Assembly (NCBI GenBank): GCA_944375795.1
Contig: CALWAU010000126.1
Coordinates: 1 to 36,958 of the forward strand
DNA from: an uncultured Clostridia bacterium
GTDB taxonomy: Bacteria > Bacillota > Clostridia > Christensenellales > Borkfalkiaceae
Reading direction: 5' to 3'
DNA: 36,958 nt
The translations under genes were made by a program, and so were the position numbers. The notes under the pieces are model-generated. The model saw only the letters and a program-made list of their open reading frames with translations. It was not told the DNA's origin and ran no database searches. Positions 1 to 36,958 of the stretch are shown in pieces; position 1 is the stretch's first letter; each line of letters opens with the position of its first letter.

Positions 1-4
1 CCCT

Positions 5-676
5 TCATTTGAGCACCGCCTTATACCCCAGCCCGTGCACGGTGACGATCTCGAAGCCCGTGCAACCGCTCGTCTTGTCGCGCAGCTTCGCCATGTATAC
101 GTCCACCGTGCGCGAGGTGGCCGAGGAATCGTAATCCCAAAATTCGTCCATCAGCTGCCGCCGCGTAAACGTGCGGCGGGGAAAAGAGAGCAGTTTGAAC
201 AGCAGGTCGAACTCCCGCACCGTCAGGGGAAGCTCCTCTCCGTCGACATAGGCGGTATGCTCCTCCTCGTTCATGCGGAGGTTTCCCGCCGTCAGTTCCC
301 GGCTGCGCTCGATGTTGGCGCGCCGCAGCAGCGCCCCCACGCGCAGCATCAGAAGGTCCATATCGAAGGGCTTGACGACGTAATCGTCTATCCCCAGCCC
401 GTAGCCGCGCTGTTTGGAGGGCTTGTCGTCGAGCGCGGTCATAAACAGGATGGGGATGGTCTTGTCCGTCTCCCGTATCCGCTCCGCCAGCGCAAAGCCG
501 TCCATACCCGGCATCATGATGTCGGTGATCACCATGTCGTAATCCCCCTCCTCCAGCGCCGCAAGCGCCGAGGCGCCGTCGAAAAAGGGTTCCGCCTCGT
601 ATCCGCTGCGCACGAGCGCCGACACCACCGTACCGTTTAAGTCCCTGTCGTCCTCCGCAACCAGAATTTTCACCAT
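5..676 (-). CDS. OmpR/PhoB-family response regulator
   Basis: DNA-binding two-component response regulator, 223 aa. The receiver domain occupies about residues 1-115, with acidic pocket E8-D9-D10, phospho-acceptor D52 in the TDIMMPGMDG motif, T80 and K102 (VVKPFD). A winged-helix Trans_reg_C domain follows at about 135-223 and ends in the typical VTVHGLGYKAVLK. An upstream ATG in frame (718) is possible, but the ATG at 676 begins the canonical MVKILVAEDD and has GGGGAG 8 nt upstream, so it is preferred. A partner histidine kinase would be expected beyond the left edge and is not visible. A TATAAT and two TTAACA repeats 11 bp apart lie upstream, so the gene may itself be under Pho-type control. 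Which signal it serves (Pho, antimicrobial or other) cannot be told from sequence. Confidence 0.93.
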   Translation of the reverse strand: MVKILVAEDDRDLNGTVVSALVRSGYEAEPFFDGASALAALEEGDYDMVITDIMMPGMDGFALAERIRETDKTIPILFMTALDDKPSKQRGYGLGIDDYVVKPFDMDLLMLRVGALLRRANIERSRELTAGNLRMNEEEHTAYVDGEELPLTVREFDLLFKLLSFPRRTFTRRQLMDEFWDYDSSATSRTVDVYMAKLRDKTSGCTGFEIVTVHGLGYKAVLK

Positions 677-720
677 CGCCGCATCTCCCCGCCGCTCCCG
701 TCCGCGGCTTTCCGTCAAAA

Positions 721-774
721 ATTATATCTCGCCCATATTTACGAAAGAATAAAGAAATGTTAAAAAAATGTTAA
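721..774 (-). promoter_or_regulatory. Promoter and PHO-box-like repeats upstream of the response regulator
   Basis: On the minus strand TTAACA occurs twice with exactly 11 bp between repeat starts (769-774 and 758-763). This matches the known Bacillus PhoP box format (TTAACA-N5-TTAACA). A perfect TATAAT lies at 721-726, 45 bp before the chosen start codon. No good -35 is seen at the expected place, which fits an activator-dependent promoter. The Pho assignment is inference. Confidence 0.5.
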
Positions 775-809
775 AGTTTGCAAAAGGGGCGCTTTTGCAA
801 ACTTTCTTC

Positions 810-1193
810 CTACATCAGGCTGGAACGAATGATGTATTCCGCCGTGGCGCGGTTGGTGGCGATGGGAATGTCGTACACGACCGCGATGCGCAAAAGCGCC
901 TTGACGTCCGGGTCGTGCGGCTGCGTCTGCAGGGGGTCCCAGAAGAAAATCACGACGTCTATTTTCCCCTCCGCCACCTTGGCGCCTATCTGCTGGTCGC
1001 CGCCGAGCGGGCCGGACAGGTACCGCTTCACCGTCAGCCCCGTCGCCTCGCCGACCAATTTCGCGGTGGTCCCCGTGCCGCACAGCGCATAGCCCGCCAG
1101 AAGGTCTTTGTTTTCCAAAGCCCAGTTCACGATTTCGTGTTTCTTGTTGTCGTGCGCGATGAGCGCAATCGTCTTTTGTCTCTTTTTCCTCAT
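810..1193 (-). CDS. mgsA: Methylglyoxal synthase
   Basis: Converts dihydroxyacetone phosphate to methylglyoxal and phosphate, a glycolytic overflow bypass. The 127 aa length is a little short for the family (about 130-150). Diagnostic motifs are present: LIAHDNKK near the N-terminus (H14), the phosphate-binding SGPLGGDQQIGA with catalytic D66, and FFWDPLQTQPHDPDVKALLR with D86, H93 and D94. The start has AGGAG only 2 nt upstream, but no other initiator fits. The gene is divergent from pgk-tpiA-gpmI. Its substrate is the one TpiA removes, so the neighbourhood is metabolically coherent. Confidence 0.95.
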   Translation of the reverse strand: MRKKRQKTIALIAHDNKKHEIVNWALENKDLLAGYALCGTGTTAKLVGEATGLTVKRYLSGPLGGDQQIGAKVAEGKIDVVIFFWDPLQTQPHDPDVKALLRIAVVYDIPIATNRATAEYIIRSSLM

Positions 1194-1244
1194 AACTCCT
1201 ACGACCCCGGGCCCGCAGCCCTGTCAGCAACCCTGCTATATATG

Positions 1245-1274
1245 ATTATATCATAAATGCGGGCCGTTTGTAAA
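1245..1274 (-). promoter_or_regulatory. Sigma-A promoter of mgsA
   Basis: Minus-strand TTTACA (1269-1274), an 18-bp spacer and TATAAT (1245-1250) with an extended -10 TGA directly before it. Predicted transcription start is about 45 nt before the mgsA ATG. Confidence 0.7.
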
Positions 1275-1378
1275 CACATTTGAAAAAATAATTTCCCCGC
1301 CCTCCCGCAAAATTTCCCTCCGGGAGCGGACGGACAAAAAAAGTTTTCGGGTTTCTTGCGGATTATTTTTGCAAAAGG

Positions 1379-1407
1379 TTGACAAAAGGGAAAAAAATGG
1401 GTATTAT
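1379..1407 (+). promoter_or_regulatory. Sigma-A promoter of the pgk-tpiA-gpmI operon
   Basis: TTGACA (1379-1384), a 17-bp spacer and TATTAT (1402-1407), about 43 nt upstream of the pgk ATG. A near-consensus strong promoter, as expected for glycolysis. The 256-bp gap 1194-1449 otherwise holds only the divergent mgsA promoter. Confidence 0.8.
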
Positions 1408-1449
1408 ATAACCGCACGGAAAAATAAATCGCAAGGAGATTTCGGACAT

Positions 1450-2769
<1,320 letters not shown>

Positions 2770-2838
2770 CAAAAATATCCCGGGGCGGGGGCGGGCGATT
2801 GTCCGCCCTCCCGTTCCGCTTGCAAGGAGCATATTACC

Positions 2839-3585
2839 ATGAGAAAACCCATCATCGCAGGCAACTGGAAAATGAACAACACCGCCTCGGAGGGCGTCGC
2901 CCTCGTCAAGGCGATCGCCCCCCTGGTCAAGGACGCAAACTGCGACGTCGTCGTATGCGTTCCCGCCATCGATATCCCCGCCGTGAGCGAGGCCCTCAAA
3001 GGCACGAACATCGCCCTCGGCGCACAGAACGTGCACTTCGCGGAAAAGGGCGCCTTCACGGGCGAAATTTCCGCCGCCATGCTCAAAGAATACGGCGTAC
3101 GATACGTCATCATCGGGCACAGCGAACGCAGGCAGTATTTCGGAGAGACGGACGAAACCGTCAACAAGCGCACGCTGGCGGCGCTCGCCGCGGGGCTCAC
3201 CCCCATCGTCTGTATCGGCGAATCCCTCGAAGAGAGAGAGACGGGCAAGACGGAAGCCGTCCTCGAAAAGCAGATCCGCGAAGGCCTGAAGGGCATCGAC
3301 GACATCGCGAAGATCGTCGTCGCCTACGAGCCCGTCTGGGCGATCGGCACGGGCAGGACCGCCACGGCGCAACAGGCGAACGAGACGATCGGATTTATCC
3401 GCAAAACGATCGCGGACATGTTCTGCCCCAAGTGCGCGGAGGCCTTGCGCATCCAATACGGCGGCAGCATGAACGCGGGCAACTGCAAGGAGCTGATGGC
3501 GATGCCGGAAATCGACGGCGGGCTCATCGGCGGCGCCTCTCTGAAGGCCCCCGATTTCGCGGCGATCGTAAATTACGACAAATAA
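2839..3585 (+). CDS. tpiA: Triosephosphate isomerase
   Basis: Interconverts dihydroxyacetone phosphate and glyceraldehyde 3-phosphate. The 248 aa TIM barrel is of normal length. Catalytic residues are visible: K11 in GNWKMN, H94 in IIGHSERR and E164 in VVAYEPVWAIGTG. The phosphate-binding loops IQYGGSMN and GGLIGGASL are present. AAGGAG precedes the ATG at good spacing. Second gene of the glycolytic operon. Confidence 0.98.
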   Translation: MRKPIIAGNWKMNNTASEGVALVKAIAPLVKDANCDVVVCVPAIDIPAVSEALKGTNIALGAQNVHFAEKGAFTGEISAAMLKEYGVRYVIIGHSERRQYFGETDETVNKRTLAALAAGLTPIVCIGESLEERETGKTEAVLEKQIREGLKGIDDIAKIVVAYEPVWAIGTGRTATAQQANETIGFIRKTIADMFCPKCAEALRIQYGGSMNAGNCKELMAMPEIDGGLIGGASLKAPDFAAIVNYDK

Positions 3586-3592
3586 CGGTTTT

Positions 3593-3646
3593 GGGGGAAG
3601 GATGCGGCGATTTTTATTTCGTCGCATACCTGCCCCCTTTATTTTT
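3593..3646 (+). terminator. Imperfect hairpin with T-run between tpiA and gpmI
   Basis: An imperfect stem starting GGGGG (from 3593) and closing at GCCCCC (3632-3637), followed by TTTATTTTT. It probably attenuates or processes the operon transcript rather than ending it fully, since gpmI has no obvious promoter of its own. Confidence 0.45.
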
Positions 3647-3696
3647 ATGAGCGGCCGCAAAAATCGGCGGCAAAGGACGAAAGGAGAACAAACACG

Positions 3697-5271
3697 ATGA
3701 AAACACCTTACGCCATCATCATTATGGACGGCTACGGAATCAACAAGGAACACGCGGGAAACGCGGTGTTTACGGACGGCAGCAAAAACGTGACGGCGCT
3801 CGAAAGGGAATACCCCTCCTCGCAGCTGGGCGCGAGCGGAATGTCCGTGGGGCTCCCCGACGGGCAGATGGGCAATTCGGAAGTCGGGCACCTCAACATC
3901 GGCGCCGGGCGCATCGTCTATCAGGACCTCACCAAAATCACCAAGGATATCCGCGACGGTTCCTTCTTCAAAAATGAGGAACTCCTCCGCGCGATGGACG
4001 CGGCAAAGGAGAAAGGGACGAAACTGCACCTGTTCGGGCTGGTTTCGACGGGCGGCGTGCACAGCCATATCGAGCACCTCTACGCGCTCATCGAAATGGC
4101 GAAAAAAGAGGGTTTGGAAAACGTCTACGTCCACGCGTTTACGGACGGAAGGGACGTCGCCCCCACCTCGGGCGCGGAATTTCTCAAAGAATTGCAGGAC
4201 AAAATGGACGAACTCGGCTTCGGAAAAATCGCTTCCGTGTCGGGCAGGTATTACGCGATGGACCGGGACAACAACTGGGACCGCGAGGAAAAGGCGTACG
4301 ACATGCTGACGCTGGGCGAGGGCGTGCACTTTGAAGGCAGCGCCGAGGACGCGGCGAAGGCCTCCTACGAAAGCGGCGTGACGGACGAATTTATCCTGCC
4401 CACCAACCTCACGGAAAACGGAAAGCCGGTGGCGCTCGTCGGAAAAGAGGACAGCATCATCTGCTTCAATTTCCGCCCCGACCGCGCGCGGCAGATCACC
4501 CGCATGTTCTCGCAAAAGACCTTTCCGTTCCAAGACGCAAAGACGGGCCAGACGCTCGGTTTCGAGCGGAAAACGGGCTTCCTCTCCCCCACCTACGTGG
4601 GCTTCGCGGTATACGATTCGTCTTTCGAGAACGTGGGCGTGGCCTTCCCTCCCGACGAAATCGACAACACCCTGCCCCAATATCTTTCCTCTCTGGGGCT
4701 GACGCAGCTGCACATCGCGGAGACGGAGAAGTACGCGCACGTCACTTTCTTTTTCAACGCCAAACTGGAAGCGCCCGTGAAGGGCGAGACCCGCATCGTC
4801 ATTCCCTCGCCCAAGGTGGCAACCTATGACCTGCAGCCCGAAATGAGCGCCTATCCCGTGACGGAAAAGGTACTTGAGGAGCTGGACAAGGGCATTTACG
4901 ACGTCCTTATCCTCAACTATGCCAACTGCGACATGGTGGGCCATACCGGCGTGATGGAGGCGGCGGTGAAAGCCGTGCACACGGTGGACGAATGCGTGAA
5001 GAAGGTCACGGACAAAATCCTGTCCATGGGCGGCAGCGCCATCGTGACGACCGACCACGGAAACGCGGACCAGATGGTCGCCGAGGACGGCGTCACCCCC
5101 TTCACGCAGCACACGACCAACCCCGTGCCCGTCATTCTCGTCTCCGAAAAATACAAGGGCGCAAAACTGCGCGCGGGCGGGGTGCTCGCAGATCTCGCCC
5201 CCACCCTCCTCGACGTGATGGGTCTGCCCCAGCCCAAGGAAATGACGGGGAAATCCCTGCTCGTCCGATGA
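3697..5271 (+). CDS. gpmI: 2,3-bisphosphoglycerate-independent phosphoglycerate mutase
   Basis: Manganese-dependent interconversion of 3- and 2-phosphoglycerate. The 524 aa length is normal for iPGM (about 510-530). Seen in order: metal-binding IIMDGYG (D11); the phosphoserine nucleophile S61 in GNSEVGHLNIGAGR; HAFTDGRDVAP and SGRYYAMDRDNNWDR in the phosphotransferase domain; FNFRPDRARQ; NYANCDMVGHTG and TTDHGNADQM of the alkaline-phosphatase-like metal site. AAAGGAG precedes the ATG. Third gene of the pgk-tpiA-gpmI cluster; gap and eno are not in the window. Confidence 0.97.
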   Translation: MKTPYAIIIMDGYGINKEHAGNAVFTDGSKNVTALEREYPSSQLGASGMSVGLPDGQMGNSEVGHLNIGAGRIVYQDLTKITKDIRDGSFFKNEELLRAMDAAKEKGTKLHLFGLVSTGGVHSHIEHLYALIEMAKKEGLENVYVHAFTDGRDVAPTSGAEFLKELQDKMDELGFGKIASVSGRYYAMDRDNNWDREEKAYDMLTLGEGVHFEGSAEDAAKASYESGVTDEFILPTNLTENGKPVALVGKEDSIICFNFRPDRARQITRMFSQKTFPFQDAKTGQTLGFERKTGFLSPTYVGFAVYDSSFENVGVAFPPDEIDNTLPQYLSSLGLTQLHIAETEKYAHVTFFFNAKLEAPVKGETRIVIPSPKVATYDLQPEMSAYPVTEKVLEELDKGIYDVLILNYANCDMVGHTGVMEAAVKAVHTVDECVKKVTDKILSMGGSAIVTTDHGNADQMVAEDGVTPFTQHTTNPVPVILVSEKYKGAKLRAGGVLADLAPTLLDVMGLPQPKEMTGKSLLVR

Positions 5272-5352
5272 TCGGCAAGGGCGCAAAAGCGCAAAAAATC
5301 TCCCGCCGGACGGATTTTTTCGGATTTTTTTCGGAAAGGGAGGGAAAAACAG

Positions 5353-5381
5353 TTGCGCTATTGCCGAGAGTATGGTATAAT
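5353..5381 (+). promoter_or_regulatory. Promoter of secG (extended -10)
   Basis: TTGCGC (5353-5358), a 17-bp spacer and a perfect TATAAT (5376-5381) with TGG before it (extended -10). It lies about 66 nt upstream of the secG ATG. Confidence 0.7.
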
Positions 5382-5446
5382 TTACGAGTATCTTGAAAAG
5401 AGCGGTTTTGTTCCGTCAAAAGAAAAAGGAAAAGGATTGAACGAAG

Positions 5447-5758
5447 ATGTTGGAATTTGTCTCTCTGCTTGTCCCCACGAGGAATGACGCGTTATACAAT
5501 CTCTATATGACGCTTAGCGTCCTGATGATCGCGCTCATGTGCCTGGCCGCCATCGCCGCGATCGTGCTGGTGCTGCTGCAGCCCGGAAACTCGACGGGCA
5601 TCGACGCCTTGGGCGGCTCGAGCGAGACCTTTTTCGGCAAAAACAAGGGCAAATCGATAGAAGCGAAGATGAAAAAATGGACGATAGCCTGTCTCGTCGT
5701 CCTCGTCATTTTCTCCATCGCTTTCTATATCCTGCAGCTCGAGTCCCTTTGGGCGTAA
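5447..5758 (+). CDS. secG: Preprotein translocase subunit SecG
   Basis: Small auxiliary subunit of the SecYEG channel. The 103 aa protein has two hydrophobic helices (about 22-43 and 82-99) joined by the conserved loop VLLQPGN..GIDALGGSSETFFGKNKGK. The N-terminal 20 residues before the first helix are longer than usual; M20 is an alternative start but has no better ribosome site. A strong terminator follows. secG-rnr-smpB order is common in Bacillota. Confidence 0.93.
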   Translation: MLEFVSLLVPTRNDALYNLYMTLSVLMIALMCLAAIAAIVLVLLQPGNSTGIDALGGSSETFFGKNKGKSIEAKMKKWTIACLVVLVIFSIAFYILQLESLWA

Positions 5759-5782
5759 GCGCGGGCACACGGAAAACAAATC

Positions 5783-5814
5783 GGCGGCTTTTCGGTAAAA
5801 GCCGCCTTTTTTAT
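5783..5814 (+). terminator. Rho-independent terminator after secG
   Basis: Perfect 10-bp stem GGCGGCTTTT / AAAAGCCGCC with a 4-nt loop, followed by TTTTTTATT. Confidence 0.9.
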
Positions 5815-5941
5815 TGCCCTCCCCTCCCGAACGCGGAAAGATTTCCCCTTTCGTTCGGTTTCGGGATACATAGCGCGCGGAAAAGCGCCCGAACGAGAGA
5901 GCGGGCCGCCTTTTGCCGCACGTCACACCGGAGGTATCTCA

Positions 5942-8080
5942 TTGAACGCACAGGAATCGCTTTTACAATATTTCGCCGACGGTACGCTGGCGGGGAAAAC
6001 CCTCCCCGAGATCTGCCGCATTCTCAAAATCCCCCGCCGCGAAAAGGACGGCCTGCTGTCGCTGCTGAACGCCCTGCGGGAAAAGGGCAAACTGTTCTGC
6101 GCCGACGGCAGATACGGCACGCCCGAACAGCTCGGGCTGATTCGCGGAAAGATCTCCGGCAACGAACGGGGCTTCGCCTTTCTGATCCCCGAGGGAAAGG
6201 AAGCGGGCGCGGAAGATCTGTTCATTCCCCGCAAGCGCCTGCACGGCGCCCTGCACGGGGATACCGTCTGGGCGGAACGGATATACGGCCGCGACGGAGA
6301 CGAGGCGGAGGTGATAACCGTTCTCTCCCGCGGATATAAGGAAATCGTCGGCACCTTTTACAAGGACAGGCGCTCCGGCCGGCTGCGCCCGGACGAACGG
6401 AAATTTTCCGAGGACGTCTACATTCCTCTCTCCGAATGCAGCCATATCCCCGACGGCGTGAAGGCGGTGGCGACGATCACCGATTATCCTTACGGAAAGG
6501 CGCCGGGCGGGGTCATCTCGGAGGTGCTGGGCGACGAAGGCGATTTCTTCGCCGAGGTGCTTTCCCTCATCCGCTCCTTCGGGCTTCGGGAGGAATTTCC
6601 CGCGGGGCTGGAACGGGAGGCGGAACGCGCGGCAAAACGGAGCATTTCCGGCGAAATACAGAAGCGGCGGGACTTACGCGGGCTGTCCGTCGTCACGATA
6701 GACGGCGAGGACACGCGGGATATCGACGACGCCGTTTCCCTGGAACGCACGGACGGCGGCTGGCGGCTGGGCGTGCACATCGCGGACGTATCCCATTATG
6801 TTCCCTACCGCTCCCCGCTCGACGAAGAGGCCCTCGCGCGCGGGACTTCCGTCTACTTTCCCGACCGCGTCCTGCCCATGCGCCCCCGCGCCCTTTCAAA
6901 CGGCGCCTGTTCGCTCAACGAGGGGGAGGACAGACTCGCCCTCTCCTGCCTGATGACGCTGGACGATAAAGGGGCGGTAAAGGACGCGGAAATCGCGGAA
7001 ACGGTCATCCGCTCGGCGCACAAAATGACCTACACCGAGGTGCAGAGCATCCTCGACGGCGATGTGCGCACGGCGGAAAAATATGCGGACGTCAAAGACA
7101 TGGTATGCTTATTTTCCGAGCTCGCCCACATTTTGAAGGCGCGGCGGGAAAAGCGGGGCGGCATCGCCCTCGATGTGAAAGAAGCGAAAATCATGCTGGA
7201 CGAAAAGGGAAACATCGTCGTCCCGGACACGGAACGGGCGCACAGTTTTTCGCACGAAATCATCGAGCAGTTCATGGTGCTCGCCAACGAGACGGTGGCG
7301 GAATACATGCACGCGCTGGAAATGCCCTTCGTCTACCGCATTCACGAAAAGCCGGACGAGGAAAAGGCGGCCTCCCTACGGGATTTCGCGCGCGGGCTGG
7401 GTCTGAAAGTCCGCTTCGACGCGGCCGACGTGAAGCCGTACGACTATCAGAAACTCCTTTCCGCAGCAGAGGGGCTGCCCGGCTATTCCGTCCTCAACCG
7501 CGTCATGCTGCGTTCCATGCAGAAGGCGCGCTATTCCCCCGTCAACGCGGGGCATTTCGGGCTGGCCAGCCGCTGCTACTGCCATTTCACCTCCCCCATA
7601 CGGCGGTATCCCGACCTGTGCATCCACCGGATCATCAAAGAGGTCTTGCGCGGGCGCGGGGAGGAGGCGATAAAGACGTTCGGCGGCTTCGTCTCCGAAG
7701 CGGCGGCGAGGTCCTCCGAATGCGAGCGGCGCGCGGCGGAAGCGGAACGGGAAGTGGACGCCCTGTACGAGACGATGTACATGAGCGAACGCATCGGAAA
7801 AGTCTATGAAGCCGTCCTCTCGGGCGTGGCCGAATTCGGGCTGTTCGCCGAGCTGAAAAACGGCATCGAGGGCTTTATCCCCGTCGAGAGCCTGCCCGGC
7901 ATCTATCGTTTCCTCCCCGAACGGCTGACCCTGCGCGGAGAGGGAGAAAGCTGGTCACTCGGGGAACGGGTGGAAATCGAGGTGGATTCCGTGGACTTCG
8001 GCAAGCGGCGCACCCGTTTCCGCCTCTTGAAAAAACTCGGCGACGAACGCGACGAACGCGGCGAACGGGCGGAAGAATAA
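5942..8080 (+). CDS. rnr: Ribonuclease R
   Basis: Processive 3'-5' exoribonuclease of structured RNA; partner of SmpB/tmRNA in quality control. The 712 aa open at a TTG with GGAGG 7 nt upstream. Domains: N-terminal winged helix (about 5-60), cold-shock/OB domains (about 65-195), RNB catalytic domain (about 245-570) and C-terminal S1 domain (about 625-705). The RNB active-site acids are D254, D260, D262 and D263 in IDGEDTRDIDD; HFTSPIRRYPDL marks the end of the RNB domain. No promoter is obvious in the 180 nt upstream apart from the secG terminator. smpB follows 15 nt later. Confidence 0.97.
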   Translation: MNAQESLLQYFADGTLAGKTLPEICRILKIPRREKDGLLSLLNALREKGKLFCADGRYGTPEQLGLIRGKISGNERGFAFLIPEGKEAGAEDLFIPRKRLHGALHGDTVWAERIYGRDGDEAEVITVLSRGYKEIVGTFYKDRRSGRLRPDERKFSEDVYIPLSECSHIPDGVKAVATITDYPYGKAPGGVISEVLGDEGDFFAEVLSLIRSFGLREEFPAGLEREAERAAKRSISGEIQKRRDLRGLSVVTIDGEDTRDIDDAVSLERTDGGWRLGVHIADVSHYVPYRSPLDEEALARGTSVYFPDRVLPMRPRALSNGACSLNEGEDRLALSCLMTLDDKGAVKDAEIAETVIRSAHKMTYTEVQSILDGDVRTAEKYADVKDMVCLFSELAHILKARREKRGGIALDVKEAKIMLDEKGNIVVPDTERAHSFSHEIIEQFMVLANETVAEYMHALEMPFVYRIHEKPDEEKAASLRDFARGLGLKVRFDAADVKPYDYQKLLSAAEGLPGYSVLNRVMLRSMQKARYSPVNAGHFGLASRCYCHFTSPIRRYPDLCIHRIIKEVLRGRGEEAIKTFGGFVSEAAARSSECERRAAEAEREVDALYETMYMSERIGKVYEAVLSGVAEFGLFAELKNGIEGFIPVESLPGIYRFLPERLTLRGEGESWSLGERVEIEVDSVDFGKRRTRFRLLKKLGDERDERGERAEE

Positions 8081-8095
8081 AACAGGGAGAATGTC

Positions 8096-8548
8096 ATGAA
8101 AGTCATCGCAGTGAACAAATCGGCGTCCTTTGAATATTTCATCGAAGAAAAATACGAAGCGGGCATCGTGCTGGAGGGAAACGAAATCAAATCCCTGCGC
8201 GCGGGCGGCGTAAACATGAACGACAGCTTCTGCATGATCCGCGGCGGCGAAGTATGCGTGAAAAACATGCACATCGCGCTGTACGACAAATCGGACGCGT
8301 TCAGCACGAAAGACACGCGGCGGGACAGGCGTCTGCTGCTCCACAAGGGCGAGATCGCCAAAATCGCGGGAAAAATCAACCGCCAGGGCTACACCCTCGT
8401 GCCGCTGAAACTGTATTTCAAGGATTCCCTCGTCAAAGTGGAAGTGGCGCTGTGCAGGGGCAAGCACACATACGACAAAAAGCGTTCGATCGCCGAACGG
8501 GACATCAAACGGGAAACCGACCGCGCCGTAAAAAATGCCGGCTACTGA
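8096..8548 (+). CDS. smpB: tmRNA-binding protein SmpB
   Basis: Binds tmRNA and delivers it to stalled ribosomes for trans-translation. 150 aa, normal length. Motifs: EAGIVLEGNEIKSLR, GYTLVPLKLYF and the basic tail KHTYDKKRSIAERDIKRE. GGGAG precedes the ATG, 15 nt after rnr, so the two are probably co-transcribed. The ssrA gene itself is not adjacent. Confidence 0.97.
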   Translation: MKVIAVNKSASFEYFIEEKYEAGIVLEGNEIKSLRAGGVNMNDSFCMIRGGEVCVKNMHIALYDKSDAFSTKDTRRDRRLLLHKGEIAKIAGKINRQGYTLVPLKLYFKDSLVKVEVALCRGKHTYDKKRSIAERDIKRETDRAVKNAGY

Positions 8549-9122
8549 AAAGCAAAAAATCGTCCTTCGGGAGACGGAACGACTGTTCCTTCGCCCCTTC
8601 CGCCCGAAAGACGCGGATTTTCTGTTTCTCCTGCTCTCGGACGAAGAAACGACCGCCTTTCTGCCCCTGTTCCCTTTCCGCTGCCGGAAGGACGCGGAAC
8701 ATTACCTGCTCGAGCGCGAAAAAGCGGGCGGCCTTTCCCTCGCCGTATGCCTGAAACCTGAAAATATCCCCGTGGGTTTTGTCACCGTGAGCGGCGGAAA
8801 AAGCCGCGACCTCGGATACTGTCTGCAACGGGAATACCGGGGCAGGGGGTTGATGACGGAAGCCTGTACCGCCGTTTTGTCCGCCCTGCGCGAAGCGGGC
8901 GTTCCCTTTGTCACCGCCACGCACGACAGAAACAATCCGAAAAGCGGAGCGGTGATGAAAAGGCTGGGAATGCGCTATTGCTACTCCTATGAGGAGCTTT
9001 GGCAGCCCAAAAATTTCAAGGTGGTTTTTCGTATGTACCAATACAACCTGGACGGCGAGGAGAGAGTTTTCAGAGACTATTGGGATGCGGCCGCCGTGCG
9101 CTTTGTCGAACCGGGGCTTTAA
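8535..9122 (+). CDS. GNAT-family N-acetyltransferase (RimJ/RimL type)
   Basis: 195 aa acyl-CoA N-acyltransferase. N-terminal strand ETERLFLRPFRPKDADFL, then the acetyl-CoA pyrophosphate-binding region DLGYCLQREYRGRGLMTEA (Q/R-x-x-G-x-G type) at about 95-115, and the family's NPKSGAVMKRLGMRY near 140. The substrate is unknown. The ATG lies inside the end of smpB (14-nt overlap), which implies translational coupling. Confidence 0.9.
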   Translation: MPATEKQKIVLRETERLFLRPFRPKDADFLFLLLSDEETTAFLPLFPFRCRKDAEHYLLEREKAGGLSLAVCLKPENIPVGFVTVSGGKSRDLGYCLQREYRGRGLMTEACTAVLSALREAGVPFVTATHDRNNPKSGAVMKRLGMRYCYSYEELWQPKNFKVVFRMYQYNLDGEERVFRDYWDAAAVRFVEPGL

Positions 9123-9137
9123 TTTATCCGAACGAAA

Positions 9138-9167
9138 CCCGCCTTCCGGGATACGGAAGGCGGGCTT
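9138..9167. terminator. Bidirectional terminator between convergent genes
   Basis: Perfect 11-bp stem CCCGCCTTCCG / CGGAAGGCGGG with a 5-nt loop. It is followed by CTTT on plus and by TTTCGTT on minus, and lies between the convergent GNAT and nitrilase-fold genes. Confidence 0.75.
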
Positions 9168-9192
9168 TGCACACTATGCATTGAAAAGCGGT

Positions 9193-9864
9193 TCAAAAAT
9201 CCCGTTTGGGCGCTTTATAAAAGCCCCGGCGGCGCGTTTCGACGAGGTGATATTCCTGCTTCTTTTCAAAGGAAAATTCCACGGGACTGTCTGGCGAGGA
9301 AAAGAGCAGGGAGCCGGAAATGTCCGCGATCGCGCTGTAACCGACGCCGCCCAGACACATGGGCACGCCGTAGGAAAACGCCGCCGACCGCAGAAGCAGG
9401 GATTCGGTGAAATCGGAAACGACGCCGAAGGGACAAAGCACGATATCGCTTCCGCACACCGCCAGGGTGCGCAAAAGCTCGGGAAAATAGATATCCTCCG
9501 CGACGGCGACGCCCAGGCGCCCCGCGCGCGTCTCGTATACGCGCAGGCCCGCCCCGCTCGAATATTCTCCGTCCACCGCGTTAAGCATATCGGAAACGCC
9601 GAGAATACGCCCATTTTCCGCCACCACGGCGGATTTGCGTTTGAGGCCGCGCGTATCCGTCACGCAGCCGCACACGACGACGTTGTGATTTTCCTTGGAC
9701 AAAATCGCCACGTCCTCGAAAAAGTCCGTTTCTCCCTTCAGTTCCTTTTCATAGCTCACTTCCCCGAGGGACTGAAAACCGAAAAAAAGGATATCCGCAT
9801 CGCTGCCGCCGTAATCGTCCCAGAAGGAATGAAGCGTCCCTCTGCTCACAAAACAAATCCGCAT
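9193..9864 (-). CDS. Nitrilase-fold (carbon-nitrogen hydrolase) protein without catalytic residues
   Basis: 223 aa with the carbon-nitrogen hydrolase superfamily plan; the stretch GRLGVAVAEDIYFPE matches the family block that normally reads G-x-x-I-C-x-D-x-x-F-P-E. At the nucleophile position the Cys is Ala (A122, GCG). By hand alignment the usual Glu of the PE motif (around F30 in DILFFGF) and the Lys of the YRK motif (around ILGVSDM) are also missing. Enzymes usually have 260-300 aa, so this one is also short. Probably a pseudoenzyme with a binding or structural role; the alternative is a divergent active site. GGAGG lies 10 nt before the ATG. Minus-strand neighbours are small membrane proteins. 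Confidence 0.75.
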   Translation of the reverse strand: MRICFVSRGTLHSFWDDYGGSDADILFFGFQSLGEVSYEKELKGETDFFEDVAILSKENHNVVVCGCVTDTRGLKRKSAVVAENGRILGVSDMLNAVDGEYSSGAGLRVYETRAGRLGVAVAEDIYFPELLRTLAVCGSDIVLCPFGVVSDFTESLLLRSAAFSYGVPMCLGGVGYSAIADISGSLLFSSPDSPVEFSFEKKQEYHLVETRRRGFYKAPKRDF

Positions 9865-9912
9865 GACCGCCGCGCCTCCCCTTTACAGTATAGCGCCCGC
9901 GGCCTTTTTTTG

Positions 9913-10410
9913 TTACCTTTTCCCTTCGCCCGCGGAAAGAAGCTTCGACCTTCCTCTCGCCCGTACGGCGGAACAAATCAGCAGCGCCGTGCAGACCGCC
10001 CCGACCGCCGCGGAAAGATAATTCCACCAATAGAGGCCGCCAAGCCCCGCTTCGGCGAGCGCGGAAATTATGTAGGCTGCCGAAACGACGGCGGCGCAGG
10101 AAGCGCACACGGTTTCCGCGACGAAGATTTTTCCCGCCTTTCCCCCGCCGCGGGAGAGGACGAGCGCGGCGATCCCTCCCGCCAGTGCGGAGAGGAAAAG
10201 AGGAATTTTCAGAAAAAGACCCCGCCCGGCAACCGTCATCTGCGCTTCCAAAACGGCTTCTTTCGCCCCCGCCATGGCGGCAAAGGCGTTTCCCAGCGCC
10301 CCCGCGACGATCATCGCCAGGTCGAAAATGCCCAGGCCGAAGCACAAAACTGCACAGACCAGCAAAACTATCCCCGCCGCAAGCGCGTTCTTGTCCTTTT
10401 TCAGCTCCAT
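9913..10410 (-). CDS. Four-helix membrane protein of unknown function
   Basis: 165 aa, with hydrophobic helices at about 9-30, 65-87, 97-118 and 125-148 and a basic tail. Residues 64-165 clearly resemble the C-terminal half of the neighbouring gene's product: both share GxFLK, AGGI..L.LS and the ending CTxLLICSAVRAxxRSxLL. The two are therefore tandem duplicates. GGAGG precedes the ATG. No known family was recognised. Confidence 0.75.
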   Translation of the reverse strand: MELKKDKNALAAGIVLLVCAVLCFGLGIFDLAMIVAGALGNAFAAMAGAKEAVLEAQMTVAGRGLFLKIPLFLSALAGGIAALVLSRGGGKAGKIFVAETVCASCAAVVSAAYIISALAEAGLGGLYWWNYLSAAVGAVCTALLICSAVRARGRSKLLSAGEGKR

Positions 10411-10485
10411 TCCGTTTCCCTCCGAAACGTTCTTTCGTCAAATCCCTGCCCCCGCAATTTTCGGTTTCTTTCGCGGCGGCGCAAC

Positions 10486-11577
10486 CTATCCCCTCGTTTT
10501 TCCTTCCTCCCCGGAAACCAGCAAACGCGACCGTTTTCCCGCCCGCACGGCGGAACAAATCAGCAGCACGGTACAGGCGATCCCGGCCGCTATGGCTATG
10601 TAATCCCAGGGCAACAGAATAAATTTCGCGACGACGGCCGCTATCGCCAGATACGCGACCACCGCAACCCCTCCGACGACCGCGCTCAGAACCCCGAACA
10701 CGCACAGCGAACGCGCGTTCCGCACGTTCTTTTCGCCCGAAAGCGCAAGCGAGGAAATTCCGCCGGCGACGAGCGAAATCCATACGGCCCCTTTTAAGAA
10801 AATGCCCCAGCCGATGACGATAAACTGCGGGGAAGGCTCCCATTGACCGCCGCCGAACCCCACGCCGACGCCCGCGCCGCCCACAAGCATAATCATATCC
10901 CAAAAGATATCCAAAACGGCGATGCCGGAAAGAATCAATTCCGCCAATCCAAGCGCAAACAATGTCTTTTCCGTCTTTCTTTTCGCACCCTGCCCGTTTA
11001 CGTATTCTTCCGATTTCATCTCAACCCTGCCCTCCTTATTTTCAATGCTCCGCCGAGTCACACCCTTTGTGCCTATATTTCTTTTCGGAAAAATCATCCG
11101 ATAAAATCTATGTGCATGCACCGCTACGGCAATCAAAAGCGCGACGCAACCCGCCGAAAAAACCAGGCAAAAAATATCCCACGCCACTTTCAAAGAAGCG
11201 GCAAACAGACCCGTCAACAGACAATATCCCGCAAAGCAGACCCCGGCCGCCGCCGCGCAGGCTGCAGCAAAGCGCGACATATCCCGAAAAGCGTTTTGAC
11301 TCTTTTCGTGAAGCTCTGCCTTTCCGCTGATTCCGCCGACCAGAAGCAGCGCCGCCATCGCCATGCATACGAAAAATACAGCCATCCGGAACCGCGATTC
11401 CGCCGTTCCCTCCGGCGTATCCACGCCGACGGGATCTCCGCTCGTCATCATCAATACGACGTTCACGTACCAAATTATCGCATACGGAATCAGCGCAAAT
11501 AGCGACGCCGCCGACAGCGCCGACAACCGGGCGCGTATTTTCCGGATATATTTCCCGTCTGTCCTTCTCTCTTTCAT
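10486..11577 (-). CDS. Eight-helix membrane protein made of two 4-helix units
   Basis: 363 aa read as one uninterrupted frame from ATG 11577 (AGAGGTG upstream). The first half (about 1-180) and second half (from about 187) each hold four hydrophobic helices, and the second half is a paralogue of the neighbouring 165 aa protein. A second ATG at 11019 has its own AAGGAGG 11 nt upstream, so the second half may also be made as a separate protein of about 177 aa. A stop codon lies one frame away at the junction, which hints at a former two-gene arrangement fused by a frame change. Function unknown. Confidence 0.65.
   Translation of the reverse strand: MKERRTDGKYIRKIRARLSALSAASLFALIPYAIIWYVNVVLMMTSGDPVGVDTPEGTAESRFRMAVFFVCMAMAALLLVGGISGKAELHEKSQNAFRDMSRFAAACAAAAGVCFAGYCLLTGLFAASLKVAWDIFCLVFSAGCVALLIAVAVHAHRFYRMIFPKRNIGTKGVTRRSIENKEGRVEMKSEEYVNGQGAKRKTEKTLFALGLAELILSGIAVLDIFWDMIMLVGGAGVGVGFGGGQWEPSPQFIVIGWGIFLKGAVWISLVAGGISSLALSGEKNVRNARSLCVFGVLSAVVGGVAVVAYLAIAAVVAKFILLPWDYIAIAAGIACTVLLICSAVRAGKRSRLLVSGEEGKTRG
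11019..11037 (-). promoter_or_regulatory. Internal ribosome-binding site and start codon
   Basis: AAGGAGG on the minus strand (11031-11037), then 11 nt to an in-frame ATG (11017-11019) that begins MKSEEYVNG. It would allow independent translation of the C-terminal 4-helix unit. Confidence 0.5.
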
Positions 11578-11624
11578 TTTCACCTCTCCCCCTCCCTGTC
11601 CTGCATTTTCCCCTGCCGGACACC

Positions 11625-11668
11625 CGAAAAACAAGCGTCCGGGCGCTGTCAGACAAAAACCCGGACGC
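11625..11668 (-). terminator. Rho-independent terminator of the phosphoglucomutase gene
   Basis: Stem GCGTCCGGG / CCCGGACGC (11635-11643 and 11660-11668) with a 16-nt loop. On the minus strand it is followed by TTGTTTTTC. Confidence 0.75.
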
Positions 11669-11674
11669 ACATTT

Positions 11675-13396
11675 TCAGTTTTTCGCCCTTTCGAGGAGGG
11701 CGTTGACCCCGCCCGACAGCGCCGCCAGCCCGGCATTCGCCGACGCCTCGTCCGCCGCGCGCAGAGAATAATAAATTTTCAGCTTAGGCTCGGTCCCCGA
11801 CGGGCGCACGCACACGAAGGAACCGCCTTTCAGCTCGTAATACACGCAGTTGCACTTGGGGATATCCAGCGGCTCGGTCTCCCCGGTCTCGCAGATCGTG
11901 CGCGTCGCCGCGCTGTAATCGCGCACGGCCTCGACGGCATACCCGCCCAAATCGTGCACCGCCATTCTCTTGAGGGCGTCCACGACGGCGTTCATCTCCT
12001 TCATCGCGTTGAGCCCCGAATACTGAATGGACACGTTTTTGTCGAGCACATAGCCGTATTTTTCGTAAATTTCGCACAGGCGGCGCCAGAGGGTCTTGCC
12101 GACATAGGTATAGTAGCAGACCATTTCCGCGCAGAGCATGGATGCGACGACGGCGTCCTTGTCCCGGGCGTGCGTGCCGCGGAGATACCCGCACGATTCC
12201 TCGAAACCGAACACGAAGGTATGCGAGCCGTCCCTCTCCCATTCCTTGATCTTCTCGCCGATGAACTTGAAGCCGACGGGCGTCTCAAAGAGCTCCACGC
12301 CGAAATCGTCGCAGATGGCCTTTGCCATGCCCGTCGTGACGAAGGATTTGACGACGGCGGCATTGGAGGGCATCGCGTTTTCCTCCTCTAAGCGGGTGAG
12401 GATATAATCGAGCAGCAAAATGCCCACCTGGTTGCCCGACAGCGCCCTGAACTCCCCTTTATCGTCCTTGACGGCGACGCCGAGGCGGTCGGAATCGGGA
12501 TCGGTGCCGAACACCACGTCCGCGTGTATCGTATCGGCGAGCGCGATGCCCATGGAAAAGGTGTCCTTGAATTCGGGGTTGGGCACCCTGACCGTAGAAA
12601 ATTCGGGATCCTTGGTCGTCTGTTCCTCGACGACGGAGACGTTGATGCCCAGGCGTTTCAGAATGGTCATGACGGGCACATAGCCGCTGCCGTGCACGGG
12701 CGTATAGACGAGCTTGAGATTTGCCCCGCACTTTTTCACCGCCTCGGGCGAGAGGCGGAGGCGGGAAAGCTCCTCGATGTAATCCTCGTCCAGCTTGGCG
12801 GGCACCGGCTGAATGAGCGGACTGTTCTCCTCCCCCGACACCGAAAGGTAATCGTCGATGCGGCGGATATATTCCACCACCTTTTCGGTATCCTCGGGGG
12901 ACATCTGCGCCCCGTCCGCCCCGTAGACTTTATAACCGTTGTATTCCTTGGGGTTGTGGCTGGCGGTAATCATGATCCCCGCAAACGTATGCAGATAGCG
13001 CACGGCAAAGGAGAGCATGGGCACGGGATGCACGTCGTCGAACAGATACGCCTTGACGCCGTTTTTGGCGAGCACGCCCGCCGCCGCCTTCGCGAACTCC
13101 GCCGACTTTCTCCGCGTATCGTAGGAGATGACCACGCCTCTCGCCGCCGCTTCCTTTCCCTGTTCCGAGATAAAGGAGGCGAGCCCCTGCGTCGCGCGCA
13201 TGACGGTGTACACGTTCATCATGTTGGGTCCGAACCCGATGATGCCGCGCATTCCCGCCGTCCCGAACTCCATTTCCCCGCCGAAGCGGTATTCCTTTGC
13301 CTTTTCGTCGGAAGCGACGGATTCCAGCTCCGCGCGCCCCTCCGCCGAAAGGCGGGGGTCGTTCAGCCATTTCCGATAATTTTCCCGATAATCCAT
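11675..13396 (-). CDS. pgcA: Phosphoglucomutase / phosphomannomutase (alpha-PGM family)
   Basis: Interconverts glucose 1- and 6-phosphate (or the mannose equivalents) for cell-envelope sugar synthesis. 573 aa, the usual length of the Bacillus PgcA type. Visible: FGTAGMRG near residue 45, the phosphoserine loop ITASHNPKEYNGYK (S146), the Mg loop GTDPDSDRLG (D299, D301, D303), sugar-binding GFEESCGYLRG and phosphate-binding RPSGTEPKLKIYY. AAGGAGG precedes the ATG. It has its own terminator; a hairpin CCGCCT/AGGCGG sits in the 5' leader. Confidence 0.93.
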   Translation of the reverse strand: MDYRENYRKWLNDPRLSAEGRAELESVASDEKAKEYRFGGEMEFGTAGMRGIIGFGPNMMNVYTVMRATQGLASFISEQGKEAAARGVVISYDTRRKSAEFAKAAAGVLAKNGVKAYLFDDVHPVPMLSFAVRYLHTFAGIMITASHNPKEYNGYKVYGADGAQMSPEDTEKVVEYIRRIDDYLSVSGEENSPLIQPVPAKLDEDYIEELSRLRLSPEAVKKCGANLKLVYTPVHGSGYVPVMTILKRLGINVSVVEEQTTKDPEFSTVRVPNPEFKDTFSMGIALADTIHADVVFGTDPDSDRLGVAVKDDKGEFRALSGNQVGILLLDYILTRLEEENAMPSNAAVVKSFVTTGMAKAICDDFGVELFETPVGFKFIGEKIKEWERDGSHTFVFGFEESCGYLRGTHARDKDAVVASMLCAEMVCYYTYVGKTLWRRLCEIYEKYGYVLDKNVSIQYSGLNAMKEMNAVVDALKRMAVHDLGGYAVEAVRDYSAATRTICETGETEPLDIPKCNCVYYELKGGSFVCVRPSGTEPKLKIYYSLRAADEASANAGLAALSGGVNALLERAKN

Positions 13397-13499
13397 AATC
13401 TGTTTATCCTCCTTTTGTCGATATGGTCGATGCGGGCGCCGCCTTGAACAGGCGGACGCTCCGTTATTCTATTCCTCTCATGCGGATTCTATGCGGAAA

Positions 13500-14741
13500 T
13501 TATTCCTTCTTTTCCGGATTTTCTTCCGCCGTCCTATTTTCCGCCGCCAGGGTCTCCGTCGCTTCGGCCTCTCCGCCCCGTTCGGCCTCCGCCGCGGACT
13601 CCGTTTTCTCCCGTTTTTCCCGCGCCTGCGCTTCCCGGGCCGCCAAAGCGGCGTCCAGCGTCTGTTCCGCCTTTTCCACCCGACGGGAGAGCTCCTCCGC
13701 GATCTCCGCCGCGCCCTCCAGCCCGATGGCCGCGGGGCTGTAATCCCTGTCGCCCGCGTACATGGACAAATCCTCCGAATCGATGTCCTCCACCGTATCG
13801 AAGAAGCGTTCGCTGTTGCCGCGGTCGCGGTTGGTGGCGATGCGGTCGTAAGTGATGAAATACTTTTTGCCCTGTACCGTATAGTAATTTACAAACTGCA
13901 CGCAGATGAACAGGAAATACGAAGCGGGCACGGTGACGAGCAGCGCGCTGCCGAAGGTACAGACGGCGGCCACCACGTTGACGATGATCACCAGATAGAC
14001 GGTGGCGATATAGATGGCGAACACCTTCTGAAATTGTTTTTTCAGGCTTCTGCCCCCGAAGCGCATCGCCCCGCCGATGCTCATGTTGTCCGAGGCCATC
14101 GCGGGCAGCCACATCGAGGTGAACGTCAGTTTGAGGGACTGGCACAAAACGATGAAGGTCATCGAAAAGAAGAGCGAACCGAGCACGTTCAGAAAGGAAA
14201 AGAGATAGAAGAACAAAAACCAGCAGAGCGCGATCATCGCCACGTCGCACAGAAAGACGACGGGGACGTAGACGATGCTGTAAAGGGTCGCCTTGCCGAG
14301 ATTTTTGACGTACGCCGCCGAGAAAGGAGTCTCGGCGTAAATCGACATGCGGTCGTCGAGGATGCAGCCGACGGAAAAATACCCGAGCGTATCCAGAATG
14401 CGCCCGACGAGATACACCGCCGCGACCCCCACGAGCGACCAGACGATCTGGGACATCATGGAATCGAGCAGGCGCAGAAGCGCGGCAACCGTCTCCCCGA
14501 ACCGCTCCTGAAAACCGGAGAGAAATTCGTTGTCCCCGCGGACGATCGCCGAGACAAACGCCTTGATATCCTCCACGAACATCGTCATTTCCATGCTGTT
14601 GAGAATATCCATAAGCCCGGGCAGAAGCAGCGCGCAGATGAGGGAGACCGTCACGATTGCGATCACCAGCTTATACACCAGAAGCTTATATACGTTTTTG
14701 AAATTTTCCATCAACAGTCTCAAACTGTTCCGAAATCGCAT
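13500..14741 (-). CDS. Multi-pass membrane protein with charged C-terminal coiled coil
   Basis: 413 aa. Hydrophobic helices lie around 22-45, 105-125, 150-215 (two or three spans) and 240-300 (two or three spans), followed by a roughly 110-residue cytoplasmic-looking tail rich in Glu, Ala and Arg and predicted as coiled coil. ATG 14741 has GAGGAG at good spacing and lies 20 nt after the stop of the upstream membrane gene, so the two form an operon. Both begin with a similar amphipathic N-terminus (S-x-x-x-L-x-x-N-F-x-x-x-Y). No known family recognised. Confidence 0.75.
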   Translation of the reverse strand: MRFRNSLRLLMENFKNVYKLLVYKLVIAIVTVSLICALLLPGLMDILNSMEMTMFVEDIKAFVSAIVRGDNEFLSGFQERFGETVAALLRLLDSMMSQIVWSLVGVAAVYLVGRILDTLGYFSVGCILDDRMSIYAETPFSAAYVKNLGKATLYSIVYVPVVFLCDVAMIALCWFLFFYLFSFLNVLGSLFFSMTFIVLCQSLKLTFTSMWLPAMASDNMSIGGAMRFGGRSLKKQFQKVFAIYIATVYLVIIVNVVAAVCTFGSALLVTVPASYFLFICVQFVNYYTVQGKKYFITYDRIATNRDRGNSERFFDTVEDIDSEDLSMYAGDRDYSPAAIGLEGAAEIAEELSRRVEKAEQTLDAALAAREAQAREKREKTESAAEAERGGEAEATETLAAENRTAEENPEKKE

Positions 14742-14761
14742 AGACCCTAACTCCTCGAAAC

Positions 14762-15586
14762 TCAGAAATGATAATAATATTTGAGGTCCGCCCTCTCTAT
14801 CTGCGCGCGGTCGAAATAGACGACCTGCATGCGGATGCAGAACACCGCGATCATGAACGCATACAGGACGGCGGCAAGAATAAAGCCCGCCGTTTTCCCG
14901 GGCACGAAGATGCAGCAAAGCGCAAGCAGTATTTCCGACACGGCGACGCTGAAACACTGCCCGAAGATGATTTTGCCCTTGACGGGCGCGACCAGCTGAT
15001 AGGAATACCGCAGCGCCTCAAACGCCCGGAAACCGGTGATCTGCAGGCAGGGCAGCCAGAGATAAAAAATGGAGACGATGTACAAAAGCACGAAATGCAT
15101 TCCGAAGAACACGATGACGGACAGGACGTATCTCGCCGCGATGCTCCCCGGCAGAAAGCAGCAGAAGAGAAGCGCGGAGGTGATCAGCGCCCAAAGCTCG
15201 TACACCGCCACCAGCAGAAGCGCGATCCCCGCCGTGGACATCAGGTTGTCGTTGAGTTTGGAAAACACGCCGTTGAGCGTCCGTTTCCCGATGCGCATAT
15301 GCTTTTCGATGAACGCGAACATCAGCGCGACGCACAAGACCATCAGCACGACCCCCGCCAGCCCGGAGAAAAAAATTTTCCAGGAGCGGAAATTGAGCAC
15401 GGAGACGGCGTGAAAGATGGTGGAAAACGCCCCGCCCGGCTCTCCCGTGAAATATCCCGTCAGAAGCTCGGAAATGGCGGCCTTGTCCAGCGAGAAGGCC
15501 AAAAATATCGCCGGGATCAGCGCGAACGGGAATATGTACCAGAAATTTTTGAACAGGTATTTTATCGACTGAATCGTATATTTCAT
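14762..15586 (-). CDS. Multi-pass membrane protein of unknown function
   Basis: 274 aa with about six hydrophobic helices (around 15-33, 68-92, 115-140, 148-172, 205-228 and 232-252). It starts at ATG 15586 after AAGGA; frames further upstream cross the promoter. First gene of a two-gene operon with the 413 aa membrane protein, which it resembles in its N-terminus. Function not recognised. Confidence 0.75.
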   Translation of the reverse strand: MKYTIQSIKYLFKNFWYIFPFALIPAIFLAFSLDKAAISELLTGYFTGEPGGAFSTIFHAVSVLNFRSWKIFFSGLAGVVLMVLCVALMFAFIEKHMRIGKRTLNGVFSKLNDNLMSTAGIALLLVAVYELWALITSALLFCCFLPGSIAARYVLSVIVFFGMHFVLLYIVSIFYLWLPCLQITGFRAFEALRYSYQLVAPVKGKIIFGQCFSVAVSEILLALCCIFVPGKTAGFILAAVLYAFMIAVFCIRMQVVYFDRAQIERADLKYYYHF

Positions 15587-15608
15587 AAAATGCTTTTCCT
15601 TTTCTTCT

Positions 15609-15637
15609 ATTATACAACAAAAACTTTTTCCTGTAAA
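15609..15637 (-). promoter_or_regulatory. Sigma-A promoter of the two-gene membrane operon
   Basis: Minus-strand TTTACA (15632-15637), a 17-bp spacer and a perfect TATAAT (15609-15614), 22 nt before the start codon. Confidence 0.8.
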
Positions 15638-15669
15638 GTATTTTGAGCCGAAAAAGTGACCCCGGCATG

Positions 15670-15724
15670 CTCCCTCCGCCCTTTTTCGGGGCTCCCGCCC
15701 CCGAAGTCCCCCTGCAAAGGAGCC
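15670..15724 (-). repeat. Single hairpin repeat element at the left flank of the phage cassette
   Basis: Read on the minus strand it begins GGCTCCTTTGCAGGGG, holds a perfect TTCGGGG / CCCCGAA stem, and ends GGAGGGAG. The same box-stem-box layout occurs in the elements at 26138-26188 and 26532-26582 on the other flank. The rest of the 307-bp gap 15587-15893 contains the membrane-operon promoter, an 11-bp stem CCGTCCGGCTC / GAGCCGGACGG (15771-15805) and the cassette terminator; no gene is seen. Confidence 0.45.
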
Positions 15725-15845
15725 GAACGACGGCCTTTTCTCCTTTGGCCGCCGCACTCCAAAGTATAACCCGTCCGGCTCCCCCGCGTAAAGAGAGCCG
15801 GACGGCGCAGCAGTTCCGCGGGGCCGTCCCGCGGATTTTCCGTCG

Positions 15846-15877
15846 GAAAAGCGGGGAATTTCTTCCTCGCTCCCCGC
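15846..15877 (-). terminator. Terminator of the phage-head cassette
   Basis: Stem GCGGGGA / TCCCCGC (15851-15857 and 15871-15877), followed on the minus strand by TTTTCC, 17 nt after the last stop codon of the cassette. Confidence 0.6.
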
Positions 15878-15893
15878 CCCTGCCCGACGCTTT

Positions 15894-16379
15894 TCAATCG
15901 GGCGACGCCTGGGCCGCATACAGTTCGTACAGCCCCGCATACAGTTCCCCGAGATAATTTTTTGCCGTTTCGTCCGCGCGAAAGGCCTGGAACCGCCCGG
16001 ACGCGTCCGCATACGCGCCGTCGTAATAGGCCTTGACGACGGCGAACCGCTCCTCGAACGTCAGCGAATAGTCGACGTCGTAGGGCGGCGGCTCCCCGGA
16101 CTCGGGACGGGACGCGAAGCGCAGATAAAAGAGCAGGCCGTCGCGGATATTGTCCACTTCCTGCTGGCAGCTCGCTTCCAACGCGCCGCACACCTCCTCC
16201 CAGACGGGAGAACGGAACACCCCCGCCTCCAGAAGCCTGTACTTCTCCCGCCGCTTGTCCTCCTCCAGCTGTTCGACGAGCCGGTTTTTCCGCAGCTGCG
16301 CCTCCTCGATCTCCAAAATCTGTTCCTCGGTCAAGAGGGCAAACTGCTCGTCCGTATAGGAAATAATGTCGATGGTCAA
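15894..16379 (-). CDS. Last gene of the phage-head cassette, unknown function
   Basis: 161 aa from a TTG at 16379 that has GGAGGTG 8 nt upstream. A GTG at 16451 overlapping the previous stop (GTGA) is the alternative and would add 24 residues. The N-terminal third is a charged helix (TEEQILEIEEAQLRKNRL...LEEDKRREKYR), and the rest is mixed with many aromatic residues. It is transcribed with the structural genes and sits where a connector, stopper or tail gene would be expected, but no family was recognised. Confidence 0.7.
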   Translation of the reverse strand: MTIDIISYTDEQFALLTEEQILEIEEAQLRKNRLVEQLEEDKRREKYRLLEAGVFRSPVWEEVCGALEASCQQEVDNIRDGLLFYLRFASRPESGEPPPYDVDYSLTFEERFAVVKAYYDGAYADASGRFQAFRADETAKNYLGELYAGLYELYAAQASPD

Positions 16380-16447
16380 ATGCTTTTCACCTCCCTTTTC
16401 GTCCGCGCGGCCCTGCCGCGCAAAAGTCCCCCGCGTCCCCGTCGCGC

Positions 16448-17788
16448 TCACGCATACGTCAGAAACACCAGCTCCGCGCCCGTCACCGCGGAGGAGGCGG
16501 AAGCGAGGTACAGCCGCAGGGAAAACCGCTCCCCGGAGAGCAGCGGGAAAACGGCCGCCTCCCCGTTTTCAAAGGTCAGAGAAAAGCTCCTTTTCTCCCC
16601 TCCGTTTTCCGTTTCGACGCGGCAGCCGCCCTCCCCCGTCAGGCGGAGAACTTTCCAGAATTTGCGTCCGCTCACCCCGAAATCGGTATTTTCCGCCGAA
16701 AATTCGTATTCCTCTCCCTGCGGCAGACTTCCGCCCGCCCCTATGCCGCGCACCGCGCCGTTCGCCGCACACAGCAGTCCGAGCTCCGTCTGCGAAAGCG
16801 CGTCGGCGGGCGCCGAAGAAAAATAGGCGCTCTCCGCGGCGCCGTCGAGCACGAGCAGCCTTTTCGTCCCCGAGCGGTCGGTATAAGAAACCGTGCGCCT
16901 GCCGTCCGCCCTTCCGAATCGCACCTCCCCGCTCCCGGGCAGGACGGGAACGTCGCGGCAAATTCTCTCCGCGCTTTTTCCGTCGAAGGCATACAGCCCG
17001 TCCGAAGCGAGAAAGAGTATTTTTTCCCCGGACGCCCCGTCGGACACGCCGAGGATCTCCCCGCCCTCATAGCCGAGCATGGCGACGGAGAAATCCCGCG
17101 CCGCCCCGCCCGCCTCCAACCGCAGGATCGCGCGGCGGCGAAAGAGAAACACGGCTTCCCCCAGCGGCTGCATGCTCACGATTTCTCCGTCGGCGGAGGG
17201 CAGACGGACATATCCGCCCTCGTCGGCGCTGTCCGAAAAATCGGATGCGTCCAGGGGCGCGCTGTAATGCACGGCGTCGGCAGAGGCTACAAACAGCCGC
17301 TCGTGAAAGGCGCAGGCGACGGCGGAAGTCTCGTCCGACGCCAACGTAAAATCTTCCCCGTCGTACAGCCACACCCCGTCCCCCGCGCAAAACGCGACGC
17401 GGGGCGAGCCGTCTGCGGCGTACACGTTCACCGCCTTCACGGGCAGCGTAAAAAAATGATTGAGATAAACAAATTCCCCTTCCGTCCCGTCGAAAGCGTA
17501 TATGCGTCCCTGGGCGTTGATCGCCAGAAGGCGCGTCTCTCCGCCCGCGTCCGCGGGAAAGGCGTGAAAGGAATCGGGCAGAAAGACCAGCGACGAATAA
17601 TCGTCGGCGATCTCCGCCGTCAGCCCCAGCCCGGGGCGGATGCTGCCGTCCGAGCAATCGCAGTTTGCGCCGCCCGAGGCGGAAAGGCAGCCCTCGCCGC
17701 CGCCGAACGTCGAAAACCGCTTGTACTTCACCCGCTTTTCCCGCCGCTCGGGTGCGGAAAAGCCCCTTCCCGAAAGCAGCGCGCCCAT
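16448..17788 (-). CDS. Phage-cassette beta-propeller-like protein
   Basis: 446 aa from ATG 17788, which has AGGAGG 8 nt upstream and overlaps the connector stop (TGATG), so translation is coupled. Repeated blade-like units of about 40 residues are visible (LLAINAQGRIYAFDG, VWLYDGEDFTL, LFLASDGLYAFDG, LLVLDG), which suggests a beta-propeller over about 60-310 followed by a beta-rich C-terminal domain. Its position after the connector resembles head-completion or tail-stabilising proteins of P22-type podoviruses, but that role is inferred from order only. Confidence 0.7.
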   Translation of the reverse strand: MGALLSGRGFSAPERREKRVKYKRFSTFGGGEGCLSASGGANCDCSDGSIRPGLGLTAEIADDYSSLVFLPDSFHAFPADAGGETRLLAINAQGRIYAFDGTEGEFVYLNHFFTLPVKAVNVYAADGSPRVAFCAGDGVWLYDGEDFTLASDETSAVACAFHERLFVASADAVHYSAPLDASDFSDSADEGGYVRLPSADGEIVSMQPLGEAVFLFRRRAILRLEAGGAARDFSVAMLGYEGGEILGVSDGASGEKILFLASDGLYAFDGKSAERICRDVPVLPGSGEVRFGRADGRRTVSYTDRSGTKRLLVLDGAAESAYFSSAPADALSQTELGLLCAANGAVRGIGAGGSLPQGEEYEFSAENTDFGVSGRKFWKVLRLTGEGGCRVETENGGEKRSFSLTFENGEAAVFPLLSGERFSLRLYLASASSAVTGAELVFLTYA

Positions 17789-18339
17789 CAGGCCCACCTC
17801 CTCGACCGCAGCACCCGCGCGGGGCGGGCGCGATACGCCGCGGCGAGCGCGGCGCGGTATTTTTCGTCCCAGACCTCCGATTCCTCGTACAGCCCGCAGG
17901 CGAGGCAGTATTCCGCCGCCATGCCGAAGGCGAAAAGGCGGGGAGACGCCTGCAGGACAAAATCGGAATCGTCCTCCGTCCCCTTTTCTTCGGGCGTATA
18001 CGTATAGGCGACGCGCACCTTTCCGGGCGACGTTTTCAGGTGGTCGGGAAAGAGCCGGAAGGGGATTTTATTTCCCCATTCGTCCCGCACGCCCAAAATG
18101 CGCACGGCCGCCCTTTGCAGGGCGGAATAGGCGATCGCGCCCGTCTCCGATTCCGCTTCGTCCTCCGCATACAGGGGCAGATAATCGAGGGCCAGCTCGT
18201 TTTCGACGAGGTTGAAACAGCGCAGCAGCACCTCCGTCTCCTTCTTTCCCGTTTCCCCTTCCTCCTCGAAATATTCCCGCACCCGGTTCCCGCAGCCGAG
18301 CTCGTCCGCCGCGAGCAAAATTGTTTCCTTGACCGTCAT
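17788..18339 (-). CDS. Head-tail connector / DNA-stabilising protein (P22 gp4-like position)
   Basis: 183 aa, mostly helical, beginning TVKETILLAADELGCGNRV and containing ALDYLPLYAEDE and a Tyr/Ala-rich C-terminal helix. Length (P22 gp4 is about 166 aa), all-helical look and location directly after the coat gene support a head-completion adaptor. The family call rests on context more than on a unique motif. A GGAGG lies upstream of the ATG. Confidence 0.6.
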   Translation of the reverse strand: MTVKETILLAADELGCGNRVREYFEEEGETGKKETEVLLRCFNLVENELALDYLPLYAEDEAESETGAIAYSALQRAAVRILGVRDEWGNKIPFRLFPDHLKTSPGKVRVAYTYTPEEKGTEDDSDFVLQASPRLFAFGMAAEYCLACGLYEESEVWDEKYRAALAAAYRARPARVLRSRRWA

Positions 18340-18403
18340 TTTGCGACCTTGACCTCCTTTTCCGAATCGTTTGCATAATTTTGCCGTTCTCCGAAGCCCT
18401 TTC

Positions 18404-18429
18404 GGGCGGGGCGCCCCCGCGCCCCGCCC
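18404..18429 (-). other. Strong hairpin after the coat gene
   Basis: Perfect 10-bp GC stem GGGCGGGGCG / CGCCCCGCCC with a 6-nt loop, 7 nt after the coat stop codon and with no T-run on either side. Position and form suit mRNA 3'-end protection that raises coat expression over downstream genes. Confidence 0.6.
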
Positions 18430-18435
18430 ACGGCG

Positions 18436-19611
18436 TCAGCTCTCGGTGATCCCCGTCAGCACGCCCTGTCCGAAGGGCCTGCTGCACAGGAGCTCGGCAT
18501 ACTTGACGAGCGTCGCGGTATAGACGGGCTTCCCGGCGACCTGCCTGAGGATCTTCCCGTCCTCTCCCTCCAGCCACTGCCAATCGCACAGCTGGTGGAG
18601 GCAGAAATCGTCCGTATTGAGCAGATACATCGTCCCCGAGGGGCAGAAGCGGTCGGCGACGACGGGGATGCCGCCGAAGCTGAGCGCCTTATAGCCGCCC
18701 AGAATCTCCATCGAGGGGATGTAGGTCTTATACTGATTGAAATAGGACGCCAGGGCCCGTTTCACCCCCCACGAGCAGACGATGAAATTGATTTTGCTGC
18801 CCGAGTTTTCCTCTATCTTGTCGATGGCGAGCTGAATCGTGTCCTCGTCAATCGTGCCCACCTTCGATTCGGAATACGGGGTCATCCAGGGATGGGAAGC
18901 GCGGGTGACGCCGTAGAGGGTCGCCGAATCGGAAAAGAGCGCGCCCAGCCCCGTGATTTCGCAATCGCGGGAATTTTGCAGCGTGATGTAGCTGTTCGCG
19001 GGCACGTTGGTGGCGGTAAGCGCGGCGCCGCCCACCGTAATCGTCTTTTCGGCGCGGTCCACCGCCGTTATCACTCTGCCGGTCGCCCCCGTGATCACGG
19101 CGCCCGCGGAGGTATAGAAATCGACGATCATGCCCTCCGCCACGGCGGCCACGCTGTCCACGGTTATCACGTTGTTTTCCCCCGTCGAGGAGACGGTGCA
19201 CAGCTTCCCGGTGCCGTCCCCGTACAACATTCTGCCGAAGTTGAAGGAAGAACTCCGCACGAGCGCCTCCATTTCGTCGTTGAGGAGATTGACAAACGCC
19301 CCCTCGTTGTTGGCGGAAGCGCGGATCGCCTTATCCGAGATTTCCAGCGTGCCGTAAAGATTTTTCAGCGTGCTGACGAACTGCACGTAATTGTTCCCGC
19401 CCGACGCGGGGAGATTTCCCGTCTCCGTGCCCGCGCCGATGCCGCCGTTGATGCCGTACCGCACCAGTTTCCGCACGTCCTTTCCCCAGACGTCCGCCGT
19501 CGTTTTTTTGATCTGCGAAAGCAGGGGATTCGCCCTCATGTCGAGCGCCTCGGTCACCGCGTCCAGATAATAGGATTTGAGGGCGTTGTCCGCCGTCTGC
19601 ATCGTTACCAT
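18436..19611 (-). CDS. Phage major capsid (coat) protein
   Basis: 391 aa, placed between scaffold and connector as expected for a coat protein. The N-terminal arm reads NALKSYYLDAVTEALDMRANPLL; a region like the HK97-fold E-loop and spine helix follows (EISDKAIRASANNEGAFVNLLNDEMEALV). An inserted beta-rich domain at about 145-205 looks like the decoration insertions of many phage coats. The C-terminal part has the P-domain-like VKRALASYFNQYKTYIPSMEILGGYKALSFGGIPVVADRF. AAAGGAG precedes the ATG. The frame is intact. Confidence 0.85.
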   Translation of the reverse strand: MVTMQTADNALKSYYLDAVTEALDMRANPLLSQIKKTTADVWGKDVRKLVRYGINGGIGAGTETGNLPASGGNNYVQFVSTLKNLYGTLEISDKAIRASANNEGAFVNLLNDEMEALVRSSSFNFGRMLYGDGTGKLCTVSSTGENNVITVDSVAAVAEGMIVDFYTSAGAVITGATGRVITAVDRAEKTITVGGAALTATNVPANSYITLQNSRDCEITGLGALFSDSATLYGVTRASHPWMTPYSESKVGTIDEDTIQLAIDKIEENSGSKINFIVCSWGVKRALASYFNQYKTYIPSMEILGGYKALSFGGIPVVADRFCPSGTMYLLNTDDFCLHQLCDWQWLEGEDGKILRQVAGKPVYTATLVKYAELLCSRPFGQGVLTGITES

Positions 19612-19632
19612 ACTTTTTTCTCCTTTTTTCGG

Positions 19633-20289
19633 TTATTGCGCCTGTCCGCCCTTTTTGAAATACAGAAGCGCCATATTTCCCGCCTCGTCTATCGAGCGGG
19701 CCTTGCGCGGAGGGGCGGCAAGCGTCCCCGAACCGCCGCGCACCAACGGCGCCTCCGGTGCCTTGAGGGAGGAGAGATAATCGCCGATGATTTTCAGCCG
19801 CACCCGCTCCGAACCGCTCGCGGCCCGGTAGAGCGCCTCATCCGACAATCCCCCGTTCGGGACCCCCTCCGTCCCCGTCCCGGCGTCCGGTCCGCCCTTC
19901 GGCGTCCCTTCCGCCCCTTCTCTGCGGGGAAAATTTTCCGAAGGCAAAGCGGGTCCCCGCCCGTTCCGGTTTTCGGGCGCGGCGTCCGCGCGGGGAGCGG
20001 ACGGGCTTTCCGAACCGACCCCGCCCTTTCTCTCCTCCTCTCCGTCCTCGGGCTTTTCCGCCTCCGAACGGAGCGGCTGCGCTTCCGCCGCGGGATTTTC
20101 CGCCCTCTTTTCCAGCTCTCTGAGGCGTTGGCTGCGACGGGTAAATTCCGCCTCCAGAGCGCTGTAAGCCTCCGCGAGGGCGTCCACCGAACGGAATTTT
20201 CCCGGCACCGCCGAACCTTTTTTCTCTTCCGCCTCCGCGGCCTGTCCCGCGCCGGGCGCCGTGCGGACGTTCTCCTCATTTCCTTTCAT
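19633..20289 (-). CDS. Capsid scaffolding protein
   Basis: 218 aa, low-complexity and highly charged. The conserved-looking GKFRSVDALAEAYSALEAEF and a short coiled coil (about 30-65) are followed by a disordered Pro/Gly/Glu-rich middle (about 65-145) and a short C-terminal helix. This layout and the position between portal and coat are typical of scaffolds. AAGGAGG lies before the ATG. Confidence 0.8.
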   Translation of the reverse strand: MKGNEENVRTAPGAGQAAEAEEKKGSAVPGKFRSVDALAEAYSALEAEFTRRSQRLRELEKRAENPAAEAQPLRSEAEKPEDGEEERKGGVGSESPSAPRADAAPENRNGRGPALPSENFPRREGAEGTPKGGPDAGTGTEGVPNGGLSDEALYRAASGSERVRLKIIGDYLSSLKAPEAPLVRGGSGTLAAPPRKARSIDEAGNMALLYFKKGGQAQ

Positions 20290-20326
20290 ATTTTCTGTCC
20301 TCCTTTTTCTTTTTTACGCAAATTTT

Positions 20327-22222
20327 TCAATTCGTCTCTGCCCTGCCCCCGTCGTTCGTTTCGCCGCACAGTTTGCGGTGCGCCGCGACGTGGGCGAGTA
20401 TCCGCCCCTTGTAGCCGGGCGATATCCCCTTGACTTCCTCCGCCAGCAGAAAGCGGATATGTTCCCCGACGTGCAGCGCGCAGTCGTCGTACTCGTCCGG
20501 GCGCACCTCCCCTTCCGCCAGGCGCAGATTTTCCCCCGCCGCTTTGGCGAGATGCAGGGAAGAGATATCCTTGGCGTTTTCGTACGACCCGAAGCCGAAG
20601 GCGTCGAGGATACGCAGCCTGTTTTCCTCCGAAAGCTTCCCCTCCCCGTCCGAGAGCAGACCCGCGTCGAACAGCCGCAGGAGGGTCTCCCGCTTCTGCT
20701 CGGGCGTCGCGGCCTCCTCCGTCTCGAACACGATGTCGTCGGCGGAGAGTTCGGAGGCGTTGAAATAGATCACCTCCACCCGCTTGTTTTCGCCCGCCGC
20801 CGCCAGCAGCCGGGCATTGCCCGCAAATTGGCGGTACAGGCGGATGATCTGCCGGCCCGTCTCCTTTCGGGCGAGGGAAATGCTGTCCGTCGTCGCCGAA
20901 AGCCTGTAATCGTCCTGCGAGAGGAGCAGCTGCAGCCCCGTGGCGCTGGTCACCCGCGAAGGGGTGGAATTCTGGGAGAGGTCGCTCACGCCGCTGATGA
21001 GGGAAAATTCCTCCTCCAATCTGTCCTCTTCCTCCTCGAAACTCTCGGGAATCTGCCCGCAGTCCAGCATTTCGGGCGGTTTTCCGCCCTGCCTGTAAAC
21101 GAGCACCCTCCCGGGCGACAGTCCCTCCTCGGCCAGCTCGTCCACGTCCACCGAGCCGTCCTCCACCGTCACCACGCCCATAGACAGGCGGTTGAGAAAC
21201 TCGTGTTTGCGGTTGCGCACCGCGTTGTACGCCCGCTGCACGGGGATCAGCCTGTCTACGATGCTGCACCCGAAAAAGGCGCCGGGCAGCCGCAGGCAGT
21301 CCTGCCGGACGAAGGGAAAATCCCTCTGTCCCTTATCGCCGTTCCGATAGGGCAGCGGCCCCTCGTAGAGCAGTTCACCCCCCGCGGCGATCTCCAGCTT
21401 CCCTTCGGGAAATTCCGCCGTCGGGCGGGTATACCGCTCGATGAGGATCTCCGAATCCCGCACCGATATCCGGCTGCCGCCCGGATCGCGCGCGGGAATT
21501 TTCCAGGCGGACGGCTCGCTGTATCCCGCGGGCGCCAACCCGGCGATCTCCCGCCCCCGCAGGGCGACACCGAACTTTTCCGCGATCGCGGACACGGGCA
21601 CCGCGCGGGCGTGGATGAGGCTGCGCACGCCGCCGAGGTCCTCCGCCCCGAGCGAATCGGGAAAGATTTCAAAGGGAGGCACCGCCTCGACGGATATCTC
21701 GCCCTCGTACACGGGGGCGCCGTTTTCGTCTACGGCCACCTGCCGTCCCCCGTTCTCGTCCCATAAAATCTTGTAAAACGCGCTTCCGCACACCTCCGAC
21801 CAGAGGGTCGCCCGCGCGGCGATCTCGTCCAGCCCTATCCGCTCGCGCACGCCGGCGAGGACGGCGGTGGCCAGCCTCGCCGCGCGCAGGTCCCCCTCCT
21901 CGTCCGAGAAGGCGCGCACGTGCAGAGCGGGCCGCATCCTCGTCAGCTTGGCGATGCGCGAATCGACCATGGGCGCGATGTGGTTGAACGCCCGGCGCGA
22001 CTGCCAGTAAAAGCGCTTGTCCTCCTCTTCCGTCTCCCCGTCGGGGGAGATGTCGCAATACTGATTGCCGCTCAGAAAATTCATGTTGAGCAGCCAGCCG
22101 TTTTCCAGGCTCCGCCTCTCCTCCCGCCGCCGCTCGAAATCCGCCCGGATCTCGTCGGCCAGCCGCCTTTTCCGCTTCTCCTCCGATTCCCGTTTCCGGG
22201 CCTCGTTATCCCTTTCCTGCAT
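20327..22222 (-). CDS. Phage portal protein (P22 type)
   Basis: 631 aa portal, the ring through which DNA enters the head. N-terminal helix rich in Arg/Glu, then FLSGNQYCDI, the conserved RRAFNHIAPMVDSRIAKLTRMRP, GSAFYKILWD, a beta-rich wing, the NAVRNRKHEFLNRLSMG stem region and a C-terminal helical crown. It is somewhat shorter than P22 gp1 (725 aa). The P22-portal call rests on this motif order and on the pairing with terminase and scaffold. GGGAGG is 11 nt before the ATG. Confidence 0.85.
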   Translation of the reverse strand: MQERDNEARKRESEEKRKRRLADEIRADFERRREERRSLENGWLLNMNFLSGNQYCDISPDGETEEEDKRFYWQSRRAFNHIAPMVDSRIAKLTRMRPALHVRAFSDEEGDLRAARLATAVLAGVRERIGLDEIAARATLWSEVCGSAFYKILWDENGGRQVAVDENGAPVYEGEISVEAVPPFEIFPDSLGAEDLGGVRSLIHARAVPVSAIAEKFGVALRGREIAGLAPAGYSEPSAWKIPARDPGGSRISVRDSEILIERYTRPTAEFPEGKLEIAAGGELLYEGPLPYRNGDKGQRDFPFVRQDCLRLPGAFFGCSIVDRLIPVQRAYNAVRNRKHEFLNRLSMGVVTVEDGSVDVDELAEEGLSPGRVLVYRQGGKPPEMLDCGQIPESFEEEEDRLEEEFSLISGVSDLSQNSTPSRVTSATGLQLLLSQDDYRLSATTDSISLARKETGRQIIRLYRQFAGNARLLAAAGENKRVEVIYFNASELSADDIVFETEEAATPEQKRETLLRLFDAGLLSDGEGKLSEENRLRILDAFGFGSYENAKDISSLHLAKAAGENLRLAEGEVRPDEYDDCALHVGEHIRFLLAEEVKGISPGYKGRILAHVAAHRKLCGETNDGGRAETN

Positions 22223-22284
22223 CTTCCTTTCTGCCTCCCGTTTATTTTGCGCGGAGCGTCTCCGCCGCCGCGGCTTTTATGTCT

Positions 22285-22659
22285 TTATGTCTTTTCTTTT
22301 TTTATAACCCGCCGTTTCGCCGCCCGCCGCGCGGGCTTTTTGGCCCCGCCCTGCCCAGCCCGCTTTTCCCCGGCGCCTTCCTCCTCCCGCAGCAGCCCCA
22401 AAAGCCGCCTGCGCTCCGCCTCCAACTCCTCGTCCGTAAGGGAGGCGCAGTCGTCCTCCTCCCCGCTCATCAGCAGCTGCACCGCCTTCAGGTCGGGCGG
22501 GATATCCTTTCTCGTCTCCCGCCGCTTGGTCAGGCGCAGTTCACCGTCCGCCATCGCGTACTCCTCCGTCACCTCCTCCACCCGACACCCCAGCGCCACC
22601 TTCATCAGCGCGTCCCCTATCTTTTTCCTCTCCCTTTTCTTTTCCGTATTTTTCTCCAT
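22285..22659 (-). CDS. Small packaging-associated protein (possible small terminase)
   Basis: 124 aa from ATG 22659 (GAGGAGG, 8-nt spacing). The N-terminal half holds IGDALMKVALGCRVEEVTEEYAM...ETRKDIPPDLKAVQLLM, a pattern met beside terminases in clostridial phages; the C-terminus is a basic, Ala/Lys-rich tail. In most phages the small terminase precedes the large one, so finding it after TerL is unusual. The small-terminase role is a guess from location, size and charge. Confidence 0.6.
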   Translation of the reverse strand: MEKNTEKKRERKKIGDALMKVALGCRVEEVTEEYAMADGELRLTKRRETRKDIPPDLKAVQLLMSGEEDDCASLTDEELEAERRRLLGLLREEEGAGEKRAGQGGAKKPARRAAKRRVIKKEKT

Positions 22660-22717
22660 TTCCGTCTCCTCCTCTTTGCGGGCCCGCCCGGAAAACGGCT
22701 TTCCCGGACTTTGCCCC

Positions 22718-24157
22718 TCAATCGACGCCGCCGCGGCGGGCGGCCACAAGTTTCCGCCACTTTTTCTCCTTGTCCCTCTGCACCGCCGTCTTTTCCGGCT
22801 CGGGCGGCAGCTTTCTCGGGCGGGACATCAGGTAGTATCTCAATTCGTCGAGAGCGTGGTCGTCCGTCTTTCTCGGCGAATCCCCGCTTCCCCAGAAATA
22901 CCCCTTCAATTCCCGGATGAGGTTGACGCAGCCGCTGAAAATGTACAGATTGGGCAGACCGTTGCGCGTATTCAGATAGCTTTTGACCCGCGCGATCCCC
23001 GCGAACAAGTCCTTGTCCACGTCGGGGTTGACGAGGATATCCCGCTCGTAAAAGAGCTCGCACACGCTTTTGACCCCGGACAGGGTATGCTGCTTCGCGG
23101 CGCTGTCTATCAGCGCGCACACCCGCCCCTTTGCGTCCCGCTTCCAGCCGAGCATATCGGAAATGCGCCTGATTTCCGAAGCGTGGTAATCGATATCCCT
23201 GCCCGCGGCAAAATGCTCGTACACAGCATATACGTTGTCGTCGTAATCCACCGCGTACCAATGCGCGGACAGCGGATTGTTCAGTCCCGGGTCTATGGAA
23301 ATATTGTCCTGCCACTCCGCGGGTACGGGGAAGGGCTCGATGACGTGCACCCGTTCGTCGAACTCGGGATACACCAGCCCCTCGGAGGCGGAAAACCTGC
23401 CGTACCGCCGCGACTGCAATTCCCGCTCGTCCAGGCACCGCCCGAGCAGCTCCGTCTCCTCCGCGGGCAGATAGGGGTTGTCCGACCACTCCATGAACTC
23501 GTACCACACCTCGGGGTCTTTGCGGCGGTTGAGATAGATTTCGTCGTAGACGAAGGTGAGCCCCTTCAGCGGCGTCATCGTTCCGAAGATATCTCCCTGC
23601 CGGTCGAGGACGCGCATGCGGCACTCCTCGTAAATTTCGCGGGGCGGCTCCTCGTCGAACCAGACGAAATCGAGCGAGGTGCCCTGAAACTTCTCCCGGC
23701 CCTGGTCGCAGCTTTTGAACCCGATGACCGAAATTCCGCCGAAGGCATTTTTCACGCGGATAAAATCGATGACGCCGTTTTCGGGGAAATCCTTCCGCCC
23801 GCTCGTCATCACGATTTCCTCGATGCGGTCGCGGCGCAGATAGCGCAAAATTTTCTTCTGCGCTACGTCCCGCTGTACCTGCGCGGACAGGGAGACCACC
23901 CAGCCTACCGCGTCCGGACGGTTTTTCCGATAGGGATGGGTCCCCAGCGCCAGCCAGACGCACTCCGCGGCCCCGCATTCCGTCTTGCCCGTGCGGTTGC
24001 CGCCGAACACCCAGCGGTTGCGCTTCCGGCAGCGGTGAAAGGCCAGCTGCTTCTCGTGCTTTTTCTCCCCCGTGTTGTACGCCGCGAGCGCGTCGCCCGA
24101 ACGGCGCTTTTCCTGCTCCGCCTCTATCCGCAGAAGCCTTTCTACAATCTCTCTCAT
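22718..24157 (-). CDS. terL: Phage terminase large subunit
   Basis: 479 aa DNA-packaging motor and nuclease. ATPase domain: Walker A GGNRTGKT (52-59), Walker B DFVWFDEE (163-170), coupling region TMTPLKGLTF near 193-202. RNase-H-like nuclease domain with the expected acidic residues D289 (ISIDPGLNN), D351 (CALIDSA) and D432/D433 (KTDDHALDELR). All key residues look intact, so the enzyme is probably functional. GAGGG sits just before the ATG. First gene of the head cassette. Confidence 0.93.
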   Translation of the reverse strand: MREIVERLLRIEAEQEKRRSGDALAAYNTGEKKHEKQLAFHRCRKRNRWVFGGNRTGKTECGAAECVWLALGTHPYRKNRPDAVGWVVSLSAQVQRDVAQKKILRYLRRDRIEEIVMTSGRKDFPENGVIDFIRVKNAFGGISVIGFKSCDQGREKFQGTSLDFVWFDEEPPREIYEECRMRVLDRQGDIFGTMTPLKGLTFVYDEIYLNRRKDPEVWYEFMEWSDNPYLPAEETELLGRCLDERELQSRRYGRFSASEGLVYPEFDERVHVIEPFPVPAEWQDNISIDPGLNNPLSAHWYAVDYDDNVYAVYEHFAAGRDIDYHASEIRRISDMLGWKRDAKGRVCALIDSAAKQHTLSGVKSVCELFYERDILVNPDVDKDLFAGIARVKSYLNTRNGLPNLYIFSGCVNLIRELKGYFWGSGDSPRKTDDHALDELRYYLMSRPRKLPPEPEKTAVQRDKEKKWRKLVAARRGGVD

Positions 24158-24198
24158 AATCCCTCACAAACCGTCAAAAATGTATGTCCCCGCCCCTT

Positions 24199-24204
24199 TA
24201 TAAT
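24199..24204 (+). promoter_or_regulatory. -10 box immediately before the SH3-TM gene
   Basis: TATAAT ends 7 nt before the ATG at 24212, so a transcript from it would start at or near the ATG (leaderless). No convincing -35 is seen. The surrounding TTTATAATAAA is nearly symmetrical and could also serve the divergent terminase operon. Confidence 0.4.
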
Positions 24205-24211
24205 AAAGAGC

Positions 24212-24916
24212 ATGAAAAAGTTTCTTCTCTCGGCGCTCCTGCCGTTTTTATTTTTCCTCCGATGTACCCTGCCCGCCCCGCTGCCCGCCGCCGCGGAGGA
24301 CGCGGGCTACGCCTGCATACGGGATACCGACGTCTACCTCTATGCCGAGGAAAACGACCGCAGCGGCCTTTTCACCCTTCCCTATACCTATTACGTGAAG
24401 GTGCTCGCGACGGGAATCGACTACTGCTATGTGGAGTACCTTTCCGACGGCCCCAACACGAGACGGATCACGGGCTACTGCAAGACCTCCGAGCTCACCT
24501 TTGTCGACTATGTGCCCGAACGCCCCTATCTGTACTATACTTTCGACGTGACCTATTACATAGAGGGAAGCTCCCCCGCCCTCTCGGACGACGATTTCCT
24601 CACCGCCATCACCGTCACCTGCGCCTATTACGGGGAATATCGGGTGGGGTCGGAAGTATACTGCTACGTCCTCCGGGAAGGGACGTTCGGATATATTCCC
24701 AGGCCCGACGGCCTCGAATACGAACTCAACGGGGAATACGACAGTCACATGTCCGATGGCTCGGACACGGGCGCGGGCAATTTCGGCGGCGGGGAATCGG
24801 AATCGATGTCCCCCGTGCAGATCGCCCTCCTCGTCCTCCTGTGCATTCTGGTGCCCGTGATCGCCGCACTCATTCTCCGCCCGCCCAAGAAACCGCCCTA
24901 CGAAACGGACGAATAG
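24212..24916 (+). CDS. Secreted SH3-like protein with C-terminal membrane anchor
   Basis: 234 aa. Signal peptide (about 1-29, MKKFLLSALLPFLFFL...AAAEDA), an extracellular Tyr-rich region with two SH3-like modules (DTDVYLYAEENDRSGLFTL... and the YIEGSSPAL... part), a Gly/Ser linker with NFGG, then one transmembrane helix (about 202-224) and a short basic tail. Same architecture as the C-terminus of the protein encoded at 26662-29007. It lies between the terminase and the late-regulator gene, on the opposite strand. Likely surface-exposed, binding cell wall or another ligand. The only ribosome-site candidate, AAAGAG, is too close to the ATG. Confidence 0.8.
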   Translation: MKKFLLSALLPFLFFLRCTLPAPLPAAAEDAGYACIRDTDVYLYAEENDRSGLFTLPYTYYVKVLATGIDYCYVEYLSDGPNTRRITGYCKTSELTFVDYVPERPYLYYTFDVTYYIEGSSPALSDDDFLTAITVTCAYYGEYRVGSEVYCYVLREGTFGYIPRPDGLEYELNGEYDSHMSDGSDTGAGNFGGGESESMSPVQIALLVLLCILVPVIAALILRPPKKPPYETDE

Positions 24917-24926
24917 CCCCTCGCCT

Positions 24927-24960
24927 TTCTCCCGCCCTTCCCCGGGGCGGGAGAATTTTT
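24927..24960. terminator. Terminator between convergent SH3-TM and regulator genes
   Basis: Stem TTCTCCCGCCC / GGGCGGGAGAA with a 7-nt loop, followed on plus by TTTTTG. Confidence 0.8.
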
Positions 24961-24961
24961 G

Positions 24962-25531
24962 TCAGGCGGAGCCGCCCTTTTCCCCGGCCGTCCCGCGTCC
25001 CCGCGCAGACGGACATCCTCGGGCCGGCTTCGCGTCCGCAAGCCACTCCGCAAGCCACGCCTGTTCCCTGCGCCCCGCCGCGCATTCCCGGCCGGCGCCG
25101 ACGCGGCGGCAGACGGACATCATCCAGGCAAAGCCCCCGTATTCGCGGAAAAACGCCTCCTCCGTCAGCCCCGCGGCCGCAAACAGGGCGGCCATTTTCC
25201 CCAGCAGCTTTTCCTGCCTGCGATAATAGCTGCGCTCGCTCCGCGGCCGCAATCCGACGGCGGATACCTGCTTCCTTCGCCCGAAATACCGCATTTCCAG
25301 CAAAAACCTCTCCTCGCCGGACAGCTTTTTCAATATCCCGTCCACCTTCTCCTTCAAATTTTCTATCGCGCCCTTTCTGAGAATTTCCTCCGCCAGATAT
25401 TCCGCCTCCCGCTCCGCGGTCCGCCGATAGGAGCCCAGCGCCCGATTTCTGATATGTTCGCCGTAGTCCTCCGCAATCGCCGCCAATTTCGGATATATGT
25501 ACAGCACCGCCTTTACGTAATCCTCCCTCAC
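24962..25531 (-). CDS. Phage late-regulator-like protein (ArpU/RinA/sigma-like)
   Basis: 189 aa from a GTG at 25531 with AAAGGA upstream. The helical N-terminus is followed by LSGEERFLLEMRYFGRR and ERSYYRRQEKLLGKMAALF, a sigma-region-4/ArpU-type helix-turn-helix plan used by regulators that sit just upstream of terminase genes in phages of Bacillota. The last 60 residues, Arg/Ala/Gly-rich, look unstructured. It likely activates the structural operon; it is separated from terL by the plus-strand SH3-TM gene. Confidence 0.6.
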   Translation of the reverse strand: MREDYVKAVLYIYPKLAAIAEDYGEHIRNRALGSYRRTAEREAEYLAEEILRKGAIENLKEKVDGILKKLSGEERFLLEMRYFGRRKQVSAVGLRPRSERSYYRRQEKLLGKMAALFAAAGLTEEAFFREYGGFAWMMSVCRRVGAGRECAAGRREQAWLAEWLADAKPARGCPSARGRGTAGEKGGSA

Positions 25532-25616
25532 TTTTTATCCTTTAACCTCCGTTTTTCCGAAAAATCTGCGAACGGTCCCGACCGTATCCGACAAGCCCCC
25601 GCGAATGCGCCCCCGT

Positions 25617-25787
25617 TGACTCCTTCCGCCTTTCGACGCCTTCCGTCCTTCGACGCCTTCCGCCCTCCGACGACTTCCGTCCTCCGACGCCTTTCGCCCT
25701 CCGACGATTTTCGTCCTCCGACGACTTCCGTCCTCCGATGACTTCCGTCCTCCGATGACTTCCGTTCCTCGGCGCTTTTCCGTCCGC
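25617..25787. repeat. 17-bp minisatellite, about ten copies
   Basis: Nine head-to-tail units of exactly 17 bp from 25617 to 25769, plus a degenerate tenth after a 1-base insertion. A typical unit is CGACGACTTCCGTCCTC; variation is limited to a few positions. Because 17 is not a multiple of 3, all three minus-strand frames are open and each would read the same 17-residue peptide repeat. It starts 86 bp upstream of the late-regulator start codon. It may be an iteron-like or operator array, or a neutral minisatellite. Confidence 0.9.
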
Positions 25788-26137
25788 CCGTATCCCGAGG
25801 CACCCGCCTTTCGGGAACGCACCCATATTATCGCACATCTTTGCCGTTTGTCCAGCTCTTTCTGCCAACTTTTTCCAGAAATGCGAACATTTGTTTGCAT
25901 TTTATCAGGATTAAACCTGTAAAACTTGACAAATATACGCCTGTTTTCAAAAAAGGCCGTACGCCGAAAGCCCCGTGCGCAAAGAAGGCATGCCTTGAAG
26001 GCTCTCGGTATAAAGAGGGTCGGATTATCCTTTCAGGCCCCGCCCTTTCCGAGGCTCCTCGTGTAAAGGAAAGCGGATTGCGAAACCGCTTCTCCGAGGC
26101 CCCTTGTGTAAAGGGGATGCGGAGCTGCTTTTCCCCT

Positions 26138-26188
26138 GGCTCCTTTGTGCAAAGGGAGCTGGCTGCCGCAGGCAGACTGAGGGATTGT
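26138..26188 (+). repeat. Box-stem-box repeat element, copy 1
   Basis: GGCTCCTTTGTGCAAAGG box, then stem CTGCC-gca-GGCAG, then CTGAGGGATTGT. The boxes are identical to copy 2 but the stem sequence differs. Confidence 0.7.
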
Positions 26189-26531
26189 TTTGCCCATTCA
26201 CCATCAAAACGCGGAGATACAAGTTCGCGAAGCCCGCGGATTTTGCGCGGCGAGTTTACTCAGACGTAAATGAGCAAGCAAAAACGCAAGGGCGACAATG
26301 TATTGCGCAGTAGATACGCATTTCCCTCAATAGAGTAACAGAGCAGCCTGAGGGATTGTCTTGCGGCTGTCGCCGTCTGACAGCAAAGCGGTAAGGGCGC
26401 AAACCTTCGGTTTGCTTTTATGGGGGGTCTTTTGCGGGCTCCGCCCTGCACCCGCAAGGGACATCGTCCCTTGACCCTTTCCCGAGGCTCCTTTGTGTAA
26501 AGGAAAGCAGATTGCGAAACCGCTTCTCCGA

Positions 26532-26582
26532 GGCTCCTTTGTGCAAAGGGAGCTGTCATGCGGAGCATGACTGAGGGATTGT
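26532..26582 (+). repeat. Box-stem-box repeat element, copy 2
   Basis: Same outer boxes as copy 1 (23-nt left box identical, right box TGAGGGATTGT) with a different stem, GTCATGC-gga-GCATGAC. A lone right box also occurs at 26348-26359. Confidence 0.7.
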
Positions 26583-26626
26583 CCCGCAGGATTCCGCCCG
26601 CGCCGCAGAAATATTTTTACAATCTG

Positions 26627-26655
26627 TTGCGTTTTTTGTCGGATTGTGTTATAAT
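26627..26655 (+). promoter_or_regulatory. Promoter giving a predicted leaderless transcript
   Basis: TTGCGT (26627-26632), a 17-bp spacer and TATAAT (26650-26655) with extended TGT. The ATG begins at 26662, only 6 nt after the -10 box, so the start of transcription should fall at the ATG. No ribosome-binding site is present. Confidence 0.7.
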
Positions 26656-26661
26656 TTTTAT

Positions 26662-29007
26662 ATGAAGCGTTTTTTGGCGGCAATTTTATGCATATGCGCG
26701 GCGGCGGCCCCCTTCTTTCCGGAGGGCGGAGCATTTCCGCGCGCCGTGGAAGCGACGGTACGGGCGGACGAAACGGCGACGGCGGACGGCACGGGCGCGG
26801 ACGGGCTGATTTTGCCCTCCTCCTACGAGCAGTATCTTCCCCTCTCCTCCCCTTCGGACATTGCGGTGACGGACGGGTACATGGCGATTTCGGACGGAAA
26901 CGTCATCTATCTGTACGACCGCGCCGCCGATTCGTACAGCCGTTACGAACATACGGCCAACGAGGACTCCGCGACCAACACCATCGAGGAGCTGCAGTTT
27001 GCCGAGGACGGGAACCTCTATTTCCGCGACGTTTCCCTGTTCCTTTACCGCATGGACTACTCGCAGCCGGCGCTCGAATCGGAAAACACGGGCCTCGCCT
27101 GCAACGCCTTTGAAATTTATGCGGACGCCGTCTATTACGTCACCACCTCGCAGCTTCGGAAAACGACGCTGAACGAGCTTGACCCCGCAAAGGGCGAAAC
27201 CATCGTTTCCAACATTTCTTCCCGTCCCGCGCTGGCGCTGGACAACGGCGTACTGTATTATACCGAAGGCGGAAAGATCCTCTGTCGGACGGACGATATT
27301 TCCTTTTCCCGCCCGCTGACGCAGAACGAAACGGTCGTCTCCATGGCCGTATACAGCGGCATTCTTTACTACACGGACACGTCAGCGACGATGCACGTAT
27401 ACGACCTCACCGCCGAAAACGCCATCGCATCCTACGAAGGGGGCTATTCCTCCCTTTCCGTCTGGGATGGATATATTTACGCGGTGGGCGAAAACTGCAT
27501 ACGGCAATATTCGCCCGCGGCGGGGGCGTTCACCGATTATGAAATCGGCGCTTCTTCCTCGTCGGAAAACCGCCTTTCGGGCGCTTCCTCCCTCTGCCTC
27601 GCGGGCGAATTGCTGCTGACGGCGGACGCGGGGAACAGCCGCGTTTCCGTCTACGACGCCTCGGCGGGCACGGTCCGGACGGTGAGCGTCCCCGCGGGGG
27701 CGGACCTTCTCGCCTCGGACGGCGAAACGATGGCGGCGGCGGGCGGGACCTCCGTCTCCCTTTACGACCTCGCTTCGCCCGAAACGCCGTCGTATACCTT
27801 TTCCGATTTTCAGAGCGCCGTCGTCGGCGCGGCGTGCGTGTACGGCGTATACTATTTCGTTACCTCCAACAATTATTTCTACCGCATCTCCCCGTCGGAG
27901 GAGGGATGGACGGCGGAAAGCTCGCCCAAACCCGCCCTTTCGTACACGGCGCGGCTGCTCGCCGCGGACGCATACGGCGATTTGTACGTCGCCTTTTCGG
28001 ACGGAAGCGTCTGCCGCTATACGGAATCGGAATTTACAGACGCCGCCGCGGCGGGGGAAAAAGTCTGCAACGTGCCCGTGCTCGCCGAGCAGATCGCCGT
28101 CGATTACGCCCGCACCGTCTACGCCCTTTCGGACAATCGCCTGTACATATGTGCGGGCGAACAGGCGAGCCAAAGCTATCCGCTGGGAAAATCGCTGGTC
28201 TGGTCGCAGACGGAGGACACGCCCGCGGTTTCCTTCGCGTTCGGCATCGAATCGGAGGCAGTCTATCTGCTGTACGAGGGCGATTTCATCATCCGCACTT
28301 TCGATATCCCCCTGCCCACCGTGCGCACCATTGCCGTGGACGGCGCGGACGAGCGCATTTTCGACGGCGCAAGCGCCGATTTTTCGGTCATACAGACGGC
28401 GGAAAATTCCCTGTTCGTCTCCTTCGAGCTGGAATCGCTCGACGGCGCGGAATATTTCCCCTATCTGGGCTACGAGCGCAGGACGGAAAGCGTCACGGCC
28501 CTGAAATTGGAGGAGACGGAGCTGTATGACATCCTCGCCGTGTTCGACGAGGAAAACAGGCAGTACACCGCCGCCCTCGTCCTGAAAAGCCATTGCGAAG
28601 AGCTGCCCGAGGAGGAATACCTCAAAGAGGCGGAGGGCTTCGAGGACGGCAAAGGCTACCTCACCAACGCCGTCAGCCTGTACAAATATCCCTACCTCAC
28701 CGAACTGCTCACGGCGGGAAGCCTGCCGAAAAACGCGGAGGTGACGGTGCTCGGCCAAATCGACACGCCCGACTATCGGTATTATCGCATCGCCTGGACG
28801 GACGGGGAAGGCAACGAACGGACGGGCTTTATCCCGGTCGCTTACGTGACGGCGTTCGACGGCTCGCCCGTGCCCGCGGAGCAGGCCAATTTCGGCGGCA
28901 CGGGCGCGGATACCGATTCCGTCTGGCGGCTCGCCTTTCTCCTTCTCGGCTGCGCGTCCGTCTGCGTCCTGGTCGATTTTCTCATCATCAAGCGCAAGGA
29001 AAAATAA
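26662..29007 (+). CDS. Secreted beta-propeller / SH3-like protein with C-terminal membrane anchor
   Basis: 781 aa. Signal peptide (MKRFLAAILCICAAAAPFF, cleavage probably within 20-36). Most of the ectodomain (about 55-560) consists of repeated units with D-G-x-x-Y-x-x-x and VYDL/LYDL patterns, as in propellers of the WD/YVTN type. A beta-rich linker follows, then an SH3-like module near 670-740 (NAVSLYKYPYL...GFIPVAYVTAF), a linker with NFGG and one transmembrane helix (about 755-775) with a basic tail KRKEK. It shares its C-terminal architecture with the 234 aa protein encoded at 24212. A TTG 6 codons upstream is rejected because it lies inside the promoter. Function unknown; surface sensor or wall-binding protein is plausible. 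Confidence 0.8.
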   Translation: MKRFLAAILCICAAAAPFFPEGGAFPRAVEATVRADETATADGTGADGLILPSSYEQYLPLSSPSDIAVTDGYMAISDGNVIYLYDRAADSYSRYEHTANEDSATNTIEELQFAEDGNLYFRDVSLFLYRMDYSQPALESENTGLACNAFEIYADAVYYVTTSQLRKTTLNELDPAKGETIVSNISSRPALALDNGVLYYTEGGKILCRTDDISFSRPLTQNETVVSMAVYSGILYYTDTSATMHVYDLTAENAIASYEGGYSSLSVWDGYIYAVGENCIRQYSPAAGAFTDYEIGASSSSENRLSGASSLCLAGELLLTADAGNSRVSVYDASAGTVRTVSVPAGADLLASDGETMAAAGGTSVSLYDLASPETPSYTFSDFQSAVVGAACVYGVYYFVTSNNYFYRISPSEEGWTAESSPKPALSYTARLLAADAYGDLYVAFSDGSVCRYTESEFTDAAAAGEKVCNVPVLAEQIAVDYARTVYALSDNRLYICAGEQASQSYPLGKSLVWSQTEDTPAVSFAFGIESEAVYLLYEGDFIIRTFDIPLPTVRTIAVDGADERIFDGASADFSVIQTAENSLFVSFELESLDGAEYFPYLGYERRTESVTALKLEETELYDILAVFDEENRQYTAALVLKSHCEELPEEEYLKEAEGFEDGKGYLTNAVSLYKYPYLTELLTAGSLPKNAEVTVLGQIDTPDYRYYRIAWTDGEGNERTGFIPVAYVTAFDGSPVPAEQANFGGTGADTDSVWRLAFLLLGCASVCVLVDFLIIKRKEK

Positions 29008-29042
29008 GAGACAAAAGAGACAATAACTGGCCGAAAAAAATC

Positions 29043-29078
29043 TTCCCGCCGCGGGCGCTGCCCGCGGCGGGAATTTTT
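29043..29078. terminator. Strong bidirectional terminator
   Basis: Perfect 14-bp stem TTCCCGCCGCGGGC / GCCCGCGGCGGGAA with a 3-nt loop. It is followed by TTTTTC on plus and by GATTTTTTT on minus, between convergent genes. Confidence 0.93.
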
Positions 29079-29084
29079 CATTCA

Positions 29085-29501
29085 TCAAATCCCTGCCCCT
29101 TCCTGTTTCTCATTTTCCGATTTTTCTTCCGCCTGCCTTTCCCCTGTCCCATTCTCTTTTTTCAAAGATTTTTCCGCTTCCGCTATTCTTTTATCGAGCA
29201 TCGCAATCTTCCGTTTCATATTCCTGCGGCGAAGAATAAGGGCAACGCAGCCGCCCGAAAACAACAATGCACTGATTAAAAGAAATACCGCGGCTCTCGG
29301 CGAATCCAGCGAAGTAATGAAAAAAACAAATGTCGCTATTCCGAGACATCCCGACGAAATGATAGAATATTTTGCATCGAAAAACCAAGTTTCGTATCGA
29401 CCGAGTGCCCTTTCTCTTTCCATACAAAGTTTTCTGTACTCCTCCCCTTCGGCTTCACCCTCTTTCTTTTCTTCTCCTTCAAGGGGATTTTCCGTCTGCA
29501 T
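29085..29501 (-). CDS. Coiled-coil / two-helix membrane protein 1
   Basis: 138 aa. Charged N-terminal helix, two hydrophobic helices (about 46-64 and 69-88), then a basic coiled-coil tail (NMKRKIAMLDKRIAEAEKSLKK). Third gene of a tandem trio with the same plan. Base composition is clearly more AT-rich than the surrounding genome, with many TTT, ATA and AAA codons, which hints at foreign origin or relaxed selection. GGGGA precedes the ATG. No family recognised. Confidence 0.65.
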   Translation of the reverse strand: MQTENPLEGEEKKEGEAEGEEYRKLCMERERALGRYETWFFDAKYSIISSGCLGIATFVFFITSLDSPRAAVFLLISALLFSGGCVALILRRRNMKRKIAMLDKRIAEAEKSLKKENGTGERQAEEKSENEKQEGAGI

Positions 29502-29558
29502 ACTCGTCCCCTTATTTTTTTTGTTATATATATTATTGTTAAAAAATCTATTTATCTT

Positions 29559-29921
29559 TTAATTCTGTGCTTTTTTCAATTTTTCTCGCAGCGTATCGAT
29601 GTCATCCTCCAAACATTCAACCTTATTGCCGATATAATTCCGATAGCAGTAGGAAAAAATCGTCAATACCACGCATAATACAGCAAAGCCGAGACCGCAA
29701 AAGCCCCAAAATGTCGATACCCGAAAAAGCATACATCCGCATATTAGCATCCCTACGGAGAAAATACTATCCGTTACAAGCAAAATTTTTATTTCATATA
29801 GCCTATGATAATATTCCTCCCTCCTGCTCTCCTTTTTCCGCAACTCTTTGCTCAACGTTGCGATTTCGGCACGCTCCTTTTCCCGCGCCTGTACGAGCTG
29901 TTCATATTCTTCCTGATCCAT
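29559..29921 (-). CDS. Coiled-coil / two-helix membrane protein 2
   Basis: 120 aa. N-terminal coiled coil (EEYEQLVQAREKERAEIATL), two hydrophobic helices (about 45-65 and 70-91), then a C-terminal coiled coil (VECLEDDIDTLREKLKKAQ). A well-placed GGAGGG precedes the ATG. It lies 15 nt after the upstream member of the trio, so they share an operon. AT-rich. Function unknown. Confidence 0.7.
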   Translation of the reverse strand: MDQEEYEQLVQAREKERAEIATLSKELRKKESRREEYYHRLYEIKILLVTDSIFSVGMLICGCMLFRVSTFWGFCGLGFAVLCVVLTIFSYCYRNYIGNKVECLEDDIDTLREKLKKAQN

Positions 29922-29936
29922 ATGTCCCTCCGATTC

Positions 29937-30263
29937 TCATGATTCCGTTTCCGGATTGCGGCAATCGCCTATCAACCGGTCTAATTCCCGCTTTTTGTTT
30001 TTTATTTTATTAATGAGCGATTTTGTCACCAGCACAGACGCAACAATCATAAGAATCGCCACGACAAAAATGGCAATGCTTATCGCCATGCCATCTTTCA
30101 ACTGATTCCTGTACGACATATACATCATCCAAACGGAGGCGGGCAGTGCAATTATGATAAAAACCAGGCCTCTCGCCGTATAATGCCTGACGACACCCAA
30201 ATCCATATTCAATTTTTCCAACTCATTCATTTTACAGTCTATTTTTTGTTTATCGTCATTCAT
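29937..30263 (-). CDS. Coiled-coil / two-helix membrane protein 3 (first of the operon)
   Basis: 108 aa from ATG 30263 with GGGGAT/AAGGAA upstream; ATG 30290 would add 9 residues but lies at the predicted transcription start and lacks a ribosome site. Short N-terminal helix (CKMNELEKLNMDLG), two hydrophobic helices (about 33-51 and 61-80), and a basic C-terminal coiled coil (INKIKNKKRELDRLIGD). AT-rich. Preceded by an extended -10 promoter and 11-bp repeats. Confidence 0.65.
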   Translation of the reverse strand: MNDDKQKIDCKMNELEKLNMDLGVVRHYTARGLVFIIIALPASVWMMYMSYRNQLKDGMAISIAIFVVAILMIVASVLVTKSLINKIKNKKRELDRLIGDCRNPETES

Positions 30264-30303
30264 CTTATCCCCGTTCCTTGCGGTTTCCATAATATTTTAC
30301 TTC

Positions 30304-30380
30304 ATTATATCACACACTTGTAAAAAAGTTCTCACGATTTTGTCATAAACCTGTAATATATTTGTAAAATTATTGTAAAT
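30304..30380 (-). promoter_or_regulatory. Promoter with 11-bp PHO-box-like repeats for the coiled-coil operon
   Basis: TATAAT with extended TGA on the minus strand (30304-30309) and no clear -35. Upstream, GTAA (TTAC on minus) recurs at 30353, 30364 and 30375, exactly 11 bp apart, with a near match GTCA at 30342. The units read TTGTAAAATTA and TTGTAAATTAA on plus. The spacing is one helical turn, typical for OmpR/PhoB-family binding. Confidence 0.5.
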
Positions 30381-30396
30381 TAATTTACGCGCAAAA

Positions 30397-30428
30397 AAAG
30401 ACCTCCGGAAAAAACCGAAGGTCTTTTA
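30397..30428. terminator. Terminator of the pit / DUF47 operon
   Basis: Stem AAAAGACCT / AGGTCTTTT around an A-rich loop, followed on the minus strand by TTTTTTT, 24 nt after the DUF47 stop codon. It is usable in both directions. Confidence 0.85.
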
Positions 30429-30451
30429 TATTGCCGAACAAACACCCCGAA

Positions 30452-31078
30452 TCAGGTGTTTTTCATCACGACCGATTCCACGTTGTCGGCGATAGATTCC
30501 GCCGCGTCGAAACATTCCTCAAAATTCTTGTACACGTCCCGCCACTCGATAAGCTCGCGCGTGGTCTGCGCTTCCTGCGACAGGCGGCGCACCGCCTCGA
30601 CATACAGTCTGTCCCCCTTTTCCTCCAAATCGTTGAGCAAAATGATGATCTCGCGCAGCTTTTCGGACTTCTTGAAATTGCGGAACTCTTTCAGCAGGCG
30701 CACGGCATTTTCGCAGCATTCGATGATGAGGTCGGCAAATTCGAGCGTATCCGGGCGCAGGGTGCGGATATCCGCCATGTACAGAAACACCGCGACGCTT
30801 TCCACGCTGTCGGTGAGGTTATCCGTCACGTGCGAAAGCATAAACAAATCGTCCCTGTCCACGGGGGGCAGAAATTCCTTCACGAGCGCCGTTGCCATCT
30901 CGTGCTTTTCCATGTCGCACTTATGCTCCAAAACGTGCATCTGCGCGCGCTGTTCCTCCAGCTTGTCGGGGTCGAAATCGGCGAGGACGGAGCGCAGAAG
31001 ATTCGCCTCCTCCAACGCGTACAGGGACATATTGACCAGGCTCTCGAAATAGTCGAAATTTTTCTTTTTGGGTTTCAT
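30452..31078 (-). CDS. DUF47 / PhoU-like Pit accessory protein
   Basis: 208 aa, all-helical PhoU-like protein usually encoded with Pit transporters and thought to regulate them. Seen: ANLLRSVLADFD, VLEHKCDMEKHEM (metal-cluster helix), LPPVDRDDLFMLSHVTDNLTDSVE and ECFDAAESIADNVESVVMK, the standard family blocks. ATG 31078 has TAGGAG upstream; the gene starts 23 nt after the pit stop, so pit and this gene form an operon. Confidence 0.9.
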   Translation of the reverse strand: MKPKKKNFDYFESLVNMSLYALEEANLLRSVLADFDPDKLEEQRAQMHVLEHKCDMEKHEMATALVKEFLPPVDRDDLFMLSHVTDNLTDSVESVAVFLYMADIRTLRPDTLEFADLIIECCENAVRLLKEFRNFKKSEKLREIIILLNDLEEKGDRLYVEAVRRLSQEAQTTRELIEWRDVYKNFEECFDAAESIADNVESVVMKNT

Positions 31079-31101
31079 AACGCCGCTCCTATGTAAATTT
31101 T

Positions 31102-32148
31102 TCAGAAGATAAAGACGAACAGTTTCGTCATCAGAAAACCGATGATCCCGCAGCCGGGGAAGGTCATCAGCCAGGTGAGCACCATTTCCTTCGCCACGCC
31201 CCAATTTACCGACCGCACCCGCTTGGCGGCGCCCACGCCCATGATCGCGGTGGTCTTGGCGTGCGTCGTGGAGACGGGCATGCCGGTCAGCGAACAGATG
31301 AGCAGCCCCGCCGTCGCGGAAATGTCCGCCGCAAAGCCCTGGTATTTATCCAGCTTCACCATGTCCATGCCCACCGACTTGATGATTTTCATGCCGCCGA
31401 TCGAGGTGCCGAACGCCATCACCAGCGAGCAGAGCACCATCAGCCAGGCGGGAATGGTTTCCGCCCCGGCGGAGATATCCCCCTGCGCCAGCGCCAGCCC
31501 GAGCAGGAACACGCCCATGAATTTCTGGCCGTCCTGCGCGCCGTGCATGAACGCCGTCCCCGCCGCCGCGACTACCTGGCCCTTGTCGAAAAAGGCGTTT
31601 GCCTTCCGGTAATTCGCCCGGCGGCAGAGGCGCTGAATGAGCTTGGTCACCAGGTATCCGAGCAGAAAGCCGATCGCGAGGGAAAACACGAGGCCGAAAA
31701 GCACTTTCGCCCATTCCGAACCGTTCACGCCGTCGAGATTGCCGTGCATGGCGATGGCGGAACCGGTCAGCCCCGCGATGAGCGCATGGCTCTCGCTGGT
31801 GGGGATGCCGAACGCCCACGCGAGCACCGCCCACACCACGATGGCAAACATCGCGGCGCAGAGGGCTATGAGCGCCTCGTGCGCGTTGGAACCGAAGTCT
31901 ACCATATTATAGATGGTTTCCGCCACTTTCGGTGACAGAAGGGTCATGACGAACACCCCGAGAAAGTTGCACACCGCCGCCATGATGATGGCCATGCGGG
32001 GCCGCATCGCGCGCGTCGCCACGCAGGTGGCAATGGCGTTGGGCGCGTCCGTCCAGCCGTTGACGAGAATGACGCCCAGCGTAAGGATCACCGTCACCCA
32101 CAGCGCGGGCGAAGCGGAAAGCTCCCGGATAAATTCGGATAGTGACAT
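31102..32148 (-). CDS. pit: Inorganic phosphate transporter, PiT family
   Basis: 348 aa low-affinity phosphate (metal-phosphate) symporter. Family signatures: GWTDAPNAIATCVATRAM in the first repeat, the PTSESHALIAGLTG and PVSTTHAKTTAIMGVG loops and GAQDGQKFMG near the middle. About ten hydrophobic helices. GGAGG is 12 nt before the ATG. First gene of a two-gene operon with the DUF47 partner. Confidence 0.95.
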   Translation of the reverse strand: MSLSEFIRELSASPALWVTVILTLGVILVNGWTDAPNAIATCVATRAMRPRMAIIMAAVCNFLGVFVMTLLSPKVAETIYNMVDFGSNAHEALIALCAAMFAIVVWAVLAWAFGIPTSESHALIAGLTGSAIAMHGNLDGVNGSEWAKVLFGLVFSLAIGFLLGYLVTKLIQRLCRRANYRKANAFFDKGQVVAAAGTAFMHGAQDGQKFMGVFLLGLALAQGDISAGAETIPAWLMVLCSLVMAFGTSIGGMKIIKSVGMDMVKLDKYQGFAADISATAGLLICSLTGMPVSTTHAKTTAIMGVGAAKRVRSVNWGVAKEMVLTWLMTFPGCGIIGFLMTKLFVFIF

Positions 32149-32191
32149 GTTTCTGCGATTCCTCCTGCCCGCGTCCGTTTGTCACGGAATA

Positions 32192-32330
32192 TTACATCTG
32201 TATTTTACATCTGTATCCGTTTTGTATACAACGCGTAAAATAATTGTAACATATTTAGACAAAAAATCCAAATGTTTGAGGAAGTAATTTGCAAATTCAC
32301 TTGTAATAAATTTGTAATAAAATTGTAAAA
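32192..32330 (-). promoter_or_regulatory. PHO-box-like repeats and a 12-bp direct repeat upstream of pit
   Basis: TTGTAA recurs at 32301, 32312 and 32323 (11-bp period; minus-strand TTACAA). A second pair of GTAA repeats at 32235 and 32246 is also 11 bp apart. Closer to the gene TTACATCTGTAT occurs twice (32192-32203 and 32205-32216). The 328-bp gap 32149-32476 holds no gene; besides these sites it contains the terminator at 32411-32450. Confidence 0.5.
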
Positions 32331-32410
32331 TGCCCTTTATTCTTTCCATTTAAGGCACACTTCCTCCGTCATTCCAATCCGGAGTCCGTGAAAAATAATT
32401 TGTCTATACG

Positions 32411-32450
32411 AAAATCGGCGCACCCGCAGCCTGCGAATGCGCCGATTTTT
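32411..32450. terminator. Terminator after the four-helix membrane protein gene
   Basis: Perfect 12-bp stem AAAATCGGCGCA / TGCGCCGATTTT with a 15-nt loop; T-runs on both strands. Confidence 0.88.
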
Positions 32451-32476
32451 TTTCGATTGAATTTTTGCCGATCTGC

Positions 32477-32992
32477 TTACTTTTTCCTGCCCAGAACCGC
32501 GCTGACGCCCGACAGGACGCCGCCGATCGTCGCCAGAATCGCGCCGACCGCCCAGACATATTTGCCCTCCGCAAATCCGCCGAGATCGATGTTTGCGTTC
32601 TTGGAGCAGAACACGATCGTAAAGACGACCATCAATACGGTGGAAAGAAGGGTGAGCAGCCCCGCGAGCCCCGTAAGCGGACGGAGAATGCCGATGCGGA
32701 GAAACTTCACCAGCAAAAGCAGCGCCGCGCAGACGACGGAAAGCACCATCGTTATGTACGCAAACGCGTTCATTGCTCCGAACATTTCCAATCCGCCGCC
32801 CAGCTGTGAAAGCGTATCGTTCGTGTCCGCCAATTCCTTCAGCGTGGCCGGCGTGGAACCGCCGCCGACAATCGAATCGACCGCATAACTGACCCAATCG
32901 GTGAAACAGCCTATCACCGCCAACACGGCACCTACGATGGCGACCGCCATCAAAATAAGCCCGAACAGGGAAGATGTTTTTTTCTTCGCCAT
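32477..32992 (-). CDS. Four-helix membrane protein of unknown function
   Basis: 171 aa. Hydrophobic helices at about 9-30, 74-94, 101-127 and 146-166, with an extracytoplasmic loop between helices 1 and 2 rich in Gly, Ser and Thr. Basic ends (MAKKK...GRKK). Monocistronic, with a full consensus promoter and terminator, so probably well expressed. GGAGG precedes the ATG. No family recognised. Confidence 0.78.
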   Translation of the reverse strand: MAKKKTSSLFGLILMAVAIVGAVLAVIGCFTDWVSYAVDSIVGGGSTPATLKELADTNDTLSQLGGGLEMFGAMNAFAYITMVLSVVCAALLLLVKFLRIGILRPLTGLAGLLTLLSTVLMVVFTIVFCSKNANIDLGGFAEGKYVWAVGAILATIGGVLSGVSAVLGRKK

Positions 32993-33055
32993 ATAACCTC
33001 CGGCGGGAAACGAAAATATTTCGGCCGCGACCGACCGTTCCCCGCTTCTGTTTCT

Positions 33056-33084
33056 ATTATACCCTACCCGAACGCTTTTGTCAA
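33056..33084 (-). promoter_or_regulatory. Full-consensus sigma-A promoter
   Basis: TTGACA (33079-33084 on minus), 17-bp spacer, TATAAT (33056-33061): a perfect match, about 64 nt before the start of the 171 aa membrane protein gene. Confidence 0.92.
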
Positions 33085-33121
33085 CCCTTTGAAAGAAAAA
33101 ACGTCCCCGGACAAAATCGGC

Positions 33122-33155
33122 AAAAATCCCCGTCGCTCGTTCTGCGGCGGGGATT
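33122..33155 (-). terminator. Terminator after the alpha/beta hydrolase gene
   Basis: Stem AATCCCCGTCGC / GCGGCGGGGATT (one mismatch) with a 7-nt loop, followed on the minus strand by TTTG. Confidence 0.75.
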
Positions 33156-33175
33156 AAATGACATCGAAAAAACGC

Positions 33176-34099
33176 TCAGCCCAGACGCCCGTTCTCCGCA
33201 AAGGAGAGCAAATCGGCGTATACTTCCTCTTTGCCGAATTCGTTGAGTATCTCGTGGCGCATCCCGTGATAGAGTTTGCCCGAAACGTTTTTGTACCCGA
33301 CGTCGCGCAAAAACTGCTGCGAGTCGAACCACTTCTGTTCGTCGACCATGATCGCGTCGTCGCTGCCGGAAACGAACAGAATGGGGAGCGACGGATTCCT
33401 CACCGCATACCTGCCCTTGTCATACGTATGCTGCATGAGGCGGAACAAATTTTCGTAACCGTTGCAGGTAAAGATAAAATTGCATTTCGGGTCGGCGTTA
33501 TAGGCGTCGGCAACCGCGCGATCCCGCGTCAGCCAGGAACTTCTTCCCTCGCCGGGAAAACGCTTGTCGCCGCCGCCCGTGGACACCCGCGCGAGCAGGG
33601 GGCTTCTGTGGCGCTCCCCCTTCACCGCCGCGATGGACTTCGCGAGGGCGACGCCGGCGCCCGCCAGGGAATTTTTGCTGGGCGAACCGCACACCACGAG
33701 GGAATCGATGTCCCCGTCGTGTTCCTGGATATAGCACCGCACGACCATGGAACCCATGCTGTGCCCGAACAGCAGCACGGGCAGGCCAGGATAGCGCGCT
33801 TTCAGAGCGCCGGTCACCTGCACGGCGTCCTCGACCAAAGCGCTCCCCTTTCTGTCCCGAAACCAACCCAGGTCGGCGTCGGACAAAACGCTGGCGCCGT
33901 GGCCGCGATGATCGTGCGCCGCGGCGACAAAACCGTTCTCCGCCAGATAGCGCATAAAGGCCTCGTAGCGTTCCTTGCGCTCGCACATGCCGTGCACGAT
34001 CTGAAAGACGCCCCTGGGCCGCGCGTCCGGCTCGAAGGTAACGCAGGCGAGCGGGAGGCCGTCGTACGCGGACTCCACCGTAAAGCGTTCGATGTTCAT
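33176..34099 (-). CDS. Alpha/beta hydrolase (monoacylglycerol lipase / lysophospholipase-like)
   Basis: 307 aa serine hydrolase. Oxyanion loop HGMCERKERYEAF, then HDHRGHGAS; nucleophile S114 in GHSMG; acid D247 or D248 in VSGSDDAIM; H282 in YHGMRHEILNE. This set is the serine hydrolase / MGL-type lysophospholipase pattern (Hydrolase_4). No signal peptide, so cytoplasmic. ATG 34099 follows AAGGAG; longer upstream frames lack a ribosome site. It follows the lipoprotein gene on the same strand by 50 nt. Confidence 0.92.
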   Translation of the reverse strand: MNIERFTVESAYDGLPLACVTFEPDARPRGVFQIVHGMCERKERYEAFMRYLAENGFVAAAHDHRGHGASVLSDADLGWFRDRKGSALVEDAVQVTGALKARYPGLPVLLFGHSMGSMVVRCYIQEHDGDIDSLVVCGSPSKNSLAGAGVALAKSIAAVKGERHRSPLLARVSTGGGDKRFPGEGRSSWLTRDRAVADAYNADPKCNFIFTCNGYENLFRLMQHTYDKGRYAVRNPSLPILFVSGSDDAIMVDEQKWFDSQQFLRDVGYKNVSGKLYHGMRHEILNEFGKEEVYADLLSFAENGRLG

Positions 34100-34149
34100 G
34101 GTATCTCCTTCCGCCCGGAATGCGCGGCAAGCCCTCGCCGCCCGGGCCG

Positions 34150-34896
34150 TTATTCTCCCTTCCGCAAATTGTCCTCTCCGGCGATCTCCCTCGTCACGGC
34201 GGGGTCCCCGTAATATACGCCGTCGCATTCCCCGCCGCAAACGACGCCGAGCGTATCGGAGCAGCGAAGCGCGAAATCCAGTTTGCCGCCGCAGTCGAGC
34301 GCGGCCGACACGACGGAAAAATTGCCGCCGTCGAGCGTCATGGCGCCGCCCGAAGTCACGGTCAATTGCTCCGCGCTGCCCACCAGCGTCCCCCGCACCG
34401 CGCCGCGCGCACCGAGCGAAACGCTGCTTGCCGAAACGTTGAGATCCGCGTCCAGCCACCCGCCCGTCTCGAAATCGAGCGAGCCGTACTCCCCCGTCAC
34501 CGTACAGTCAAAATTGCCGTCCACGTCCGCCGCCACCGAGGAAACCGGATTCCCCGACGGAACCGTGACGGAAATCCGCTTGCTCTGATACCCCATCAGG
34601 ACGATGTCGCTGCGCTGCTCCACCTTCAGCGTGCCATCCTCCACCGAGAAGGAAATTTGCTCCTGCGCGCTCTCGGTATAGGTCACCGAAAACTCGGCGC
34701 CATAGGAAAGATACAGCTCCACGCCGCCGTCCGCGTCTATCTCAATCGAGGAAAAAACCTCGTTCACCTCATACCTGCCCTCGGTATAGCCGTCCTCTTT
34801 GACCATATCGAGGCTGCATGCGGACAATGCCGCGGGGCCGAAAAACGAGGCAAAAAGCAGGGCCGCCAACGTTTTTCCGATGCCTCTTTTCTTCAT
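34150..34896 (-). CDS. Lipoprotein with DUF4097/DUF2807-type beta-strand repeats
   Basis: 248 aa. Signal sequence with lipobox LSAC (C27), so the protein should be lipid-anchored outside. The rest is repeating short beta-strands (SSIEIDADGGVELYLSYGAEF..., VSSVAADVDGNFDCTV, LTVTSGGAMTLDG) as in putative adhesin / head-GIN domains (DUF2807, DUF4097). ATG 34896 follows GGGAG. It has its own near-consensus promoter; the downstream hydrolase is likely co-transcribed. Confidence 0.82.
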   Translation of the reverse strand: MKKRGIGKTLAALLFASFFGPAALSACSLDMVKEDGYTEGRYEVNEVFSSIEIDADGGVELYLSYGAEFSVTYTESAQEQISFSVEDGTLKVEQRSDIVLMGYQSKRISVTVPSGNPVSSVAADVDGNFDCTVTGEYGSLDFETGGWLDADLNVSASSVSLGARGAVRGTLVGSAEQLTVTSGGAMTLDGGNFSVVSAALDCGGKLDFALRCSDTLGVVCGGECDGVYYGDPAVTREIAGEDNLRKGE

Positions 34897-34960
34897 AAGC
34901 ACATACTCCCTTTCTGTCTTTGCGGAACAAAAAGACGCCCTCCGCAACCGGGTTTTTTCT

Positions 34961-34989
34961 ATTGTATACTTTTTCCCGCGGCCTGTCAA
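34961..34989 (-). promoter_or_regulatory. Sigma-A promoter of the lipoprotein-hydrolase operon
   Basis: TTGACA (34984-34989 on minus), 17-bp spacer, TACAAT (34961-34966), about 65 nt before the lipoprotein start codon. Confidence 0.88.
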
Positions 34990-35059
34990 GTCATTTTTAC
35001 GAAATTATTACAAATTCGTCTTTTTCCCCGCCGATCGGCCGGACGGACCGCAAAAAAAA

Positions 35060-35689
35060 TCACCGGATCTGTTTGCGCAGGTAAGCGAAGGGACCGATTT
35101 CGGCAAAGGGCGTGACAGTGCTGTCCTCTATCACGGTATAGGGCAGAATGCGCGCGCCGCTCTTGACCAGGCTTTTTCCCGCAATCGTGACGTCGTGGGA
35201 GAGCACGGCGCCGCTCTCCACGAAAGAGGTGGCGTCCACATATACGCCCGCCGAATTTTCGATGACGACACCGCGGCGCAGAAGCCGGCGGACGATTTCG
35301 AGGCGCAGCGCCTCGGAGACAAACGGATAGTCGGCGGGAGTCAGAAACGCCGCCCCCGCCTTCAGAGGACAATACGCCGCGCGGGAAAGCTCCCCTCCGT
35401 CCAGCCATACCCAGCCCGCCCCGAAAAACAGATTTTTCCCCGCCCCTTCCGCGCGGGAAAGCAGGCTTTCCACGGCAGAACGAGGCAGGCAGGTATACGA
35501 TGAACGCAAAATAACCGCCATTTCGCCCGACGGGGGCGGGGACGGAAAATCCGAGCAGATCTGCGCACCGAACTTTTCGGCGCCGTGCTCCGCAAGCGTC
35601 TTTCCGAAAAATTTCAATTCGCAATCGGCCGTTCCCGCCACCGAAAAGAGATGCTCCTTCCAGACATACCACCGCACATTTTTCCGCAT
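35060..35689 (-). CDS. Truncated GlmU-like protein (partial left-handed beta-helix)
   Basis: 209 aa. Residues about 135-209 match the linker and first beta-helix coils of GlmU: RRGVVIENSAGVYVDAT, VESGAVLSHDVTIAGKSLV, and the ending AEIGPFAYLR. The chain stops right there, before the acetyltransferase site coils. The N-terminal 130 residues resemble a shortened nucleotidyltransferase domain, but the nucleotide-binding G-x-G-T-R loop is missing. No further helix coils are found past the stop, so this is not a simple frameshift. Enzyme activity seems unlikely; a structural or regulatory role or decay are options. AAAGGAG precedes the ATG. Confidence 0.65.
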   Translation of the reverse strand: MRKNVRWYVWKEHLFSVAGTADCELKFFGKTLAEHGAEKFGAQICSDFPSPPPSGEMAVILRSSYTCLPRSAVESLLSRAEGAGKNLFFGAGWVWLDGGELSRAAYCPLKAGAAFLTPADYPFVSEALRLEIVRRLLRRGVVIENSAGVYVDATSFVESGAVLSHDVTIAGKSLVKSGARILPYTVIEDSTVTPFAEIGPFAYLRKQIR

Positions 35690-35790
35690 ATCCCGTCTCC
35701 TTTGCGCCCTTCGGATTCATGCCGGAATATCGGCGGCGCCGCCCGGCATACACGCTACATTGTATGTCCCGGGGCGGCCGCTTTGTGCGA

Positions 35791-35816
35791 AAAAATGCCC
35801 CGGACATTTCCGGGGC
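35791..35816 (-). terminator. Terminator after ybaK
   Basis: Stem GCCCCGGA / TCCGGGGC with a 4-nt loop, followed on the minus strand by ATTTTTTCG. Confidence 0.88.
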
Positions 35817-35829
35817 GCGGCTTTACGGG

Positions 35830-36297
35830 TCACAGCAAAAGGAGCGGGGCATATTTCCCGCCGACGGCGGCAAGGAGGTCGTCCGGCGGCAATTCGACGT
35901 TGCACCCCCTGCGCCCCGCGCTGCAAAAAATCATATCGAACAGCTGCGCGGTCTCCTCCACAAAGGTGGGAAAACGCTTCTTCATCCCGACGGGAGAACA
36001 CCCGCCGTGCACGTAGCCGGTCAGCGGAAAAAGCTTTTTTTGCGGCAGCATCGCCAAGCTTCTGACCCCGGCGGCGCGCGCCGCGGCCTTTAAGTCGAGC
36101 GTGCCCGAGACGGGCAGGACGAACACGTAATGCCCGCCGTCGCTCCCCTCCGTGACGAGGGTCTTGAACACCCTGTCCGGCTCCGCCCCGAGCGCCGCCG
36201 CGACCTGCTGCCCGTCGGTGAGTTCGGCCGAATATTCTCTCGCCGTATATCCGATTCCGAGGGAATCGAGAATACGCATCGCGTTTGTCTTTTCCAT
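35830..36297 (-). CDS. ybaK: Cys-tRNA(Pro)/Ala-tRNA(Pro) deacylase, YbaK family
   Basis: 155 aa editing protein that hydrolyses mischarged tRNA(Pro). Family blocks visible: VFKTLVTEG with the key Lys, YVFVLPVSGTLDLKAAAR, PLTGYVHGGCSPVGMKKRFPTFVEE (the GYxxGGxxPxG motif) and IFCSAGRRGCNVELPPDDL. ATG 36297 follows AGGAG. Single gene with its own terminator. Confidence 0.93.
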   Translation of the reverse strand: MEKTNAMRILDSLGIGYTAREYSAELTDGQQVAAALGAEPDRVFKTLVTEGSDGGHYVFVLPVSGTLDLKAAARAAGVRSLAMLPQKKLFPLTGYVHGGCSPVGMKKRFPTFVEETAQLFDMIFCSAGRRGCNVELPPDDLLAAVGGKYAPLLLL

Positions 36298-36394
36298 AAA
36301 TTTCCGCTCCTGTTCCCGGACCGCCGACAAACACCCGATTCCTGTCGCACCGCCCGATCTCCCCCTTTCCGCGCCCGGGAGCCGCCCCGAAAAA

Positions 36395-36958
36395 TTATCG
36401 GGACAGCGGTTCCGCCGTATAGCCGCCGCCGAAAGAGACGGTGACCACGACGCTGCCGTCCGAATCGGTGCGGAAACACCGGGCGCCCGCGGCTGCCAGC
36501 CGGGAACACACCTCCGGCGCGGGATGCCCGTACAGATTGTTGGCGCCGCAGGAAATGACCGCCGTCTCGACGCCCAGAAAACCGACAAATTCCTCACAGG
36601 TGCCCGTGGCGCTTCCGTGATGGGACACTTTGAGGATCTCGGTATCGTCGAGCGCCACGCCGCAATCGTCGAAGAGGCCGACGCGATATTCGGACATCAG
36701 CCGCCTTTCCACCTCCGCGGAGGCGTCGCCGCAGAACAACGCGCTCGTCCCGCAATAATCCAGCCAGACCACCGCGGACGAATCGTTGAGGTCGGCGTCC
36801 GTATATTCCCCCGAATTGATTTTGTCGTACGGGCTTTCGGGATTTCCCGCGCGATAGGGAGAAAGAAAGGTGAGGGTATAGGGAAAGGCCTCCGACAGGG
36901 AATTTATCTGCAAATAGCGGCGGGAGACGATCGCCTCCGTGCCCTTCGCCTCCGAGAG
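36395..36958 (-). CDS. ComEC-like metallo-hydrolase, C-terminal part (runs off the window)
   Basis: The frame stays open to the window edge, so only the last 187 codons are seen and the start is missing. The visible part is a metallo-beta-lactamase-fold domain of the ComEC/Rec2 kind: SSAVVWLDYCGTSALFCGDAS (D of the metal site), ILKVSHHGS, ETAVISCGANNLYGHP and FRTDSDGSVVVTV. ComEC itself is the DNA-uptake channel; many clostridia also have a stand-alone version of this hydrolase domain. Which it is depends on whether transmembrane helices precede it beyond the window. Confidence 0.85.
   Translation of the reverse strand, partial: LSEAKGTEAIVSRRYLQINSLSEAFPYTLTFLSPYRAGNPESPYDKINSGEYTDADLNDSSAVVWLDYCGTSALFCGDASAEVERRLMSEYRVGLFDDCGVALDDTEILKVSHHGSATGTCEEFVGFLGVETAVISCGANNLYGHPAPEVCSRLAAAGARCFRTDSDGSVVVTVSFGGGYTAEPLSR

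Follow-up and report, generated by a model that had tools for sequence, protein, structure and literature searches.

Gene transfer agents (GTAs) are known from few lineages. RcGTA is siphovirus-like, and short-tailed phages of the P22, SU10 and Pa223 type possess a full-length small terminase (TerS), a tail needle or spikes, ejection proteins and genes for lysis, replication and, in P22, integration. Clostridia make podovirus-like GTA particles (PMC12946183), and the same study reports GTA-like packaging in Christensenellaceae with the gene cluster left unnamed and counts only two Gram-positive GTA-like systems described earlier, PBSX and FpGTA. The latter, FpGTA I and II of Faecalibacterium (Borodovich et al. 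2026, PMC12946183), is by description the closest known system to the locus reported here: both are clostridial and podovirus-like, both form an operon of about 10 kb encoding a TerS with no obvious DNA-binding domain, a large terminase (TerL), portal, scaffold and coat, and both lack replication genes, with FpGTA being near-ubiquitous in its genus. Apart from that study, our literature searches turned up no account of the present cluster in these bacteria.

The window analyzed here, a 36,958-nucleotide stretch from an uncultured Clostridia bacterium, holds a cassette of phage-derived structural and packaging genes that reside in the host chromosome with host genes flanking them. Our preferred reading, which we consider quite probable, is that the cassette is a domesticated, vertically inherited podovirus-type GTA.

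Gene content of the cassette

Profile searches revealed an uninterrupted minus-strand operon at 15894-25531 that encodes TerL, portal, a scaffold-like protein, coat, adaptor, a propeller protein and a last gene (g8), plus an upstream regulator. This agrees with a first-pass annotation of the sequence, which had described an intact eight-gene minus-strand head cassette with a late-regulator-like gene upstream, the latter now matched by phrog_36 and phrog_248. The features of the locus are as follows.

15771-15805, minus strand: strong terminator-like hairpin of the intrinsic type with a 15-bp stem, closing the operon
15894-16379, minus strand: g8, 161-aa helical protein at the operon end with a TTG start (alignment with 16 homologues; ribosome-binding site GGGAGGTG)
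16448-17797, minus strand: tail nozzle, a beta-propeller like P22 gp10 and T7 gp12 (AF2 pLDDT 88.7 and fold matches)
17788-18339, minus strand: head-tail adaptor of the short-tailed phage type (AF2 pLDDT 91.4 and fold matches)
18436-19611, minus strand: major capsid (coat) protein (phrog_14242, E 1e-61; PF17236 at the cut-off)
19633-20289, minus strand: scaffold-like protein (position and composition)
20327-22222, minus strand: portal protein of the P22/SU10 type (PF16510, E 6e-17; PF23899, E 2e-8; phrog_156, E 4e-38)
22285-22659, minus strand: truncated TerS, apparently without the N-terminal DNA-binding region (phrog_309 match at family level)
22718-24157, minus strand: TerL, packaging ATPase/nuclease (PF03237, E 2e-12; phrog_2, E 9e-29)
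24158-24211, no strand assigned: putative 54-bp divergent promoter region common to the TerL operon and F7 (TTTATAATA, -10-like on both strands)
24212-24916, plus strand: F7, secreted 234-aa protein that has SH3-like segments and is anchored to the membrane at its C-terminus (alignment and conserved position)
24962-25531, minus strand: REG, sigma/ArpU-like transcription regulator (phrog_36, E 2e-5; phrog_248, E 1e-4)
26662-29007, plus strand: secprop, secreted beta-propeller and SH3-like protein with a C-terminal membrane anchor (weak NHL/GW/DUF5050 matches)

Host genes bound the cassette on both sides (a glycolysis operon, secG-rnr-smpB and phosphoglucomutase; a phosphate transporter), its GC content is 0.60-0.65 versus 0.55-0.62 in the left flank, and its genes are preceded by good ribosome sites. 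What would mark a temperate prophage, an integrase with att sites and a replication or regulation module, is lacking: integrase, repressor, lysis and replication genes had no match anywhere in the window, and repeats around the cassette were merely short or of low complexity with no convincing att pair, as had been claimed before. A tmRNA or tRNA integration site beside smpB was also considered and rejected, with none located.

Evaluating the packaging genes revealed a TerL that matches profiles of the solved large terminases 5oe8 and 4zni and whose motifs are intact across 14 homologues (Walker A GGNR[ST]GKT, Walker B WFDEEPP, coupling GTMTPLKG and the nuclease acidic residues), such that the ATPase and nuclease residues are retained as first described. 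TerS, which the first inventory had overlooked along with the partner membrane proteins (F7 included), was identified by a family-level profile match in which 22 of 24 family members matched phrog_309 ("terminase small subunit") whereas the window copy alone fell below threshold with no match. The family matches this profile only at positions about 194-279 of 319, and because this corresponds to the C-terminal portion of phage TerS and nothing more, the DNA-binding region appears to be absent. By this alignment the cassette TerS is of the GTA type with its N-terminal DNA-binding domain missing, a loss that has been proposed as a hallmark of such proteins (PMC6854486). A true prophage relative (L273), unlike the cassette, has a full Terminase_2 TerS and DnaB. 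Another candidate for TerS, a minus-strand ORF at 24248-24748, was rejected and is probably spurious, as its relatives resemble antisense translations and it is the plus strand that carries the conserved gene of this gap.

Among the head genes, the scaffold-like gene is kept between portal and coat at about 80 loci and gave only insignificant matches in profile searches against scaffold families, while the coat had no significant relative in a PDB profile search. Genuine phages, Microbacterium phage Shocker among them, encode distant relatives of the head genes (24-31% identity), as does the true prophage L273.

The cassette also encodes a tail. Because a PDB profile search gave no significant relative for the adaptor, its identity was settled by fold, with the best matches of its model being podovirus adaptors (9k09_d, Z 13.6; SU10, Z 11.4; T7 gp11, Z 9.4), and the earlier label of "connector" gives way to that of a short-tailed phage's tail adaptor. 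The propeller protein is indeed a beta-propeller, but one that belongs to the tail and not to the head: over residues about 19-449 its model matches 9nwi_Y (Z 25.1), SU10 (Z 24.4) and P22 gp10 (8eap_D, Z 22.3), its fold relatives thus being the podovirus nozzles of Pa223, SU10 and P22 gp10 at Z 22-25. The first-pass annotation had seen no other phage modules in the window, which holds for integrase, repressor, lysis and replication but was wrong for the tail. The cassette encodes a complete podovirus-type head and short tail. For g8, the start is most likely TTG 16379 and not GTG 16451; candidate roles are a tail plug or an internal protein, and it may correspond to F13, a longer coiled-coil protein of other genera.

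Upstream, REG keeps its position at about 50 loci and is a candidate activator of the cassette. F7 is divergent from TerL, lying antisense between REG and TerL at 52 loci, and both F7 and REG still adjoin TerL in the three split-cassette genomes that were read. As the TerL-F7 gap is also short in most relatives, we infer a divergent promoter in the 54-bp region. Secprop, divergent from REG, is a co-conserved neighbor in the same position at 48 loci, and our guess would be that F7 and secprop are surface partners of the particle system in docking, release or protection.

Distribution, inheritance and selection

The first-pass annotation had suggested looking for the same block in related genomes and computing dN/dS. 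Dozens of relatives have the cassette, mostly at one or another of a small set of fixed positions, with the coat gene found in 86 of 91 host-family genomes (54/57 in the genus and 32/34 in the rest of the family), nearly always in single copy and with no internal stop. Since TerL is present in three of the five genomes that lack coat, 89 of 91 carry cassette genes, a frequency for coat or TerL on a par with that of RNase R (85/91). Outside the host family the distribution is patchy (27 of 60 genomes of the order), and losses exist, with one copy degraded (G062) and two genomes having no cassette (G117 and G082). The open frames noted earlier hold across >110 genomes. All seven core genes were recognized in 31 of the 40 loci fetched and are collinear in 31/31, the downstream neighbors memB-memA-PGM are common to other genera, and no integrase or replication genes were recognized beside the cassette in the relatives read. 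In six genomes of a family with reduced genomes (0.8-1.2 Mb), TerL is 39-104 kb from coat on the same contig with both parts intact.

Comparing a tree of TerL, portal and coat to that of host RNase R across 39 genomes gave a Mantel r of 0.92, and of 22 strong head splits, 14 were common to the RNase R tree and 2 conflicted with it; coat protein distances track host distances weakly (Mantel r 0.30). The cassette is passed down vertically as part of the host chromosome and has been maintained over the long term. Matches in IMG/VR were rejected as free phages and, because most look like fragments of this same cassette, were not counted as virus evidence.

Median dN/dS (7 to 15 close pairs for each gene) was low in every gene: 0.10 for TerL, 0.13 for portal, 0.16 for both coat and adaptor, 0.15 for g8, 0.32 for nozzle and 0.33 for scaffold, with 0.26 for REG, 0.21 for F7 and 0.25 for secprop. 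These values (0.10-0.33) point to purifying selection on all cassette genes, and the genes for the DNA packaging motor, procapsid and short tail read as intact and so constrained. The block in relatives, the low dN/dS and the failure to find modules of a surrounding prophage support the earlier suggestion of domestication with selection for a particle-making function, among whose options a GTA-like particle had been listed first.

Proposed function and alternative explanations

With integrase and replication genes absent and its genes sometimes dispersed, the cassette would be unable to propagate as a phage. The host bacteria probably make GTAs, small DNA-filled heads with a short tail that would carry pieces of the bacterium's own DNA from cell to cell, because nearly all family members keep the cassette, in single copy and from parent to offspring. 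In such cells, REG would switch on the TerL operon in some of the population from the 54-bp divergent promoter, the coat would assemble on the scaffold around the portal, TerL, together with a TerS presumably unable to recognize a specific start site, would package headfuls of random host DNA, and the adaptor and nozzle would complete the particle. The proposal is weakest on release and delivery, since our searches of the host lineage recovered neither a holin nor a receptor-binding protein. Searches for holins (BhlA PF10960 and phrog_297) and a profile search for a receptor-binding protein of the relatives' type gave nothing convincing in the host genome (G000) or most of the genus, the phrog_5302 tail protein was found almost nowhere in the genus, and on these results the idea of a second locus with tail and lysis genes in this lineage was rejected. 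The operon can, however, end in a BhlA-type or phrog_297 holin in other families of the order, and in a receptor-binding-like protein in some other genera.

The same genes could serve a domesticated particle without gene transfer, such as a PBSX-like killing particle, a decoy, or a stress-lysis or DNA-export device, which we judge to be clearly unlikely. PBSX packages host DNA without injecting it (as cited in PMC12946183), purifying selection shows merely that some function is kept, and such a particle would fit the host lineage's lack of any receptor-binding or lysis gene that we could find. However, selection has preserved a whole packaging motor with portal, adaptor and nozzle, and TerL most strongly (dN/dS 0.10), relatives possess receptor-binding-like genes and holins in the same operon, and a contractile tail is lacking.

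An ordinary prophage, or a temperate phage so successful that most strains happen to carry it, would explain the relatives of the head genes in Shocker, other phages and L273, but we give it very little credence given one copy per genome, no integrase, replication or repressor genes, a host-congruent tree, fixed neighbors that are host operons and, in six genomes, a TerL far from the other head genes. Nor did we find tail, lysis or integrase genes that would place the cassette within a larger prophage, a discovery that the first-pass annotation had named as fatal to its reading. Natural loss and degradation in three genomes are what an old prophage decaying without function would leave, yet frames open in >110 genomes, the low median dN/dS and good ribosome sites make so well-kept a remnant highly improbable. 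Equally hard to credit is a satellite or mobile-element capsid cluster, or a DNA-free protein compartment, as might be suggested by a compact cassette with no replication or lysis genes in the window: a satellite would need mobility genes, which are absent, and would not follow the host tree, whereas an encapsulin-like nanocompartment is a shell without a packaging motor and would need none of the terminase, portal, adaptor and nozzle that are conserved here.

Returning to a domesticated GTA, a wider version strikes us as somewhat unlikely, namely that the cassette is the ancient GTA of much of a gut Clostridia order (probably Christensenellales) and the missing source of capsid-packaged Christensenellaceae DNA in human fecal viromes, with F7 and secprop as dedicated surface partners and with temperate phages exploiting it by integrating into the coat gene.

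Comparison with known systems

If the cassette is a GTA, then a single-copy podovirus-type cluster that is family-wide and partly order-wide would make GTA-type gene exchange ancient in a lineage of common gut bacteria. It is a concrete candidate gene set for the Christensenellaceae GTA-like packaging that lacks identified genes, and its intact, split and lost copies form a natural series for asking why bacteria keep GTAs.

RcGTA and the alphaproteobacterial GTAs (Rhodogtaviriformidae) share with the cassette a vertical head-tail cluster, a TerS without a DNA-binding domain and no replication of their own, but the cassette portal, adaptor and nozzle are podovirus-type, with the folds and order seen in P22, SU10, Pa223 and other short-tailed phages. 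PBSX of Bacillus subtilis, a defective phage particle of another Gram-positive, is likewise encoded on the chromosome and takes up host DNA, but it is a phage-tail-like killing particle and the cassette genes are of another phage type. FpGTA, for its part, has a second locus that supplies further structural genes and genes for lysis, of a kind not found in this host, and its putative TerS is upstream of TerL whereas that of the cassette is downstream. Contrary to FpGTA, the cassette is accompanied by a pair of divergently encoded proteins with membrane anchors, and its range covers a family and a large part of the order.

Genes and surroundings of the cassette

The window is one complete contig (C126) within a 2.1 Mb metagenome-assembled genome; among named organisms, those closest to it are Candidatus Scatosoma species (Clostridia). 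The host order, which we take to be GTDB's Christensenellales, and the relationship to the Faecalibacterium gene transfer agent (FpGTA) both lean on named neighbours. One flank of the phage-derived cassette carries phosphoglucomutase (PGM) and two membrane proteins and the other a secreted propeller protein and a phosphate transporter, with gene limits taken from simple ORF calling and alignment.

15894-24157, minus strand: cassette operon, set among host genes
24212-24916, plus strand: F7, filling the gap between the regulator gene and TerL
24962-25531, minus strand: regulator gene, upstream of the cassette operon
26662-29007, plus strand: secprop, divergent from the regulator, secreted and membrane-anchored, conserved in 48 loci

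Profile searches recognised TerL, portal and coat, and structure prediction recast two genes of the first-pass annotation. Its "propeller" (pLDDT 88.7) proves to be the tail nozzle of a podovirus, with Z scores of 25.1 against phage Pa223, 24.4 against SU10 and 22.3 against P22 gp10; its "connector" (pLDDT 91.4) has the fold of a podovirus adaptor, with Z scores of 13.6 against cyanophage A4 and 11.4 against SU10. Judged by these predicted folds, the cassette therefore encodes a head with a short tail, more than the head alone that had been proposed. Also overlooked had been the small gene 3' of TerL, a small terminase (TerS) matching phrog_309 "terminase small subunit" in 22/24 family members, with the matches confined to about positions 194-279 of that profile's 319 (nine members shown in detail). 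The cassette TerS is without the N-terminal region, in which phage TerS carries its helix-turn-helix (PMC6854486); in a real prophage relative (L273), by comparison, TerS is 256 aa long with its Terminase_2 domain complete, and a DnaB helicase is encoded as well.

The other gene missed earlier, F7, is kept antisense at the identical position between regulator and TerL in 52 loci. Its start lies 54 bp from that of TerL, and a -10-like sequence can be read in this interval on either strand. The F7 protein combines a signal peptide with SH3-like segments and an anchor at its C terminus, features that for both F7 and secprop were identified by eye from the sequences, and the two are candidates for a surface role by association.

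Several smaller features surround these genes. The leader between a promoter-like site (25854-25827, minus strand) and the regulator gene holds a 17-bp tandem repeat (8.6 copies, 25623-25770), and near-identical intergenic repeats between regulator and secprop (26061-26188 and 26495-26582; 45 nt at 96%, 51 nt at 84%) are perhaps a small mobile or REP-like repeat. A stretch of lower GC (~0.49) at 29085-30290 encodes a row of three small membrane/coiled-coil proteins that look like paralogues.

Distribution, inheritance and selection

The coat gene, nearly always single-copy, was present in 54/57 genomes of the genus, 32/34 of other genera in the family and 27/60 elsewhere in the order; almost all genomes used are metagenome-assembled. 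Three of the five coat-negative family genomes have TerL, and the housekeeping gene RNase R was found in 85/91 of the same family genomes, a set including many incomplete assemblies. A class-wide profile search of 391 genomes gave 26 matches, 12 of them outside the order, and known phages yielded distant relatives alone (24-31% identity).

Of 40 fetched loci, 31 had a recognisable full set of the seven core genes, collinear in every one of the 31. Across 39 genomes, the TerL, portal and coat tree tracks the host tree, represented by one marker, RNase R (Mantel r 0.92; 0/2000 permutations as high), with 14/22 well-supported splits shared and 2/22 in conflict. Coat distances alone correlate weakly with the host (r 0.30), and the coat topology has as many host-shared splits as that of portal. 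Every cassette gene has a median dN/dS within 0.10-0.33, estimated from 7-15 closely related pairs for each gene; two of these pairs are one genome pair that was fetched twice.

Downstream, memB-memA-PGM adjoins the cassette in the window, genome G031 and members of three other genera; its place is taken by dut-trmB in most other genomes of the genus and by ispG-polC-rimP-nusA in another set; a single move within the genus could explain the first two neighbourhoods. The coat protein diverges unusually far within the genus, with 47-83% identity to the window against 65-71% in some other genera; in some lineages it may have evolved faster or been replaced.

Unusual copies were also seen. Two coat genes stand in tandem in G271 (L277, 8035-10379), TerL and coat each occur twice, at distant sites, in the single-contig genome G122, and L269 (G490) holds a lone scaffold-coat pair amid host genes, with no TerL, portal or tail gene recognised nearby. 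Family f76, from another part of the class (L270-L272, L274, L308-L310), has scaffold, coat, F22, adaptor and nozzle alone clustered among host genes, with TerL on a separate contig adjoining a gp3-like packaging protein and a sigma-70-region-4-like gene; this could represent another cluster that was domesticated independently.

Split cassettes and inserted elements

Six members of a family with reduced genomes (0.8-1.2 Mb; G140, G317, G247, G413, G428 and G445; loci L212, L276, L278-L281, L299-L306) have TerL and coat 39-104 kb apart on the same contig. Both halves are intact, F7 and the regulator still adjoining TerL (read in 3/6 genomes) and the second block running from TerS to nozzle plus two holin genes, an arrangement in which a phage could not easily persist.

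On IMG/VR contigs L042 and L053 (G532, G530) and L051 (G531), a temperate-phage-like element starts within the coat gene 3' end, at one shared position near residue 380, and the sequences at the junctions are related. Inspected by eye, the G530 element encodes a separate set of terminase, portal, coat, tape measure and tail proteins, along with two serine-recombinase-like genes; junction-side cargo varies among the elements, from type I restriction-modification to DNA methyltransferases with other restriction-like genes. No right-hand junction turned up in the G530 remainder (L348-L350) or the parts of G531 and G532 read (L351, L352). The junctions suggest that the coat gene serves phages as an attachment site, and integration there may inactivate it.

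Class assignment and comparison with FpGTA

At the level of its genes, the cassette has an intact motor, procapsid and tail, a TerS minus the DNA-recognition part, vertical inheritance and selection, and by the genomic criteria tested it is probably a gene transfer agent (GTA). The regulator would activate the cassette, host DNA would be packaged non-specifically by headfuls, and particles would be released and delivered; searches of the host lineage for the holins and receptor-binding-like protein of its relatives gave no convincing match. Operons of other genera end in a receptor-binding-like protein, in some loci with a phrog_5302 tail protein too, and those of other families in BhlA and phrog_297 holins.

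FpGTA is a podovirus-like GTA-like element with two loci, 40-nm capsids and about 9 kb of DNA, and GTA-like packaging has also been seen in Christensenellaceae, the gene cluster being unnamed (2026; PMC12946183). The cassette, known from its genes, is likewise podovirus-type, a likeness drawn by description, whereas its TerS lies downstream of TerL and that of FpGTA upstream; it also differs in its spread over a family and part of an order and in its two partner membrane proteins, F7 and secprop. What is new here would be a podovirus-type GTA variant with TerS after TerL, family-wide reach and two membrane partners.
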